Assembly (NCBI GenBank): GCA_945874155.1
Contig: CAMCFO010000001.1
Coordinates: 62,001-126,000, forward strand
Reading direction: 5' to 3'
DNA length: 64,000 nt
Source: an uncultured Bacteroidales bacterium
GTDB taxonomy: Bacteria; Bacteroidota; Bacteroidia; Bacteroidales; UBA932
The position numbers and the translations under genes are program-made. Position 1 is the first letter of the stretch, and the number at the start of each line of letters is the position of its first letter. Shown here piece after piece: positions 1 through 64,000 of this stretch. The notes beneath the pieces are model-generated. The model made no database searches, was not told the origin of the DNA, and saw nothing but the letters and a program-made list of their open reading frames with translations.

Positions 1-1182
1 AACAGTTCCCAGCTCTACGATATATATTCCTGCTATGCCAATATCTACGATGCCCTGGAGCAGATTGCCTGCGACAGCATACTGGCTGAAGAATATACCG
101 CCAACTACAATTCCTACCGGGACTCACTCCTGACCATCGACCCCGAAAATGTCTTCTTCCGCACCGGAATACTCGTGGACAAAGGCAGACTTGTTGAAGC
201 TCTACAGACGATGAAGCCCTACTGCGATAGCCTGGATGTAAATGACCCTATTATGGGAGCCTCCGCTTATGTGGTGTCCGGAATATACCGCGAGATGAAC
301 AAGACTTCCTTGGAAAAGGAATACCTCATCAAATCCTGCCATTCCGACCTTATGCACGCCAACCGTGAATATATCTCTCTCACCCGCCTTGCTGAAATAC
401 TCTACGAGGAAGGGGACATAGTCCGGGCATACAATTATCTGAACCGCTCCATCGAAGATGCCAGTTATTGCAAAGCCTTGCAGAGAATGGATATGGCAGC
501 GCCTATGCTCTCGATAGTCAATACGAGTTACAAGAGAATGAATTCAAGGTGGTTGAAGTCTCTCTCAGGCATCTCTCTGGTACTCCTGCTTATGGCCGTG
601 GCCCTGCTCGTGCTCATCCATTATCTCCGCGCCCAGAGGAAACGTCTGGCCATGGCCAACAGCGAACTCACCTCATCCCAGGAATTGCTCAAGTCCGCCA
701 ATGTCCAGATAAGGGAATCTTCCAACATCAAGAATACCTATATCACCCATCTAATGCTTGAGTGCATAGCCAGAATCGAAAGTCTGGAATCCTACCGCAA
801 AAACCTCAAGAAAATGGCTCTGGCTTCCGACTTGGATTCATTGAGAAAGGAACTCAAGTCCAACGATTTCTCAGAGGCAGAATGGAAATCATTCTATCGT
901 ACCTTCGACACCACCTTCCTTTCCCTCTTTCCGACTTTTGTGGATGATTTCAACAAGCTGTTCCCTCAGGAGTGTCAAATCCGCCATCTCCCCGGCAAGC
1001 CTCTCACTCCGGAACTCCGCATCTATGCCCTCATACGTCTTGGCATAGACTCCACCGAGAAGATAGCCTCCTTGCTCCGCTATTCCCGTGCGACCATCTA
1101 CGCCTACCGTTCCCGCACCCACCTCAAATCCTTCAATCCGGATACATTTGAGGACGAAGTGAGGAAAATTGCTTCGATTTAG
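1..1182 (+). CDS. DUF6377-type membrane regulator with C-terminal HTH, 5' end outside window
   Basis: The reading frame is open from base 1, so the GTG start at 175 in the ORF track is internal and the gene begins upstream of the window; 393 residues are visible. The first part is helical and TPR-like. One membrane segment follows at about residues 186-208 (LSGISLVLLLMAVALLVL), then a coiled-coil-like stretch and a C-terminal region (IRHLPGKPLTPELRIYALIR ... TEKIASLLRYSRATIYAYR) that reads as a helix-turn-helix. This order is typical of Bacteroidales DUF6377 proteins, which often sit directly upstream of SusC/SusD pairs. I infer that it senses the glycan or its breakdown products and controls the PUL that follows. 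Family confidence is good; the regulatory role is inferred from position and the HTH. Confidence 0.8.
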   Translation, partial: NSSQLYDIYSCYANIYDALEQIACDSILAEEYTANYNSYRDSLLTIDPENVFFRTGILVDKGRLVEALQTMKPYCDSLDVNDPIMGASAYVVSGIYREMNKTSLEKEYLIKSCHSDLMHANREYISLTRLAEILYEEGDIVRAYNYLNRSIEDASYCKALQRMDMAAPMLSIVNTSYKRMNSRWLKSLSGISLVLLLMAVALLVLIHYLRAQRKRLAMANSELTSSQELLKSANVQIRESSNIKNTYITHLMLECIARIESLESYRKNLKKMALASDLDSLRKELKSNDFSEAEWKSFYRTFDTTFLSLFPTFVDDFNKLFPQECQIRHLPGKPLTPELRIYALIRLGIDSTEKIASLLRYSRATIYAYRSRTHLKSFNPDTFEDEVRKIASI

Positions 1183-1217
1183 CCCTGCTATGTTTGTATT
1201 ATCAGGCGGGGCTTTAA
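1181..1217 (+). terminator. Weak hairpin after the regulator
   Basis: AGCCCTGC pairs with GCGGGGCT (8 bp including one G-U) across a 17-nt loop and is followed by TTTAATA. It overlaps the stop codon of the DUF6377 gene and separates it from the SusC promoter. The long loop and short T run make it a modest candidate. Confidence 0.35.
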
Positions 1218-1280
1218 TACTTAAACCATTGATATTCAATGTAGAAATGTTCTAATATATCTATATTATCATTATATGCT

Positions 1281-1312
1281 ATTGCATTGGAGGTCACTTC
1301 CGGCTAATTTTG
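1281..1312 (+). promoter_or_regulatory. Bacteroidetes-type promoter for the SusC operon
   Basis: TTG at 1282-1284 and TAATTTTG at 1305-1312 are 20 nt apart, matching the phylum's TTTG-N(19-21)-TAnnTTTG pattern. Transcription would start near 1319. That places the ORF-track SusC start (1310) upstream of the transcript and supports a start at 1364 or 1370. Confidence 0.6.
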
Positions 1313-1363
1313 CCATACAAATTTGTTTTCCGCACAATTGATAGCAGAAAAACTAACCTACAA

Positions 1364-4300
1364 ATGTATATGCTACACAAAAAATCTTTAACCATCAGAT
1401 TGGCTTTGGTGTTGGCACTCACCCTTCTGGGGGGGGGATTCTCTAAGAGCAATTCAGCCTTTGCCCAATCCAAGCCCATATCTGTAAGCGGTACTGTCAC
1501 AGACAGCGAAAAGGTCCCGCTCATCGGAGTGGGCGTTATGGTCCAGGGTACTACAATCGGTGCATCCACGGACATCGATGGACACTTCTACATTGACGTT
1601 CCTTCAAAGGAATCAGTCCTCGAAGTTTCCTATCTCGGTTTCAAAACCCAGGAAATCAAAGTGGGTTCGGAAATCAACTTCAAAATTGTCCTCCTCGAAG
1701 ACAGTTCGGAACTTGACGGAGTAGTGGTCACGGGTTACGGCCATCAGAAACGTCTCTCTGTCATAGGTTCAGTGGAGACCATCGACCCGGGTGAGCTCCA
1801 GACCGGTTCCACCCGTTCCCTCAGCAACAACCTCGCAGGTCAGCTGGCCGGAGTCATTGCCTTCAGGCCATCCGGTGAGCCGGGTTATGACAACTCCAAT
1901 TTCTGGATTCGCGGTATTGCTTCATTCAGCGGCAATACCTCGCCTCTGGTTCTGGTGGACGGAGTGGAGCGTAGCCTCAACGATATCGACCCTGCCGAAA
2001 TCGAGTCTTTCTCAGTCCTCAAGGATGCATCCGCAAGTGCTATGTATGGTGTGCGAGGTGCGAACGGTGTCATACTTATAAATACAAAGAGAGGTTCCGT
2101 GGCTCCTCCTTCAGTGGATCTGCGAGTGGAGCAGTCCGTTCAGACTCCGACCAAATTGCCGGAGTTCATCGGTGCTGCAGAGTATATGGACCTGCTGAAC
2201 TATCTGCAGCCGGACCCATACAAGAAGCCTTTCACCAAGGACCAGATTCTCAAGACATATTACGGCTACGACCCTGACCTTTATCCGGACACCGACTGGC
2301 TGGATGTAATCACAAAGGACTGTGCCCTCTCCACCAGGGCCAACCTCACGGTCAGCGGAGGTTCCGAGATTCTCAGATACTCCCTCACCGCCTCCTACTA
2401 TCACGAAGACGGCATAATGGCAAGGGACAATACTCTCGAATATGATACATCCACCAAACTCAACCGCTACAATATCAGGGCAAATGTGGATTTGGACATC
2501 ACCAAGACCACTACTTTGAGGATGAGTATAGGCGGCTATATGCAGCAACTCCGCAAATCAAACAGTGGTACTGATGAACTCTTCCGAGTTGCATTCGAGA
2601 CTCCGCCTTTCGTGCATCCGGCCATATATTCTGACGGTACCATACCTATTGCCAGCAAATACAGGTCAAACCCTTGGGCTATGAGTACCCAGAATGGATA
2701 TTACAGGAGCACCACCAGCAAACTCGAGTCCCTCTTCTCCCTTGAGCAGAATCTCAAGATGATCACTCCGGGCCTCAAGATGAAACTGGTCTTCGCTTTC
2801 GACACCTTCAACTCCAACTCCCTGACCAGAAGCAAGACTCCTGATTATTACAGCGTTGCAAAATCCAGAGATGACGAAGGCAATCTGCTGCACAGCATCA
2901 TCTCTTACGGTCAGGAATTCCTCGGCCACTCCTCAAGCGGAGAATACGGCAACAACAGCACCTATTTCGAGGCCAATGTCACCTACACCCAGTCTTTCGG
3001 CAATCACGATGTGGATGCCCTGCTGCTCTACAACCAGCGCAGCTACGACTGGGGAGATATACAGCCGAAGAGAACCCAGGGTATTGCCGGCCGTCTTTCC
3101 TACACCTATGACAGACGCTATGTGGGTGAGTTCAACTTCGGTTTCAACGGTTCCGAGAACTTTGCCAAGGGCCACAGGTTCGGATTTTTCCCTTCCATAG
3201 CCCTGGGATGGCTGCTCTCAGAGGAGCATTTTATGGAGCCCTACAAGCAGCAGCTCTCCAAGTTCAAGATCAGGGCTTCCGTAGGTTCTGTCGGAAATGA
3301 CGATATCGGTGGCAGCCGCCGTTTCGCGTACCTTACGACCATCAACTCCAATGCCCCAGGCTACAATTTCGGATACGAAGGGGGAACCTATTTCTCCGGA
3401 GTTCAGGAAGGCGAAGTGGGTGTTCAGGACCTTACCTGGGAACGCTCCCTCAAGGCCAACGTAGGTTTGGAAATGGGCCTGTTCAATGCCTTCGACCTCC
3501 AGTTCGACATATTCAAGGAGAGGCGCAGCAACATCTTTATGCAGAGAAATACCATCCCGACCCAGACCGGTTTCCTTGCCACACCTTATGCCAACTATGG
3601 AAAGGTGGACAACCAGGGTGTGGAATTGCAGATGAGCTACACCAAGAGGTTTGCAAACGACTTCTTTATGTCCCTGCGGGGCACCTTCACCTATGCCAAG
3701 AACAAGATTATCGAAATCGACGAGCCTGAGACAATCAAGAAGCAGTACCCATACCGCTCAATTACAGGCCGTTCCATCGGTACCCTCTGGGGACTCACAG
3801 CCGAAGGGCTCTACACAGCCGATGATTTCGATGCTTCCGGCAATCTCAAGCCAGGCCTTCCTGTCCCGGCTCTCGGAAACACTCCGCGCCCGGGTGACAT
3901 CAAGTACAGGGATATGAACAATGACGGCAAGATTACAGATGTGGACGAAGGCTATATCGATGGTACATCAATGCCACCTTGCGTTTACGGTTTCGGCGGA
4001 AACTTCGCGTGGAAGGGAGTGGATTTCAATTTCTTCTTCCAGGGTCAAGCTGATTGCTACCGTATTATCGGAGGAAACGACTACTTCATCCCGGGTTCCG
4101 GTCAGGGCGTGCTCGGAAACGTCTATTCCAACTACACCGACTGCTGGACGGAGGATAATCCTTCCCAGAATGTCTTCTGGCCGAGACTTTCCGAGTCCAC
4201 CAACACCCACAACAGCAAGGCTTCCACCTGGTGGAAAAAGGATATGTCCTTCCTCCGCTGCAAGACCATCGAGCTGGGTTACACCATTCCGCAGAAACTG

Positions 4301-4462
4301 ACAAAAAATGCCCACATCGAGACCGTGCGTTTCTATGTCAGCGGCAACAACCTCTTCTACTTTTCCGACTTCAAACTTTGGGACCCGGAGCTTGACACCA
4401 CTGACGGTCTCCGCTATCCGTCAATGCGTTCAGTTCTGTTCGGTATCAACATCAAGTTCTAA
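1364..4462 (+). CDS. SusC-like TonB-dependent outer-membrane glycan transporter
   Basis: About 1032 residues from the chosen ATG (1364; ATG 1370 is equally possible). The N-terminus is a signal peptide ending near SNSAFAQ. Next comes a carboxypeptidase-regulatory-like domain (ISVSGTVTDSEKVPLIGVGV), the SusC-family junction VVVTGYGHQKRLSVIGSVET, a plug domain with NLAGQLAGV and LVLVDGVER, and a long beta-barrel ending in LFGINIKF. SusC proteins import oligosaccharides through the outer membrane using TonB energy, with SusD as lid. It is followed 14 nt later by the SusD-like gene. The ORF-track start at 1310 adds 18 residues with no leader character and precedes the predicted transcription start. 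The signal-peptide codons contain a run of nine G residues (separate entry). The substrate is unknown; the nearby GH-D enzyme suggests alpha-linked galactose or glucose. Confidence 0.95.
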   Translation: MYMLHKKSLTIRLALVLALTLLGGGFSKSNSAFAQSKPISVSGTVTDSEKVPLIGVGVMVQGTTIGASTDIDGHFYIDVPSKESVLEVSYLGFKTQEIKVGSEINFKIVLLEDSSELDGVVVTGYGHQKRLSVIGSVETIDPGELQTGSTRSLSNNLAGQLAGVIAFRPSGEPGYDNSNFWIRGIASFSGNTSPLVLVDGVERSLNDIDPAEIESFSVLKDASASAMYGVRGANGVILINTKRGSVAPPSVDLRVEQSVQTPTKLPEFIGAAEYMDLLNYLQPDPYKKPFTKDQILKTYYGYDPDLYPDTDWLDVITKDCALSTRANLTVSGGSEILRYSLTASYYHEDGIMARDNTLEYDTSTKLNRYNIRANVDLDITKTTTLRMSIGGYMQQLRKSNSGTDELFRVAFETPPFVHPAIYSDGTIPIASKYRSNPWAMSTQNGYYRSTTSKLESLFSLEQNLKMITPGLKMKLVFAFDTFNSNSLTRSKTPDYYSVAKSRDDEGNLLHSIISYGQEFLGHSSSGEYGNNSTYFEANVTYTQSFGNHDVDALLLYNQRSYDWGDIQPKRTQGIAGRLSYTYDRRYVGEFNFGFNGSENFAKGHRFGFFPSIALGWLLSEEHFMEPYKQQLSKFKIRASVGSVGNDDIGGSRRFAYLTTINSNAPGYNFGYEGGTYFSGVQEGEVGVQDLTWERSLKANVGLEMGLFNAFDLQFDIFKERRSNIFMQRNTIPTQTGFLATPYANYGKVDNQGVELQMSYTKRFANDFFMSLRGTFTYAKNKIIEIDEPETIKKQYPYRSITGRSIGTLWGLTAEGLYTADDFDASGNLKPGLPVPALGNTPRPGDIKYRDMNNDGKITDVDEGYIDGTSMPPCVYGFGGNFAWKGVDFNFFFQGQADCYRIIGGNDYFIPGSGQGVLGNVYSNYTDCWTEDNPSQNVFWPRLSESTNTHNSKASTWWKKDMSFLRCKTIELGYTIPQKLTKNAHIETVRFYVSGNNLFYFSDFKLWDPELDTTDGLRYPSMRSVLFGINIKF
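1429..1437 (+). repeat. G9 homopolymer in the SusC signal peptide
   Basis: Nine consecutive G bases encode part of LLGGGF in the leader of the SusC-like protein. A slip of one base would shift the frame before the mature protein begins, so the tract could act as an on/off switch. As sequenced the frame is intact. Confidence 0.7.
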
Positions 4463-4476
4463 AACCGGCATTAATT

Positions 4477-6336
4477 ATGAAAAAGATTACATACATATTT
4501 TTGAGCTTGGTCCTGTCGCTCGGAGCAGTTTCCTGCAACTGGCTCGACAAGGAGTCGGACACCGAGCTTACACTTGAAATGGTCTTTGCAGACAAGACCA
4601 GGGTCGAAGGCTGGCTGGGTAATGTCTATTCCGGTATTCCGGACCCTTATATGGGACACGGCCGCTACATCGGACAGGACATTCTGGGCGATGATATGTC
4701 CCCGTCAGAAAGATGGAGACAATGGAACTGGGACGTAATCCCTTTCATCCTCGGAGAATGGACCCCTTCTTCCAGCTGGGGCGGAAACTATTGGGCCTAT
4801 CTCCCTCAGCGAATCAGGGAAGCCTATATCTTCATCGAAAATGCAAAGCCTCTTCCGGACCAGAACCTTCCTTTGGAAGAGGTGGAGTATATGAAGGCCG
4901 AATGCCGTTTCCTCGCAGCCTATTACTGGTACCTGCTTACGGACACCTACGGAGCAATTCCTTACCGTCCGAATTTCATTGCCCCTTCGGATTCCGACCT
5001 GGCATCCCTCAAGGTGGGACAGAGTCCATATTATCAGATTATTGACGACCTCGACAGGGAGTTCCTGGAGGTTTCAAAACTGCTTCCGGCCACATATTCT
5101 GACGGAAGAAAATATGGACGTGCCACCTCTATTATGTGTCTTGCCATCAGGGCCAGAATGTTGGTTTTTGCTGCCAGTCCGCTCGTAAACGGCAATCCTG
5201 ATTATGCCAGCTTTGTAAACCGCTCAGGCGAGCAGCTTTTCAGCACAAGTTACGATCCGTCCCGTTGGACCAGGGCAAAACAAGCCTGCAAGGATCTCAT
5301 AGACGCAGCGGAGGCAGCTGGACACAAACTGTATGAGGTGAAGAATTCCGATGGCCGTATTGATCCTTTCGCGTCTGTCCAATATGCTATGCTTGCAAGG
5401 GCAGACCAGGGTAACAAGGAAATTCTATTCGCCCGTCCGGGAGGTTGTGATTACGGAGATTATGAAAAGCACTGCACCCCTGTTGTGGGCGGAGGTAACG
5501 GAGGTTGGGGAGTGACCCAGTCCCTTGTGGATGCCTTCTTTATGGAGAATGGTCTGCCTATCACCGACCCTGCCTCCGGATATGTGGAAAGCGGATTTTC
5601 CACTGCAGATGAAGTTAGGGGCTATGACTGGGAAGGGGAGTACAACGACGACAAAGTCACTGCTGCCGGTACCTACAATATGTACTGCCACAGGGAACCG
5701 CGTTTCTATACGACCATCAGTTTCAACAACGCGTGGTTCTGCAGTGAAAAACGCCGCTACGATTTCCTGATGAACGGTGCTGACAATCCTCATACCCACG
5801 ATGCTCCACAGAACGGCTACCTGTTGCGCAAGAAGGTTTCTCCGGAAAGCATCATCATTGAGAACAACATCAAATACCGTCCGGGCATCATCTGCCGCCT
5901 TGCCGAGGCTTATCTCAACTATGCCGAGGCTTTGGTAGAGTGCGGCGAGACCACTCAGGAAGTGCTGGACTATGTGAACAAAATACGCGTCCGTGCAGGT
6001 GTCCGCCCATATACCTTCGGAGCCACTGACGACAACAACATCCACGTGGATGCAGACCAGTCAGCCCTCCGCAAAATAATCCGTATGGAGAGAAGGGTGG
6101 AACTCTGCTGCGAAGGCCTGCGTTACAATGACTTGCGCCGTTGGAAAGAGGCTGAGACTGTCCTGAACGGACCATTTTATGGAATGAACTACAACGGCAC
6201 CAATGCCTCCACATTCTATCGGCGTACTGTTTATCAGACAAGGGTTTACCACAAGTCCTACTATTGGTTCCCGATCCACCAGAGCGAGCTTGACAAGAAT
6301 GAGAACCTGGTGCAGAATCCTTATTGGGCTGAATAA
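4477..6336 (+). CDS. SusD-like (RagB/SusD) surface glycan-binding lipoprotein
   Basis: 619 residues. The leader is a lipoprotein signal with lipobox-like LGAVSC, followed by acidic residues (NWLDKESDTE) as in surface-exported Bacteroidetes lipoproteins. RagB/SusD TPR helices follow (RFLAAYYWYLLTDTYGAIPY, YYQIIDDLDREFLE), then the C-terminal SusD signature with YRPGIICRLAEAYLNYAEAL, the DYVNKIRVRAGV segment and MERRVELCCEGLRYNDLRRW, ending LDKNENLVQNPYW. These proteins bind oligosaccharide and cap the SusC barrel. It lies directly downstream of SusC and 5 nt before the SusE-like gene, so it is co-transcribed. Family assignment is secure; the ligand is not readable from sequence. Confidence 0.95.
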   Translation: MKKITYIFLSLVLSLGAVSCNWLDKESDTELTLEMVFADKTRVEGWLGNVYSGIPDPYMGHGRYIGQDILGDDMSPSERWRQWNWDVIPFILGEWTPSSSWGGNYWAYLPQRIREAYIFIENAKPLPDQNLPLEEVEYMKAECRFLAAYYWYLLTDTYGAIPYRPNFIAPSDSDLASLKVGQSPYYQIIDDLDREFLEVSKLLPATYSDGRKYGRATSIMCLAIRARMLVFAASPLVNGNPDYASFVNRSGEQLFSTSYDPSRWTRAKQACKDLIDAAEAAGHKLYEVKNSDGRIDPFASVQYAMLARADQGNKEILFARPGGCDYGDYEKHCTPVVGGGNGGWGVTQSLVDAFFMENGLPITDPASGYVESGFSTADEVRGYDWEGEYNDDKVTAAGTYNMYCHREPRFYTTISFNNAWFCSEKRRYDFLMNGADNPHTHDAPQNGYLLRKKVSPESIIIENNIKYRPGIICRLAEAYLNYAEALVECGETTQEVLDYVNKIRVRAGVRPYTFGATDDNNIHVDADQSALRKIIRMERRVELCCEGLRYNDLRRWKEAETVLNGPFYGMNYNGTNASTFYRRTVYQTRVYHKSYYWFPIHQSELDKNENLVQNPYWAE

Positions 6337-6341
6337 TCATA

Positions 6342-7724
6342 ATGAACACTCCAATGAAAAACATCATATCAAAATCTGCATTCTTCGTTGCAATGCTTTC
6401 TCTCCTGCTTTCCTGTGAGAAATCAGTGAGGTTTGATCTTCCCTCTCCGGAAGACCAGATGCATTTGAATGTCTCGAAAGAGTCTGTCGAAATCTCCTTC
6501 TTTTCAGAAGAGCAGGTGGCGGTTTCTTTTGCCTGGAACACCAGCGGTTATGCTGCTCAGGGAAGACCAGTCAACTACTCTTTCAAGATGGATATATCAG
6601 GAAACAATTTCGAGACATCTATTCCAAAGGTTGACGTTACTGGAGTCAACAGCATTTCATTTTCACCATCACAACTAAAGAGCTTTCTGGATGACTGGGG
6701 TGTCCAGGACGGTACCAAGGTGATGGTCGAGGCAGAGGTTATTGCATCCCTTGCCGAGACTGAATCCATTGAAACCCAAAAGTATGAGAAGCCGGAGGTG
6801 TCCAAGGTTACATTCGAGCTGACTTGTCTGCAGGAGGATATCCAAATCCAGACCGGGGGCAAGACTTATGTCTTCGTGAACAATATGGCCTTTATCGTGG
6901 TGGAGGATGCCTCAGATGTGAAATGTGTTTCAGGCTCTTTCTCCAAGACCATCTCTGTGCCGGAAAAGGGGCTGTGGTGGTTCGGTCTGGATTACGTAAA
7001 TCGCAATATCAACTTCTCAAGGCCTCAGATGTGGATGCTCGGAGATGCCGATGTCAACGGATGGTGGCTCGGCGGTATGCCTGAAATACCTGCCGCAGAT
7101 GATAGCGGAAAGATCAAGAAGTGGAATGGAATCCTCTTCCCCGGGGAAATGAAGTTTTCTCTGACTTTTGGCGGCGAAGATTTTACCCGCCCGTATCTTA
7201 TGCCTTTGGTTGAGAATGCACCGCTTTCCAATGCTGGCATACAGTATGTTCCGGCCGGGAATCCTGACTACAAATGGCGGGTCAGCGAATCGGATGCGGG
7301 AGAGTATAATATCACTCTGGACATAGAAAATATGACCATCAGCTTCGAGAAACTTCGCGATGCACTTCCTTACCGTGAAATCTGGATTTGCGGAAATGCC
7401 ACATCTGCCGGATGGGAATCAAATCCGTTCCCGCTTAAGTTGAACTATGACAGGAATGAAAAAGTTTTTGTCTTTGACGGCCATCTCTCTCCTGGAGAGT
7501 TCAAATTCCCGCTTGCGGAGCGTACATACGAGATACCTTTCCTTATGCCGACCGTAGTTGGCTCAGATGGGTTGATCCCAGTCGATTTCTTGGGTTGGAT
7601 TCACGGTATTGAGGTGGTAAACGGAGAATATGACCATAAATGGAAAGTTGAGGAAGGGGATCAGGGAGACTATATTCTTAAAGTTGATACCATAAACAAA
7701 CAAATGAGAGCCCAGAAGAAATGA
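6342..7724 (+). CDS. SusE/SusF-like surface glycan-binding lipoprotein
   Basis: 460 residues; ATG 6342 or ATG 6354 (MKNIISKS) could start it. The lipoprotein leader ends LLLSC. The N-terminal domain (FDLPSPEDQMHLN ... VSFAWN ... YSFKMDISGNNF) is the Ig-like SusE N-domain. Two beta-sandwich modules follow that resemble the starch-binding modules of SusE/SusF. The second begins YREIWICGNATSAGWESNPF and contains LSPGEFKFPL. Paired 'CGNA..AGW' and 'GEFKF' motifs are typical of these modules. It probably captures glycan at the cell surface beside SusC/D. The stop overlaps the start of the glycosidase gene (ATGATG), indicating translational coupling. The ligand is unknown. Confidence 0.85.
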   Translation: MNTPMKNIISKSAFFVAMLSLLLSCEKSVRFDLPSPEDQMHLNVSKESVEISFFSEEQVAVSFAWNTSGYAAQGRPVNYSFKMDISGNNFETSIPKVDVTGVNSISFSPSQLKSFLDDWGVQDGTKVMVEAEVIASLAETESIETQKYEKPEVSKVTFELTCLQEDIQIQTGGKTYVFVNNMAFIVVEDASDVKCVSGSFSKTISVPEKGLWWFGLDYVNRNINFSRPQMWMLGDADVNGWWLGGMPEIPAADDSGKIKKWNGILFPGEMKFSLTFGGEDFTRPYLMPLVENAPLSNAGIQYVPAGNPDYKWRVSESDAGEYNITLDIENMTISFEKLRDALPYREIWICGNATSAGWESNPFPLKLNYDRNEKVFVFDGHLSPGEFKFPLAERTYEIPFLMPTVVGSDGLIPVDFLGWIHGIEVVNGEYDHKWKVEEGDQGDYILKVDTINKQMRAQKK

Positions 7725-9217
7725 TGTTCAGAAATTTCAAACAAACTGTTATGGCAGCTGCAATCCTCCTTGCAGCTGTCTCCTCCTGTGCAAAGGACAA
7801 GAAACCTGCATGGACCCCGGACGATTTCAGGGGCGGAAGTACGGAGTTGGTTCCTGTGGACGGCAAAATACACACCTATGCTCCGAAACTCTATTATTCC
7901 ATCTACGAATACTGTCGTGAGGCTGAAAAGAATACCAATGTTGCCATAAATATGACTGAGGCAGAGTGGCAGAGAACTATTGATTTTGTCGCCGAAAACC
8001 TCAAGCCATACGGTTACGATATGATTGTCACAGACGGGTTTATGGCAATGTGGTCAGACAACAGCCCCGAGTCCAAAGGGTATATGACCCACTATGGGGA
8101 GAATAAACTCACCCGTCTTGTGGAGATGTGTGCAGAGAAGGGACTTAAGCTCGGAATCTATGACAACCCGCTCTGGATTCACGGGGATGACAATTATTAT
8201 GTGGAGGGTACAGGCACAAAGTTCGGTGACCTCAAGTACAACAGTTCGGATAATGTTCTCAAGCCTGGAAGCACAGATTCCTTCCCTTGGGCAGTTCCTA
8301 GCCACAAGGGATGCAGGGAGTTCATCGACGGCTTCTTCAAGTATTACAAGAGCATAGGGGTGGATTATATACGAATGGACTTTATGTGTCTGTTCGAGAC
8401 AGGTGACGGAGCAGGCGGAATGCCCGGAAAGGGCTATGGAAGGGACGAATATGAACTTGCTCTCAAGTATATCTGTGAATCTGCCCAGAGATACGGGGTC
8501 TTTACATCCATAGTTATGCCGAATCTCACCAACTGCGGTTCCCTTGAACTTCAGAAGGTAAACGAGTTCCGTTTCAGTGCCGACACTTTCGACGGCGGAT
8601 GGGGACACGTTTCCAGTTGGGTATGGGGAGAAATCAACGGCTGGGACAGGGTGAAAGGAAGCTGGCCAAGCTGCCACAACATCTTTGAGGGATTCATTTT
8701 CTGGTCCCAGTTCACAGGACCTGACACTGCAATGCCGGACGGGGACTTCATCAGGCTCAATACACTCACCGAAGAGGAGTGCAGGACAGAAATCACCATT
8801 GACATAGTAGCCGGAGCAGGCCTCAAGCCTACAGACCGTCCTGAAATCATCCAGCAGGAGCAGCACAAAAACAAGCTCAAATACCTTCAGAACGAACAAG
8901 TTCTGGAAATACTCAAACAGCACTGCATCTGCAAACCGCTTTCCACAGACATCTGGAATGAGAAGTCCCAGATCTGGCATGGAGTGATGCCGGACGGCGA
9001 CCACATCCTTGCCCTCTTCAACAGGGAAGACGAGACCAAGTGGAGATACGCCTCATTCTCTGACCTGGGACTGGACCCTTCTTCCATAGAGGAGGTGAGG
9101 GACCTCTGGTGGGACTACAACTGCGGCTTCTATGACGAGGGCGCCAATGCCGAAAACGGAATCGGCTTCAATATCACGCCGCACGATGTGAAGCTGATGC
9201 GGATATACTTGAAGTAA
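7721..9217 (+). CDS. Clan GH-D (GH27-like) lipoprotein glycoside hydrolase
   Basis: 498 residues, lipoprotein leader ending AAVSSC, start at ATG 7721 or 7724. The body looks like a (beta/alpha)8 barrel: LKPYGYDMIVTDGF, then EKGLKLGIYDNP, then VDYIRMDFM. The last matches the clan-D nucleophile strand, making D220 the candidate nucleophile. NEFRFSADTFDG aligns with the acid/base strand, making D288 the candidate. A C-terminal beta-sandwich ends VRDLWWDYNCG ... ITPHDVKLMRIYLK, as in GH27 enzymes. Known clan-D activities include alpha-galactosidase, alpha-N-acetylgalactosaminidase, beta-L-arabinopyranosidase and isomaltodextranase. Lipidation and PUL position suggest surface or periplasmic cleavage of the imported glycan. 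The barrel has segments I do not recognise from classical GH27, so it may be a divergent subfamily. Confidence 0.7.
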   Translation: MMFRNFKQTVMAAAILLAAVSSCAKDKKPAWTPDDFRGGSTELVPVDGKIHTYAPKLYYSIYEYCREAEKNTNVAINMTEAEWQRTIDFVAENLKPYGYDMIVTDGFMAMWSDNSPESKGYMTHYGENKLTRLVEMCAEKGLKLGIYDNPLWIHGDDNYYVEGTGTKFGDLKYNSSDNVLKPGSTDSFPWAVPSHKGCREFIDGFFKYYKSIGVDYIRMDFMCLFETGDGAGGMPGKGYGRDEYELALKYICESAQRYGVFTSIVMPNLTNCGSLELQKVNEFRFSADTFDGGWGHVSSWVWGEINGWDRVKGSWPSCHNIFEGFIFWSQFTGPDTAMPDGDFIRLNTLTEEECRTEITIDIVAGAGLKPTDRPEIIQQEQHKNKLKYLQNEQVLEILKQHCICKPLSTDIWNEKSQIWHGVMPDGDHILALFNREDETKWRYASFSDLGLDPSSIEEVRDLWWDYNCGFYDEGANAENGIGFNITPHDVKLMRIYLK

Positions 9218-9260
9218 TGTCTAAAAATATTATAACCAATTTTTTAATATTCATTTAATT

Positions 9261-9404
9261 ATGAGCAACAAACCTGTTTATTATTCACCTCTTGTCCGGA
9301 CACTGGACTTTCCGGTTGAGGCAGCTGTCGCTTTGAGCCAGACCACTAAGCAGAACAGCTTCTATGAAATCAACTATGGTGGTCAGGATAATGAATTCGC
9401 ATAA
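9261..9404 (+). CDS. 47-residue peptide, unknown function, too short for ORF track
   Basis: ATG at 9261, TAA at 9402-9404, giving MSNKPVYYSPLVRTLDFPVE then a Gln/Thr/Asn/Gly-rich tail ending QDNEFA. It has no signal peptide or membrane segment. It lies 43 nt after the glycosidase gene and 20 nt before the fimbrillin/SusF-like lipoprotein gene. The pattern (short, Y-x-P near the N-terminus, hydrophobic middle with Ala-Ser, Gly/Asp tail) resembles small uncharacterised Bacteroidales peptides I associate with surface-lipoprotein loci. That resemblance is from memory, not from a search. Codon use is plausible and the ORF fills the gap neatly, so I think it is real, but no function can be assigned. 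Confidence 0.6.
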   Translation: MSNKPVYYSPLVRTLDFPVEAAVALSQTTKQNSFYEINYGGQDNEFA

Positions 9405-9424
9405 CCTTTAATCCTTTGTGCACT

Positions 9425-11683
9425 ATGAAAACAAACAAACTTATTGCTGCAGCACTGCTGCCACTTATGTTCTCTTGCGCTAAGGAGAACATCAACCAAA
9501 ATGACATTACGACACAGGGAGGTTTTGATATTTCTATCACAGCCATTTCAGATGCTCCTTCAAAAGCCATATATGATGATGAAAAGGGTATTTTATGGGA
9601 TAATCCTCGTAAAGCAGGCTTAGTTAAGAAGGATGGTACAACCGCTGCCTTTTCTTCTTCTGAAATTGTTTCCGTATCTGATGACAAGCAGAAAGCAACT
9701 TTCTCATTTTCAGACATAACTACTGATTATTACAGATTGTATTATCCATATACAGATGATACTTATTATCGGAATATTAAGTTTGCTGTACCAAGAATTC
9801 AACATTCAACCCCCGGTTTCTCTTCTGACATAATTGCGGGTGTTGCATCTGAGGATGTCCATGTCCAAGAAAGTTATACCAATGATGCGACTGTCAAGTT
9901 TCTGACGGTAGGCTCATACATTAAATTTGCTGTTTATGGAAAACCTGGAGTTAAGGTGCACTCTATTCAAATAGAGGCTAATGAGGGGCTTGGCGGATAC
10001 TATATGGTAGATCCTAACAAGGATGAAAAAAATGAGATATACTATACTGATATAAAGCATTATGACAAAACTCTTGTTGTGGAAGTGTCTGGCGGTTATT
10101 CAATTTCTGAAAATAAAGACAACGCCAAGGGTATATATGCCAGTGTACTTCCAGGCACTTATACCAATCTGGTTTACAAAGTGATAACAGATGAGGGAGA
10201 CTACTATACATTCAAACCTACGCTAACAAACTCATTTGAAGAGGGAACTATAAAACAAGTTAATTTGAATCTTTCTCACGAAAAGTGTGAGATTTCATCT
10301 GTTCCTTCCAAACTATATCTCTTCGGAGGAGCTACATTGGCGGGCTGGAATCAGTATAACCCAATCCCTATGACTTATGATTCGAAGACTAACTCTTTCT
10401 CTGCAAATGTTTATCTTGAGAAAGAACTCAATGGTAATGATACAGATGGATTCAAATTCCTCACCCGACAAGGATTCTATGAGGGAGTTTATGTGAATGA
10501 TGGAGAAGGAAAGATGAAGTATTATGAGATTGTCCCTGATGCTGATGATATAAAATTCACAGCGCCTGCAAATGGTTATTATACTGTGACGGCAAATTTC
10601 AATGATATGTCTGTTTCTGTTGTTCCGGCAGTACCTGAAAAAATTTACCTTGTTGGAGGTAGTGATACGGATTATTCTTGGACGCCGAGCAGTGCTATTG
10701 AAATGACCAAAGAGGGAAATATTTTCAAAGCTAAAGCATACCTTATACCTACAAGTAAAACTTCAACAAATGGTTACAAGTTTTTGACATCATCAGATAG
10801 CTGGACCGGATGTTATGTTAATGATGGAAAGTACAAAGCCAAATATTATTCGAGTCCTTCCACTGGTTATGATATTAAGTTCACTGTTCAGGATGCTGGA
10901 TGGTACGATGTTACTTTGAATCTGGATCCCGCAAGTCAGGACTATGGACAAGTTCTGAATGCTAATCGTGCAGATCCAATTGTGCTTTCGAATAATGGTG
11001 AGTCGTATACTATGCTGCCAACCGGGAAGAATGTATTCACAACTTCAAAACTGATTCCGGCAGGTTCAGGTAAACATGATTTCAGTATTAAAAATGGAGA
11101 TAAGTATTATTACACATCTGCTGGAGGTTGGCTTGGGGTTTCTTTTGACAAAAGTGAAAAAGATAAGAGTTCTTCATATATAAAAGAAGTTACTTGTAAT
11201 TATGTAACACCTGATCAAAATAGAGGCTGGTATATTGTTGATGAATACGATAATCTGAACTACAAATTTACTTTGGATTTGAATTCCGATACAGAGCCAA
11301 AACTTACTCTTGAAATGATTCCTGGTACTGAATATTGGCTTGTTGGTCAGTTTAATGAAGGCAACAAAAAAGATGAGTACAAAGGAAATATAATTAATGA
11401 AGGGTTAGTTACTTGGGAAATTACAACCACTGTTTCCGGGGATTGGTTTTATATATTGGGGGCTTCTACTGAGGACGAAAAATATTTCTCTACCAATAGG
11501 AAAAAAGCTGATGGAAGTGATGATTTATTCAGCTTTAATGACAATTGGCCAGCAGGATGGGGAAGTGATCTTGGCGTATGTTTTAATTCCTCAGGTCAAA
11601 GTTGGAGGTTAGATACAACAGGTAATTTCAAGATTACATTTGATTTCAAAAATCTAAAAATAAAGGTAGAAAAGCAGCAATAA
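9425..11683 (+). CDS. Fimbrillin-like plus SusF-like hybrid surface lipoprotein
   Basis: 752 residues from ATG 9425; the ORF-track start is a TTG three codons upstream. Lipoprotein leader LLPLMFSC. Residues about 30-285 resemble a fimbrillin-type fold (SKAIYDDEKGILWDN, DDKQKATFSFSD, YYRLYYPY, IKFAVYGKPGVKVHSIQIEA, SVLPGTY). Two tandem modules related to SusE/SusF binding domains follow. They start KLYLFGGATLAGWN and KIYLVGGSDTDYSW, and each has FKFLT/YKFLT, a Y-VNDG segment and a KYY. The last about 220 residues hold a third, more divergent beta-rich region with WLVGQF. It probably displays glycan-binding modules at the cell surface for this PUL. The gene is visibly more AT-rich than its neighbours, suggesting recent acquisition or replacement. 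Confidence 0.65.
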   Translation: MKTNKLIAAALLPLMFSCAKENINQNDITTQGGFDISITAISDAPSKAIYDDEKGILWDNPRKAGLVKKDGTTAAFSSSEIVSVSDDKQKATFSFSDITTDYYRLYYPYTDDTYYRNIKFAVPRIQHSTPGFSSDIIAGVASEDVHVQESYTNDATVKFLTVGSYIKFAVYGKPGVKVHSIQIEANEGLGGYYMVDPNKDEKNEIYYTDIKHYDKTLVVEVSGGYSISENKDNAKGIYASVLPGTYTNLVYKVITDEGDYYTFKPTLTNSFEEGTIKQVNLNLSHEKCEISSVPSKLYLFGGATLAGWNQYNPIPMTYDSKTNSFSANVYLEKELNGNDTDGFKFLTRQGFYEGVYVNDGEGKMKYYEIVPDADDIKFTAPANGYYTVTANFNDMSVSVVPAVPEKIYLVGGSDTDYSWTPSSAIEMTKEGNIFKAKAYLIPTSKTSTNGYKFLTSSDSWTGCYVNDGKYKAKYYSSPSTGYDIKFTVQDAGWYDVTLNLDPASQDYGQVLNANRADPIVLSNNGESYTMLPTGKNVFTTSKLIPAGSGKHDFSIKNGDKYYYTSAGGWLGVSFDKSEKDKSSSYIKEVTCNYVTPDQNRGWYIVDEYDNLNYKFTLDLNSDTEPKLTLEMIPGTEYWLVGQFNEGNKKDEYKGNIINEGLVTWEITTTVSGDWFYILGASTEDEKYFSTNRKKADGSDDLFSFNDNWPAGWGSDLGVCFNSSGQSWRLDTTGNFKITFDFKNLKIKVEKQQ

Positions 11684-11717
11684 GATGGCATTTTAATCAG
11701 GTTGGCCATCTATAGAG

Positions 11718-11755
11718 GAGGGACCGGAAAGCCAGACTTTCCGGCCCCTCTGTTC
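11718..11755 (+). terminator. Terminator of the polysaccharide-utilisation operon
   Basis: CCGGAAAG (11724-11731) pairs perfectly with CTTTCCGG (11737-11744) around a 5-nt loop. The stem extends through GGG/CCC past a bulged A and is followed by CTCTGTTCTT. A smaller GATGGC/GCCATC hairpin (11684-11710) precedes it. It ends the PUL transcript. Confidence 0.6.
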
Positions 11756-11766
11756 TTCACCCCAGA

Positions 11767-11856
11767 CGCCCGATCAGGTCGGGCGTGACGTGTCCTGCCA
11801 TACGTTCAATCCGTTAGGCGTGACATACTTCCGTCATTGCCGGCTTGACCGGCAAT
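11767..11856. repeat. Pair of REP-like extragenic palindromes
   Basis: Two hairpins lie in the convergent gap between the PUL and phoH. CGCCCGA-TCAGG-TCGGGCG spans 11767-11785. ATTGCCGG-CTTGA-CCGGCAAT spans 11836-11856 and is preceded by CGTC. Both are followed or preceded by GTGAC/GTCA-type sequence, the layout of REP-type elements. The second could also terminate phoH transcription on the minus strand. Apart from these I see no coding sequence here. Confidence 0.5.
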
Positions 11857-11859
11857 CCC

Positions 11860-12798
11860 CTATTTAATTGAGTCAAAAGCCTTGACGATGCGGGTGACGA
11901 GCGGGTGGCGTACGATGTCCGCATTGCTGAACTCTATGGTGGCAATGCCCGGGATGCCTTTGAGAAGGTTCATTCCGCGTATCAGGCCGCTGTCCGCCTT
12001 GTTGGGCAGGTCAATCTGGGTGGCATCTCCGGTCACGATGAACTTGGCATCCCGCCCCATTCTGGTGAGAAACATCTTCAACTGCCCGAGGTTGGTGTTC
12101 TGCGCCTCGTCCAGGATTACGCACGCGCGGTCCAGGGTTCGTCCCCTCATATAGGCCAGAGGCGCAATCTGAATTGTGCCGTCAGTGATGAATTCCTGCA
12201 ATTTTTTCGGGGGAATCATATCCCCGAGCGCATCGTAAAGCGGCTGCAGATAAGGGTCCAGCTTGTCCTTGAGGTCCCCGGGCAGAAAGCCCAGCCTCTC
12301 TCCGGCCTCCACTGCGGGCCTTGTTAGTATGATTCTCTTCACCTCCCTCAGTTTCAGGGCCCTCACAGCCAGGGCAATTGCCACATAAGTCTTGCCCGTA
12401 CCCGCAGGCCCGATGGCAAAGGTCAGGTCATTCTCGAAATAGGCTCTCACCATCCTTTCCTGGGTGGCATTGCGGGCCTTCACCGGCTTGCCCTCGTTGT
12501 TGTGGACGATAATCTGCGCCCCGTCCGCAAACGCCTGTTCCTGACTGATTCCCTCGTCGAACAGAGCCTCCACGTCATAGCGGCTCAGGCTCCTCTTGTG
12601 CATCCTCTTCTCGACCAGCTGGTCCAGCTTGGCATTGAAAGCTGTCACATCGGCCTGGCTCCCGTCCAGAAGAAGTTCATTACCCCTGGCAACCACCTTG
12701 AGTTCAGGAAACCTGCCGCACATAATCTCCAGCAGCTTGTTGGCTGGTCCATAAATCTCAACCGGGTCAATTGCTTCAAGGATAATCTTTTTCTTCAT
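11860..12798 (-). CDS. phoH: PhoH-family ATPase
   Basis: 312 residues. An N-terminal KH-like region (about 1-75) is followed by the PhoH P-loop domain: Walker A GPAGTGKT at 130-137, Walker B VILDEAQN near 228-234, and conserved LTRPAVEAGERLGFLPGDL between them. PhoH/YbeZ-type proteins are predicted RNA-associated NTPases that often work with the endonuclease YbeY; their exact role is unsettled. The start is 1 nt beyond the stop of the DUF389 gene, so the two form an operon read from the divergent promoter at 14.2 kb. Full length, no anomalies. Confidence 0.93.
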   Translation of the reverse strand: MKKKIILEAIDPVEIYGPANKLLEIMCGRFPELKVVARGNELLLDGSQADVTAFNAKLDQLVEKRMHKRSLSRYDVEALFDEGISQEQAFADGAQIIVHNNEGKPVKARNATQERMVRAYFENDLTFAIGPAGTGKTYVAIALAVRALKLREVKRIILTRPAVEAGERLGFLPGDLKDKLDPYLQPLYDALGDMIPPKKLQEFITDGTIQIAPLAYMRGRTLDRACVILDEAQNTNLGQLKMFLTRMGRDAKFIVTGDATQIDLPNKADSGLIRGMNLLKGIPGIATIEFSNADIVRHPLVTRIVKAFDSIK

Positions 12799-12799
12799 A

Positions 12800-14179
12800 C
12801 TATTTATTTTTTCTTGATTTTGCAGGTGCCGGATCAGGGGCAGGTGCCACCTCCACTAAGTCGATATTTTCGTGGTTCAATCTGATGGTCAGCCACTTAT
12901 GGAACTTTTCCTTCTCCACCTCGTCCATCTTCGACTTGGTGTGCGCAATCACGGTGAGACCCCTTTCCACATTCAGACTGTCAGTGCTTACAGCTGCACC
13001 GTCGCCTATGCTCAATTTTTCGATTTCCGGCCAGGAGTTCACAGCCTCCCTTGCCACCTGTGCATAAGGAATTTCGTTCTTGCGTATGAGTTCCAGTTCT
13101 GACTCCAGACGCTTGATTTCGCTGTCGCGGCGGTTGATTTCGCTGTCTGTACGGGAATAGATGCCCTGAATCAGCTCCTTCTCCACCTTGCCCTGCCCGT
13201 TGGTGTGCTCATTGATTATCAGCTGTCCGTTTTTCATTCCGGCTGCAAGGGCATTGTCGTAGAGCTTGTTCCTCTGGCTTGCACTGAGCTCCTCTCCGCT
13301 TATGAAAATTTCCAGCCTGCCTCCGTCCTCGTGGCTGATGCTGTAGTCATAAATGATTGAGTTCCCAAGGCTTCTGTTTTCTTTCACGAAACCGTTAGCC
13401 TTGTCCTCAAAGTTGTTGTTCTGGATCATCACCACTGCGGACCAGATGCTCGGCACTATGAAAATGAGCATCAGTATGGTCAATATCCATTTGGTTCTCT
13501 TCTCGATTTTGGCATCGGTGAAGGATTTGGCCCTGAAATGCAGGAGCTTGGCGGCTATATAGGTGGCCAGGGCTATGAACACGCAATTGATGAAGAAAAG
13601 ATACAGTGCTCCGAAGAAATAGTGCAGGTTGCCGTTTGCAAGACCATAGCCGGCCGTACACATAGGAGGCATAAGGGCCGTCGCTATCGCCACACCCGAA
13701 AATACCGTTCCCTTTTCCTTGCGGCACTGCTCGAAGATGCCTGCGCTTCCTCCGAAAAGTGCAATCAGCACGTCGTAAATCGTGGGGTTGGTTCTGGCGA
13801 GGAGCTCGGTCGGATTGCTCAGGTTGAGCGGGGTGATCAGAAAGTAGAGACAGGAGGCGAAAAGTGAAATCGCCATCATTGTCAGCAGGTTCTTGCCCGC
13901 CTCTTTGAGCAAGTCTATATCATTGATTCCCAAGGACATTCCTATTCCGAAGATAGGACCCATCAGAGGGGATATGAGCATCGCTCCGATAATGACCGGT
14001 ATGGAATTGATGTTCAGTCCTATGGATGCGATGATGATGGAAAAGCTTAGAATCCAGGCGTTGGGACCCTTGAAATAGATGTTGGACCTTATGGACTGCT
14101 CTGCAGCTGCCGTGTCTATGTGGTCGGAAAGGTTCACTATGCCCTTGACATAACTTCCGACATTGGAGAAAAATTTCAT
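12800..14179 (-). CDS. DUF389 integral membrane protein
   Basis: 459 residues from ATG 14179; the ORF-track start at 14188 is a TTG three codons upstream. The N-terminal half has about six hydrophobic helices, including the conserved IIIASIGLNINSIPVIIGAM and LISPLMGPIFGIGMSLGIND segments that define DUF389 (TIGR00341). The C-terminal half is soluble, with a coiled-coil (SEINRRDSEIKRLESELELI) and an Ala/Pro/Lys tail. Function is unknown in the family. The upstream gene boundary is a divergent promoter shared with the SPOR lipoprotein, and phoH follows immediately. Family assignment is confident. Confidence 0.88.
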   Translation of the reverse strand: MKFFSNVGSYVKGIVNLSDHIDTAAAEQSIRSNIYFKGPNAWILSFSIIIASIGLNINSIPVIIGAMLISPLMGPIFGIGMSLGINDIDLLKEAGKNLLTMMAISLFASCLYFLITPLNLSNPTELLARTNPTIYDVLIALFGGSAGIFEQCRKEKGTVFSGVAIATALMPPMCTAGYGLANGNLHYFFGALYLFFINCVFIALATYIAAKLLHFRAKSFTDAKIEKRTKWILTILMLIFIVPSIWSAVVMIQNNNFEDKANGFVKENRSLGNSIIYDYSISHEDGGRLEIFISGEELSASQRNKLYDNALAAGMKNGQLIINEHTNGQGKVEKELIQGIYSRTDSEINRRDSEIKRLESELELIRKNEIPYAQVAREAVNSWPEIEKLSIGDGAAVSTDSLNVERGLTVIAHTKSKMDEVEKEKFHKWLTIRLNHENIDLVEVAPAPDPAPAKSRKNK

Positions 14180-14222
14180 ATCTGACAAATTACATATTGT
14201 TCAACCTTACGGTCACAGACTG

Positions 14223-14230
14223 CAAAGATA
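14223..14230 (-). promoter_or_regulatory. -7 box for DUF389-phoH
   Basis: TATCTTTG on the minus strand, 44 nt upstream of ATG 14179. It sits 14 nt from the plus-strand box of the SPOR gene, so each promoter's -33 region overlaps the other's -7 box. Confidence 0.55.
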
Positions 14231-14244
14231 TGATTTTTTCTTAT

Positions 14245-14252
14245 TAACTTTG
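14245..14252 (+). promoter_or_regulatory. -7 box for SPOR lipoprotein operon
   Basis: TAACTTTG, 19 nt before ATG 14272. The flanks form a 7-bp inverted repeat with the opposing promoter (TGCAAAG/CTTTGCA). A -33 TTG is not obvious. Confidence 0.5.
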
Positions 14253-14271
14253 CAGATTACGATTGTAAAGT

Positions 14272-14778
14272 ATGAAAAGAACTGTATTGATAATGCTTTT
14301 GCTCTGCTCCCTGGTCCTGTCAGGCTGCGATTTCTTCCGTGCACTGGCCGGCCGTCCCCTCAGTGCGGAGATAGAGGCAAAGCGCGAATTGATAGAAAGA
14401 CAGCTCCGTGAAAAGGAGCAGCGCAGGCTGGATTCGCTCAACACCGTGCACCGGATTGAGGCGGATTCCCTTGCTGCACTCTCCAGACTTTCTGAACTCT
14501 CTGCCGTAATCCTCGAAGCGCAGAGTCTCGGAGGACTTGTGGAGGAGACAGCTCCCGGCTACAGCATAGTCGTGGGCTCATTCAAGAATGACTCCAACGC
14601 GGAAAAGCTGGCGGCAAGGATAGGGGAGGACTTCGGTGCATCTGTGAAGGCATTCAACAACGGAATGTTTGCCGTGACGGTGTGCAACTGCTTCAGCATC
14701 AAGCGTCTGGCTGAGTCATACGAAATGGTTTTGAACGAAAAATTCTGTCCGAGTGATGTCTGGATTCTCAAAAACTAG
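14272..14778 (+). CDS. SPOR-domain lipoprotein
   Basis: 168 residues. Lipoprotein signal with lipobox LVLSGC, a charged helical stretch (EIEAKRELIERQLREKEQRR) predicted as coiled-coil, then a C-terminal SPOR domain of about 75 residues (YSIVVGSFKNDSNAEKLAAR ... VKAFNNGMFAVTV ... WILKN). SPOR domains bind denuded peptidoglycan strands, often at the division septum. The stop lies 23 bases inside the next gene, whose ATG is at 14756, so the two are coupled. Probably an envelope protein linking outer membrane and peptidoglycan. Confidence 0.85.
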   Translation: MKRTVLIMLLLCSLVLSGCDFFRALAGRPLSAEIEAKRELIERQLREKEQRRLDSLNTVHRIEADSLAALSRLSELSAVILEAQSLGGLVEETAPGYSIVVGSFKNDSNAEKLAARIGEDFGASVKAFNNGMFAVTVCNCFSIKRLAESYEMVLNEKFCPSDVWILKN

Positions 14779-16132
14779 CTTGGCCTCAGTACTTCTGTCA
14801 ACGGCCCTGATATTCAATGCATCAGCCCAATACCGCGACTCTGCTGGCTATGACGACCTTTTCGACAGCGAAACCGCATCCGCACTTCGTGCCCACGTGC
14901 GCAACCTCAGTGCAGCCTCTCTTGAAGGCCGTGCGGCAGGTTCTCAGGGGGAAGCGGAGGCAGCCTCATATCTTGAGCAAACTTTCAAGGATTACGGCAT
15001 AGACCTTCTCGAATTCAATTCCGGCAACATTTTCGGCATCAACAACGGCAGCGACACCCTCACCTCCCGCAATGTGGTAGGATTCATCCAGGGCAGCGAC
15101 CCCAAGCTTGCAGACCGCTACATAGTGGTGGGAGCCCGTATGGACAACAGAGGCAGCGACAGTTACAGCATCGACGGCAGGAGCGTGGAGAGAATCTACA
15201 GCGGGGCCAACGGCAATGCTTCCGGTATGGCGCTTATGCTCGAACTTGCCCGTATGCTCGGTACCAACGCCATAGCTCTCGGCAGATCAGTGCTTTTCGT
15301 GGGTTTCGGAGCATCTTCCCAATCCTATGCCGGAGCCTGGTATTTCCTAAACAGGCAATTCTCCGACTCCGACCGTATTGACGCAATGGTGAACCTGGAC
15401 TGCGTGGGTACACTCTACAATGGTTTCTATGCCTATACGGCTTCCAACAACGACCTCAATACCGTCCTGCGCTCCCTTGAGGGCGAACTTCTGCCCCTGA
15501 GACCCGAGGTGGTCTCTTTTGAGACATATCCTTCGGACCACCGGGCCTTTTACGCCAGGGAAATCCCGAGCATCAGCTTCAGTACCGGCAAGTTTGCCGA
15601 ATACAACACAGAGCGCGACACCGGCAGCATCATCGACTACAGCGGAATGGAAAAGGAACTGGAATATGTCTATGCTTGCGTGGTCCGGCTTTCCAGGCTG
15701 GGTGCTTCGCCGCTTTTCCATAATGCACTGCCTGATGACAAGGGTAGGGAATCTGCGGTCATACCTTATTATGAATGTGACGTGAAACCGACCTTCCTCA
15801 ATAGCAGCGACCCCCGACAGTTCCTCACCAAATGGGTCTATGCCTATCTGAAATATCCCCGTGAGGCTGTCGAAAACGGCATCCAGGGCACCGTGATGGT
15901 GGAATTCATCATCGGGGCAGACGGCAAGGTCAGGGATGCCAGAGTGGTCAGGTCCGTTAGCGAGCTGCTTGATGCCGAGGCTCTCAAGGTGGTGAGCGCA
16001 TCGCCCAAGTGGAAACCCGGCAAGGTCAAGGGGGTGAAGGTGCCGTGCTCAATGACACTCCCTGTTGAATTCAGGCTGGAAAAGTCCCGCAAAGGCAGTT
16101 TCGGCATTAATGATATCATTGTAACTAAATAA
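14756..16132 (+). CDS. Degenerate M28-type peptidase fused to TonB C-terminal domain
   Basis: 458 residues from ATG 14756 (the ORF track uses GTG 14753). A signal peptide ends near FNASAQ. Residues about 30-330 follow the M28 zinc-aminopeptidase fold ([36 protein letters not shown]). Several metal ligands are changed: HxD reads R128-M-D, GADDNASG reads GANGNASG, and the EE pair reads SS ([14 protein letters not shown]). SDH near the end is kept. Residues about 365-445 are a TonB C-terminal domain ([20 protein letters not shown] ... [15 protein letters not shown]). The likely role is binding or scaffolding in the periplasm rather than peptidase activity. It overlaps the SPOR gene and precedes leuS by 8 nt. 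Confidence 0.75.
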
Positions 16133-16140
16133 CTTACGAT

Positions 16141-18912
16141 ATGAATACAGACTACAATTTCAGAGAAATTGAAGCGAAATGGCAGTCTTGGTGGGCAGAA
16201 CACCAGACTTTCAAGACGGTTGAGGATCCTTCCCGACCGAAATATTATGTTCTGGATATGTTCCCCTACCCTTCGGGAGCGGGACTTCACGTGGGCCATC
16301 CTCTCGGCTATATAGCCAGCGACATCTACAGCCGCTACAAGAGGCTCCGCGGATTCAACGTCCTGCATCCTATGGGTTACGATGCCTTCGGTCTGCCTGC
16401 AGAGCAGTATGCCATCCAGACCGGCCAGCACCCCGAGAAGACAACCAACGACAATATAGCCCGTTACCGCAGGCAGCTGGACCGCATAGGTTTCTCCTAC
16501 GACTGGTCCCGCGAAATCCGCACCTGCGACCCTGAATATTACAAATGGACCCAGTGGGCATTCCTCAAAATGTTCGGCTGCTGGTACGACAATGATGCGC
16601 AGAAAGCCCGTCCTATCGAAGAACTGGAAAGCGCATTTGCACAGGGCGGCAGTTCTGCGGTGAATGCAGCCTGCACCGAGCACGAGGCCTTCACGGCAGA
16701 GCAGTGGGCCGGATTCGACTCCCTCAAGAAAGAGGAAGTGCTTATGAACTATCGTATTGCATATCGTGGGGAGACTTCCGTCAACTGGTGCCCGAAGTTG
16801 GGAACCGTGCTCGCCAACGACGAGGTCAAGGAAGGTTATTCGGTGCGCGGAGGCCATCCGGTGGAGCAGAAGAAGATGACCCAGTGGCAGCTCAGGGTTT
16901 CCGCCTATGCAGGGAGGCTGCTGGACGACCTTGATGCCCTTGACTGGACTGATTCACTGAAAGATATGCAGCGCAACTGGATAGGACGCAGCCAGGGTTG
17001 CGAAATGGTGTTCAAGACAGTGAATGGTAGTGAGGAATATGATGTTACCATTTTCACCACACGTGCCGACACCGTGTTCGGAGTCACCTTCCTCGTGCTG
17101 GCTCCGGAAAGCGACTGGGTGGAGAAACTGACCTCTGCTGACCGCAAGGCCGAAGTGGAAGAATATCTCAGCCAGGTGCGCAAGAAGACTGAGCGCGAGA
17201 GGATTTCCCAGACCAGGAATGTGACAGGAGTATTCTCCGGCTCGTATGCCATCAACCCTCTCACCGGGGACAAGGTGCCTGTCTGGATTTCGGAATATGT
17301 GCTCGCGGGTTACGGTACCGGCGCAATTATGGCTGTTCCGGCACACGACAGCCGTGACTATGCATTTGCCAAGACTTTCAATCTGCCTATAATACCCCTT
17401 ATCGAGGGTTGCGACGTGAGCAGTGAAAGTTTCGATGCCAAGGACGGCATAATGTGCAATTCCGGTTTTCTGAACGGACTCACTGTGAAGGAGGCAATCC
17501 CGGCTGCCATTGACTATGTGGAGCAGCACGGACTGGGACGGCGGAAAATCAATTACCGTCTGCGCGATGCCATCTTCTCCCGTCAGAGATATTGGGGAGA
17601 GCCTTTCCCGATTTGCTACAAGGATGGCCGGGTTATTCCGATTCCTTTCGACAAACTGCCTCTGGAACTGCCTGAAATCAGCACTTTCCTGCCTACGGAG
17701 AGCGGAGAGCCGCCTCTTGCAAGGGCAGAGGGCTGGGAATATGAGGGCTGCCCGATTGAGACCTGCACAATGCCCGGCTTTGCAGGCAGCAGCGCCTATT
17801 ATCTCCGCTATATGGACCCTCACAATCAGGATGCCCTGGTGAGCCGGGAAGCGGATGAATACTGGCGCAACGTGGACCTTTACATAGGAGGTACCGAGCA
17901 CGCCACCGGCCACCTCATCTACTCCCGCTTCTGGAACAAGTTCCTCTACGACCTGGGCTATGTCTGCGAGAAGGAGCCTTTCCGCAAGCTTATCAACCAG
18001 GGTATGATCCAAGGCCGCTCCAGCTTCGTGTACCGCATCATAGGCACCAACACCTTCGTTTCCTTCGGACTGAAGGACCAGTACAAGACCACAGAAATCC
18101 ATGCGGACATAAGCCTGGTGCACAACGACCGTCTCGACACGGAGGCTTTCAAAAAATGGATGCCTGAATATGCTGACGCGGAGTTCATACTTGAGAACGG
18201 GGAATACATTTGCGGCAGTGCAGTGGAGAAGATGAGCAAGTCTATGTTCAACGTGGTGAATCCGGACAATGTATGCGACACCTACGGAGCCGACACTCTC
18301 CGCCTCTACGAAATGTTCCTGGGCCCTCTGGAGCAGAGCAAGCCGTGGGACACCAAGGGAATAGACGGTGTGCACCGTTTCCTCAAGAAGGTGTGGAGGC
18401 TGTTCTACGACCGTGACGGCTTGATACTCAATGATGAAAAGGCCAGTCCTGCGGAACTCAAGTCCCTGCACAAACTTATAGGCAAGGTGACAGCAGACAT
18501 CGAGGCCTTCTCTTACAACACAGCCGTTGCAGCATTTATGATAGCCCTGAATGAACTCACCGAACTCAAATGTTCCAAGAGGGAGATTCTGGAGCCTCTC
18601 ATCATCCTGCTCAGCCCGTTTGCTCCTCACATCGCGGAGGAACTCTGGCACGCAGCCGGCCACGAGGACACCATCACCTTTGCACAGTGGCCTCAGTACA
18701 ATGAAGCTCTCACCGTTGAGGACAGTTGCACCTACGCGGTTTCCTTCAACGGCAAGACCCGCTTCACTGTCGATCTCTCCAAGTCCCTGGGCAAGGAGGA
18801 GGTCGAAGCCATCGTGCGTGAGCATTCCCTGACTGCGAAATATGTGGGTGACGGCAAAATAGTCAAGATGATTGTCGTTCCCGGAAAGATCGTGAATGTG
18901 GTTGTAAAATAA
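16141..18912 (+). CDS. leuS: Leucyl-tRNA synthetase
   Basis: 923 residues. Class I synthetase with HIGH-type motif in [15 protein letters not shown] (about 43-57), a CP1 editing domain ([36 protein letters not shown]), the KMSKS motif at 697-701 (EKMSKSMFN) and an anticodon-binding helical domain. It is longer than the E. coli enzyme because of insertions typical of Bacteroidetes LeuS, including one before the KMSKS loop ([20 protein letters not shown]) and one near residues 160-200. It charges tRNA-Leu in the cytoplasm. It follows the M28/TonB gene and precedes two YitT paralogues with only 6 nt between. Confidence 0.97.
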
Positions 18913-18918
18913 CTTGTT

Positions 18919-19827
18919 ATGAAAGCGTTGCAGAAAAACAAAGTGCTTCCGGTTCTTTGGGATTATGTGATTCTGACTTTCGGCTCTTTCGCATACTGTC
19001 TTGCCTGGACTTCTCTCCTGCTGCCTAACAAAATCGCCAGCGGAGGTCTCACCGGTCTTTGCGCCATCATCCAGTATGCCACGACCGGGGCAATCCCTAT
19101 GTCCTATTCCTTCTTCGTGCTCAACACCCTGCTGGTAATAGGCGGAACGCTGATTATGGGCAAGGGTTTCGGTTTCAGGACCATCTACGTCTATGTGATG
19201 TCCTCAATTTTCCTGCTGATACTGCCGCATTTCGACCCTTGGCTTGCCCTGCATTTGGATGAAAAGATGTTCGCGGCCCTGCTTGGAGGAGCTATGGAGG
19301 CCTTCGGCATAGGCTTCGTGCTGAACAGGGGAGGAAGTACGGGAGGAACCGACATCATTGCAGTTTGCGTGAACAAATTCTGGCCGGTGTCTTTGGGCAA
19401 GGTTTATCTTTTCTCTGACCTGTTCATCATATTCACGGTGGTCTTCCTGCCGGATATGACCTTTGTGGACGTGCTCTACGGTTACGTGGCAATGGTTTCA
19501 TTCTCCATAGCCATAGATTTCTTCACTATGGGCCCGAAATCCACGGTGCAGATACTCATCTTCTCGCGCAATTACGAGGAGATTGCCAACCGGCTCATCG
19601 CAATGGACAGGGGAGTGACTGCCCTGAATTCCGTGGGCTGGTATAGCGGCGAGGAGAGCAAGGTGCTGCTGGTCATCGTGCGCAAGGCATTTATGCAGGA
19701 TGTCGTGAACCTCGTAAAGGAATTGGACCACAAGGCTTTCGTTTCCGTTTCCAATGCGTCGAGCGTGTATGGTGAAGGGTTCGAGGAAATCAAGTCAGGT
19801 CTGAAAACGAAAAAGAAAAAGGACTGA
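18919..19827 (+). CDS. YitT family membrane protein (first of tandem pair)
   Basis: 302 residues. An N-terminal membrane domain with about five helices carries the YitT/DUF161 hallmarks LLPNKIASGGLTGLCAIIQY and RGGSTGGTDIIAVCVNKF. A C-terminal DUF2179 cytoplasmic domain has VTALNSVGWYSGEESKVLLV and VSNASSVYGEGFEEIK. Transport function is suspected but unproven. The neighbouring gene is a paralogue starting 1 nt after its stop, so both come from one duplication and are co-translated. It sits 6 nt downstream of leuS. Confidence 0.88.
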   Translation: MKALQKNKVLPVLWDYVILTFGSFAYCLAWTSLLLPNKIASGGLTGLCAIIQYATTGAIPMSYSFFVLNTLLVIGGTLIMGKGFGFRTIYVYVMSSIFLLILPHFDPWLALHLDEKMFAALLGGAMEAFGIGFVLNRGGSTGGTDIIAVCVNKFWPVSLGKVYLFSDLFIIFTVVFLPDMTFVDVLYGYVAMVSFSIAIDFFTMGPKSTVQILIFSRNYEEIANRLIAMDRGVTALNSVGWYSGEESKVLLVIVRKAFMQDVVNLVKELDHKAFVSVSNASSVYGEGFEEIKSGLKTKKKKD

Positions 19828-19828
19828 A

Positions 19829-20776
19829 ATGACAGTGAATTTCAAAAACAGGTTCTGGGTGGGGGTGAAGGAATATGCGATAATGTCGCTGGGCCTGCTG
19901 CTCTATGCCCTCGGTTGGACAATTTTCCTCTTGCCCAACAATCTTCCCGGCGGCGGAGTCTCGGGTATTTCCGCCATTATCCAATATGCAACTCAGGGTG
20001 CCATACCTATGGGCTGGAGTTATTTCGTAATCAACCTTGTGCTGGTGGTCATAGGTATTTCCATTTTGGGAAGGGGCTTCGGGTGGAAGACCATCTATGC
20101 GATTATCTACACCTCCCTGCTGCTCAATCTGCTTCCAAGCCAGATTCCTGCAACGTTCATCAGTGCCTTTTCCACCGCAAACGGGCCTTTGCTCTGCACT
20201 GTGCTGGGCGGTGTGCTCTCGGGAGTCGGAATTGGGGCTAGTATGTCTCAGGGAGGCTCCAGCGGCGGAACGGACATAGTGGCGCTTTGCATCAACAAAT
20301 ACAAGAACATCAGTCCCGGCAAACTCATACTTATGATGGATGTGGTCATCATCTCATCTTCACTTTTATGCCCATCATTCAGGAGCGATGGTACACAGGT
20401 GGATATGATCACCAAGATTGCCAATGCCGCCTACGGTCTGATACTCATCACTGTCAACAGCTACACCATAGACCTCTATCTTTCCGGTTCAAAGCAGTCA
20501 GTGCAGGTGTTCATCTTTTCCAGGAAATATGAGCAGATTGCCGATGCCTTGGCCTATGATATGAAGAGGGGAGTGACCCTTTTCCATTCTATGGGATGGT
20601 ACAGCAAGAAGGAGAGCAGTGTGCTGATGGTCGTGGCCCGCAAAACTGACCTGAGTCTGCTGCTGAGGTATATCAAGAGCATAGACCCGGATGCCTTCCT
20701 GTCGGTTTCCACGGTTATGGGCGTGTTCGGGCAGGGTTTTGAAGAGTATAAAGGCAAAAAAATCACCTCCAAATGA
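19829..20776 (+). CDS. YitT family membrane protein (second of tandem pair)
   Basis: 315 residues and clearly homologous along its length to the preceding protein: FLLPNNLPGGGVSGISAIIQ, QGGSSGGTDIVALCINKYKN and GVTLFHSMGWYSKKESSVLMV match the corresponding positions. It carries a few extra residues around CPSFRSDGTQVDM. Five or six predicted membrane helices plus DUF2179. The pair could form a heterodimer, but nothing in the sequence proves it. Its stop lies inside the terminator hairpin. Confidence 0.88.
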   Translation: MTVNFKNRFWVGVKEYAIMSLGLLLYALGWTIFLLPNNLPGGGVSGISAIIQYATQGAIPMGWSYFVINLVLVVIGISILGRGFGWKTIYAIIYTSLLLNLLPSQIPATFISAFSTANGPLLCTVLGGVLSGVGIGASMSQGGSSGGTDIVALCINKYKNISPGKLILMMDVVIISSSLLCPSFRSDGTQVDMITKIANAAYGLILITVNSYTIDLYLSGSKQSVQVFIFSRKYEQIADALAYDMKRGVTLFHSMGWYSKKESSVLMVVARKTDLSLLLRYIKSIDPDAFLSVSTVMGVFGQGFEEYKGKKITSK

Positions 20777-20792
20777 GAGGTGATTTTTTTTG
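20755..20792. terminator. Bidirectional terminator between yitT pair and ettA
   Basis: AATCACCTC (20761-20769) and GAGGTGATT (20777-20785) form a 9-bp stem with a 7-nt loop containing the TGA stop, flanked by an A run on the left and a T7 run on the right. It ends transcription in both directions for these convergent operons. Confidence 0.85.
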
Positions 20793-20810
20793 CCCTTGTA
20801 CTGGGACATC

Positions 20811-22487
20811 CTACTCAGTAAGTTTCTTGTACTTGAAACGCTTGGGCTCGTCGGTGCCGAGGCGGCGCTTTCGGTTTTCCTCGTATTCGGAGTAACTGCC
20901 CTCGAAGAAATAGACGCTGGAATCTCCCTCGAATGCCAGTATATGCGTGGCTATACGGTCCAGGAACCAACGGTCGTGAGAGATGACCACTGCACATCCG
21001 GCGAAATTCTCAAGTCCTTCCTCCAGAGCCCGTATGGTGTTCACATCCACATCGTTGGTAGGCTCGTCCAGCAGAAGCACATTGCCCTCGTCCTTGAGTG
21101 TGAGAGCCAGGTGCAGCCTGTTCCTTTCACCTCCGGAAAGTATGCCGCAGAGTTTTTCCTGATCTGCTCCTGCAAAGTTGAAGCGTGAGACATAGGCCCT
21201 TGCAGGCACCTCCCGCTTGCCCAGCTTCACGAAATCTGAATCCTGAGCAATGGTTTGATATACAGTCTTTTCCGGGTCTATGCTCTTGTGCTGCTGGTCC
21301 ACATAGGCAATCTTCACGGTTTCCCCTATGCTGATGTCACCGCTGTCCGGAGTATCTATGCCCATAATGAGCCTGAATAGAGTTGTCTTTCCGGCACCGT
21401 TAGGACCGATGACACCCACAATGCCCGCAGGCGGAAGTACGAAGGAAAGATGTTCGAAGAGCAACTTCTCCCCGTAGGCCTTGGACACGTCGTTGAACTC
21501 AATGACCTTGTTGCCCAGCCTCGGACCGTTAGGGATATATATTTCCAGATTTGCCTCCTTCTCCTTCCCGTCTTCAGCTGAGAGTTTCTCATATGCTCCC
21601 AGACGGGCCTTGGACTTGGCGTGACGTGCTTTCGGAGCCATCCTGACCCATTCCAACTCCCTTTCCAGAGTTTTGCGCCGCTTGCTCTCCTGCTTTTCTT
21701 CCATTGCCAGCCTCTTGGTTTTCTGGTCCAGCCAGGACGAATAATTACCCTTCCACGGAATGCCTTCTCCACGGTCGAGTTCCAGTATCCATCCCGCCAC
21801 ATTGTCCAGGAAGTAACGGTCGTGAGTAACTGCTATGACTGTGCCCTTGTACTGGCGCAGATGTTCCTCCAGCCACTGTATGGACTCGGCATCGAGGTGG
21901 TTGGTGGGCTCGTCCAGAAGCAGTACGTCCGGCTGCTTGAGCAGGAGACGGCAGAGAGCCACCCTGCGCCGTTCACCTCCGGAGAGTGTACCCACTTTTG
22001 CATCTGAAGGTGGGCACTGAAGTGCGTCCATTGCCCTTTCCAGCTTTGCGTCGATTTCCCAGCCTCCGAGGTGTTCAATCTTCTCTGTGAGTTCTCCCTG
22101 TCTCTCTATCAGGGCCGCCATTTCGTCGTCCGACATAGGCTCGCAGAACTTGAGGTTAACCTGTTCATATTCCTGAAGGGCATCCACCACTTCCTGTACG
22201 CCTTCCTGCACCACCTCCAGCACAGTCTTGTCCGCATCCATCTGAGGTTCCTGCTCCAGATAGCCCACTGTGTAGCCCGGAGCCCATACGACCTCTCCCT
22301 GATATTGTTTTTCCACTCCGGCGATGATTTTCATCAGTGTGGATTTTCCGGAACCGTTCAAACCTATGATGCCGATTTTGGCTCCGTAGAAAAAGGACAG
22401 ATAGATGTCCTTGAGTATTACCTTATTGTTGTGGGGAAGAATTTTTCCCACCCCGTTCATTGAGAAAATTATCTTCTCGTCTGCCAT
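20811..22487 (-). CDS. ettA: ABC-F ATPase EttA (energy-dependent translational throttle)
   Basis: 558 residues from MADEKIIFSM (22487); the ORF-track start adds 24 residues that lie across the promoter. Two ABC cassettes: Walker A GLNGSGKSTL, signature LSGGERRRVALC and LLLDEPTNHLDAESI; then GPNGAGKTTL, LSGGERNRLHLAL and LLLDEPTNDVDVN. A long basic linker (RRKTLERELEWVRMAPKARH) between them is the P-site tRNA-interaction motif of ABC-F proteins. There are no membrane segments. EttA binds the ribosomal E site and gates entry into elongation according to ADP/ATP ratio. The length matches the E. coli protein closely. Confidence 0.93.
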   Translation of the reverse strand: MADEKIIFSMNGVGKILPHNNKVILKDIYLSFFYGAKIGIIGLNGSGKSTLMKIIAGVEKQYQGEVVWAPGYTVGYLEQEPQMDADKTVLEVVQEGVQEVVDALQEYEQVNLKFCEPMSDDEMAALIERQGELTEKIEHLGGWEIDAKLERAMDALQCPPSDAKVGTLSGGERRRVALCRLLLKQPDVLLLDEPTNHLDAESIQWLEEHLRQYKGTVIAVTHDRYFLDNVAGWILELDRGEGIPWKGNYSSWLDQKTKRLAMEEKQESKRRKTLERELEWVRMAPKARHAKSKARLGAYEKLSAEDGKEKEANLEIYIPNGPRLGNKVIEFNDVSKAYGEKLLFEHLSFVLPPAGIVGVIGPNGAGKTTLFRLIMGIDTPDSGDISIGETVKIAYVDQQHKSIDPEKTVYQTIAQDSDFVKLGKREVPARAYVSRFNFAGADQEKLCGILSGGERNRLHLALTLKDEGNVLLLDEPTNDVDVNTIRALEEGLENFAGCAVVISHDRWFLDRIATHILAFEGDSSVYFFEGSYSEYEENRKRRLGTDEPKRFKYKKLTE

Positions 22488-22536
22488 ATACCTTATATTT
22501 AATGGTGAGTAATCCGGAGACTGCCCGGAATTTCGG

Positions 22537-22544
22537 CAAAGATA
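22537..22544 (-). promoter_or_regulatory. -7 box for ettA
   Basis: TATCTTTG on the minus strand, 49 nt upstream of the chosen ATG (22487) and downstream of the ORF-track start. This supports the shorter protein. Confidence 0.5.
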
Positions 22545-22555
22545 CGGCAGGAAAG

Positions 22556-23671
22556 TCAATTCTGCAAAACTGCTTCAACATCCGGGCTTGCTGCCGCTCC
22601 GATTTTCTTGAAATTGCGCCTTGCCCAGTCGGATGGGGCCTCTCCGGTGTATCTGCGGAAGGCCGAGTTGAAGGAAGCCTGGGTCTTGAACCCGCTCATA
22701 TAGGCAAGTTCGCTTATTTTCAGCTTGGGGTTACGTCTCATACATTCGATGGAGTAGCGTATTCTGTAGGTGTTCACGAACTGGCAGAAGTTCATTCCGC
22801 TGTATTCGCTTATGGCCTTGGAGACATAGACCTTGTTGGTAAAAACCTGTTCTGCGAGTTTGACCAGAGTAAAATTGTCGTCCAAGAACGGCATCTTGTC
22901 CTCAAAATACTGCTGCACCCGTTTGAATACGGCCTCATAGACGATCAGCTTCTGGTCGTAGTCCAGTTTCCTCTCACTGAGCAGGTCAATGTAGGGGGCG
23001 GTGATTTTCCTGGCAAACTTGTGAATTACCACGAAGGGTTCCGCTGAAGCAAATCTTATGAGGCTCAGGACGAAAATTATGCAGGAGCTGATTGTGAGGC
23101 CTATTCCGAAAACCGGTTCAAGTGCCTGCAGCCTGAAAGTGGTGGTCGAGAATCCCATAAGCCCGAAGCAGAGTATGAGATAGATGCAATCGGAGAAGAT
23201 TTCTGTAATTCCTATTCTGCAGCTGTATTCCGGATTGCACTTTTTCCGCCTTTTGGTGTGGTTGGCTAAGATTGCCATACAGTAGATGATGGCCAAAATG
23301 GAAAATGTGCCCGCAAGCTCGTGGCCGTTTTCCGTAAACAGAAATAGAATGCTCACAATCAGGGAGATTATTTCCAATATCAGCAGGGAAATGAAGTCCC
23401 TGTTCTCCATTCCCCGGTGCAGCATCACAAGACTCAGGGCAGCAGTCACTATGTCGCAGGTCACTTTCTCCTCCACTCCTGAGAATTCATCCAGGATTGC
23501 GGCAAAGAATGACAGCCCAATAATTATGGCCGGCAGCACTGGAATCCGGATTTTTAAGGATCCGGGGAGCAGCTCCGGTTTTATTGTGCACAGCAGTGTC
23601 AGCAGCATTGTGGAAAGGATGATGAGCATTGCTGCGGGCTCACTCATCGCCGGGAATGACAGACTTATCAT
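22556..23671 (-). CDS. Membrane-anchored AraC-family transcriptional regulator
   Basis: 371 residues. The N-terminal about 215 residues are six or seven hydrophobic helices (MLIILSTMLLTLLCTI, LPAIIIGLSFFAAIL, LILEIISLIVSILFLF, TISSCIIFVLSLI). The C-terminal about 110 residues are an AraC/XylS double helix-turn-helix: FTLVKLAEQVFTNKVYVSKA followed by LKISELAYMSGFKTQASFNS and FRRYTGEAPSDWARR. It would sense something in or through the inner membrane and bind DNA directly. Its promoter lies next to a 41-nt perfect palindrome that may be its operator. The stop is 11 nt from the ettA promoter box. Target genes are unknown. Confidence 0.85.
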   Translation of the reverse strand: MISLSFPAMSEPAAMLIILSTMLLTLLCTIKPELLPGSLKIRIPVLPAIIIGLSFFAAILDEFSGVEEKVTCDIVTAALSLVMLHRGMENRDFISLLILEIISLIVSILFLFTENGHELAGTFSILAIIYCMAILANHTKRRKKCNPEYSCRIGITEIFSDCIYLILCFGLMGFSTTTFRLQALEPVFGIGLTISSCIIFVLSLIRFASAEPFVVIHKFARKITAPYIDLLSERKLDYDQKLIVYEAVFKRVQQYFEDKMPFLDDNFTLVKLAEQVFTNKVYVSKAISEYSGMNFCQFVNTYRIRYSIECMRRNPKLKISELAYMSGFKTQASFNSAFRRYTGEAPSDWARRNFKKIGAAASPDVEAVLQN

Positions 23672-23704
23672 ACTTATCTAATTGGCTTACCCCAAGCACG
23701 GGTG

Positions 23705-23712
23705 CAAATATA
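23705..23712 (-). promoter_or_regulatory. -7 box for the AraC-family gene
   Basis: TATATTTG on the minus strand, 33 nt before the ATG at 23671. The expected -33 position (about 23733) falls at the edge of the 41-nt palindrome. Confidence 0.6.
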
Positions 23713-23732
23713 GTCTGTAGAAAGCTGTCTGT

Positions 23733-23773
23733 AAAGTAACAAAATGTTGCGGTCCGCAACATTTTGTTACTTT
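23733..23773. promoter_or_regulatory. 41-nt perfect palindrome beside AraC-family promoter
   Basis: AAAGTAACAAAATGTTGCGG and its exact reverse complement flank a single central T, giving 20-bp arms with no mismatch. It abuts the -33 position of the AraC-family promoter and lies 60 nt past the prfB stop. A one-base centre and no U run in the prfB direction argue against a simple terminator, so I favour a dimer-binding operator. Confidence 0.6.
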
Positions 23774-23781
23774 TATTATTG

Positions 23782-23814
23782 GAAAAAATTTTTATGTGAA
23801 TCCCTTCGGGATTT
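23782..23814 (-). terminator. Candidate prfB terminator
   Basis: On the minus strand AATCCC-GAA-GGGATT (23799-23813) is a 6-bp stem with a 3-nt loop, followed after a short gap by AATTTTTTCC. It would end the six-gene prfB operon. Confidence 0.45.
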
Positions 23815-23833
23815 GTAATGACTCAGCGGGGAA

Positions 23834-24943
23834 TCAGTTGGTCATAAGGAAGGACTTCATAAAGTCGTTGAGGTCCCCGTCAAGCACAGCCTGGGTGTCG
23901 GAAGTCTCGTAACCGGTGCGCAGGTCCTTGACCATCTTGTAAGGATGGAGCACATAACTCCTGATTTGCGAGCCCCATTCAATCTTCTTCTTCTGTCCCT
24001 CAAGTTCAGCCTGTTTTTCCTGGCGTTTCTTCAGTTCAAGGTCGTAGAGACGGGACTTGAGGATGCGCAGGGCATTGTTGCGGTTGTCCAGCTGGGAACG
24101 GGTCTCGGTGTTCTCTACCACAATTCCGGTGGGTATGTGCCTGACTCTCACTCCGGTCTCCACCTTGTTCACGTTCTGTCCGCCTGCACCGCTGGAACGG
24201 TAGGTGTCCCACTCCAAGTCTGCCGGGTTGATCTCGATTTCAATGGTGTCGTCCACGAGGGGATAGACAAAGACTGAGGAGAAGGTGGTCTGCCTCTTGC
24301 CCTGGGCATTGAAAGGGGAGATTCTCACGAGCCTGTGCACTCCGCTTTCAGCCTTGAGGTAACCGAAGGCGTAGTCTCCCTCCACCTGAATGGTGGTGGA
24401 CTTGATGCCTGCCTCCTCGCCTTCCACCAGGTCGGTGACGGTGGTCTTGTAGCCGTTGCGTTCAGCCCATCGCAGGTACATTCTCATAAGCATAGCACTC
24501 CAGTCGTTGGCTTCCGTGCCTCCGGCTCCTGAATTTATGGTCAGCACTGCTCCAAGAGAGTCACCTTCCTCTCCCAGCATATTCCTCAGCTCCAGTTCTT
24601 CAATTGCCTTGGCCGCTTCTGTATATGCCTGGGCGAGTTCTTTCTCTTCTTCGCTCTCGGCACTGTCGTCCTCCCTTCCCTCAGCAGCTTCTCTGGCAAA
24701 TTCATACAGCACATCCAAATCGTCTATGGACGAAGATGCCTTGTCACAGCCGTCCACCCAGAACTTCAGCCCTGCCGTTTCCTTGAGAAAGCTTTCGGCG
24801 GCCTTGGGGTCGTTCCAGAAATCAGGTTCCGCAGCTTTCTGCTGGCGTTCTGCGACCTGAGCCCGTTTGTCTTCAACCTTTACACATTCACCCAGGACCT
24901 TGACTCTGTCCCGCAGTTCTTTAATCTGTTCTATTGAAATCAT
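23834..24943 (-). CDS. prfB: Peptide chain release factor 2, without programmed frameshift
   Basis: 369 residues, uninterrupted. Class I release factor: the SPF anticodon-mimic tripeptide occurs in VRISPFNAQGKRQ and the catalytic GGQ in RSSGAGGQNVNKVE, so it is RF2 (UGA/UAA). Most prfB genes need a +1 frameshift at an in-frame TGA about codon 25. Here the region reads LGECVKVEDKR with no stop, so the whole protein is read in one frame and that autoregulation is absent. The ATG overlaps the stop of the acyltransferase gene (ATGA). It is the last gene of a minus-strand run that starts at about 30.4 kb. Confidence 0.95.
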   Translation of the reverse strand: MISIEQIKELRDRVKVLGECVKVEDKRAQVAERQQKAAEPDFWNDPKAAESFLKETAGLKFWVDGCDKASSSIDDLDVLYEFAREAAEGREDDSAESEEEKELAQAYTEAAKAIEELELRNMLGEEGDSLGAVLTINSGAGGTEANDWSAMLMRMYLRWAERNGYKTTVTDLVEGEEAGIKSTTIQVEGDYAFGYLKAESGVHRLVRISPFNAQGKRQTTFSSVFVYPLVDDTIEIEINPADLEWDTYRSSGAGGQNVNKVETGVRVRHIPTGIVVENTETRSQLDNRNNALRILKSRLYDLELKKRQEKQAELEGQKKKIEWGSQIRSYVLHPYKMVKDLRTGYETSDTQAVLDGDLNDFMKSFLMTN

Positions 24944-25500
24944 AAGTGGGTTGCATAATTCTCCCGATGCTTGCCTTGGAGGTGCATCGCTTCGTAAATT
25001 TCCTGTATTCTCTTTGTGTCGGCCACCGGGTCATCTGTGAGCTCAAACTTCTGCCCTCTGCCGATGCGCTTTGTGCCCCAGTCGAAATAGCCCAGATAGA
25101 CCGGACAGCCCACGGCCGTTGCAATTTTATGATAGCCTGTTTTCCATCTTCCGACCTTTTTGCGGGTGCCTTCAGGAGCCAAAGCCAGGTGCATCTTTTG
25201 CGCCTTGTTCATTTCGTGTACCACACTCAGCACCACCTTGGCACCATTGCTCCTGTCCACGGGTACGCCACCGAGTTTGCGGAGTATCCATCCCAATGGT
25301 CCCCAAAAGAATTCTTTCTTAATCATACAATAGGCCTTCCCTCCCACTGAGGTGTAGTAGAGCAGGGAAATGGGAAAGTCCCAAACACTGGTATGAGGAA
25401 CTCCGAGTATTACGCACTTCTCTTCCGGGACAGGCGGATCCACCGCAGTCCAGCCCAGAGCCTTTAGTGCAAAAGCACAGAATTTCTGTGAAAATGACAT
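24940..25500 (-). CDS. PlsC-like lysophospholipid acyltransferase family protein
   Basis: 186 residues. The acyltransferase H(x4)D motif is HTSVWDF (about residues 36-42). The second block is GGVPVDRSNGAKVV and the third LALAPEGTRKKVGRWKTGYH, matching the FPEGTR motif of PlsC enzymes. No membrane helix is evident. It is shorter than PlsC proper and belongs to the small stand-alone group often annotated as glycerol acyltransferase. The acyl acceptor is unknown. It lies 11 nt after parE and is coupled to prfB by an ATGA overlap. Confidence 0.82.
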   Translation of the reverse strand: MSFSQKFCAFALKALGWTAVDPPVPEEKCVILGVPHTSVWDFPISLLYYTSVGGKAYCMIKKEFFWGPLGWILRKLGGVPVDRSNGAKVVLSVVHEMNKAQKMHLALAPEGTRKKVGRWKTGYHKIATAVGCPVYLGYFDWGTKRIGRGQKFELTDDPVADTKRIQEIYEAMHLQGKHRENYATHL

Positions 25501-25511
25501 AGTTTTATGTA

Positions 25512-27455
25512 TTAGATGTTTACGTCTTCCAATTCCACCTCGCTGCGCAAATTCCCCCTTATGAAGGTTTGCCGTTCGATGGTGTTGTCTCCCATATAGA
25601 ACTCCATAATCTCGGCAATGGACTCCTCGTCGCTCAAAGTCACCGGATCCAGTCTCATCGCTTCTCCGATGAAGGATTTGAACTCGTCGGAAGAAATCTC
25701 ACCCAATCCTTTGAAGCGGGTGGTTTCGGAATTCTTGAGTTTTTTCAGGGCTGAGAGCTTTTCGGTGCTGTCGAAACAATAGAGGGTTTCCTTCTTGTTG
25801 CGTACCCTGAACAAAGGTGTCTGGAGTATGTACACGTGTCCGTTGCGTATGAGTTCGGGGTAGTATTTCATAAAGAAGGTCAGCACCAGCATCCTGATGT
25901 GCATTCCGTCATCATCGGCATCGGTTGCGACTATGATGCGGTTGTAGCGCAGGTTGGCAATGTCGTCCTCCACTCCAAGGGCATTCAGAAGCAGGTTCAA
26001 CTCCTCATTCTCAGCCACTTTCTTGCGGCTTTCCTTGTAGCAGTTGATAGGCTTTCCCCTAAGGCTGAAAACTGCTTGGGTCTGTGCGTTGCGCGCCTTG
26101 GTGATGGTTCCGGACGCGGAATCTCCCTCGGTGATGAAAATGCTGGTGAGTTCAATCTCGTCTCTGTTCTTTTCGGTCACCTTGTCCGTAAGGTGCAGCT
26201 TGCAGTCGCGTAACTTCTTGTTGTAGATATTGTTGCGCTTGTTCTTCTCGCGGGTCTTCTTCTGTATGCCGGAAATTTCCTTGCGCTCCGTTTCGGATGC
26301 AATGATCTTCGCCTGAAGCACCGGCACAATCTCCTTGTGGATGTGCAGGTAGTTGTCCAGATTGGTCTTTATGAAGTCGTTCACGAAGGCCCTGATGGTC
26401 GGGCCCCTGTCTATTTTCGTGGCTCCGTTTTCGTCCTTGACCGGATTGCCTTCCTCATCCAGAACTTCTGTCTCGTAGGTGTAGGTGGAACCGAGCTTGG
26501 TCTTGGTCTGGCCTTCGAAATTAGGCTCCTGGATTCTGATGCTTATGGCTCCGATTACTCCCTGCCTTATGTCCTCGGGCGCATAATCTTTCTTGAAGAA
26601 TTCCTTGAGTGTCTTGGCTATGGCTTCCCTGAATGCCGCAAGGTGGGTGCCTCCGTCGCGGGTGTTCTGGCCGTTTACGAATGAGGCTATGTTCTCGCCG
26701 TAGTCGTTGCCGTGGGTGAGGACTATCTCTATGTCTTCACCGCTCAGGTGCACAGGCGGATAAAGCGGCTCTTCGGAAAGATTGTCGGTCACAATGTCCA
26801 GCAGACCGTTTTTGGAAATGTAGGCAGTCCCGTTGAGGTTGATTGTCAGTCCCTTGTTCAGATAACAGTAGTTCTTGACCATCTTCTCGACGTATTCCAT
26901 ATTGAAACGGAACTTGCCGAACATATCCGGGTCCGGGGTGAAACGCACGAGGGTCCCGTTCTTTTCTTTGGTGGCAACATTTTCAGCATCAGTGACTTCC
27001 GCTTTGAGTCTTCCTCTCTCGAAACTTGCGCTCGCCATCTTCCCGTCTCTGTAGGACTCTATGTGAAAGCGCTCTGAGAGGGCATTTACTGCCTTGGTAC
27101 CCACACCGTTCAGTCCCACCGATTTCTGGAAGACCTTGGTGTCGTACTTTGCTCCCGTGTTCAGCTTGCTAACCGCGAGAGTCAGTTTCCCCAGCGGAAT
27201 GCCTCGTCCGAAGTCCCTCACACAGACCTCTCCGTCTTCGCCGACCTTCACTATGACATTCTTGCCATAGCCCATCGCGAACTCGTCTATGCAGTTGTCT
27301 ATGACCTCCTTGAGCAGCACATAGATACCGTCTCCGGCGTTGCTTCCGTCCCCGAGGCGGCCTATGTACATTCCCGGCCTTTTGCGGATATGCACCACGT
27401 CCTCAAGGGTCTTGATGCTGTCTTCGTTGTAGTTTGTAACTGTTTCTGTTGCCAT
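25512..27455 (-). CDS. parE: DNA topoisomerase IV subunit B (type IIA topoisomerase ATPase subunit)
   Basis: 647 residues. GHKL ATPase domain (RKRPGMYIGRLGDG, EVIDNCIDEFAMGY, VRDFGRGIPLGKL, GLNGVGTKAVNALS), transducer domain, then the TOPRIM region with ITEGDSASG and IVATDADDDGMHIR and the C-terminal LKGLGEISSDEFKSFI segment. The shorter length, and GLNGVGTKAVNALS rather than a GyrB-type sequence, favour ParE over GyrB, as in Bacteroidetes. With ParC (not in the window) it decatenates daughter chromosomes. It lies 15 nt downstream of a surface-lipoprotein gene, an unusual co-transcription. Confidence 0.9.
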   Translation of the reverse strand: MATETVTNYNEDSIKTLEDVVHIRKRPGMYIGRLGDGSNAGDGIYVLLKEVIDNCIDEFAMGYGKNVIVKVGEDGEVCVRDFGRGIPLGKLTLAVSKLNTGAKYDTKVFQKSVGLNGVGTKAVNALSERFHIESYRDGKMASASFERGRLKAEVTDAENVATKEKNGTLVRFTPDPDMFGKFRFNMEYVEKMVKNYCYLNKGLTINLNGTAYISKNGLLDIVTDNLSEEPLYPPVHLSGEDIEIVLTHGNDYGENIASFVNGQNTRDGGTHLAAFREAIAKTLKEFFKKDYAPEDIRQGVIGAISIRIQEPNFEGQTKTKLGSTYTYETEVLDEEGNPVKDENGATKIDRGPTIRAFVNDFIKTNLDNYLHIHKEIVPVLQAKIIASETERKEISGIQKKTREKNKRNNIYNKKLRDCKLHLTDKVTEKNRDEIELTSIFITEGDSASGTITKARNAQTQAVFSLRGKPINCYKESRKKVAENEELNLLLNALGVEDDIANLRYNRIIVATDADDDGMHIRMLVLTFFMKYYPELIRNGHVYILQTPLFRVRNKKETLYCFDSTEKLSALKKLKNSETTRFKGLGEISSDEFKSFIGEAMRLDPVTLSDEESIAEIMEFYMGDNTIERQTFIRGNLRSEVELEDVNI

Positions 27456-27470
27456 ATTCCTTTCCTGATT

Positions 27471-28397
27471 TTACTGAGCCTGAGGATAGTTGTCCGGGTC
27501 GAGAGGATCCCATCCGCCTCCCGTGCCCTTGTCGTTCACGGAGAAGAAGATTTTCATCCCCGGTTTCCAGGTGAATTTGTGGATGACGAAACTCTTGTCG
27601 GAACGCACCCCGTCAAAGGCTGCGATTGCAGTGTAGTATGTGTGTTCTTCCTCGAACTCGGTACTTGTGGTGCCGTCCCCGTAACCGTCATTCTTGTGGG
27701 CGTAGATGCCGTAGAAAACGTTGGCTGATTGCTGGGCCACCTGCTCGTTGAACATCTTGTCGAAGTATTCTCCCGGTACACGGCTTCCGGCCTCTCTGAT
27801 CGTGAGGCTGTCCGCCGTCGCTCCCACCCAAGGTACATCCGCCATAAGTTTCTTGCCGTCAATGCTTTTCGGATAGACATAGTCCCATTTTCCCTCGATG
27901 CGGTATTCGAATGCCATTTCTATGTCGCTTTCGGCCTTGGTCTTCACAGTCGTTATGTTCAAATCACCTATGGGCCGGTTGCTCTCCGGGTCCACAGCGA
28001 AGCTATAGAGCCAGTATTCCGTGTCGGGCCGGAGATATTTGAAATAGTGGTCCTGCTCGCCGTACTTGAGGCTGTGGTTGGCGAAGGAGGCTATGTACGG
28101 GGCACCATTGTATAGGAGTTCATACCTCCAGTTGATATATTCCTTGTAGGCATAGTCAAGCGCGAGGTTCATAAACTGGCTGCTGTTCTTCACGGGGTCG
28201 AAATCGGTTCTGACCGGATCCATAGCTATGTAATAGTAGGCATCCTTATTGGTCTTGAATGCAACCTCGCAGAAACCGCACTGTGTCTGAATCACTTCCA
28301 TCTGAATTTTTACCCGCTTGACGTAAAAATTGGCTTCAGGATTACAGGCAACCGCTGCAATCAGGCTCAGGGCCGATAATATGTGTTTCGCTTTCAT
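27471..28397 (-). CDS. Lipoprotein of unknown function, possibly FN3-like repeats
   Basis: 308 residues. Lipoprotein leader with IAAVAC. After it are two Ig/FN3-like stretches. One includes VIQTQCGFCEVAFKTNKDAY and PDTEYWLYSFAVDPESN, the other VPWVGATADSL, EEEHTYYTAIAAFDG and FVIHKFTWKPGM. The C-terminus is Gly/Asp/Pro-rich. I do not recognise a named family. It is the third gene of a run OMP, hydrolase, lipoprotein, parE; the first three look like an envelope module. It starts 4 nt after the hydrolase stop. Probable outer-membrane lipoprotein. Confidence 0.6.
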   Translation of the reverse strand: MKAKHILSALSLIAAVACNPEANFYVKRVKIQMEVIQTQCGFCEVAFKTNKDAYYYIAMDPVRTDFDPVKNSSQFMNLALDYAYKEYINWRYELLYNGAPYIASFANHSLKYGEQDHYFKYLRPDTEYWLYSFAVDPESNRPIGDLNITTVKTKAESDIEMAFEYRIEGKWDYVYPKSIDGKKLMADVPWVGATADSLTIREAGSRVPGEYFDKMFNEQVAQQSANVFYGIYAHKNDGYGDGTTSTEFEEEHTYYTAIAAFDGVRSDKSFVIHKFTWKPGMKIFFSVNDKGTGGGWDPLDPDNYPQAQ

Positions 28398-28400
28398 ATA

Positions 28401-29693
28401 TCAGTTGTCGCTGTTTTCTTTCTGTGCATTCTCAAGATAGGACTTCACGGACGAAACGAACCTCAGGGCCGTGGCTATATGGGTGCCGTAGTGGCCGAAG
28501 TTGTAGGTGATGTTGCCGTTTTCCCATTTGCTCCTGGCCTTTGCCGCATTGATGAACGGCACCGTGTCGTCGTCTATGGAATGAATCATATAGACAGGGG
28601 CTTTAGGAGTCCAGTTGTAGGACAGCAGGGAATTTTCGCTCATAGCCTGATAGAGCCTTGCCACCGGTTCGCTGGTCGGGTCCATACCCATATCGGTGAG
28701 CAGGTCGGAAGTGGTCGTGGTGCCTATGAGGGAGTTCATCTGCGCGGTGGAGTATTTCTTGGAATTTATCCATTCGTCCATTTTCTCATAGAGCCACGGT
28801 TCCAGTATTTCCCTGGGGTCGATGTCCAGATTGTTGCCCCTTATCATACCTTGGATGACCATAGGCACGGCGCAGCAGATGCTGGCGTGGTTGGTGGTGA
28901 TGAAGTTGTTGTAGGTCTCCCGCACATCGTACGGACCTCCTCCGGCAAAGACGCAGCGGACCTTTGTCTTGAATTCCGGAATCATATCGCTTTGGTCGAA
29001 GCCGTTGGTCTCGAGGAACCAGTCAAAACCCATTGCTGTGGCACCTCCCTGGGAATAGCCCATAATGTAGATGTCGTCGAATTCCGGTGCATATTCCGTG
29101 TTTGCAAGCATCTTTCTGACAGCGAGATACATCATCCATACGTCGAATGCGGTCTGTTCGAGCATAAGGTATGGATGTATCCTGTCTGCCGTCACTCCAT
29201 AGCCACAGTAGTCGGGGCAGATCAGCGCGTACCCGAGGCTGCAGAGCACTCCCTCTATCGGAAAGCAGTTTGAAGGGGCCTCGGCATTGGAGCCTATGGT
29301 CCAATGGCAGGAAACTATATACCTCTTCGGCTTGCGGTTTTTGGGCAGGAGCACTTTCCCGGAGAGTTTTATTTCCTCATAGCCGTCGCTACTGTCAAAG
29401 GATGAATAAACCCCGGCGATTTCCAGCACCTTGCTCTGGTTGCCGTATTCCAGCAAGTCTGCAAGAAGGACATTGGCCGTAACTGATGTGGCTTTCGTAA
29501 CTCCTTCTTCTGTGGGTATATAACAATCGTCAGGGAGGCCTTTTGAGAGGTCGGTGTCCCCTATGGAAGTGATTTGGAACAGGCTCTGGTCGGCTGCGCT
29601 GAGGTTGAAATCGGCAGTCAGCACCTTCTCCCTCGTGCAGGAAACAAGGGCGGCCAGACTCAGGCTCAGTAATATATATTTTCTCATAATCAT
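28401..29693 (-). CDS. Lipoprotein alpha/beta-hydrolase (esterase/lipase-like)
   Basis: 430 residues (start MIM at 29693 or MRKY at 29687). Lipobox ALVSC. The fold shows the oxyanion region IVSCHWTIGSNAEAP, the nucleophile elbow GYSQGG with S214, a candidate acid in HSIDDDTVP (D374-376) and a candidate base in HYGTHIA (H405). The layout resembles secretory lipases and PhoPQ-activated or tannase-like lipoproteins in Bacteroidetes. The substrate is unknown. The start overlaps the upstream OMP stop (TGATG) and the lipoprotein gene begins 4 nt after its stop, so all three are coupled. It probably acts on the periplasmic face or cell surface. Confidence 0.72.
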   Translation of the reverse strand: MIMRKYILLSLSLAALVSCTREKVLTADFNLSAADQSLFQITSIGDTDLSKGLPDDCYIPTEEGVTKATSVTANVLLADLLEYGNQSKVLEIAGVYSSFDSSDGYEEIKLSGKVLLPKNRKPKRYIVSCHWTIGSNAEAPSNCFPIEGVLCSLGYALICPDYCGYGVTADRIHPYLMLEQTAFDVWMMYLAVRKMLANTEYAPEFDDIYIMGYSQGGATAMGFDWFLETNGFDQSDMIPEFKTKVRCVFAGGGPYDVRETYNNFITTNHASICCAVPMVIQGMIRGNNLDIDPREILEPWLYEKMDEWINSKKYSTAQMNSLIGTTTTSDLLTDMGMDPTSEPVARLYQAMSENSLLSYNWTPKAPVYMIHSIDDDTVPFINAAKARSKWENGNITYNFGHYGTHIATALRFVSSVKSYLENAQKENSDN

Positions 29694-30379
29694 CAGAATT
29701 TATACGAAACTCCAAGGTCTATCATTTTGGAGAAAGCCATAAAGATGGTGTTCTTGTCTTTGAGTGAAGTGAGGCCGCCGAGCTCCAGACTCACGCCCCA
29801 GTTTCCTACGCTATATTCTAAAGACACCAGCCTGAGGTCCACTGCAACTCCCGCTATGACTTTCCTGCCCCAAGGGTCTTTTTCCGTGCCTCCGTTGATG
29901 TTCACTCCCACTCCGAGTCCGGTGTACATTCCTATGCTCATATTTTCTGCAACCGGGACGGTGAACCAGTCGAAGCGCACTGTGGGCATTATGGTGAGGT
30001 TGGCGAAGATGCGGTTCTTCGTGCGGGAAACTTCAACTCCGGCACCATTGCGTGTCACATCGTCCCACAGGCAGGCGCTGCCGTCGATGAGGGCTCCCAA
30101 ACTGAACCAGGAGTTGACTCTCCATTGGTATTCGGCAGCCCAGTGCATGGTGTAGCGGTAATGCTCCTTGTAGGTTTCCCTGTAGGATTCGGGCATAGTA
30201 TTGACGATTTTCTGCGGATTCTGCCAGATGAGGCTTTCAAAAAACTGGTCCCCCACAGACAGCCTGAGGCTGTGTCCTGTGCGGAGCGTGTCTGGTTCCC
30301 GCGCCGATGCTGTCAGGCTCAGAAAAAGGGTCGCCGCCATCAGAATGCTTAAGCGGAATTTGCGGGGTAGTGTTGCCAT
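29693..30379 (-). CDS. Outer-membrane beta-barrel protein, unknown function
   Basis: 228 residues from ATG 30379 (MATLPRKFRLSIL); the ORF-track start adds 12 residues. A signal peptide ends at SLTASA. The mature part has alternating amphipathic strands with Gly-rich turns (SIGMYTGLGVGVNINGG, GWGVSLELGG-type), and the last residue is Phe (LGVSYKF), the usual barrel end signal. No family name can be given. It is the first gene of the six-gene minus-strand run. Confidence 0.7.
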   Translation of the reverse strand: MATLPRKFRLSILMAATLFLSLTASAREPDTLRTGHSLRLSVGDQFFESLIWQNPQKIVNTMPESYRETYKEHYRYTMHWAAEYQWRVNSWFSLGALIDGSACLWDDVTRNGAGVEVSRTKNRIFANLTIMPTVRFDWFTVPVAENMSIGMYTGLGVGVNINGGTEKDPWGRKVIAGVAVDLRLVSLEYSVGNWGVSLELGGLTSLKDKNTIFMAFSKMIDLGVSYKF

Positions 30380-30412
30380 AAAATCTAATTTCGTGTTGTC
30401 GCGACAATCCCG

Positions 30413-30444
30413 CAAATATACAAAAACTTATGGCATTTCCCAAG
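30413..30444 (-). promoter_or_regulatory. Promoter of the OMP-hydrolase-parE-prfB run
   Basis: TATATTTG at 30420-30413 with TTG at 30443-30441, 20 nt apart, and about 33 nt between the box and ATG 30379. It overlaps the end of the priA region. Confidence 0.6.
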
Positions 30445-30450
30445 CGGAAA

Positions 30451-32565
30451 CTATGCGGGATCTACATCTGCGGCTATGTTTCCTGCATATTTCTCCTCTT
30501 TGCAGAAACTGTCCAGCACATTTTTCAGTTTTTCCTTGTTGGAGTGAAGGCATGAATCTCTCGGCAGAGTCACCCTGATTGTGCGAAGATACTCGTCTTT
30601 GACCTTGTCCACCGCCGGGGCGAATGCGGCGCTCACCTGCACTCCCTTGCCCGGAAAAATGCCTTCGCTGCGGAGCATAAGTGACAGTTTGGAGGACAGG
30701 CGGGTGATGCGTACGAGGTTGCGGTCTTTGAACAGCAGGTTGATGATGCGGGTGTAGGGCGGGTAGTCAAAATCCTTCCTCTCCTGCATAAGAGAGCTCT
30801 TCTGGAGTTGGGGTTCTCCGCTGACGAGCATTTTGTAAACGGGGTGGTCGGGCTGAGCTGTCTGGATTGCAAATATGCCCTTCTGGCCCCTGCGGGCGCA
30901 TCTTCCCCGGAACTGTTCGAGCAGTTGGACAGCCTTTTCGTCCGCCCTGAAATCCTGCTGTCCCAAAAGGGAATCCGCCCCAAGCACGGCCACCAGTCTG
31001 AGCTTGTCGAAATCGAAGCCCTTGGTGAGCATCTGGGTGCCTACGAGTATGTCCGTTTCGCCTGCCGAGAATTTTCTCAGCACTTCCTTCAGCCTCGCCG
31101 GACCTGCGCTCACTTCGGAATCCAACCTGTCCACTCTCAGTTCCGGGAAAATGGAAGCGATTTCCTCCTCAATCTTTTCTGTACCAGCCCCTAAAGTGGT
31201 GAGCAGTCCGTTGCAGCTTCCGCCTTCCGGTCCGGGGTGGGGAAGGTGGTCCGACCAGGGAGCGGAGTAGCCGCAGTGGTTGCAGACCAGTCTGCCTCCC
31301 GATTTGCTGTAGGTGAGGCTTACATTGCAGCGAGGACATTTGAGTATGTGGCCGCAGAGACTGCACTGTATGGCAGTTGCATAGGATTTCCTGCCCCTCA
31401 GCACCATCACTTGACCGCCTTCGGATACGGTCTGTTTGATGAGGGCTATGAGTTCGCGGGATATTGAACCGACCATTCCGTTGCGGCGCTTTTCCCGTTT
31501 GGTGTCTATGATTATGGTCTCGGTGTCTGATTGCCCGTGGTAGGGTTTGTCCAGGTGAATCTCGGCGTACCTTCCCGTGGCACAGTTGTAGGTGCTTTCG
31601 AATGAGGGGGTTGCGGAACCTGTGACTATGGGACAGCCGTGGATGGAGGCAAGCAGGGCGGCAGTATCGCGTCCGTTGTAGCGGGGAGCGGGGGAGTCCT
31701 GCTTATAGGAACGGTCGTGTTCTTCGTCCACAATCACGAGTCCGAGTTGCCTGAATGGCAGGAAAACCGCCGACCTTGTGCCGAGGACTATCCAGCCGTC
31801 AGACTGCCGCAGTTTGTCGCATACTTTTTCTTTGGCCGCTGTCGTGATACCGGAATGGAAACACAGAAGTTTGTCTCCGAAATAGCGTCTGAGGCGTTCC
31901 TCCAGTTGGCGGCTCAGGGCGATTTCCGGCACCAGATAGAGCACGCTGCTGTGGGATCCCGGCTCTGCAACTCCTCCGATGGCCCCGCTTTCTATGGCTC
32001 CGTTTCCGATGGCCCCGCCACCAATGGCTTCCAGGGCCAGTTTAATGTATATTTCAGTTTTCCCGGCCCCTGTGACCCCGTTCAGCAGCACCGGTTTGCC
32101 GACTTCGAAGGCTTTGCAGATTTCATTATATGCCCTCTTCTGATCCTCGGACAATTCTGGTGCCTTGCTTATGTTTTCACCCGGAACATCCTCGTTTTTC
32201 CGCCTTTTCGATATCACGGCTTTTTCTTCCTTTTGAGTGCGCAGACCAGGGTAGGCAGCCTTGTACACTTCGCCAACCGTACACATATAATACGATGCTA
32301 CTGCTCTCCAGAGGCTTATTTCCTTTTCCGAGACCTTCGGCAATGCGGACGGGGCCTCGATCGGGTTCACTTTAATGGGCTTGTCTCCTGTCATGACCTC
32401 TGCCTGCCGTGGAAAGCCGCTGACCACCCCAATATACTTCTTGCCGGCAAACAGTACCTCCACCCGGGAGCCCTTTTCCAACGCATATTCCTCGTTTGCG
32501 CTGTAATATGGTTCCCAGTCCAGTTTGAGGGGAAGAATCACCGATATGAGCATCTGTCCAGTCAT
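30451..32565 (-). CDS. priA: Primosomal replication restart helicase PriA
   Basis: 704 residues from MTGQMLISVILPLK (32565). The ORF-track start at 32607 lies upstream of the predicted transcription start. N-terminal 3'-end-binding domain, then a superfamily 2 helicase core with Walker A NGVTGAGKTE and VIVDEEHDRSYKQ, then two zinc-binding Cys clusters (CSLCGHILKCPRCN, CNHCGYSAPW) and the second helicase lobe (LVGTQMLTKGFDFDKL). PriA reloads the replisome at stalled forks. Between Walker A and motif Ia there are four tandem AIGxG pentapeptides (separate repeat entry). Slightly shorter than the E. coli protein. Confidence 0.92.
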   Translation of the reverse strand: MTGQMLISVILPLKLDWEPYYSANEEYALEKGSRVEVLFAGKKYIGVVSGFPRQAEVMTGDKPIKVNPIEAPSALPKVSEKEISLWRAVASYYMCTVGEVYKAAYPGLRTQKEEKAVISKRRKNEDVPGENISKAPELSEDQKRAYNEICKAFEVGKPVLLNGVTGAGKTEIYIKLALEAIGGGAIGNGAIESGAIGGVAEPGSHSSVLYLVPEIALSRQLEERLRRYFGDKLLCFHSGITTAAKEKVCDKLRQSDGWIVLGTRSAVFLPFRQLGLVIVDEEHDRSYKQDSPAPRYNGRDTAALLASIHGCPIVTGSATPSFESTYNCATGRYAEIHLDKPYHGQSDTETIIIDTKREKRRNGMVGSISRELIALIKQTVSEGGQVMVLRGRKSYATAIQCSLCGHILKCPRCNVSLTYSKSGGRLVCNHCGYSAPWSDHLPHPGPEGGSCNGLLTTLGAGTEKIEEEIASIFPELRVDRLDSEVSAGPARLKEVLRKFSAGETDILVGTQMLTKGFDFDKLRLVAVLGADSLLGQQDFRADEKAVQLLEQFRGRCARRGQKGIFAIQTAQPDHPVYKMLVSGEPQLQKSSLMQERKDFDYPPYTRIINLLFKDRNLVRITRLSSKLSLMLRSEGIFPGKGVQVSAAFAPAVDKVKDEYLRTIRVTLPRDSCLHSNKEKLKNVLDSFCKEEKYAGNIAADVDPA
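31973..32035 (-). repeat. Four 15-bp tandem repeats inside priA
   Basis: Units such as CCGATGGCCCCGCTT and TCTATGGCTCCGTTT encode AIGGG-AIGNG-AIESG-AIGGV on the minus strand. Because each unit is 15 bp, copy-number change would keep the frame. They sit in a surface loop between helicase motifs I and Ia. Confidence 0.75.
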
Positions 32566-32604
32566 TTTTGCAACCGTACTTGAATGTTTCAAAGCAAGGC
32601 TCCG

Positions 32605-32612
32605 CAAAGGTA
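32605..32612 (-). promoter_or_regulatory. -7 box for priA
   Basis: TACCTTTG on the minus strand, 39 nt before ATG 32565. It forms half of an 11-bp perfect inverted repeat with the opposing promoter. Confidence 0.55.
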
Positions 32613-32633
32613 GGATTTAATTGGAAAAATACC

Positions 32634-32641
32634 TACCTTTG
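32634..32641 (+). promoter_or_regulatory. -7 box for the DUF4301 gene
   Basis: TACCTTTG on the plus strand. GCAAAGGTAGG (32604-32614) and CCTACCTTTGC (32632-32642) are exact inverted copies 17 nt apart, so this promoter and that of priA are mirror images. A 5' leader of about 90 nt follows before ATG 32740. Confidence 0.55.
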
Positions 32642-32654
32642 CAAGAATATGAAT

Positions 32655-32703
32655 GCTTCTGAATATTGTTTCCGGGCTTATTTTGCCGGGCATATTAAGA
32701 AGC
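32655..32703 (+). other. Inverted repeat in the DUF4301 5' leader
   Basis: GCTTCT-G-AATAT pairs with ATATT-A-AGAAGC (11 of 12 positions) around a 25-nt loop within the 90-nt leader. It may be a regulatory RNA hairpin; I do not recognise a riboswitch class. Confidence 0.35.
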
Positions 32704-32739
32704 ACTCTTGCTGCGGAAACCACATAAAATTCAACTAAT

Positions 32740-34311
32740 ATGCTTAACGACAAAGACTTGAAACAGATTGAGGCGCGCGGTGCATCCGCTGCCACAGTCA
32801 GGGCGCAGGTGGAACGCTTCAAGACAGGCTTCCCTTGGATGAATATAGAAGGTCCGGCAGTTCCGGGACACGGAATCCAGGTGCTGGACGAAAAACAGTT
32901 GGAAGAGGCTTCGGCCTATGTTGAAACGGCTCAGGTGAATGGCAAATGCAAATTCGTGCCGGCATCCGGAGCCGCTTCCCGTATGTTCAAGGACCTGTTC
33001 AGCGGACTTGAGAAACTTTCTGCGGGTGAGGCTATTGCTGATGACTCACCGGCTGCGAAATTCGTGTCTGCAATCGAAAAGTTTGCCTTCTATGACGAAT
33101 CTTTGTTCGGCAAACCTGAAAACACTTCTGCAAGCCGTCGCGAAATTCTTGCCAAGACCCTTACCGACGAGGGCCTGGGCTATGGGTCCAAGCCTAAGGG
33201 CGTGCTGAAATTCCACAAATATAAGGGCGAAACCAGAACTGCATTTGCCGAGCATCTCGTTGAGGCTCAGGACTATATGAGGAATGCTGACGGCAGCGCC
33301 AATCTCGTGGTGACTGTTTCTCCGGAGCATAGGGCACTTTTCGAAGCTGCTCTTGAAGAGGTTAAGTCTCTGTATGAGGAGCGTTATGGAGTGAAGTATT
33401 CCGTGGAGTTCACATATCAGGACAAAGCAACTGACACCGTTGCAGTTACACCTGAGAATGAGCCTTTCCGCACAGAGACCGGGGAATTGCTTTTCCGTCC
33501 TGCCGGACACGGCGCACTCATCCACAATCTCAACGCTCTTTCCGACGAGTTGGTTTCTATCAAAAATATCGACAATGTGGCTGTGGAGAGGCTTCTCCCG
33601 ATTACCGCGAAGTACAAGAAAGCCCTTATGGGCAAGGCTCTCGAGTTGAGGGACACCATTTTCGGCTATCTCCATCTGCTTGACAGGATGTTCCCTGTGG
33701 ATGTGTACAAGGACATTAAGATTCCTGGCTACAACAATACTGTGGGCGACCTGGACGTTTATAATTCAGAGGAGTGCAGAACTCTTTGCGAGGACATCGA
33801 ATCCTTCCTTGCGGAGCAGCTTTGCATCACTTTGCCTGTGGCTTCCAATACCGTCGAGAGAGTGGAGCAGCTGCGTAAGGTACTCGACAGACCTATACGT
33901 GTCTGCGGTATGGTGAAGAACCTCGGTGAACCGGGCGGCGGTCCATTCATAATCAGGGAAAAGGACGGCAGCACCTCCCTCCAGATTCTGGAAGGCGTTC
34001 AGATCAATCCTTCTGATGCAAATGCTGTTGCCTGCCTCAAGGCTGCCACTCACTTCAATCCTGTGGACCTTGTCTGCTGCCTTCACAATTACAAGGGCGA
34101 GAAATTCGACCTGCTCCAGTATGTGGATGAAGAGGCTGGATTCATCAGTTCAAAGAGTTACAAGGGACGCGAACTCAAGGCCCTTGAGCTTCCGGGTCTG
34201 TGGAACGGTTCTATGAGCAGGTGGAACACTATGTTCGTGGAGGTTCCTGTGGAAACATTCAATCCGGTGAAAGTGGTGCTCGACCTTCTCCGTCCTGCCC
34301 ATATTGCATAA
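32740..34311 (+). CDS. DUF4301 family protein
   Basis: 523 residues, no signal peptide or membrane segment. Conserved landmarks are FVPASGAASRMFKDLF near the N-terminus, KPKGVLKFHKY, RPAGHGALIHNLN, RVCGMVKNLGEPGGGPF and GLWNGSMSRWNTMFVEVP. These match the Bacteroidetes DUF4301 family. PASGAASRM and RPAGHGAL look like nucleotide-sugar or phosphate-binding loops, suggesting an NDP-sugar pyrophosphorylase-like fold, but no activity is established. The promoter is divergent with priA, and NfnA-like starts 24 nt downstream. Confidence 0.85.
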   Translation: MLNDKDLKQIEARGASAATVRAQVERFKTGFPWMNIEGPAVPGHGIQVLDEKQLEEASAYVETAQVNGKCKFVPASGAASRMFKDLFSGLEKLSAGEAIADDSPAAKFVSAIEKFAFYDESLFGKPENTSASRREILAKTLTDEGLGYGSKPKGVLKFHKYKGETRTAFAEHLVEAQDYMRNADGSANLVVTVSPEHRALFEAALEEVKSLYEERYGVKYSVEFTYQDKATDTVAVTPENEPFRTETGELLFRPAGHGALIHNLNALSDELVSIKNIDNVAVERLLPITAKYKKALMGKALELRDTIFGYLHLLDRMFPVDVYKDIKIPGYNNTVGDLDVYNSEECRTLCEDIESFLAEQLCITLPVASNTVERVEQLRKVLDRPIRVCGMVKNLGEPGGGPFIIREKDGSTSLQILEGVQINPSDANAVACLKAATHFNPVDLVCCLHNYKGEKFDLLQYVDEEAGFISSKSYKGRELKALELPGLWNGSMSRWNTMFVEVPVETFNPVKVVLDLLRPAHIA

Positions 34312-34335
34312 TCCCGGTATCATAAAATTCAAGAA

Positions 34336-35199
34336 ATGTTCAAGATTGTAAAGAAAGAAATGATGACTCCGACTATCTGCAGGATGGTCGTTGAGGCTCC
34401 GAGACTTGCGGCATCTGCGCTCCCGGGGCAGTTCCTGATTATCAGGGCAGATGAACAGAGTGAAAGGATTCCTCTGACAATCAGCGATTTCGATGCTGAG
34501 GCAGGGACCGTTACCATAGTCACTCAACAAATCGGAGCATCCACCTCGGAAATTTGTTCATATAATGAGGGCGACTGCTTCGCTGATGTGGTGGGGCCTC
34601 TCGGCAACCCTTCAGATTTCGTGACTATGAGCGATGAGGAACTCTCCGGCAAGGCCTATGTCTTCATAGCCGGCGGAGTGGGCACGGCTCCAGTTTATCC
34701 TCAGGTGAAATGGCTGAGGGAAAAAGGAGCCAAGGTGGATGTCATCATAGGAGCCAAGACAAAGGATCTCATTATATACAGGGAGGAAATGGAGGCAGTC
34801 TGCGACAATCTCTACCTCTGCACTGATGACGGCTCGGAAGGCTTCCACGGACTTGTGACAGGGCTGCTCGAAAAACTCGTCACTGAGGATGGGAAGCAGT
34901 ACAATCAGGCTGTGGCCATAGGTCCTATGATTATGATGAAGTTCGCCACCCTCACCTGCAAGAAGCTGAATCTGCCGGTTATTGTGAGCCTCAACACCCT
35001 TATGGTGGACGGTACGGGAATGTGCGGAGCCTGCAGGGTGACTGTTGGGGGCAAGGTGCGTTTCGCTTGCGTGGAAGGCCCTGAATTCGACGGTTGGCAG
35101 GTGGACTTCGACGAGGCTATGCGCCGTCAGAGGATGTACAATACTGAAGAGAAAGAGGCTGCCGAGCATCACGTATGCCGTATTGGTCGCGGAAAATAA
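34336..35199 (+). CDS. Sulfide dehydrogenase/NfnA-type FAD-NAD(P) [2Fe-2S] subunit
   Basis: 287 residues. FAD-binding domain (ALPGQFLIIRADEQSERIPLT), NAD-binding domain with FIAGGVGTAPVYPQV and IIGAKTKDL, and a C-terminal iron-sulfur motif DGTGMCGACRVTVGGKVRFA then CVEGPEFDG. This is the small subunit of NADH-dependent ferredoxin:NADP+ oxidoreductase (NfnA), also called SudB or dihydroorotate dehydrogenase electron-transfer-like. The large subunit follows with its ATG 15 nt downstream, confirming a pair. Role: moves electrons between NADH, NADPH and ferredoxin in the cytoplasm. Confidence 0.88.
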   Translation: MFKIVKKEMMTPTICRMVVEAPRLAASALPGQFLIIRADEQSERIPLTISDFDAEAGTVTIVTQQIGASTSEICSYNEGDCFADVVGPLGNPSDFVTMSDEELSGKAYVFIAGGVGTAPVYPQVKWLREKGAKVDVIIGAKTKDLIIYREEMEAVCDNLYLCTDDGSEGFHGLVTGLLEKLVTEDGKQYNQAVAIGPMIMMKFATLTCKKLNLPVIVSLNTLMVDGTGMCGACRVTVGGKVRFACVEGPEFDGWQVDFDEAMRRQRMYNTEEKEAAEHHVCRIGRGK

Positions 35200-35213
35200 T
35201 AAGGAGAACGAAT

Positions 35214-36599
35214 ATGGCAAACAGAATACCAAGGGTCGCTGCCAGGGCGCAGGACCCGAAAGTCAGAGCGACAAATTTTGAAGAGGTATCTTATGGCTAT
35301 AATGCCGAAGAGGCGCAGCTGGAGGCTTCGAGATGTCTCAACTGTAAAAATCCGCGCTGCGTGGGTGCCTGTCCTGTGAACGTGAAGATTCCTCAGTTCA
35401 TCTCCAAGGTAGCAGCCGGGGATTTCGCCGGAGCGGCCGCAGTGATTGCCGAGGATTCATCCCTGCCTGCAATCTGCGGAAGGGTGTGTCCTCAGGAAAA
35501 CCAGTGCGAGGGCAGCTGTGTGCTGGGAGTGAAGTTCGAGCCTGTGGCAATCGGAAACCTCGAGCGCTTCGTGGGTGACTGGTCTCTGGAAAACGGTGGC
35601 ATAGAAGCAACGGTGGCTCCTTCCAACGGTCACAAGGTGGCAATCATAGGCAGTGGTCCTTCAGGGCTTGCCTGTGCGTCAGACCTTGCCAAGATGGGTT
35701 ATGAAGTGACCATTTTCGAGGCCTTGCACCGTCCGGGCGGAGTCTTGGAATATGGTATTCCGGAGTTCCGTCTGCCGAAGAGCAAGGTGGTGGCAAGAGA
35801 AATCGAAAAGGTGAAGGCTCTGGGAGTGAAGTTCGAAACTGACGTGATTGCAGGACGTACCATCACTGTGGACAGCCTTCTGGACAAGGAGGGCTTCGAG
35901 GCAGTGTTCATTGGTTCCGGAGCTGGTCTTCCGAGATTTATGAACATCCCGGGCGAGCAGCTCAACGGAGTCTTCTCCGCAAACGAATTCCTCACCCGCA
36001 ACAACCTGATGAAGGCATATCGCGACGATTATGACACTCCTATTCACGCAGGACGCAAACTCGTGGTAGTGGGAGGCGGAAACGTGGCTATGGACGCAGC
36101 CCGCACAGCCCTGAGGCTCGGAGCAGAAACCACCATAGTTTACCGCCGCACCGAGAAAGAACTTCCTGCACGTAAGGAAGAAGTGCACCACGCAATGGAG
36201 GAAGGCATCAAGTTCGAGATGCTCACCAACCCTGTGGAAATCCTGGGCGACGAGAAAGGCTGGGTAACAGGCATCAAGTGCATAAGGATGGAACTTGGAG
36301 AACCGGACGCTTCCGGAAGGCGCGCACCGGTGGAGGTTCCGAGTTCAGAGTTCGTCATTGAGACAGATTCCGTGATTATGGCTCTGGGAACTTCTCCTAA
36401 CCCTCTCATTTCCCGCACGACAGAAGGTCTGGAAATCAACCGCCGCGGATGTATAGTGGCCGACGAGGTGGGCCAGACTTCCCGCAAGGGCGTGTTTGCA
36501 GGCGGAGATGCCGTGACAGGTGCCGCAACCGTCATACTCGCAATGGGTGCCGGACGCAAGGCAGCTGCCGCAATTGACACTTATATCAAGTCGAAGTAG
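35214..36599 (+). CDS. gltA: NfnB/GltA-type NADPH-dependent oxidoreductase (glutamate synthase small-subunit-like)
   Basis: 461 residues from ATG 35214, which has AAGGAGAAC just upstream, one of the few Shine-Dalgarno-like sites here; the ORF-track start 35175 overlaps the previous gene. An N-terminal domain binds [4Fe-4S] clusters (RCLNCKNPRCVGACPVN, AICGRVCPQENQCEGSC). Two Rossmann folds follow: VAIIGSGPSGLACASDLAKM for FAD and LVVVGGGNVAMDAARTALRL for NADPH. It is annotated GltA in many genomes, but the preceding NfnA-like gene and lack of a glutamate synthase large subunit make the NfnAB oxidoreductase role more likely. In the family it can bifurcate electrons; that is not provable here. 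Confidence 0.88.
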   Translation: MANRIPRVAARAQDPKVRATNFEEVSYGYNAEEAQLEASRCLNCKNPRCVGACPVNVKIPQFISKVAAGDFAGAAAVIAEDSSLPAICGRVCPQENQCEGSCVLGVKFEPVAIGNLERFVGDWSLENGGIEATVAPSNGHKVAIIGSGPSGLACASDLAKMGYEVTIFEALHRPGGVLEYGIPEFRLPKSKVVAREIEKVKALGVKFETDVIAGRTITVDSLLDKEGFEAVFIGSGAGLPRFMNIPGEQLNGVFSANEFLTRNNLMKAYRDDYDTPIHAGRKLVVVGGGNVAMDAARTALRLGAETTIVYRRTEKELPARKEEVHHAMEEGIKFEMLTNPVEILGDEKGWVTGIKCIRMELGEPDASGRRAPVEVPSSEFVIETDSVIMALGTSPNPLISRTTEGLEINRRGCIVADEVGQTSRKGVFAGGDAVTGAATVILAMGAGRKAAAAIDTYIKSK

Positions 36600-36610
36600 T
36601 TCTATTGTAG

Positions 36611-36832
36611 GTGAAGGAGAATTTTTTCAGGAGGGTGGCTCTTTTCTATTATGAAGGGTTCAAATCGATGACTGTAGGCAAAACGCTGTGGGTCATTGTG
36701 TTGATAAAACTCTTCATAATGTTTGCCATCCTCCGGGTATTCTTCTTTCAACCTGTGCTCAAGGGCAGCGATGAACAGAATGCCCAGACGGTCAGGAGCA
36801 ATCTCATAGAAATTTCCACTGACGCAAATTGA
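36611..36832 (+). CDS. DUF4492 small membrane protein, cydAB-associated
   Basis: 73 residues with a GTG start at 36611, 12 nt after the NfnB stop. One transmembrane helix (VGKTLWVIVLIKLFIMFAIL) follows RRVALFYYEGFKSMTVGK, the DUF4492 signature. These proteins are typically encoded directly before cydAB in Bacteroidetes, as here. It is probably an accessory subunit or assembly factor of the bd oxidase, analogous in position to CydX. Function is inferred from position. Confidence 0.83.
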   Translation: MKENFFRRVALFYYEGFKSMTVGKTLWVIVLIKLFIMFAILRVFFFQPVLKGSDEQNAQTVRSNLIEISTDAN

Positions 36833-36873
36833 CCGACGTTGCGCCTAAAGACTAATCTAATAACCTAAACATA

Positions 36874-38433
36874 ATGGAATCGGTAATCACACTCTCACGG
36901 GCGCAATTCGCTCTTACTGCATTCTACCATTGGATGTTCGTTCCCCTCACTCTGGGCCTGGGCATCTTCGTGGCCATCCTGGAGACCATCTGGTACCGCA
37001 AACGCAAACAGGAGTGGATGGACCTCTGCAAATTCTGGATGAAACTCTTCGGCATCAACTTCGCCATAGGAGTTGCAACGGGCATTATTCTGGAATTCGA
37101 ATTCGGGACCAACTGGAGCAACTATTCGTGGTTTGTCGGAGACATCTTCGGCGCGCCTCTCGCAATAGAGGGCATATTCGCATTCTTCTGCGAAAGCACC
37201 TTCTTTGCAGTGATGATGTTCGGCTGGAAAAAGTTCTCCCCGCGCAGTCATCTGGCAGCCACCTGGCTTACCATCATTGGCGCCACTTTCTCCGCCTGGT
37301 GGATACTCGTTGCCAACTCCTGGATGCAACACCCTGTCGGAATGGAATTCAACCCGGACCAGATGCGCAATGTAATGACTGATTTCTGGGCCGTTGCATT
37401 CTCTCCGGTTGCAGTTAACAAATTCTGCCACACCGTGTTTTCCTCCTGGAGCCTCGGCGGCGTGTTCGTACTGGGTGTAAGTGCTTGGTATCTTCTCAAG
37501 GGCCAGCATATTGACTTTGCACTCAAGTCCATAAAAATAGGTGGTATCGTTGGTATTACCGGCATATTGCTCACCATTTTCACAGGTGACGGTTCCGCAG
37601 TTCAGGTTACTAAAGTCCAACCTATGAAACTCGCCGCAATGGAAGGCCTGTACGAGGGTCAGGAAGGGACTCCGCTCATCGGATTCGGGATTGTGAATCC
37701 TGATAAGACCTACGACAACGATGAAGACCCTATGCTCTTTGAAATATCCATCCCCAAAGGCCTTTCTGTGCTCGGAAGGCACGACCTCAACGCATTCATT
37801 CCCGGAATCAAGGACATAATTGACGGCAAGGATGTGATTGACGGGGAAATTGTCAATACCGTACCATACTCAGAGAGGATTGAAAGGGGCAAAATCGCCC
37901 AGGCGGCATTGCGGGATTATGACAACGCCAGAAAGAGTGGAGACTCAGAGGCTCTATCGCTGGCTGACAGTACGCTCAAGGCCAATTATCCATATTTCGG
38001 CTACGGTTATTTCAACAAAGTGGATGAGGCGATTCCGAATGTGCAGTTGGTGTTCTACACCTTCCATCTGATGGTTATTATCGGAGGATATTTGCTCATC
38101 TATCTCCTCATAGCCTTGATTCTTGCATACAGAAAGCCGCATTTGCTCTCGGCAAAGTGGAAAAAGATTCCGGTGTTCCCACTTATCGCGCTTGTTTCCA
38201 TCCCTCTAGTCTGGATTTGCCACCAGTGCGGATGGGCAGTGGCGGAAGTCGGAAGACAACCCTGGACCATTCAGGACATACTTCCGGTCGGGGCCGCCAT
38301 TTCCAGCGTATCTGAGGCTCAGGTGCTTACCACCTTCATAATCTTCGCAGTGCTCTTCACCGTGCTTCTCATTGCCGAACTCAGCATAATGGTCAAGCAG
38401 ATCAAGAAGGGACCTGCAGAAAGCATCGATTAA
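36874..38433 (+). CDS. cydA: Cytochrome bd ubiquinol oxidase subunit I
   Basis: 519 residues, about nine membrane helices. The heme b595 ligand His lies in RAQFALTAFYHWMFVPLTLG. The Q-loop residues are in KVQPMKLAAMEGLY. GRQPWTIQDILPVG near the C-terminus is the conserved bd-oxidase block. The region between them (about residues 255-370) is long and hydrophilic, as in Bacteroidetes CydA. It oxidises quinol and reduces O2 at high affinity, giving microaerobic tolerance. DUF4492 lies 41 nt upstream, cydB 84 nt downstream. Confidence 0.95.
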   Translation: MESVITLSRAQFALTAFYHWMFVPLTLGLGIFVAILETIWYRKRKQEWMDLCKFWMKLFGINFAIGVATGIILEFEFGTNWSNYSWFVGDIFGAPLAIEGIFAFFCESTFFAVMMFGWKKFSPRSHLAATWLTIIGATFSAWWILVANSWMQHPVGMEFNPDQMRNVMTDFWAVAFSPVAVNKFCHTVFSSWSLGGVFVLGVSAWYLLKGQHIDFALKSIKIGGIVGITGILLTIFTGDGSAVQVTKVQPMKLAAMEGLYEGQEGTPLIGFGIVNPDKTYDNDEDPMLFEISIPKGLSVLGRHDLNAFIPGIKDIIDGKDVIDGEIVNTVPYSERIERGKIAQAALRDYDNARKSGDSEALSLADSTLKANYPYFGYGYFNKVDEAIPNVQLVFYTFHLMVIIGGYLLIYLLIALILAYRKPHLLSAKWKKIPVFPLIALVSIPLVWICHQCGWAVAEVGRQPWTIQDILPVGAAISSVSEAQVLTTFIIFAVLFTVLLIAELSIMVKQIKKGPAESID

Positions 38434-38469
38434 TGAATTTATGTTTTGCGGGTCTTTACAATGAGCTTG

Positions 38470-38503
38470 AAATCAAATAATTAAGACTTGCAAACCTGGG
38501 TTA
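38470..38503 (+). repeat. Intergenic repeat before cydB, copy A
   Basis: TGAAATCAAATAATTAAGAC followed by TTGCAAACCT matches the sequence before the RlmI-like gene (60351-60383) at about 27 of 30 positions. Both copies precede a start codon by a few dozen bases. The function is unknown. Confidence 0.5.
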
Positions 38504-38517
38504 ATGAAACTATAACT

Positions 38518-39606
38518 ATGGATTATACTTTCTTTCAAGAATATTGGTGGTTCCTGATAAGTGTTTTGGGAGCCGTTCTCGTTTTCCTGCTCTTCGTCCA
38601 AGGTGCCCAGTCTATGTTCCTTCAGAAAATGCCTGAGCAGCAGAGGGAGAGCCTCGTGGGGGCAGTGGCACATCGTTGGGAACTGACATTCACCACCCTG
38701 GTCGTCTTCGGAGGTGCATTTTTCGCTTCCTTTCCGCTTTTCTATTCCACCAGTTTCGGAGGAGCCTACTGGGTGTGGATGCTCATTCTTCTGGGCTTCG
38801 TGGTGCAGGCAGTAAGTTATAAATACCGCAGTTGCGAAGGCAACATCCTGGGCCGTAAGACCTACGATATCTTCCTTTTCCTCAACGGAGTCATTGCACC
38901 GGTCCTTCTGGGCGGAGCCGTGTCCACCTTCTTCTTCGGCAGCGACTTCACCATCTCCCGTTCCAACATAGTGGGAGACAGCGGCATCATATCCCAATGG
39001 GGCCCGTGGCACGGTCTTGAAGTGCTTGCCGACTGGAGAGTGGTCGTCTTCGGTCTGATGGTGCTCTTCCTCTCCCGTGTGATAGCTAACCTATGGTATA
39101 TCAATCAGATAGATGATGAGGGGACACGAAAGTGGAACAGACACCAACTCCTTGTCAACGGGGCGGTCTTCGTTTGTCTTTACCTTGTGGTTCTGGCTGT
39201 TCTGCTCACTGCAACCGGCTATGAAACTGTCGGTGAACACGAATTCAGACTCGTGGAATACAAATATCTCCACAATATCTGCGGCAACTGGTGGGTTCTC
39301 ACCGTTCTGCTTGCCGGCACAGTAGCAGTCTTGGCTGGGATAATCGTGAGCCTCGTCCGCCCTTCGTTCACAAAAGGAATATGGTTTGCCGGAGCGGGGA
39401 CAGTCCTGGTGGTTATGGCACTGTTCTGGGCAGCCGGCTATTTCGCCACCCCATATTATCCTTCCTCCACGGATTTGTCCTCATCCCTGACAATCTACAA
39501 TTCCTCGTCTTCCGAGTTCACTCTCAAGGTGATGAGCATTGTGAGCCTGTTCCTGCCCGTGGTTGCCGCTTACATCGGCTGGGTGTGGTACAAGTTCGCC
39601 AAATGA
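38518..39606 (+). CDS. cydB: Cytochrome bd ubiquinol oxidase subunit II
   Basis: 362 residues from ATG 38518 (MDYTFFQEYWWFLISVLGAV), matching the usual CydB start; the ORF-track start 38488 adds 10 residues with no family counterpart. About nine membrane helices (VLGAVLVFLLFVQGAQSMFL, LVVLAVLLTATGY, VVMALFWAAGYFATPYYPS). It pairs with CydA to form the oxidase. The gene ends the NfnAB-DUF4492-cydAB run. Confidence 0.94.
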   Translation: MDYTFFQEYWWFLISVLGAVLVFLLFVQGAQSMFLQKMPEQQRESLVGAVAHRWELTFTTLVVFGGAFFASFPLFYSTSFGGAYWVWMLILLGFVVQAVSYKYRSCEGNILGRKTYDIFLFLNGVIAPVLLGGAVSTFFFGSDFTISRSNIVGDSGIISQWGPWHGLEVLADWRVVVFGLMVLFLSRVIANLWYINQIDDEGTRKWNRHQLLVNGAVFVCLYLVVLAVLLTATGYETVGEHEFRLVEYKYLHNICGNWWVLTVLLAGTVAVLAGIIVSLVRPSFTKGIWFAGAGTVLVVMALFWAAGYFATPYYPSSTDLSSSLTIYNSSSSEFTLKVMSIVSLFLPVVAAYIGWVWYKFAK

Positions 39607-39681
39607 TTAGCTATTGCATTTTTTACCGAAGGATTGGATGAAATAGAATCAACAACTTTTTGAATGCTTGTCAAGTTTGCA

Positions 39682-39689
39682 TATCTTTG
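39682..39689 (+). promoter_or_regulatory. -7 box for AAA-ATPase gene
   Basis: TATCTTTG, 24 nt before ATG 39714. It gives the accessory gene its own promoter, separate from cydB. Confidence 0.55.
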
Positions 39690-39713
39690 CCAATGAGATA
39701 AAACCGATGTGTT

Positions 39714-41264
39714 ATGTTGTACCCGATAGGCATACAGAATTTTGAGGATTTGCGCAGAAGCGAATACGTTTATGTGGACAAGACAGCTCTCATATATCGT
39801 TTGGTTTCTACTGGCAAATATTATTTCCTCAGCCGCCCGCGCAGGTTCGGCAAGAGCCTGCTCATATCCACTATGGATGCTTATTTCTCCGGCAAGAAGG
39901 TGCTGTTCAAAGGCCTGGCTATAGAGCAATTGGAGAAGGACTGGATTGAATATCCTGTGCTTCATTTGGATTTGAACAGCAGCAAATATATTAATCCAGT
40001 AGATTTGGATGTCGTGCTGGATCAGCAACTTAACAACTGGGAAGCAGAATACGGAATTGCACGTAAGTATGATGACTGTTCAGCCAGAATGAACGATGTC
40101 ATCGATGCTGCCTGCCGCAAGACCGGCCGAAAGGTGGTCATTCTTATTGACGAGTATGACAAGCCTATTGTGAACAATCTGGGCAATGAAGCACTGGTTG
40201 ATTATTACCGCAAGACCCTCCAGGGATTCTACAGCGTATTGAAGGCAAAGGACGGACAAATCAAGTTCGGTTTTCTGACAGGCGTGTCCAAGATTGGCAA
40301 ATTGAGCGTATTCAGCAGCCTTAACAACTTGACTGACATATCTATGAATACAGACTTTTCTGATATCTGCGGCATATCAGAGAGTGAGTTGAAAGACTAT
40401 TTTGATGATAGCGTGAGCGACCTTGCTTTGCAAAATGCTATGACCAAGGATGATTGTTATGCCCGACTTAAAAAAATGTACGACGGATATTACTTCGACA
40501 GAAGTATGACGGTCGGTGTATATAATCCGTTCAGCATTCTGAATACATTCTATTCCAAGGATTTCGGGGAGTATTGGTTTGAGACAGGCACTCCGACGCT
40601 CCTGGTCAATGTTATGAAGAAGACATTGTTCGATGTGCCTACTTTATCTGACAAAGTCGTAGTGTCGGCGGATGATTTGAGCGGTATGCAAGATATCATC
40701 AATAACCCAATTCCTCTATTCTATCAGACAGGATATCTGACAATCAAGGGATACGATAAGGAATTTAAGGAATATACCCTCGGATTTCCGAATGATGAGG
40801 TCAAAACCGGTTTTCTGAAGTTTATTTACTCCTATTATGTCCCCGCTAACCCGTCAGAAGGCAAAACAATGACTTCAAAAATGGCGAGAGCGCTCAGAGG
40901 TGGCGACCCTTATTCGTTTATGAGGAGTTTGGAGGCATTGTTTGCAAATACCACCTACCAGATTCAGGGCGATGCCGAGAAGAATTTCCAGTATGCGATG
41001 TACATCATAATGGAACTCCTCGGAGAATATGTCCAGGCAGAACGCAGCACCAGCAACGGCCGGATTGACCTGCTGCTCCAGACCAAGGACTACATCTACA
41101 TTGTCGAACTGAAAATCGACAACTCTGCCGAAGCCGCCCTGCAGCAGATTGAGGACAAGGGCTATGCAAAGCCATTTGTGGACGACCCGAGAAAACTCTT
41201 CAAAATCGGCGTAAGTTTCTCCACCGCCAACAGAAGGATTGAGGACTGGAAAGTTTCCGAATAA
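39714..41264 (+). CDS. AAA-ATPase-like protein with C-terminal PD-(D/E)XK nuclease domain
   Basis: 516 residues. The N-terminus is the AAA-ATPase_like family (PF09820 type): IGIQNFEDLRRSEYVYVDKT, then Walker A FLSRPRRFGKSLLI and Walker B KVVILIDEYDKPI. The C-terminal about 110 residues are a PD-(D/E)XK domain (DUF1703 type) with RIDLLLQTKDYIYIVELKID. This family is widely multiplied in Bacteroidetes and rumen bacteria and is suspected to be selfish or defence-related; its activity is not established. It is inserted between cydB and a LuxR-type remnant with which it shares reading frame. Intact and full length. Confidence 0.85.
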   Translation: MLYPIGIQNFEDLRRSEYVYVDKTALIYRLVSTGKYYFLSRPRRFGKSLLISTMDAYFSGKKVLFKGLAIEQLEKDWIEYPVLHLDLNSSKYINPVDLDVVLDQQLNNWEAEYGIARKYDDCSARMNDVIDAACRKTGRKVVILIDEYDKPIVNNLGNEALVDYYRKTLQGFYSVLKAKDGQIKFGFLTGVSKIGKLSVFSSLNNLTDISMNTDFSDICGISESELKDYFDDSVSDLALQNAMTKDDCYARLKKMYDGYYFDRSMTVGVYNPFSILNTFYSKDFGEYWFETGTPTLLVNVMKKTLFDVPTLSDKVVVSADDLSGMQDIINNPIPLFYQTGYLTIKGYDKEFKEYTLGFPNDEVKTGFLKFIYSYYVPANPSEGKTMTSKMARALRGGDPYSFMRSLEALFANTTYQIQGDAEKNFQYAMYIIMELLGEYVQAERSTSNGRIDLLLQTKDYIYIVELKIDNSAEAALQQIEDKGYAKPFVDDPRKLFKIGVSFSTANRRIEDWKVSE

Positions 41265-41279
41265 GCGAACACAGCACTA

Positions 41280-41582
41280 ATGTTCATCCCGGCCGTGAAG
41301 GAAGCCGAATCCCGCCTGAAATGCACTTCAGACGTGAATTACAGAGAATCCATAGAAGAGAACAATTTCCTGCCGCTTCTGAGTGACAGGGAGAAGGATG
41401 TGTTGATATGTGTGGCCAAGGGTATGAGCAACAAGGAAATAGCCGAACAGCTCTATGTCTCGGTCAATACTGTTTCAACCCATCGCCGCAACATTTCCTC
41501 CAAACTGGACATCCACACTTCCGCCGGCTTTGTCATCTATGCTCTGGCGCACAAGCTGGTGCTGCTGGAGGACATAAAATAA
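41280..41582 (+). CDS. LuxR-type HTH protein, probably 5'-truncated regulator
   Basis: 100 residues. Residues about 34-95 are a LuxR HTH (LLSDREKDVLICVAKGMSNK, EIAEQLYVSVNTVSTHRRNI). Residues 1-30 (MFIPAVKEAESRLKC) resemble the end of the hemerythrin-like domain found in full-length Bacteroidetes regulators of this type, which are about 200 residues. The ORF begins five codons after the AAA-ATPase stop and is in the same frame. I think the AAA gene replaced the 5' half. Its last about 50 bases recur twice downstream (repeat entries). It could still make a DNA-binding fragment. Confidence 0.6.
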   Translation: MFIPAVKEAESRLKCTSDVNYRESIEENNFLPLLSDREKDVLICVAKGMSNKEIAEQLYVSVNTVSTHRRNISSKLDIHTSAGFVIYALAHKLVLLEDIK

Positions 41583-41591
41583 TGGCGGCAA
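41538..41591 (+). repeat. LuxR 3'-end repeat, copy 1
   Basis: 54 nt running from TATGCTCTGGCGCACAAGCT through the LuxR stop codon to GGCGGCAA. It equals copy 2 except one base (ACATA versus ACATC). Only the left arm of the terminator remains, so the sequence after it is foreign. Confidence 0.85.
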
Positions 41592-41927
41592 TTACGCTTC
41601 AGGATCAGAGAGATATATTGATCTTTCCTGTTGGGGAAGCATATAACTGTGAACAACTGAAGAAGTCGGCTGAATTATGGCCTCTCCCAAGACTTTGGTG
41701 ATTTTGGCTATAGTCGCTATCGTGAAGTTATGTGTCCCGGACAACCATCGGCTTACCTCCGTTTCTGTCTTTCCCATCATCCGGGCCAAATCTTTCTGAG
41801 TCATATTTCTTTGTTCAAGACACTCGTAAATCCTGTTGGCAATTGAAACCGACAATTCAGTCTGAATTATCATTTCAGGCATCATAGTCTTTCTGATTTC
41901 ATCCATTATTTGATTTGTCCTTTTCAT
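41592..41927 (-). CDS. XRE-family HTH protein, probable antitoxin
   Basis: 111 residues. Residues about 42-82 are a Cro/CI helix-turn-helix (MTQKDLARMMGKTETEVSRW, LSGTHNFTIATIAKI). The start overlaps the stop of the upstream toxin-like gene (ATGA), the toxin-first order seen in HigBA-type modules. The C-terminus reads right up to the copy-1 repeat (last codon at 41592), so its final residues may be set by the junction. AT-rich relative to the core genes. It would repress the pair and neutralise the partner. Confidence 0.72.
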   Translation of the reverse strand: MKRTNQIMDEIRKTMMPEMIIQTELSVSIANRIYECLEQRNMTQKDLARMMGKTETEVSRWLSGTHNFTIATIAKITKVLGEAIIQPTSSVVHSYMLPQQERSIYLSDPEA

Positions 41928-42403
41928 ATCTCTATTGTAAATGAAAGTTCTCCAAGCAACTTAGACCCCTTAATTATTATTTCTCTGCACACTTCCTTAT
42001 TACGTATTTGTATATCAATTTTTTGAAGGACCTCAACGCATCCTTTTAGAACTGAGTCTTCTTCATAAGTTCTGGTTGTCTTCAATCCTCCATTACCAAG
42101 AATTAATATCTTTGATTCAATGTTCAGTAAATATACTCGCAACTTAGAAGTTTCCAAATATGAGGGAAGAGCCATTACCCGATCTGAACGTTTTCCCTCA
42201 TATCGAAAATGTCTGTCTGCTGCCCCGTCTCTTTTGACTATATCCAAGCGATATACAATCTGTGCGATATCCGATGGATAATCGTCTTTAAAGTCCAAAA
42301 GAAATTTTTCAAATTCAGTATATTCTTCTCCTGAAAAACGTGGTGAATAAAGGCTGACTTTATCACCTTCCTCCAACAATTCAATCAATAGATCACGCCT
42401 CAT
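41924..42403 (-). CDS. Toxin-like partner of XRE protein, RelE/HigB-like
   Basis: 159 residues from ATG 42403; the ORF-track start 42553 runs back through the copy-2 repeat and is artefactual. RHFRYEGKRSDRVMALPSYL followed by KLRVYLLNIESKILILGNGG and LK has the pattern of RelE/HigB-type mRNA-interferase relatives (aromatic-Arg, 'alp', LR-Y, IL-GG-K). Similarity is by eye and weak, so the type of toxin is uncertain. It has its own TTTG-N20-TATTTTTG promoter and is coupled to the antitoxin by ATGA. Confidence 0.55.
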   Translation of the reverse strand: MRRDLLIELLEEGDKVSLYSPRFSGEEYTEFEKFLLDFKDDYPSDIAQIVYRLDIVKRDGAADRHFRYEGKRSDRVMALPSYLETSKLRVYLLNIESKILILGNGGLKTTRTYEEDSVLKGCVEVLQKIDIQIRNKEVCREIIIKGSKLLGELSFTIEI

Positions 42404-42418
42404 GTCTTCAATTTTTTG

Positions 42419-42450
42419 CAAAAATAAACATATAAGTTGATTATTGCAAA
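42419..42450 (-). promoter_or_regulatory. Promoter of the toxin-antitoxin-like pair
   Basis: Minus-strand TTTG (42450-42447), 20 nt, TATTTTTG (42426-42419), then ATG 16 nt on. One of the best matches to the phylum consensus in this window. Confidence 0.65.
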
Positions 42451-42499
42451 TTTTACACTCAGCATTTATCACACAATTCTCGTCATTTTTATCCGGCCT

Positions 42500-42553
42500 T
42501 ATGCTCTGGCGCACAAGCTGGTGCTGCTGGAGGACATCAAATAATGGCGGCAA
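42500..42553 (+). repeat. LuxR 3'-end repeat, copy 2
   Basis: 54 nt, 53 identical to copy 1. It is followed by ACCTCTCAGCC and TGCCGCC, so the terminator hairpin (GGCGGCA/TGCCGCC) is complete here. The sequence immediately upstream (CCGGC) also partly matches copy 1. Confidence 0.85.
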
Positions 42554-42571
42554 CCTCTCAGCCTGCCGCCT

Positions 42572-42829
42572 TCAGAGATGAACAAAAGGCTTTTGGTCAT
42601 CCCCTATATTCTTTGTTGAAACCTTCTTTAGAAAAACGGCAAAAGGAATATGAATGATTCCTTCCCATTTTGATGAATCCATATAAGGTGTCATAGATAT
42701 GACGTATTTGGGGTAGTTGTCTTTGACAGACCCGGCGGCTGCCGACTTAATTTTGTTGTTTATACTAAACAAATTAAAATATTTTTGCAGTTTGTTCATT
42801 ATAATACTTATGACTTTTTGTCCGCTCAT
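42572..42829 (-). CDS. Orphan ORF of 85 residues, unrecognised
   Basis: Starts at 42829 or more likely MNKLQKYFNLF at 42799. Mildly basic, with NNKIKSAAAGSVKDNYPKYV and a hydrophobic/aromatic stretch WEGIIHIPFAVFLKK. No family recognised, no signal peptide, no convincing promoter. It lies alone between repeat copies 2 and 3. It may be a small cargo gene or a fragment. Confidence 0.4.
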   Translation of the reverse strand: MSGQKVISIIMNKLQKYFNLFSINNKIKSAAAGSVKDNYPKYVISMTPYMDSSKWEGIIHIPFAVFLKKVSTKNIGDDQKPFVHL

Positions 42830-42841
42830 TGATAGCGAGGC

Positions 42842-42942
42842 TACCAGAGAAACGTCAAAAAGGCAATGAATAAGGTCTATGCAAAAGCTGGGGAGAATTC
42901 TTCAGAAAGGGCTTCATGGTGCTGCTTGAGGACATAAAATAA
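42842..42942 (+). pseudogene. Possible LuxR HTH relic ending in repeat copy 3
   Basis: One frame reads RNVKKAMNKVYAKAGENSSE, reminiscent of the recognition-helix end of a LuxR HTH. After a frameshift the last codons are VLLEDIK-stop, identical to the end of the LuxR gene at 41582. No start codon or full domain survives. Interpretation is tentative. Confidence 0.3.
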
Positions 42943-42951
42943 TGGCGGCAA
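42917..42951 (+). repeat. LuxR 3'-end repeat, copy 3
   Basis: 35 nt (TGGTGCTGCTTGAGGACATA and onwards to GGCGGCAA), one mismatch from copy 1. It retains the full terminator hairpin and probably marks the ancestral end of the LuxR gene next to tyrS. Confidence 0.8.
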
Positions 42952-42975
42952 ACTGTCCGCCTGCCGCCATCGGGT
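42942..42975. terminator. Terminator shared by LuxR remnant and tyrS
   Basis: ATGGCGGCA (42942-42950) and TGCCGCCAT (42962-42970) form a perfect 9-bp stem. On the minus strand it is followed by TATTTTATG, so it also serves tyrS. Confidence 0.75.
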
Positions 42976-42997
42976 TTGGATGGTTAAGTTTCTCAGC

Positions 42998-44287
42998 TTA
43001 CTCCACCTTTATAATATAATAGTTCTTCTTTCCACGCTGGGCAAGTATGTATTTGCCGTCGAGTATGGACTCTTCACCTATTGCGGCGTTGATGTCGGTG
43101 ACTTTTTCCTTGTTTATGCTCACTCCGCCGCCCTGAATCATTTTGCGGCATTCGCCCTTGGAAGGGAATACGGAGGTCTCGACAGCCAGCAGTTCAAGTA
43201 TGTTGCAAGGCAGTTTGTCCCTGGAAACAGTGAAGGTGTCCACTCCGTCGAACACATCCAGGAAGGTTTTTTCGTCAAGAGACCTGAGCTGCTCGGAGGT
43301 CGCGTTGCCGAAAAGTATTGCGGAGGCTGAGACGGCATTGTTGTACTCGGCTTCTCCGTGCACCATAACGGTCACTTCCCTGGCGAGGAGTTTCTGGAGG
43401 CTGCGTGCGCCCGGATTTTCCCTGTGGGCGGCGATTGCGCCTTCGATGGTCTCCCTGTCGAGGAGGGTGAATATCTTGATGTATCTCTCTGCATCTTCAT
43501 CACTTACGTTGAGCCAGAACTGGTAGAAGCGGTAAGGTGAAGTCCTCTGAGGGTCCAGCCAGATATTGCCTTTCTCCGTCTTGCCGAACTTGGTGCCGTC
43601 AGCCTTGGTTATGAGCGGGCAGGTGAGTGCGTAGGCTTCCTTGCCGAGCATTCTGCGTATGAGTTCGGAACCTGTGGTGATGTTGCCCCACTGGTCTGCT
43701 CCGCCCATCTGGAGAACGCAACCCTTGTGCTCGTAAAGGTAGAGGAAGTCATAGCCCTGAAGGAGCTGGTAGGTGAATTCGGTAAAGGACATTCCTTCGC
43801 GGGACTCGCTGGAGAGGCGTTTTTTGACGCTGTCCTTGGCCATCATATAGTTCACCGTGATGTGCTTGCCTATGTCGCGGGTGAAGTCGAGGAAACTCCA
43901 GCCTTTCATCCAGTCGTAGTTGTTGACGAGTTCGGCACAGTTGCCGGCTCCGGATTCGAAATCGAGGAAGCGGGAGAGTTGCTCCCTGATGCAGGAGACA
44001 TTGTGGCTGAGGGTCTGCTCGTCCAGAAGGTTCCTTTCCTGGGATTTCATAGAAGGGTCGCCAATCATTCCCGTTGCACCTCCTACCAGAGCTATGGGTT
44101 TGTGTCCGCACTCCTGAAAATGCTTGAGAATCATAATGCTGACCATATGTCCGATGTGGAGGGAGTCGGCAGTCGGGTCAATCCCCACATAGGCAGCCGT
44201 CGGTCCTTCCATAAGTTTCTCCTCTGTGCCGGGCATAATGTCCTGAATCATACCCCTCCATTTGAGTTCTTCTACGAAATTCTTCAT
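42998..44287 (-). CDS. tyrS: Tyrosyl-tRNA synthetase
   Basis: 429 residues. HIGH motif in [12 protein letters not shown] (44-47), tyrosine-binding Asp/Tyr region [18 protein letters not shown] and [10 protein letters not shown], the KMSKS equivalent KFGKTEKGN, and a C-terminal S4-like RNA-binding domain ([20 protein letters not shown]). KFGKS/T is normal for bacterial TyrS. It charges tRNA-Tyr. The promoter TATATTTG is 32 nt upstream. The gene converges on the accessory region. Confidence 0.96.
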
Positions 44288-44319
44288 ATCTTTTGTTTTT
44301 TCATTTTCGTTTGAGCCCG

Positions 44320-44327
44320 CAAATATA
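44320..44327 (-). promoter_or_regulatory. -7 box for tyrS
   Basis: TATATTTG on the minus strand, 32 nt before ATG 44287. The region 44288-44490 otherwise contains only this and the tpiA promoter. Confidence 0.55.
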
Positions 44328-44363
44328 CAAAAACTTCATCTGAAACGGAACAATGAAAATAAA

Positions 44364-44395
44364 TTGTCAAAATCCAAAACAGATTGCTAAATTTG
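44364..44395 (+). promoter_or_regulatory. Promoter of tpiA-tkt
   Basis: TTG at 44364-44366, 21 nt, TAAATTTG at 44388-44395. The ATG is 95 nt downstream, leaving a leader with no recognised riboswitch. Confidence 0.55.
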
Positions 44396-44490
44396 CAAAG
44401 ATTTGCCATCGGCGATGACTGCTCCATTAAAAAGGAGGTCGCAGATGCAGCATTCAGAAGATTACTAAACAATTAATTCATTGATAGATT

Positions 44491-45243
44491 ATGAGAAAAC
44501 ACATTGTAGCAGGCAACTGGAAAATGAACACCACAGTGCCTGAAGGCGTAGAACTCGCAAAAGCAGTTGTGGCTAAGGCCGCTGAAGTTCCATCAGATGT
44601 AAAACTTATCATAGCCCCTCCTTTCACCCACCTTGCACCCGTAGCTGAAGTGGTGAAGGGAACTGCTGTAGGACTTTCAGCACAGAATTGCGCAGACAAG
44701 ACCAAGGGCGCTTACACCGGAGAGGTGTCTGTGGATATGCTCAAGTCAGTATCCTGCGAATACACCATCCTCGGACACTCTGAGCGCAGACAGTACTATG
44801 GTGAGACAGATGCAAAGCTCGTGGAGAAAATCCACCTTGCACTTGCTGCAGGCCTTTCCCCAATCTTCTGCATCGGCGAAAACCTCGACGAGCGTGAGGC
44901 AGGCAAGCATTTCGATGTTGTCACTGAACAGATCAAGAACGTGCTCTACACCCTCACTCCTGAGGAGATGGCAAATGTCATCGTGGCTTACGAGCCTGTT
45001 TGGGCCATCGGTACAGGCAAGACTGCAACAGCAGAGCAGGCACAGGAAATCCACGCTTGCTGCCGTAAGGTGCTCGCAGAGAAATTCGGTGCACTTGCAG
45101 AGGAAATCACCATTCTCTACGGCGGAAGCTGCAAGCCTTCAAATGCCAAGGAACTTTTCGCACAGCCTGACATTGACGGCGGTCTTATAGGAGGCGCTGC
45201 TCTCAAGGCAGAGGACTTCATCGGAATCGCAACCTCCTTCTAA
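44491..45243 (+). CDS. tpiA: Triosephosphate isomerase
   Basis: 250 residues. Lys in AGNWKMN, His in [15 protein letters not shown], and catalytic Glu in [20 protein letters not shown], followed by the phosphate-binding [14 protein letters not shown] and [15 protein letters not shown]. All catalytic and loop residues are present. It interconverts DHAP and G3P. Codon use looks more biased than in neighbouring genes, consistent with high expression. tkt follows 43 nt downstream. Confidence 0.97.
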
Positions 45244-45286
45244 TCGCACTGCAACTTTTTACAAAGACCCCTAATAATCAATCCAA

Positions 45287-47320
45287 ATGAATTCCATAGC
45301 GAATATGAACAGGGCTGCCGACAATATCAGGTTGTTGGCAGCCTCTATGGTCGAAAAGGCCAAATCAGGGCATCCGGGTGGTGCAATGGGTGGAGCTGAC
45401 TTCATCAATGTGCTGTTTTCCGAATACCTTGTCTATGATCCGGAAAATCCTTTCTGGGATGGACGTGACCGTTTCTTCCTGGATCCCGGACATATGAGCA
45501 GTATGCTCTATTCTGTGCTTTCTTTCACGGGCAAATTCACTATGGAGGAACTCGCCTCTTTCCGCCAGTGGGGCAGTCCTACGCCGGGACATCCGGAGCG
45601 CTGCGTGGAAAGGGGGATTGAAAACACCTCAGGCCCTCTCGGACAGGGGCATACCTTCGCGGTGGGCGCAGCCATAGCAGCCAAATTCCTGCAGGCCCGT
45701 CTGGGGGATGTTATGGGGCAGAGGATATATGCCTACATTTCTGACGGAGGAATTCAGGAGGAAATTTCCCAGGGTGCAGGTCGCATTGCAGGTACGCTGG
45801 GACTTGACAACCTGACGATGTTCTATGATTCCAACGGAATACAGCTCTCCACCACCACGGAAGTGGTTGACACAGAGGATGTGGCCGCAAAATACCGCGC
45901 CTGGGGATGGCATATCATTGAAATAGACGGAAATGACGTGGCTCAGATACGCGCTGCACTGGATGAGGCCATAGCCTTCAAGGGCCAGCCTACTCTCATT
46001 ATCGGCCACACCGTTATGGGCAAGGGAGCCCTCCGTGCAGATGGCAGCAGCTATGAGAACTGTTGCGCCACTCACGGTGCACCTCTCGGCGGAGATGCCT
46101 ATCTGAACACAGTCAAGGCCCTGGGCGGAGATCCTCAAAATCCTTTCACCATCTTCCCTGAAACGGCCGAAATTTATGCTTCCCGCAAGGCCGAGCTCCA
46201 GCAGATTATAGCTCAGAAGAAGGCTTTCGAGGCATCCTGGGCAGCTGCAAATCCGGAACTGGCAGCAAAGAAGGCGGAATGGTTCAGCGGCAAGGCACCG
46301 GAGATTGACTGGTCTGCAGTTCAGCAGAAACGGGACGATTCCACAAGGGGCGCATCAGCGGCAGTGCTTTCTCAACTTGCTCAGCAGGTGGGCAATATGA
46401 TAGTTTCTTCGGCCGACTTGAGCAATTCCGACAAGACTGACGGCTTCCTCAAGAAGACCACCGAACTGCGCAAAGGCGATTTTTCCGGAGCATTCTTCCA
46501 GGCCGGAGTTGCAGAGCTCACAATGGCCTGCTGCTGCATAGGAATGGCACTTCACGGAGGAGTCATACCTGCCTGTGCAACCTTCTTCGTGTTCTCCGAC
46601 TATATGAAACCTGCCGTGAGGATGGCGGCGCTTATGGAGGTGCCTGTCAAATTCATCTGGTCCCACGATGCATTCCGTGTGGGCGAGGACGGACCTACTC
46701 ACGAGCCAGTGGAGCAGGAGGCCCAAATCAGGCTGATGGAGAAACTCAAGAACCATCACGGACGCAATTCTATGCTGGTGCTCAGACCGGCTGATTCTGA
46801 GGAATGTACTCAGAGCTGGAGGCTCGCGATGGAGAATGTGTCCACTCCTACTGCCCTCATACTTTCCCGTCAGAATATCAAGAGCCTGCCAGAAGGAAAC
46901 CCTTATGCTGATGTGGCAAAGGGAGCCTATATAGTGGCCGGTTCCGACAGATTGGATGATTTCGGACTCGGAATGAATGAAGTGGTGCTGCTTGCTTCAG
47001 GTTCTGAGGTTTCCACCCTCATTGCGGGAGCTGAACTGCTTCGCGAAAAAGGAGTGAAATGCCGTATAGTTTCCGTTCCTTCTGAGGGTCTATTCCGTAG
47101 CCAAAGCCCTGAATATCAGGAGGAAGTTATTCCTTCAGGGGCAAATGTTTTCGGTCTCACCGCGGGGCTTCCTGTAAATCTACAGGGCCTTGTGGGTTCC
47201 AACGGAGTTGTTTTCGGGCTTGAGAGCTTCGGCTTTTCCGCTCCATACAAGGTGCTTGACGAAAAGTTGGGCTTCACAGCTGAAAATGTATTCGCACAAG
47301 TAATGGATATGCTCATTTGA
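45287..47320 (+). CDS. tkt: Transketolase
   Basis: 677 residues. ThDP-dependent: AKSGHPGGAMGGADFINVLF near the N-terminus, the cofactor motif around AYISDGGIQEEISQGAGRIA with LTMFYDSNGIQLS, the pyrimidine domain (FFQAGVAELTMACCCIGMAL) and a C-terminal transketolase domain. It shuttles two-carbon units in the non-oxidative pentose phosphate pathway. Full length, downstream of tpiA in the same direction. Its stop overlaps the start of a 34-codon ORF (TGATG). Confidence 0.95.
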   Translation: MNSIANMNRAADNIRLLAASMVEKAKSGHPGGAMGGADFINVLFSEYLVYDPENPFWDGRDRFFLDPGHMSSMLYSVLSFTGKFTMEELASFRQWGSPTPGHPERCVERGIENTSGPLGQGHTFAVGAAIAAKFLQARLGDVMGQRIYAYISDGGIQEEISQGAGRIAGTLGLDNLTMFYDSNGIQLSTTTEVVDTEDVAAKYRAWGWHIIEIDGNDVAQIRAALDEAIAFKGQPTLIIGHTVMGKGALRADGSSYENCCATHGAPLGGDAYLNTVKALGGDPQNPFTIFPETAEIYASRKAELQQIIAQKKAFEASWAAANPELAAKKAEWFSGKAPEIDWSAVQQKRDDSTRGASAAVLSQLAQQVGNMIVSSADLSNSDKTDGFLKKTTELRKGDFSGAFFQAGVAELTMACCCIGMALHGGVIPACATFFVFSDYMKPAVRMAALMEVPVKFIWSHDAFRVGEDGPTHEPVEQEAQIRLMEKLKNHHGRNSMLVLRPADSEECTQSWRLAMENVSTPTALILSRQNIKSLPEGNPYADVAKGAYIVAGSDRLDDFGLGMNEVVLLASGSEVSTLIAGAELLREKGVKCRIVSVPSEGLFRSQSPEYQEEVIPSGANVFGLTAGLPVNLQGLVGSNGVVFGLESFGFSAPYKVLDEKLGFTAENVFAQVMDMLI

Positions 47321-47424
47321 TGATAAATAATATTGTCAGAAAAATAGTCGTTCTTGCAGTCTCTCTGGCTGCGGGGGCGGCTTTCTTCGTTTCTTATGGC
47401 TTTGGTCCCTTTGGGACTTTTTAG
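47320..47424 (+). CDS. 34-residue hydrophobic ORF coupled to tkt
   Basis: ATG 47320 overlaps the tkt TGA by one base. It encodes MINNIVRKIVVLAVSLAAGA and then AFFVSYGFGPFGTF, a single potential membrane helix. It ends inside the small terminator hairpin. It may be a real small membrane protein, or chance translation of the trailer. No homologue is known to me. Confidence 0.35.
   Translation: MINNIVRKIVVLAVSLAAGAAFFVSYGFGPFGTF
47404..47422 (+). terminator. Small terminator after tkt
   Basis: GTCCC-TTT-GGGAC (5 bp plus a possible G-U) followed by TTTTT. Short stem, but with a proper T run and in the convergent gap before the RluA-type gene. Confidence 0.5.
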
Positions 47425-47436
47425 TCACCCACTTAT

Positions 47437-48099
47437 TCATACAAGCGAATTGAAAAACCGGGGAGTGTTTGAAGAAATCCGCACAAGACGATGGGTGACG
47501 GGGTGAATGAAACTGAGCCCGTTTGCGTGGAGGCAAAGCCTTTTGGCGGATTTCCCGTTCCCGTATTTGGAATCCCCCGACACCGGACATCCCAGATGAG
47601 TGGCTGTCTGCACCCTTATCTGGTTCTTGCGGCCGGTTTCAAGATTGAAAGCCACCAATGAATGTGCCCCGTTGGACTTGAGCACCTCGTAGTTGGTGAC
47701 CGCATATTCCCCTCCGTTGTCCACAGGCGAAGAAGACACCATAAAATTCCTGTCATTCTCGGTGAGCCAGCTCTCAATCCTTCCCTTGCTCTCAGCCGGA
47801 ACACCGTCCAGCACAGCAACATAGCGCCTCTCCCTGATGTTCCCGTTCCAATTGTCGGTCATAGCCCTTTTGGTCTGGAAATCCTTTGCGAACAGCAGAA
47901 TCCCGGAGGTGTCCCTGTCAAGCCTGTGCATCACGTGAGCCCTTTTCCGCCCGTTGTATTTGTGCACAATATAGTCATTCACCAGGGAATAGGCAGTCTC
48001 AACCCCCTGACGGTTCCCCGCCACGCTCATCAGCCCCGAAGGCTTGTCAATAGCCACCATCCACTGGTCCTCAAATAATATGTCCAAAGTTTTTTTCAT
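47437..48099 (-). CDS. RluA-family pseudouridine synthase
   Basis: 220 residues from MKKTLDILFEDQW (48099); the ORF-track start adds 61 residues of antisense HsdR_N sequence. Catalytic Asp in VMHRLDRDTSGILLFAKD, substrate loop ERRYVAVLDG and C-terminal GRKNQIRVQTATHLGCPVSG then DSKYG. No S4 domain. It modifies rRNA or tRNA uridine; which site cannot be said. The divergent promoter overlaps that of the next gene. Confidence 0.9.
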   Translation of the reverse strand: MKKTLDILFEDQWMVAIDKPSGLMSVAGNRQGVETAYSLVNDYIVHKYNGRKRAHVMHRLDRDTSGILLFAKDFQTKRAMTDNWNGNIRERRYVAVLDGVPAESKGRIESWLTENDRNFMVSSSPVDNGGEYAVTNYEVLKSNGAHSLVAFNLETGRKNQIRVQTATHLGCPVSGDSKYGNGKSAKRLCLHANGLSFIHPVTHRLVRISSNTPRFFNSLV

Positions 48100-48103
48100 C
48101 TTG

Positions 48104-48111
48104 CAAATATA
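48104..48111 (-). promoter_or_regulatory. -7 box for the RluA-family gene
   Basis: TATATTTG on the minus strand, only 4 nt before the ATG at 48099. That implies a nearly leaderless transcript, unless the true start is elsewhere. Confidence 0.45.
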
Positions 48112-48123
48112 GGGATAAAAAGG

Positions 48124-48131
48124 TATTTTTG
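48124..48131 (+). promoter_or_regulatory. -7 box for the HsdR_N-like gene
   Basis: TATTTTTG, 8 nt before ATG 48140. It lies 12 nt from the opposing box, so the two promoters cannot be used at once. Confidence 0.45.
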
Positions 48132-48139
48132 CCACGATT

Positions 48140-48535
48140 ATGGAACAGCAGATTTGGGACCCTTTGAGACGCAAGATGGTCTCGCTTACTCCGGAAGAGC
48201 AGGTGAGACAGTGGTTTATAGGGGTTTTGAGGGATTTCTGCGGTGTCCCGGAGCATCTTATGGGTTCCGAGGTAGCGCTCAAACTCGGTCAGAAAAGCCA
48301 GAGGGCAGACATCGTGGTGTTCGGAAGAGATGCATCGCCGGTGGCTGTGGTGGAATGCAAGAGGCCGGATGTGGACATTGACGAAAGTGTGTTGATGCAG
48401 GCGGCCCGCTACAATCTTTGTCTCGGGGTGCGCTGGGTGTTTTTGACCAATGGAAAACGGACGGTCGTGCTAAAAAGGGGAGAGGAAGGCGGACTCAAGA
48501 GCGTGGAGACATTGCCCCATTACTCCCGGATGTAA
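48140..48535 (+). CDS. HsdR N-terminal (HSDR_N_2) nuclease-domain protein, stand-alone
   Basis: 131 residues. PD-(D/E)XK core: SQRADIVVFGRDASPVAVVE followed by CKRPDVDID (D, ExK), then QAARYNLCLGVRWVFLTNGK. No ATPase domain, specificity subunit or methylase is near, so it is not part of a restriction system. Stand-alone copies next to housekeeping genes are common in Bacteroidetes; function is unknown. cca begins 49 nt downstream. Confidence 0.82.
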   Translation: MEQQIWDPLRRKMVSLTPEEQVRQWFIGVLRDFCGVPEHLMGSEVALKLGQKSQRADIVVFGRDASPVAVVECKRPDVDIDESVLMQAARYNLCLGVRWVFLTNGKRTVVLKRGEEGGLKSVETLPHYSRM

Positions 48536-48584
48536 GGCCCAAAGTCCCGGAATCCGGCAGCTTGCTGTTCAGAAGTGAAGAAAT

Positions 48585-50066
48585 ATGGATAATTACGCAA
48601 AATATTTGAAGAATCCCGTATTCGGAATTTTCTCCGAGGTGGCGGAACAATATGATTTCAAGGCCTTTGTAATAGGTGGTTACGTAAGGGACTGTTTCCT
48701 GGGTCGTTCCAGTGATGATATTGATGTGGTGGTTGAGGGCAGCGGAGTGGATTTTGCCAACAAGGTTGCCGCCCGCCTTGAGGAAATCGAATATTCACAA
48801 CATAAGACCCGCCACAAAATCAATGTGAGCGAATTCAAGACCTATGGTACGGCTATGATAAAGTACCGCGGACTCGAACTCGAATTCGTGGGAGCCAGAA
48901 AGGAAAGTTACCGCAAGGAATCCCGCAATCCCATAGTGGAAAACGGCAGCCTCACCGACGACCAGCTGCGCAGGGATTTCACCATCAATGCTATGGCATT
49001 CAGCCTGTGCAAAGAGGATTTCGGTGCCCTGGTGGACCCTTTCGGCGGCCTCTCGGATTTGGAAAGGGGCATTATTCGCACCCCTCAGGACCCGGATATC
49101 ACCTTCAGCGATGATCCGCTCAGGATGTTGCGTGCAGTGAGGTTTGCCACGAAACTCTCCACCCCTCAGCTTCAGTTCTGCATCACCCCCGAGTGTATGG
49201 AAGCGATGCGCCGCAACCGGAACCGCCTTCAAATCCTCACCCGCGAAAGGATAGCAGAAGAACTGAACAAGATGCTGGTAGTCCGCAAACCGTCCAAAGC
49301 CTTCCGCCTTATGGATGAAGCCGGACTTCTCGATCTCATACTCCCTTCACTCACAGCTCTAAAAGGAGTGAATGTGATGGACGGCAAGGGACACAAGGAC
49401 AATTTCGACCATACTCTCCAGGTTCTCGACAATGTCGCCGAACTGGAAATGGAGTCGAGACCGGAACCGAATGTATGGCTTCGCTGGGCCGCACTGTTGC
49501 ACGATGTGGGCAAGGCCAGGACCAGGAGATATGATCCTTCAGTGGGTTGGACCTTCCACGGGCACGAGGTTGTGGGCGGACGTATGGTCCCGAAGATTTT
49601 CTCCTCCCTCAAACTTCCGCTAAACGAGAAGATGGAATATGTTAAGAAACTCGTGGAACTGCATCTGAGGCCTATAGCCCTTGTTACTGAAGAAGTTACG
49701 GACTCTGCTGTGAGGCGTTTGCTCTTCGAGGCGGGAGACGACATAGACGATTTGATGATACTTTGCCACGGGGATATCACTTCCAAGAACCTGCGCAAGG
49801 TGGAAAGACTGCACGCCAATTTCGAACTCGTGCAGCGCAAACTCGTGGAGGTGGAGGAAAAGGATGCAATACGCAATTTCAAGAATCCTATTGACGGGGA
49901 CTATATTATGAAACTCTTCGGCATTGAGCCCTGCAGGACCATCGGAGAGCTCAAGGAATATGTCAAGGAGGCCATTCTCAACGGGGATATTCCTAATGAA
50001 TTCGAGGCGGCGGATGCGCTTATGCGTGGTCGGGCTGCGGAACTTGGACTGGTGCCCAGGGAATGA
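48585..50066 (+). CDS. cca: CCA-adding tRNA nucleotidyltransferase with HD domain
   Basis: 493 residues. Nucleotidyltransferase head KAFVIGGYVRDCFLGRSSDD then IDVVV (GGxVRD and DxD), an RNA-binding neck (RRDFTINAMAFSL, DPLRMLRAVRFATKL), then an HD hydrolase domain (WLRWAALLHDVGKARTRRYD, FHGHEVVGGRMV). It adds or repairs the 3'-CCA of tRNA. The stop overlaps the tyrosine-recombinase start (ATGA). Part of the run cca, xerC-like, hpf, holA. Confidence 0.9.
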   Translation: MDNYAKYLKNPVFGIFSEVAEQYDFKAFVIGGYVRDCFLGRSSDDIDVVVEGSGVDFANKVAARLEEIEYSQHKTRHKINVSEFKTYGTAMIKYRGLELEFVGARKESYRKESRNPIVENGSLTDDQLRRDFTINAMAFSLCKEDFGALVDPFGGLSDLERGIIRTPQDPDITFSDDPLRMLRAVRFATKLSTPQLQFCITPECMEAMRRNRNRLQILTRERIAEELNKMLVVRKPSKAFRLMDEAGLLDLILPSLTALKGVNVMDGKGHKDNFDHTLQVLDNVAELEMESRPEPNVWLRWAALLHDVGKARTRRYDPSVGWTFHGHEVVGGRMVPKIFSSLKLPLNEKMEYVKKLVELHLRPIALVTEEVTDSAVRRLLFEAGDDIDDLMILCHGDITSKNLRKVERLHANFELVQRKLVEVEEKDAIRNFKNPIDGDYIMKLFGIEPCRTIGELKEYVKEAILNGDIPNEFEAADALMRGRAAELGLVPRE

Positions 50067-51139
50067 TACCAAAGAATGATACCGGGGTAATGATGAACAA
50101 GATGGATAGGGACGGCAACAACAGCAGCGGATTGGAAGCCCTGGTGGAGCAATTCCTTATCAGAGCAAAAAGTGTAAGGCGTTATTCATCACGAACTTGT
50201 GAACTGTACGCCGATGCTCTGAGGAGGTTTTGTGACTATCTTGGGGGAGGTACGTCCCAAAGCATCACCTCCCGAGTCATCCGCGACTATGAAGTCCATC
50301 TTCTCGAAGACTGCGATATGCAGCCCAAGACCGTCAACCTGCACCTGAGTGTGCTGAGCTCATTCTGTGCCTTCCTTATGCTCTCCGGCGAACTCAAGTC
50401 CAATCCCGTCAAGACCGTACGCAGGCCCAAGGTCCCAAACCGTCTGCCGGATTTCTACCGCAGCGAACAGATGCAGACTTATTTTTCCGGGACGGAAATC
50501 TATGCTTCCGAGGAATTTCTCGAAACTTTCCGTCAGAACCTGGCTCTTTCCGCAACTTCCGACAATGGCAAGGACTGTCTGAAGGCAGCGAAGGAGCTGT
50601 ACGGCAAACGTCTGGAGAGAGTCATCATCAGCACCCTGGCTATGCTCGGAATACGTCGCAGCGAACTCATAGGCCTGAATGTCGGCGACTTGGACATATC
50701 CCGTAAAGTGATGACAGTCAGGGGAAAGGGAGATAAAATGCGAGAAATTCCGGTTTTGGATGCACTATGTCAGGAAATATTGCTATATTTGAAAGCAGTT
50801 GAGGCTTTGAAGGGAGGGAAAAGAACTGCAGAGGAGCCTATGTTTGTGACCTGGGACGGGAAAAGGATTTATCCGGTACTCGTGGACAGGACGGTGAAAG
50901 GGCGTTTCGCCGATGTTTCCGGGGTAACCGGAAGGCGTTCACCCCACGTGCTCAGACATACTCTCGCAACGGGTCTGCTGGACCGGGGCACGGATTTGAA
51001 TTCCATCAAGGAAATGCTCGGACACTCATCCCTCGCGGCGACGCAGGTCTATACCCACAACTCCATCGCCAAACTGAAACAGGTTTATAAATCAGCCCAT
51101 CCGAGGGCCAAGAACAAAGGAGGTAATTATGGAGATTAG
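50063..51139 (+). CDS. XerC/XerD-like tyrosine recombinase
   Basis: 358 residues. SAM-like N-terminal domain (SSRTCELYADALRRFCDYL), catalytic domain with R198 (LGIRRSELIGLNVGDLD), H295-x-x-R298 (SPHVLRHTLATGLLD), H321 (MLGHSSLAATQ) and nucleophile Y330 (QVYTHN). All catalytic residues are present. The ATGA overlap with cca, the 11-nt overlap with hpf and the absence of att-like repeats or cargo indicate a chromosomal housekeeping recombinase, probably for dimer resolution, not a mobile element. This recombinase-hpf pairing recurs in Bacteroidetes. Confidence 0.88.
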   Translation: MIPKNDTGVMMNKMDRDGNNSSGLEALVEQFLIRAKSVRRYSSRTCELYADALRRFCDYLGGGTSQSITSRVIRDYEVHLLEDCDMQPKTVNLHLSVLSSFCAFLMLSGELKSNPVKTVRRPKVPNRLPDFYRSEQMQTYFSGTEIYASEEFLETFRQNLALSATSDNGKDCLKAAKELYGKRLERVIISTLAMLGIRRSELIGLNVGDLDISRKVMTVRGKGDKMREIPVLDALCQEILLYLKAVEALKGGKRTAEEPMFVTWDGKRIYPVLVDRTVKGRFADVSGVTGRRSPHVLRHTLATGLLDRGTDLNSIKEMLGHSSLAATQVYTHNSIAKLKQVYKSAHPRAKNKGGNYGD

Positions 51140-51419
51140 AGTTCAGTCCATCCGTTTCGACGCAGATCAGAAACTTCTGGATTTCATTGACAAGAAATTG
51201 GGAAAGCTCTCCAAGTACTACGATGCCGTAATCGGTGCAGAGGTAAGATTGTCTCTTCTGCAGGAGCACGACAACAAGAATGTGTGGATTAGAGTTCAGG
51301 TACCCGGAAATGACATTGTGGTGGAAAGAAACGCCGCCAAATTCGAGGATGCAATCGTGGACTGCGCAGACATCCTCAAAGAAAAATTGACGAGAGTCAA
51401 GGAGAAACAGATCAGATAA
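51129..51419 (+). CDS. hpf: Short ribosome hibernation-promoting factor (HPF/RaiA)
   Basis: 96 residues. Single HPF/YfiA domain: MEIRVQSIRFDADQKLLDFI, KLGKLSKYYDAVIGAEVRL, WIRVQVPGNDIVVERNAAKF and DAIVDCADILKEKLTRVKEK. Without a C-terminal dimerisation domain it is the short form, which stabilises inactive ribosomes in stationary phase. It overlaps the recombinase by 11 nt and abuts holA directly (stop then ATG). Confidence 0.92.
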   Translation: MEIRVQSIRFDADQKLLDFIDKKLGKLSKYYDAVIGAEVRLSLLQEHDNKNVWIRVQVPGNDIVVERNAAKFEDAIVDCADILKEKLTRVKEKQIR

Positions 51420-52460
51420 ATGGCAAAGGCATTTGAGGAGTTAGACAAAGTTTGCTCACAGATTGTTTCAGACACGGAAGCGAAGAAATTTGCTCCCGTG
51501 TATCTTCTTATGGGTGACGAGGACTATTATGTGGACCTCGTTTGCAATGCCGTGATTTCCAACGCCTTCGATGACGACAGCGAAAGGGACTTCAACCAGA
51601 TGATATACTATGGGTCGGATGTGGATGCCGACGAGGTGGTCACAGCCGCAAGGCGTTACCCTATGTTTGCGGAACGCCAGCTTGTGGTGGTGAAGGAAGC
51701 CCAGATGATGAAGACTCTGGAAAATCTGGCGGTCTATTGCGAAAATCCTCTTGAAAGCACAGTGCTGGTGATTGCTATGCACGGGGCTTCGGCAGACAAG
51801 CGCAAGGCCCTCTACAAGTCTGTGTCCAAGAAAGGCATAGTGGTGGAATCCAAGGAGTTGCGGGACTATGAAATGCCTCAGTGGATAAGCGGATACTATA
51901 GGTCCCGCGGTCTGGAAATAGCCCCCGATGCCGCCGCAATTCTGGCGGAATATGCGGGTGTGGATATGTCCAGGATTGCCGTAGAGACAGAGAAGATGCT
52001 CAAGAACCTGCCCTCAGGGACTGTGAAGGTGACTGCTGCGGATATAGAGAAGAACGTGGGCATAAGCCGTGAATACAGCATTTTCGAGCTCACAAGGGAA
52101 CTCTCGGCCAAGAATGCTCCCAAGGCACTGAAAATAGCCGCATATATCGGTGACGGGGCCAAATTTGCTCTGCCTATGGCAACATCTGCTCTATTCACGC
52201 ATTTTTATAGAATATTGAAATATCACGCCCTTCAGAGGTCCAAGCCGGGTGCAAGTTCCGGGGAAAAGGCCTCGTTGCTGGGGGTGAATCCTTATTTCCT
52301 TAGGGAGTATGATGCGGCTTTGCGGAATTATCCTTTGGGAAAATGTATGTCCGCGATTGCGCTTATCAGGGACTACGACTTCAAGGGCAAGGGTGGAGAC
52401 ACGGGGGAAGCCAGCCCTGGGGAATTGTTCACGGAACTTGTGCTCAAACTCTTGGCATAA
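51420..52460 (+). CDS. holA: DNA polymerase III subunit delta
   Basis: 346 residues. Clamp-loader delta: FAPVYLLMGDEDYYVDLVCN at the N-terminus, YPMFAERQLVVVKEAQMM, then AGVDMSRIAVETEKMLKNLP and VTAADIEKNVGISREYSIFE. No functional Walker A, as expected for delta. The lower-similarity C-terminal collar domain ends the protein. It helps load the beta clamp. Immediately after hpf with no gap. Confidence 0.9.
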   Translation: MAKAFEELDKVCSQIVSDTEAKKFAPVYLLMGDEDYYVDLVCNAVISNAFDDDSERDFNQMIYYGSDVDADEVVTAARRYPMFAERQLVVVKEAQMMKTLENLAVYCENPLESTVLVIAMHGASADKRKALYKSVSKKGIVVESKELRDYEMPQWISGYYRSRGLEIAPDAAAILAEYAGVDMSRIAVETEKMLKNLPSGTVKVTAADIEKNVGISREYSIFELTRELSAKNAPKALKIAAYIGDGAKFALPMATSALFTHFYRILKYHALQRSKPGASSGEKASLLGVNPYFLREYDAALRNYPLGKCMSAIALIRDYDFKGKGGDTGEASPGELFTELVLKLLA

Positions 52461-52497
52461 GCTCCGGGAAGGGAGGAATAGATAAATTTATAAATAT

Positions 52498-53421
52498 ATG
52501 AAATTGATTGAATGTAAAGAGGTCAGCAAAACTTTCGGTGAGAAAGTGGCTTTGGACAAGGTCAGCGTCTCATTCGAAAAGGGGCACATCTTCGGTTTGC
52601 TCGGACCCAACGGAGCCGGAAAGACGACCCTGATCCGAATCATCAACCGCATAGCCATTCCGAGCGGAGGAGAAGTGCTTTTCGATGGCAGGCCCATCAC
52701 CCAGAACGATGTGGAGAAAATCGGCTATATGCCTGAGGAAAGGGGACTTTACCGCAAGATGAAGGTCGGAGAGCAGGCTATGTTCCTGGCCCGTCTCAAG
52801 GGTATGTCCTCATCCGCAGCTGAACACGAACTCAAGACCTGGTTTGTCAAGTTCGGCATAGAATCCTGGTGGAACAAAAAGGTGGAGGAACTCTCCAAGG
52901 GTATGGCGCAGAAAGTCCAGTTCATCACGACCGTGGTGCACAAGCCGTCCCTGCTCATACTCGACGAGCCGTTCAGCGGTTTCGATCCGGTGAACACTAT
53001 GCTCATCCGCAACGAAATCCTCTCTCTCAGGGATGCCGGTGCCACAATTGTCCTCTCCACTCACAATATGGAATCGGTGGAGGAACTATGTGACGACATT
53101 GCTCTGATCAACAAGTCCCGTCTCGTGGTGTCCGGTCAGTTGGACGAGGTGCGCCGCCGTTATGGCAACAACAATGTGGAAGTGGTCTATACCGCTGAAA
53201 ATCAATTGAAACCGGTTGAAGGTCTGTTCAGCATACTCAGCGACGAGGACCAGAACGGAATGAGGGTGGCCGTGCTCACACTTGCAGAAGGGGCCGAGAG
53301 CAATGACGTGCTTGCAGCCCTGATTTCCTCTGTCAAGCTGCGCTCCTTCAAGGAACTTGTGCCGAGGATGAACGACATATTCATCGACCTGGTCAGCAAA
53401 GATGGAAATAAGGACGAATAA
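52498..53421 (+). CDS. ABC transporter ATP-binding protein (NatA-like)
   Basis: 307 residues. Walker A GLLGPNGAGKTTLIRI, signature VEELSKGMAQKVQF, Walker B SLLILDEPFSGFDPVN, switch His in VLSTHNMESVEEL, and a C-terminal about 80-residue regulatory extension. It partners the ABC-2 type permease 12 nt downstream. Likely an exporter (Na+ or drug, NatAB-like); the substrate is unknown. Confidence 0.88.
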   Translation: MKLIECKEVSKTFGEKVALDKVSVSFEKGHIFGLLGPNGAGKTTLIRIINRIAIPSGGEVLFDGRPITQNDVEKIGYMPEERGLYRKMKVGEQAMFLARLKGMSSSAAEHELKTWFVKFGIESWWNKKVEELSKGMAQKVQFITTVVHKPSLLILDEPFSGFDPVNTMLIRNEILSLRDAGATIVLSTHNMESVEELCDDIALINKSRLVVSGQLDEVRRRYGNNNVEVVYTAENQLKPVEGLFSILSDEDQNGMRVAVLTLAEGAESNDVLAALISSVKLRSFKELVPRMNDIFIDLVSKDGNKDE

Positions 53422-53433
53422 TTACTTAAGACT

Positions 53434-54777
53434 ATGAATTTCAGAAATATAGGTATCGTCATATCAAGGGAGTTCATGACGAGGGTGAGGAAAAAGTCTT
53501 TTCTCATCATTACTTTCCTGGGCCCGATTCTCTTCGCGGCCATCGCAGTGATTCCGTCGCTCATAATGTTCCTTGCAGAGGACAAGGGCAAAAATATAGC
53601 AGTCGTGGATGAATCCGGCATAGCAATGTCCGAGTTTGTCTCCAACGAGTCCTACACCTTCACCGACTGCAGTTCCCAGCCTCTGGATTCCCTCAAGACC
53701 AAACTTTCCTCAGAGGGCTTTGATGTACTGGTCCATATATCCCCGGTCATAGATTCCACCAAAAGCGTGAACGTGGTCACCTATTCCGACAAGGCGCTGA
53801 GTATGGACTTGAAGGAAGCCATAGCATCCCGTGTGGACAATGCGGTGGAAGACTATAGGATTGCTTGCAGCGGCATCTCTGACCTGAAGGAGATAATGGA
53901 CCAAGTGAAGTCCGACGTGAGCATAACTACCTACACCATAGACGATTCCGGAAAGGCGAAACTGGATTCTGCGGAATTGAAGATGATAGTCTCGATGCTT
54001 CTGGGTATGGTGATATATATGTTCATCGCAATGTTCTCCGGTATGGTGATGTCTTCTGTCATCGAAGAAAAGGCCAGCAGAGTGGTCGAGGTGCTGATTT
54101 CCAGCGTCAAGGCGACTGAACTGATGTTCGGAAAGATTATAGGAGTGGCTTGCGTGGCCCTCACTCAGTTCCTGCTCTGGGTGGTGCTCACCCTGGCCAT
54201 AATGACAGTGGCAGGCAGCGTTATGGGCTTCGACCAGATTGCCCAGAGCCAGAGCGGGATGATGCCGGGCACGGAAATGGCGGGAATGGACCCGGAGGCT
54301 ATGATGAATACCCTCGATGCTGAGGACACATCCGTCATTGCGGCTCTTATGGATTTGAACTACAGCCAGATAATTGTTTCGTTCCTGGTCTTCTTCGTAC
54401 TGGGATACCTCCTCTACGCATCCCTTTTCGCTGCCATAGGTTCGGCTGTGGAAAATGAGGCTGACAGCAGCCAGCTCCAACTCCCGATTACCATTCCTCT
54501 GCTCATAGGATTCTTCATCGCAATCTATTCCTTCAAGTCTCCGGACAGTGCGATTGCAGTTTGGGGCTCCCTCATTCCGTTCACCTCACCTATAGTGATG
54601 CTTGCAAGAATACCTTTCGGAGTGCCGGTATGGCAGCTGGTTCTTTCTATTGTCCTGCTTCTGGTGACATTCGTGGCCTGTGCCTGGATTTCCGCAAAAA
54701 TCTATCGGGCCGGCATACTTACCTTCGGCAAGAAATCCACTTGGAAGGATTTGTGGAAATGGCTTAAAATGAAATAG
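53434..54777 (+). CDS. ABC-2 type permease (NatB-like)
   Basis: 447 residues. An N-terminal helix (FLIITFLGPILFAAIAVIPS) precedes a large periplasmic domain (about 45-180), then five or six membrane helices (MIVSMLLGMVIYMFIAMFSG, VALTQFLLWVVLTLAIMTVA, IIVSFLVFFVLGYLLYASLF). SSVIEEKASRVVEVLISSVK is the conserved ABC-2 coupling segment. Pairs with the upstream ATPase. The next gene begins 2 nt after the stop. Confidence 0.87.
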   Translation: MNFRNIGIVISREFMTRVRKKSFLIITFLGPILFAAIAVIPSLIMFLAEDKGKNIAVVDESGIAMSEFVSNESYTFTDCSSQPLDSLKTKLSSEGFDVLVHISPVIDSTKSVNVVTYSDKALSMDLKEAIASRVDNAVEDYRIACSGISDLKEIMDQVKSDVSITTYTIDDSGKAKLDSAELKMIVSMLLGMVIYMFIAMFSGMVMSSVIEEKASRVVEVLISSVKATELMFGKIIGVACVALTQFLLWVVLTLAIMTVAGSVMGFDQIAQSQSGMMPGTEMAGMDPEAMMNTLDAEDTSVIAALMDLNYSQIIVSFLVFFVLGYLLYASLFAAIGSAVENEADSSQLQLPITIPLLIGFFIAIYSFKSPDSAIAVWGSLIPFTSPIVMLARIPFGVPVWQLVLSIVLLLVTFVACAWISAKIYRAGILTFGKKSTWKDLWKWLKMK

Positions 54778-54779
54778 AT

Positions 54780-55619
54780 ATGAATAGAATTCTGGTTCAT
54801 TTGACAATATCGGCCCTGCTCCTGTGCCCTATCCTTTGCGATGCCCAGGCGAAGGTCAAATCCTGGACTATATCTTCAATGGACGGTTCCCGCACTGGGG
54901 CCACATCGCCTTCAGCCGACAATGTGGAGCAAACTCTCGGAGTGGTCAGGAATGGCAATTATGAGGCGCCGAACGGAAGGTGTTTCCCTAAGGGCAGTGC
55001 AACGGCGAAGGTGGCTTCCCATCTTATAGGCGTACAGCCCAGGATGGCGGCAGTCAAGGCAGTAATAGGTCACAGCACCCGTGAAATGGTGGCATACGCG
55101 CCTCAGTCAGAACTCTCCAACTGGTTTATTGACACCATTATGGAAGGTGTGGAACAGCTCTCGGGCAAGAAGGTGGATTTCGGAGTGGGCAATTTCGGAG
55201 GCATACGTACCTCAATGCCGGAAGGGCCGGTTATTCTGGACGACCTTATGTCTATGTTCCCGTTCAAGAACCAGGTGGTCTATCTTGAGCTTCAGGGTAG
55301 GGAAATCAGGTCCATATTGGAATCGATGCTTCAGAGGCGCATTCAGGTGTTGGGCGGATGCAAGCTGGTGGTTGATGGCGGCAAACTGGTGTCCGTGGAA
55401 CTGGCTGGAGCACCGCTGGACGATGAAAGATGGTATTCCGTGGCCACGATTTCCTTCCTTCTGGACGGGGGAGACAACCTCTATATGGCCCGTAATTCCC
55501 GCAACCTGGTGAGCTACGACGTGGACATCATAGACATTATGCTGGACAAGGTGAAAAGTCTCACCAAAGCTGGGCAACCGATTGAATATCATACTGATGA
55601 CAGAATTGTTGTGCTATAA
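54780..55619 (+). CDS. 5'-nucleotidase C-terminal domain protein (split UshA-like, part 2)
   Basis: 279 residues. A signal peptide ends at ILCDAQA. The body matches the 5'-nucleotidase C-terminal domain: GSATAKVASHLIGVQPRMAA, FGVGNFGGIRTSMPEGPVIL, DDLMSMFPFKNQVVYLELQG and YSVATISFLLDGGDNLY. The metallophosphoesterase half is the next gene, 12 nt downstream, so a normally single polypeptide is encoded as two exported proteins with the C-terminal domain first. Together they would hydrolyse nucleotides in the periplasm. Confidence 0.82.
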   Translation: MNRILVHLTISALLLCPILCDAQAKVKSWTISSMDGSRTGATSPSADNVEQTLGVVRNGNYEAPNGRCFPKGSATAKVASHLIGVQPRMAAVKAVIGHSTREMVAYAPQSELSNWFIDTIMEGVEQLSGKKVDFGVGNFGGIRTSMPEGPVILDDLMSMFPFKNQVVYLELQGREIRSILESMLQRRIQVLGGCKLVVDGGKLVSVELAGAPLDDERWYSVATISFLLDGGDNLYMARNSRNLVSYDVDIIDIMLDKVKSLTKAGQPIEYHTDDRIVVL

Positions 55620-55631
55620 AACTTTCGAGTT

Positions 55632-56477
55632 ATGAAGAAATTGACATTGTCGGTCGCTGCGGCGCTTGCGTTTCTTTCGGCATCAGCCCAGGACCTCACC
55701 ATACTCCATCTGAACGACACTCACAGCCACAATGACCCCGAACGGGCGACTTCCATCTATGGCCGGGGCGGGGTGATTGAGCAGGCTGCATATATCGACA
55801 GCGTGCGCACAGCCGACGGTTGCCGGAACGTGCTGCTGCTCCACGCAGGCGATTTCGGACAGGGTACTTCCTATTTCACCGTTCTTGAAGGGGAAATCGA
55901 GATTGACTTCCTGAACGACCTCGGTTTCGATGCCGTTGCCATTGGAAATCACGAGTTTGACAATGGTATCGAGGCCCTGGCAAGACGTTTGAAAAGGCTT
56001 AAAATGCCTGTCGTTTGTGCAGATTATGATTTCTCTGACACTCCTCTCGGGAAATATGTCAAACCCTACACCATCGTCAAAAAAGCCGGAATGAAAATCG
56101 GCATCATAGGCCTTACTACTGATGTCCGTCCAGTTGTGGATGCCGCAATTGCGAAACAACTCAAGTACGAGGACCCGGCCGAGGTGACCAACCGTCTTGC
56201 ACTTATGCTCAAGTCGAAGAAGAAATGCGACCTGGTCATCTGTCTCACCCATCTGGGTTTTGACGGCAAGCCTGACGAGTTCACTGACCAGGTGCTCGTG
56301 TCAAGGACCAGAAATGTGGACCTGGTGGTCGGTGGACACTCCCACACCTATCTCAAGGAGGTCTTCTATAAGGAGAATCTTGACGGACAACCGGTTCCGA
56401 TAGTGCAGAACTGGTGCTGGGGTTTGAATATGGCAAATCTCAAGCTGGAGAAGCCGGATTCCCATAACGGAAAGTAG
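55632..56477 (+). CDS. Metallophosphoesterase domain of split 5'-nucleotidase
   Basis: 281 residues. A signal peptide ends ASAQ. Metal-binding motifs: LTILHLNDTHSH (DxH), LLHAGDFGQG (GD), AIGNHEFDNG (GNHE), LVICLTHLGFDG (H) and VGGHSHTYL (GHSH). The protein ends about 15 residues after LNMANLKLEKPD, so it lacks the C-terminal domain, which the preceding gene supplies. Exported to the periplasm. No T-rich terminator hairpin is seen downstream. Confidence 0.88.
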   Translation: MKKLTLSVAAALAFLSASAQDLTILHLNDTHSHNDPERATSIYGRGGVIEQAAYIDSVRTADGCRNVLLLHAGDFGQGTSYFTVLEGEIEIDFLNDLGFDAVAIGNHEFDNGIEALARRLKRLKMPVVCADYDFSDTPLGKYVKPYTIVKKAGMKIGIIGLTTDVRPVVDAAIAKQLKYEDPAEVTNRLALMLKSKKKCDLVICLTHLGFDGKPDEFTDQVLVSRTRNVDLVVGGHSHTYLKEVFYKENLDGQPVPIVQNWCWGLNMANLKLEKPDSHNGK

Positions 56478-56486
56478 CCTTCCTTT

Positions 56487-56517
56487 TTTGAAAATAGGCC
56501 GCAAAGATTTATCTTTG
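56487..56517 (+). promoter_or_regulatory. Promoter of the C1B peptidase-pssA run
   Basis: TTTG at 56487-56490, 19 nt, TATCTTTG at 56510-56517, ATG at 56549. A strong consensus match, which shows the ORF-track TTG start at 56525 is too early. Confidence 0.65.
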
Positions 56518-56548
56518 CACGATTTTGAAAAAATATAAACAATATATT

Positions 56549-57718
56549 ATGAAAAGAAGTTTATTTGCCCTTGCGGCGATTATGTTGAGCTTAAGTGCAG
56601 TTGCTCAAGAAGTAAAACAAGATAAACCGGAATTCACAGTGGTGAAACAGGCCCCTGTGACAAGTGTCAAGAACCAGTACAGATCCGGAACCTGCTGGTG
56701 TTATTCCGCCCTTTCTTTCGTGGAGTCCGAAATTATCCGCCAGAAGGGGATTGAGGTGGACCTCAGCGAGATGTTTGTGGTCAATCACGCCTATTTCGAC
56801 AGGGCTGTCAAATACATCAGGCTCGACGGCAAACTCGGTTTTTCTGCTGGAAGTTCATTCGGCGATGTGTTTGAGGTAATCAAGAGCTATGGCATTGTGC
56901 CTCAGGATGTTTATTCAGGAATGAATTACGGCACCGAACTGCCTGTACAGGGAGAACTTGACGCAGTGCTTGAGGGTTTCGTGAAGGCTCTCGTGACCAA
57001 TCCCAACCGCAAGCTCACCCCGGCTTGGAAGCCTGCATTCCAGGGCATACTGGATGCCTATCTCGGCGAAATCCCTGCCACATTCAAGGCTGAAGAGAAG
57101 GCTTTCAACCCTCTGACCTACAGGGATTATCTGGGCATCAACACCGACGACTACATCAATCTGACTTCATTCACCCATCATCCTTTCTACGAGCCTTTCA
57201 TAATCGAGGTCTGCGACAACTGGAGATGGGGCAGCGCATACAATCTTCCTATCGAAGAATTGATGGAAGTAATGTACAATGCAGTTGAGAACGGCTACAC
57301 CATTGCCTGGGGTGCCGACGTGAGCGAGAAAGGCTTCACCCGCAGCGGCATCGCAACCGTGCCTGATTTCGAGAATAAGGTGACAGCAGGCTCAGACCAG
57401 GAAAGATGGGTGGGCAAATCCGAGACAGGCAAGGAAGAGAGCGCTCCTGCTGAAGAAAAGGTCATCACTCAGGAAATGCGCCAGATTGCCTATGACAACA
57501 AGGAGACCACCGACGACCACGGGATGCATATCTATGGCCTTGCAAAGGACCAGAACGGCAATCCTTACTTCATCGTCAAGAATTCCTGGGGCAAAGCAGG
57601 AGACTATGAGGGAATATGGTATGCTTCAGATGCCTATGTGCGCTACAAGACCCTCAACATAGTGGTTCATAAGGATGCTCTTCCGAAATCGATAAAGAAA
57701 AAGCTCTGCATAAAGTAA
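56549..57718 (+). CDS. C1B papain-fold peptidase (aminopeptidase C/BleH-like), secreted
   Basis: 389 residues from ATG 56549. Signal peptide MKRSLFALAAIMLSLSAVAQ. Catalytic Cys49 in YRSGTCWCYSALSF, His324 in TTDDHGMHIYGLAK and Asn345 in FIVKNSWGKAGDYEG: the complete C-H-N triad. The organisation is bleomycin-hydrolase-like (C1B), but shorter and exported. Probably trims peptides in the periplasm. pssA starts 2 nt after its stop. Confidence 0.88.
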   Translation: MKRSLFALAAIMLSLSAVAQEVKQDKPEFTVVKQAPVTSVKNQYRSGTCWCYSALSFVESEIIRQKGIEVDLSEMFVVNHAYFDRAVKYIRLDGKLGFSAGSSFGDVFEVIKSYGIVPQDVYSGMNYGTELPVQGELDAVLEGFVKALVTNPNRKLTPAWKPAFQGILDAYLGEIPATFKAEEKAFNPLTYRDYLGINTDDYINLTSFTHHPFYEPFIIEVCDNWRWGSAYNLPIEELMEVMYNAVENGYTIAWGADVSEKGFTRSGIATVPDFENKVTAGSDQERWVGKSETGKEESAPAEEKVITQEMRQIAYDNKETTDDHGMHIYGLAKDQNGNPYFIVKNSWGKAGDYEGIWYASDAYVRYKTLNIVVHKDALPKSIKKKLCIK

Positions 57719-57719
57719 T

Positions 57720-58478
57720 ATGAGCCCAATCGTAAAACATATCCCCAATACTATCACATCAATGAACCTGCTCTGTGGTGTGCTGGGGATATTGTGCTCC
57801 TTCGAAGGCCAGTTTCCGCTGGCTTTCTGCTTTATGCTGGGGGCTGCAGTCTGCGATTTCTGCGACGGTCTCTCGGCGCGTCTGCTCAAGGCCTATTCTC
57901 CTATAGGTAAGGAACTTGACTCACTTGCAGACGTGGTGAGTTTCGGAGTGCTTCCTGCTCTGATGATGTGTCTTTTCATCAAGACTGACATTGTGGCGGA
58001 CAGCCTGGGATGGAGCAGCAGAATAGCGGTTTACGCCCCTTTGCTCATAGCCGTGTTCTCGGCCCTGCGATTGGCGAAATTCAATGTGGATGACCGTCAG
58101 ACCGACAATTTCATCGGTATGGCAACCCCGACTTGCGCTATGCTGGTGGGGTCTATGGTATGTTATGCATCCCTTTACGATGCGTCTGCGCTCTGGCTCA
58201 GACCTTCGTTTGTGGCTGTGGCATCGCCTCTGATTTCGGTGGTGCTCTCCCTGCTGCTCGTAAGTGAAATTCCTATGTTCGGAATGAAGATAAAGAAGGG
58301 TGCCAGACTGTTCGATGGAATCGCGGGTAAGTTGAGGATAGCTTTTCTTGCCGGGGCAGCTGTGGCTGTGGTAGTTGTGATTTGTTTCCATCTTCACTTC
58401 TCCGCTGCGTTTTTCCTGATTTTCTCCTACTATGTCCTTCTGAATATTTTTGCCTATCCCTGGACCAGAAAGAAATGA
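57720..58478 (+). CDS. pssA: CDP-diacylglycerol-serine O-phosphatidyltransferase
   Basis: 252 residues, about eight hydrophobic segments. CDP-alcohol phosphotransferase motif DG(x2)AR(x8)G(x3)D(x3)D is seen as DGLSARLLKAYSPIGKELDS and LADVVSFG. It makes phosphatidylserine, precursor of phosphatidylethanolamine, in the inner membrane. The stop overlaps the next start (ATGA). Confidence 0.9.
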   Translation: MSPIVKHIPNTITSMNLLCGVLGILCSFEGQFPLAFCFMLGAAVCDFCDGLSARLLKAYSPIGKELDSLADVVSFGVLPALMMCLFIKTDIVADSLGWSSRIAVYAPLLIAVFSALRLAKFNVDDRQTDNFIGMATPTCAMLVGSMVCYASLYDASALWLRPSFVAVASPLISVVLSLLLVSEIPMFGMKIKKGARLFDGIAGKLRIAFLAGAAVAVVVVICFHLHFSAAFFLIFSYYVLLNIFAYPWTRKK

Positions 58479-59713
58479 AAAAGCTGTTTAACATAATTCT
58501 GTTAGCATCGGCTCTTACCGCTTGTGACAACCGGGACAATGATCAGGCCCAGGTGCTGCCCTATCTGGACAGGTCTCTCAATGACACATCCTTTGTAGGC
58601 TATCACTGTCTTGCGGATTATTCGCCGGATCAGATTCACGCGGGCATAGCGGTTTTGGGGGATTTCCAGACATCTTCTGATCTCACTGAACTTTTCGTAG
58701 CTTCAGATTTCTTCGACAATATCAACGGCCGAGAGAAACCGGACGAACTGCACGATTTTGCAGGAGAAACAATACTCCCGGTGCTGGACCTTGCCAATGC
58801 CCCTTATGAAGGCTACCTTGAGGCAGAGAATCCGGATGCTATCCGTGAAACAGCTGTGGCAATGGCTGTTGCATCACTCGGCAAGCATTGTTATTCGAAT
58901 ATGTATGAGGAAGGGATGGGGGCTGAAAGACTGCCGTCAAAGGCCATTGTCATAGCGTCCCCTTATCTGTGCGCCTATGCATTTTCCGACATTTGCCAGC
59001 TCTTCCATTCCGATCCTCCGGTGATTTCCGCAGTGGACCGTATGTTCATTTCCGGACTCGACTCGATCCAAGGGAACGGAGCGGTGCTTATGGCTCCGCA
59101 GGAGGAACTGGACAGGGGCATTTACCGCAAAGTCTGGGACAGACTCTCCTGTGGTGAAGAAAAACTTGCTGACTATGCAGAGGTACCAGTGCTGGAGGAG
59201 GGCCTGAGGGCTTCTTTCTTTGCTCTGCTGGATTCCTGCTACGTGTCCGGACGTAGTCTCAGGAGGCTTATGTATGTGCCTTCAGAGGTGCTCAGCCACA
59301 ATGGATTGGAGAAATTGCTGGAGGAGGTGCGCACTTCGCCCGGCATTGAAATGGAGAATTACCGTTCGGTGCTTGCGCCGGATTTCACTTTTGTGGATGC
59401 CTACAGGGAGGCTGTGAAGGCGACTTATCTGCTTCTGAGGGAGCGAAATCTCTTCACGCACCGCATTGCCTATCCTCAGGTGCAAGCCTTTGTGACTGTC
59501 CCGGCCAACGATATACCTTTGGAGAGCAACGATTTCGGAGGGCGCATAGCATTGAAATACAAATACAATCATCCGGCAGATGCCAATGTGGAAGTGTTCA
59601 GGACAGTTGCACTGAGCAGGCTCTATATACCGGAAAAGGAGTTTAAGAGAATTGACCAATTGTCTGAAACGGTGTTGCTTAACATTTACAGGCTGACTGG
59701 TGAAAAATATTGA
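58475..59713 (+). CDS. Lipoprotein of unknown function
   Basis: 412 residues from ATG 58475 (MKKLFNIILLASALTAC), overlapping the pssA stop; the ORF-track start adds 31 residues that are in frame inside pssA. The lipobox is LTAC. The mature protein is mixed alpha/beta, with SFVGYHCLADYSPDQIHAGI, YLCAYAFSDICQLF and a C-terminal ALKYKYNHPADANVE. No family recognised. The exonuclease start overlaps its stop (TTGA). It is probably an envelope protein conserved in this gene order, but I cannot name a role. Confidence 0.65.
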   Translation: MKKLFNIILLASALTACDNRDNDQAQVLPYLDRSLNDTSFVGYHCLADYSPDQIHAGIAVLGDFQTSSDLTELFVASDFFDNINGREKPDELHDFAGETILPVLDLANAPYEGYLEAENPDAIRETAVAMAVASLGKHCYSNMYEEGMGAERLPSKAIVIASPYLCAYAFSDICQLFHSDPPVISAVDRMFISGLDSIQGNGAVLMAPQEELDRGIYRKVWDRLSCGEEKLADYAEVPVLEEGLRASFFALLDSCYVSGRSLRRLMYVPSEVLSHNGLEKLLEEVRTSPGIEMENYRSVLAPDFTFVDAYREAVKATYLLLRERNLFTHRIAYPQVQAFVTVPANDIPLESNDFGGRIALKYKYNHPADANVEVFRTVALSRLYIPEKEFKRIDQLSETVLLNIYRLTGEKY

Positions 59714-60354
59714 AAGTGCAGGACAACAATTTCATAGAAAGAGTTTCTCCGGAGGTGATTGAAGCGCTCCCGCTTGGAGTGTTTCCTGGTGAAATCGTAG
59801 TGATAGAGAGTTTCGGGGAGGAGTACAGGGCAGCGATACGCTATCTCAGGCGGCAGCGTGTCCTCGGCTTCGATACCGAGACCAAGCCTTGCTTCACACC
59901 TCACACTCCCCAGCCCGGAGTGGCCCTTTTGCAATTGTCCGGACCATCGAAGGCATTTCTGTTCAGGGTTAAGTCGCTGGGAATGTTGCGAGAACTTTGT
60001 AACATACTTTCAAATCCGAAGATAGTGAAGGTGGGAGCTGCTACCACCGATGACGTGAGGGGCCTACAGCGCTATCGCCGTTTCGCTCCACAGTCCTTTG
60101 TGGATCTCCAGCACCTGGTTGCTGATTGGGGAATCCGGGACAAGAGTGTGAAGAAAATGGCTGCCATCATAATGGAGGTGAAAATCTCCAAAGCTCAGCA
60201 GCTGTCCAACTGGGAGGCTGAAAATTTGAGCGACCAACAGCAGAAATATGCGGCTACAGATGCCTGGATATGTCGTGAGATGTATCTTAAGTTGATGAAT
60301 ACCAAGCAGAAGCCATTGCCTCCTATGGTTCCTTCAAGTGCTGAAATCAAATAA
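59710..60354 (+). CDS. DEDDy 3'-5' exonuclease (RNase D-like)
   Basis: 214 residues with TTG start overlapping the preceding stop (TTGA); no nearby ATG is in frame. Exonuclease motifs are VLGFDTETKPCFTP (DxE), VGAATTDDVRGL and YAATDAWICREMYLKL (YxxxD, hence DEDDy). No HRDC domain. It may process RNA 3' ends or repair DNA. Such short homologues are widespread in Bacteroidetes. Metal ligands are complete. The RlmI-like gene follows 22 nt later. Confidence 0.85.
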   Translation: MKVQDNNFIERVSPEVIEALPLGVFPGEIVVIESFGEEYRAAIRYLRRQRVLGFDTETKPCFTPHTPQPGVALLQLSGPSKAFLFRVKSLGMLRELCNILSNPKIVKVGAATTDDVRGLQRYRRFAPQSFVDLQHLVADWGIRDKSVKKMAAIIMEVKISKAQQLSNWEAENLSDQQQKYAATDAWICREMYLKLMNTKQKPLPPMVPSSAEIK

Positions 60355-60383
60355 TTACGACTTGCGAAACTTGAATATGGTAA
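60351..60383 (+). repeat. Intergenic repeat before the RlmI-like gene, copy B
   Basis: CTGAAATCAAATAATTACGA then CTTGCGAAACTT, matching copy A before cydB (38470). It spans the exonuclease stop and the RlmI-like start region. Confidence 0.5.
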
Positions 60384-61582
60384 AAGTGTTTTTGAGAAAG
60401 GGACGCGACGAGTCAGTAAGACGTTTCCATCCCTGGGTGTTTTCAGGTTCAATAGCAAATGTGCAGGGAAGCCCGGAAGAAGGGGATGTGGTGGCTGTCT
60501 ATGCCTCCGACGGTTCGTTCCTGGCCTGCGGACATTGGCAGGTGGGATCGATTGCGGTGCGCATCCTGAGTTTTGATTCCGATGTGCTGGCACCTGATTT
60601 CTGGGAAACGATGCTCAGACGTGCTCTTCAGGTAAGGAAGGCAGCCGGGCTGGTGAACGACCCGGACACGGATTGCTATCGTCTGATCCACGGTGAAGGC
60701 GATAATCTTCCGGGTTTGGTAATAGACTGGTATAATGGAGTTTGCGTTATGCAGGCACATTCGGTGGGAATGTTCCGTTCCAGGAAACAGATTTGTTCTG
60801 CCCTGGTCTCTGTCTATGGAGACTCGCTCAAAGCGGTCTATGACAAGAGTTCAGGAACAGCACCCTTCAAGGCGGGGCTGGAGCTCATTGACGGCTATAT
60901 GTACAAGCATCCTGATTTCCGGGATGATGAACAATTGGTACACGAGCACGGCCACAAGTTTCTCGTGAACTGGACAGATGGACAGAAGACCGGATTTTTC
61001 CTCGACCAGAGGGAAAACCGTGCGCTGGTGGGGAAATATGCCCGTGGACGCAATGTTCTCAATCTGTTCTGCTACACAGGAGGTTTTTCTATTTATGCGC
61101 TTGCTGGAGGGGCCTTGCACGTGGATTCTGTGGACAGTTCCTCAAGGGCTATGGCTATGGTGGAGAAGAATGTGGTTTTGAACGGGTTCACGACTGGCTC
61201 TCCACAGGCTCAGCACTATGGATTGTGCTGTGATGCAATCGACTATGTGAAGAATATACCCGAGGGCAAGTATGACCTTATAATTGTGGATCCTCCTGCA
61301 TTTGCAAAGCATCGTGGGGTCCGTGACAATGCCTTGAGGGCTTATCAGAGGCTTAATGCCGCAGCAATTTCGAAGGTTGCACCGGGCGGTCTGGTGTTTA
61401 CCTACAGCTGCTCTCAGGTGGTGGACAAGGAGGCATTTGCACTTGCAGTTTTTTCCGCAGCCGCCCAGACCGGCCGGAGCGTGCGCATACTTGACCGACT
61501 GAATCAGCCTGCCGACCACTCAGTAAACATATATCACCCCGAAGGTGAATATCTTAAAGGTTTGCTCCTGTACGTGGAATAG
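60377..61582 (+). CDS. RlmI-like class I SAM-dependent rRNA methyltransferase
   Basis: 401 residues from ATG 60377 (MVKVFLRKGRDESVRRFHPW); the ORF-track start is 13 codons upstream. N-terminal PUA domain (HPWVFSGSIANV), a middle domain, then a Rossmann methyltransferase with GQKTGFFLDQRENRA, VLNLFCYTGGFSIYALAGGA and LIIVDPPAFAKHR (DPPxF) and FTYSCSQVVDKEAF. It methylates cytosine-C5 in 23S rRNA in the RlmI family (E. coli m5C1962); the exact site here is inferred. Confidence 0.9.
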   Translation: MVKVFLRKGRDESVRRFHPWVFSGSIANVQGSPEEGDVVAVYASDGSFLACGHWQVGSIAVRILSFDSDVLAPDFWETMLRRALQVRKAAGLVNDPDTDCYRLIHGEGDNLPGLVIDWYNGVCVMQAHSVGMFRSRKQICSALVSVYGDSLKAVYDKSSGTAPFKAGLELIDGYMYKHPDFRDDEQLVHEHGHKFLVNWTDGQKTGFFLDQRENRALVGKYARGRNVLNLFCYTGGFSIYALAGGALHVDSVDSSSRAMAMVEKNVVLNGFTTGSPQAQHYGLCCDAIDYVKNIPEGKYDLIIVDPPAFAKHRGVRDNALRAYQRLNAAAISKVAPGGLVFTYSCSQVVDKEAFALAVFSAAAQTGRSVRILDRLNQPADHSVNIYHPEGEYLKGLLLYVE

Positions 61583-61622
61583 TTCCCGGCTAGCCACCCA
61601 CAACAAAAAATGCCTGCAAGAA

Positions 61623-61653
61623 TTGCCTATATGAAATTAAAAGCATAAATTTG
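61623..61653 (+). promoter_or_regulatory. Promoter of corA
   Basis: TTG at 61623-61625, 20 nt, TAAATTTG at 61646-61653, ATG at 61673. Confidence 0.6.
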
Positions 61654-61672
61654 CGGGCTTAACTCCAAGGCT

Positions 61673-62626
61673 ATGGTGGAAATCTTCTACAGATTGAACG
61701 GACAAATGACCGTCTCGAGATCAGAGGCGGATTTGGACGCCATTAATCTCCAGGATGTAATCTGGATTGACCTCCTTTCTCCCACCGGGGATGAGAAGAG
61801 GGCCGTTGAGGCGTATCTTGGAACTGTAATCCAGAGCCGTGCCACAGCTGAGGAAATCGAGTCCTCATCGCGTTTCAGTGAGACCGATGCAGCCCTTTTC
61901 GCCAACACCAATTTCGTCATTCCAGGGCCTGAGTCCTATGTTATGGAGACGGTTTCCTTCATTATCAAGGGCACGACCCTCACCACCTTGCGAGAAGTCC
62001 AGCTCCGCAGTTTCACCGAGCTCCAGCGCCGTCTGATGGTTTTTCCCAAAATGTACGCCAGCGGCTATTCGGTCTTCACAAGCATACTTGAGCAGCGTAT
62101 CGACTCCGATGCGGATATGATAGAGATTTTGTCCAAGGAAATAGAGCAATACAACCACAAGGTTGGCTTAGAGGAAGATATAAACGAGGAGTTCCTCTTG
62201 GATATAAACCAGTTGCAGGAAAACACAATGCTCCTCCGCGAGACCATAGTGGACAAGCAGCGTGTGATTTCCAGCATCCTCAAATCCCCGAAATGCCCCA
62301 AGAGCATACAGAACAAACTGAATGTGATGCTAAAGGATATTTCATCACTTGTAAACCATACCAACTTCAGTTTCGAGCGTCTGGAGTACTTGCAGAACAC
62401 CGTTCTAGGTATTATCAACCTGGACCAGAACAAAATTATGAAGGTCTTCACCCTCATTTCCCTGCTCCTGATGCCTCCGACTTTGATAGCCTCCTTCTAC
62501 GGAATGAACGTCGCCCTTCCCATCATACCTTGCGACAGCCCGTGGAACTGGGTCATTATCATAAGTATGATGATTATTTCGGTGCTCATAGTCTTCTTCC
62601 TTCTCAAACGAAAGAAATTGCTGTGA
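61673..62626 (+). CDS. corA: CorA-family magnesium transporter
   Basis: 317 residues. A large cytoplasmic N-terminal domain with long helices (EQYNHKVGLEEDINEEFLLD) precedes two C-terminal membrane helices, the first ending in the GMN signature (FYGMNVALPI) and the second VIIISMMIISVLIVFFLLKR. CorA forms pentameric Mg2+ channels in the inner membrane. Own promoter. Single gene; a gene remnant follows. Confidence 0.92.
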   Translation: MVEIFYRLNGQMTVSRSEADLDAINLQDVIWIDLLSPTGDEKRAVEAYLGTVIQSRATAEEIESSSRFSETDAALFANTNFVIPGPESYVMETVSFIIKGTTLTTLREVQLRSFTELQRRLMVFPKMYASGYSVFTSILEQRIDSDADMIEILSKEIEQYNHKVGLEEDINEEFLLDINQLQENTMLLRETIVDKQRVISSILKSPKCPKSIQNKLNVMLKDISSLVNHTNFSFERLEYLQNTVLGIINLDQNKIMKVFTLISLLLMPPTLIASFYGMNVALPIIPCDSPWNWVIIISMMIISVLIVFFLLKRKKLL

Positions 62627-62633
62627 ATGTCTA

Positions 62634-62791
62634 TCTGAAGTAAGTCAACTAATGCAAACTCTACATCATATGATAAGCCTAACGGTCGATATCTTTGGTC
62701 CGGTGGAAAAGAACGCAGTTATGTGAAGTTCTATAGAAAATCATCAGATGCCAGCACCTACCTCTCCAAAATCGAAGTAACCTACAAATAG
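62634..62791 (+). pseudogene. 3' tail of a lost surface-protein gene
   Basis: An open frame without a start codon reads NANSTSYDKPNGRYLWSGGK and ends STYLSKIEVTYK-stop at 62789-62791. The 'LSKIEVTYK' end is typical of the last strand of Bacteroidetes surface lipoproteins with beta-sandwich domains. The rest of the gene is gone, replaced by corA sequence upstream. The stop before it and lack of an ATG make translation unlikely. Confidence 0.5.
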
Positions 62792-62852
62792 TTATTGTTA
62801 ATCCTGTGAAAAACATTCAAACAGACAATTAACAACTACTTAATAAATACAA

Positions 62853-64000
62853 ATGAATTTGAAAAACATCAAGTATCTGAGCCTGTTGGCATTCCCGGCA
62901 GTGCTCTTTTCCTGTGCCAAAGAGCAACAACCTGACACCCCTTCCGATGAAACAGTCGAAGTGAGCCTTACCCTCGAAAACGGCCGCTTGTGGAAGGAAG
63001 CAGATGAAGTGATCGTAAACGGAGTCAACCATACTGTCGAAACCGACGGCAAATCTTCCACCATCACCCTATCCAATGTTCGGAAGGCAGACAGCTACAA
63101 TGCAGCCTACGATTTCGGTGGAGGCATCTGCGAGGGGCAACTTCTCACTCTCAACCTCCCTTCCGTGGTTTCTACTGCGAGTGATAATTTCCAGCCTATG
63201 GTGGCATACAACACCGCCCCGGTGCTCAGCCTCAAGAATGTTACCGGAAAACTCAGATTGAAGCTGACCGGTTCCGCAGACATTGCCAGACTGGTCCTCA
63301 CCGCTGCCGGAGGTGAAAAGATTTCAGGCGATGCAAGCATTGCTCTTAAGTTCAGCGGAGCACCATCCATAAAGGTGGACGGTGCCGAGACCTATTCCAA
63401 TATAACACTTATCCAGTCTTCTCCGGTGGCACTGCCTGCAAGTTTCGATTTCACACTGCCGGCAGCGGTCTATGAGGGCTTTTTCCTCACAGCTTACGAT
63501 GCAGATGGCAATGCTATGACTGCCAAGCCTTTGGCTGTGGATGCAATACGCCGTGGTGAAACCACAGAAGTCGAGGCTGAATATGTGCAGGATGAGGGCG
63601 ATCCGGTTTATCTCACAGTAACTGCCCAGGAGGATGCCTTAGGCGTGGCTGCACAATGGACCTCGGCTTCCCAGCTCTATGTGAACGGTGTTCCGGCCCA
63701 GCTCTTTTCCGGAGCCGGTGAAACTACAGCTCAGTTCGGTCCTGTTGCCGAGGCTGAAACCTACTGTCTCTCAACATCGAACGGTTCGGCTGCGGGAGTG
63801 AGCGGAAATGTTATGAGAGTAAATCTGCCTTCACGCCAGTCCAATGAAACGGCCCTGTGCTTCAGGAATCCGGCAGTGGCTGCAACAACTTCTCTTTCCG
63901 CTGAATTGAAATATCTTGGAGCAGTTGCAAAGGTGCATCTGAAGGGCCAGCACATAATCACTTCAGCCGAACTTACAAGCCTCACTACAGGTGCAAGGAT
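62853..64000 (+). CDS. Repeat-containing surface lipoprotein, 3' end outside window
   Basis: Not in the ORF track because no stop occurs before base 64000; 382 codons are visible. Lipoprotein leader MNLKNIKYLSLLAFPAVLFS then Cys, followed by AKEQQPDTPSDE. Two tandem domains of about 175-195 residues can be aligned. The first has LWKEADEVIVNG and LSLKNVTGKLRLKLTG. The second has WTSASQLYVNGVPAQL and SLSAELKYLGAVAKVHLKG. The layout is fimbrillin-like beta-sandwich. It probably is a surface adhesin or binding protein; the total length and C-terminal domain are unknown. Confidence 0.75.
   Translation, partial: MNLKNIKYLSLLAFPAVLFSCAKEQQPDTPSDETVEVSLTLENGRLWKEADEVIVNGVNHTVETDGKSSTITLSNVRKADSYNAAYDFGGGICEGQLLTLNLPSVVSTASDNFQPMVAYNTAPVLSLKNVTGKLRLKLTGSADIARLVLTAAGGEKISGDASIALKFSGAPSIKVDGAETYSNITLIQSSPVALPASFDFTLPAAVYEGFFLTAYDADGNAMTAKPLAVDAIRRGETTEVEAEYVQDEGDPVYLTVTAQEDALGVAAQWTSASQLYVNGVPAQLFSGAGETTAQFGPVAEAETYCLSTSNGSAAGVSGNVMRVNLPSRQSNETALCFRNPAVAATTSLSAELKYLGAVAKVHLKGQHIITSAELTSLTTGAR

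Follow-up and report, generated by a model that had tools for sequence, protein, structure and literature searches.

A predicted periplasmic M28-fold protein lacking its di-metal site, fused to a TonB C-terminal domain, in a family of Bacteroidales

The window, the whole 64,000-nucleotide stretch of DNA analyzed here from an uncultured Bacteroidales bacterium, encodes an M28 aminopeptidase-fold protein that carries a TonB C-terminal domain (TonB_C) and, as judged from the aligned sequences, has a destroyed di-metal site that lacks the general base and three of the five metal ligands. We consider that the protein most probably (roughly 55%) acts as a periplasmic pseudopeptidase, in which the former peptidase domain would be a binding or scaffold protein and TonB_C its docking module.

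Results

The gene lies on the plus strand at positions 14756–16132 with an ATG start; a GTG at 14753 would add one residue to give 459 amino acids, and residue numbers are counted from this GTG. The product begins with a Sec signal peptide (14756–14827, plus strand) that ends before Gln26. Among 156 orthologues, the residue at −1 is usually small and the Gln at +1 is almost invariant, and a lipobox and a TonB-type SxxxH or SHLS-like membrane motif are each found in 0/156. The M28 domain follows at 14870–15697 (plus strand; Pfam core 15071–15661), where residues 107–303 match Peptidase_M28 (PF04389) with an E value of 1.4e-22 and 80.8 bits against a cut-off of 21.3. The fusion to a TonB C-terminal domain, as proposed in a preliminary description of this DNA, is borne out at 15845–16078 (plus strand), where residues 365–442 match PF03544 over the entire profile (2–79 of 79; E 7.9e-22, 78 bits against 24.6) and the protein also matches TIGR01352 (54.1 against 27.1). 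The best reading of these features is an exported, soluble periplasmic protein of a gut bacterium. The source genome comprises 2.59 Mb in 69 contigs and is 97.8% complete; among named public contigs, those of Rikenellaceae MAGs come nearest (83% and 81% protein identity), and Candidatus Cryptobacteroides excrementipullorum follows at 58%, so that the window's genus is probably Cryptobacteroides-like.

The AlphaFold2 model of the protein has a mean pLDDT of 89.3 and a pTM of 0.67. Its best Foldseek matches in the PDB are the Streptomyces griseus and Vibrio aminopeptidases (E about 1e-15, TM about 0.7–0.76 by target), and glutaminyl cyclases of the same fold appear lower in the list. Low confidence at residues 327–333 of the model suggests a flexible joint ahead of TonB_C. 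The model of an intact relative has a pLDDT of 80.3.

Site positions were read from a phmmer alignment to the Vibrio/Aeromonas aminopeptidase and 2ek8, with the Vibrio enzyme numbering. His97, Asp117, Glu151, and Glu152 of that enzyme correspond to R129, N153, S188, and S189 of the window protein. R129 (15137–15139, plus strand) stands in place of the ligand His of HxD; N153-G154 (15209–15214, plus) replace the bridging Asp and its neighbor; and S188-S189 (15314–15319, plus) replace the general-base Glu and the ligand Glu, respectively. Of the five ligands, in the order H, D, E, D, H, three are thus replaced (R129, N153, and S189), and only D216 of NLD (15398–15400, plus) and H263 of SDH (15539–15541, plus) are still present. 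The alignment to active M28 enzymes reproduces exactly what had been described before, namely HxD, DD, and EE reading RxD, NG, and SS with SDH kept. Weak metal binding by the residual D216 and H263 is conceivable in principle.

Conservation of these changes was assessed in 67 same-genus sequences, including the window protein and excluding the divergent congener L030. R129, S188, and D131, the Asp of HxD, are kept in 67/67, and N153 and G154 in 66/67 each. The same substitutions are fixed in 66–67 of 67 congeners at 48–83% identity and are therefore not chance events. D216 is retained in 61/67 (N or E in the other 6) and H263 in 59/67 (N or Q in 8). Column 189 holds 13 different residues; in the tree subset, its entropy rank of 273 of 276 places it with the most variable M28-domain columns, and the entropy at R129 and S188 is zero. 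Within the genus, the substitutions are thus conserved at positions 129, 153, and 188 and not at 189. Because column 189 is free while the other lost positions are fixed to new letters, the pattern indicates that the pocket has been remodelled and is not simply decaying. Two divergent congeners added later, L184 and L194, deviate from the genus pattern, with RAAEDH and SNSRAY at the site. Replacement ligands were also sought: across the 67 sequences, neither a conserved His or Cys nor a site acid has newly appeared, and alternative ligands, which the preliminary description had also named as evidence against its reading, thus gain no support from the sequences. New charged residues that the genus conserves are limited to R129, D210, D234, E257 (a conservative D-to-E change), and E302, none of which supplies a metal ligand in a lost-ligand column.

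Full-length orthologues with 36–47% identity occur in 16 of the 26 sampled genera of the family, the window's genus included, and both Pfam domains are present in all eight orthologues tested. A recognizable full-length copy is missing from the ten other sampled genera and from two same-genus genomes (G287 and G334). Outside the family, the best matches from 291 further genomes of the order include no fusion and stop near profile position 340, thus covering M28 only; none was seen at E ≤ 1e-70 in 246 further genomes of the class either, and a plasmid search returned M28 or TonB_C pieces apart, without a fusion. Of the outgroup M28 proteins, two whose full sequences were read have different C-terminal parts.

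Orthologues with intact ligands, which the preliminary description had named as evidence against its reading, do exist in other genera, and they leave the site in the window's genus unrestored. The intact site HDEEDH is found in 19 of the 156 sequences, from genera g36, g29, g35, and g43; one of them, L084, has the same architecture and position (M28 E 2.1e-44, TonB_C E 2.1e-18). Degraded sites read HDGEDH (g40, g47), HDSEDH (g42), HDGEDY and RDGEDY (g41), NNKERY (g31), NDKENY (g37), QYGNNY (part of g29), and RNSxDH (the window's genus). The general base is missing in 136 of the 137 non-intact sequences, and in 20 sequences the base alone is lost. Between pseudo and intact forms, TonB_C is somewhat more conserved than M28 (48% versus 39%). 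The intact orthologues within the family indicate that its ancestor was probably an M28-TonB_C enzyme with an intact site.

A maximum-likelihood tree, computed without the ligand columns, covers 111 family members and 8 outgroup M28 proteins; it is a quick tree, in which 34 of 116 inner branches are weakly supported. With losses taken as irreversible, full-site loss within the family is counted nine times on this tree and seven times if branches below 95 are collapsed and losses in sister groups are counted as one; both figures cover the family only, one outgroup event having been subtracted from each raw count (10 and 8). The full site thus appears to have been lost separately at least about seven times. 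For the path to the window's genus, the tree suggests that the base went first (E to S, common to g42), followed by D153 to N, which is common to L030 (still AHIDH), and then by H129 to R.

Pairwise dN/dS over the M28 part is about 0.04–0.1 for dead pairs, with 0.068 for the window protein against L059 and 0.058 against L062, and one close intact pair gives 0.04; these values are approximate, since several pairs have dS above 1. The dead domain is constrained as in its intact relatives and hence is not decaying, and a pseudogene reading is rejected on the basis of dN/dS. The sequence marks of a pseudoenzyme, namely catalytic residues conserved in their lost state and purifying selection, were found. 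Collectively, the dead-but-functional status of the pseudo-M28 domain appears well supported, and the Pfam match, the AlphaFold model, the genus-wide substitutions, and the selection on the gene all agree with the initial impression of a kept fold with a lost site.

The gene start is overlapped by a small lipoprotein gene (14272–14778, plus strand) with the lipobox LSGC and a SPOR match just below the Pfam cut-off (20.6 bits against 21). Within the genus, this lipoprotein is mostly 30–45% identical, and its neighbors are much more conserved. Coupling to a SPOR protein is weaker than first described. The SPOR-like gene abuts the pseudo-M28 gene in the window's genus only; in the three other genera examined (L084, L093, and L096), gcvT, which the window's genus does not have there, separates the two. 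In many other genera, a SPOR gene is located within about 1.4 kb, and the neighborhood of L068–L070 gave no SPOR match. Linkage is therefore not tight. The constant neighbor is instead leuS, encoding leucyl-tRNA synthetase (16141–18912, plus strand), which lies directly downstream in nearly all orthologue loci checked. After leuS, at 18919–20776 of the window, are two tandem similar membrane proteins of 302 and 315 amino acids, YitT-like by eye.

The window's genome holds only two clear M28 proteins. The second, L119 (G000:C47:8753-9820, outside the window), has 356 amino acids and no TonB_C and looks dead as well, with KD at the EE position and an SDH motif without its His. Its same-genus relatives (L212–L227 and L230) all lack the general base, mostly replaced by K, H, or R, and SDH, and thus form a second pseudo-M28 family in the genus. 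The genome also encodes a separate canonical TonB, anchored and Pro-rich. In the congener L194 (positions 1426–2388; genome G218, reduced to 1.5 Mb), TonB_C is lost and the pseudo-M28 is kept, in an ORF of 320 residues that ends 5 bases before leuS.

Discussion

The favored pseudopeptidase would work without catalysis. Its old substrate cleft would serve as a peptide- or carboxylate-binding or protein-contact surface, and R129 may act as a fixed cation where the metal used to be. TonB_C would dock the pseudo-M28 domain to a partner, by analogy with TonB_C domains that dock to outer-membrane transporters at their TonB boxes. The role in periplasmic binding or tethering that the preliminary description put forward is plausible. 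Canonical TonB is anchored in the membrane and binds its targets through its C-terminal domain, by strand addition (PMC12204202); the window protein has no anchor and no proline-rich spacer and is therefore not a TonB energy transducer. As the L194 congener has lost TonB_C, docking through this domain is not universally required. A far-reaching extension, which we regard as doubtful, is that the family has a class of pseudopeptidases restricted to it, docked in the periplasm by TonB_C, in which catalysis was never the main function under selection. The cleft, with Arg in the metal position in the window's genus, would then be a ligand-recognition module shown through TonB_C to outer-membrane transporters or the Ton machinery, and catalysis, being dispensable, would have disappeared on at least about seven occasions.

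Several other explanations were weighed. An envelope tether, in which peptidoglycan or its stem peptides would be bound jointly by the SPOR lipoprotein and either the pseudo-M28 domain or TonB_C, is unlikely. SPOR domains bind denuded glycan, which counts in its favor, as do the upstream SPOR gene, overlapping in the genus, and its proximity in many other genera; however, the intervening gcvT, the loci without a SPOR match, and the sub-threshold score of the match itself speak against it. It is improbable that the protein is still an enzyme that catalyzes a different reaction at a mononuclear or metal-free site made of D216, H263, R129, and S188. The fixation of R129, N153, S188, and D131 in the genus is as expected of a new site, and the glutaminyl cyclases in the Foldseek list have the same fold. 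However, D216 and H263 vary, column 189 is free, no new conserved His, Cys, or site acid has appeared in the genus, and the substitutions differ by lineage (for example NNKERY, QYGNNY, and NDKENY), which argues against one new chemistry.

Regulation is one general role of pseudoenzymes (PMC11266112), and a dead form might act in trans, binding and regulating an active M28 sibling that the cell also makes. We give this idea little credence, since the only other clear M28 of this nearly complete genome is degraded too. Finally, the enzyme might have become unneeded, with the gene now drifting into decay. The many independent, heterogeneous losses, the missing TonB_C in one congener, and the shortened L184 (406 amino acids) fit such drift; nevertheless, it is very improbable and largely refuted, because the frame is open in nearly all genomes, dN/dS is low, 34 columns are invariant among 42 diverse members, and the locus is largely constant.

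Compared with known systems, the window protein shares with the M28 aminopeptidases (Vibrio proteolyticus AAP and Streptomyces griseus AP; PF04389) the common fold, the motif order, the second-sphere Asp of HxD, and the SDH loop, but it has three of five ligands and the base replaced and TonB_C instead of their other C-terminal parts. In eukaryotes, nicastrin, nicalin, and the transferrin receptor are inactive M28 homologues without a working metal site that serve in binding or scaffolding. The window protein resembles them in its M28-type fold without a working metal site, whereas it is bacterial, predicted to be periplasmic, and fused to TonB_C, and its family contains both intact and dead orthologues, so that stepwise loss is visible. 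Similar to the TonB energy transducers (PF03544/TIGR01352), it carries a whole TonB_C above the curated cut-off; in contrast, it lacks the N-terminal anchor, SHLS, and Pro-rich spacer and has a cleavable signal peptide, with the M28 domain in the place of the spacer. The MxcH receptor family (NF038079) likewise bears TonB_C as an add-on and gives a weak cross-match limited to the TonB_C part, but MxcH is an outer-membrane receptor, whereas here TonB_C is joined to a pseudopeptidase. In the literature searched, we found no description of an M28-TonB_C fusion or of repeated bacterial M28 loss, and no paper in which "peptidase M28" and "TonB C-terminal domain" occur together; M28 is absent from a recent review (PMC11266112) that deals with inactive metallopeptidases.

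Pseudoenzymes have been studied mostly from single ancient losses. Here, one family, with one architecture and a largely fixed position, contains intact, base-only-lost, and near-total-loss forms, with about seven to nine losses, so that the order and consequences of enzyme death are testable on close orthologues. Repeated losses under strong selection on the protein point to a job other than peptide cutting, and the series implies a non-catalytic role that would be common to the enzyme and the pseudoenzyme.
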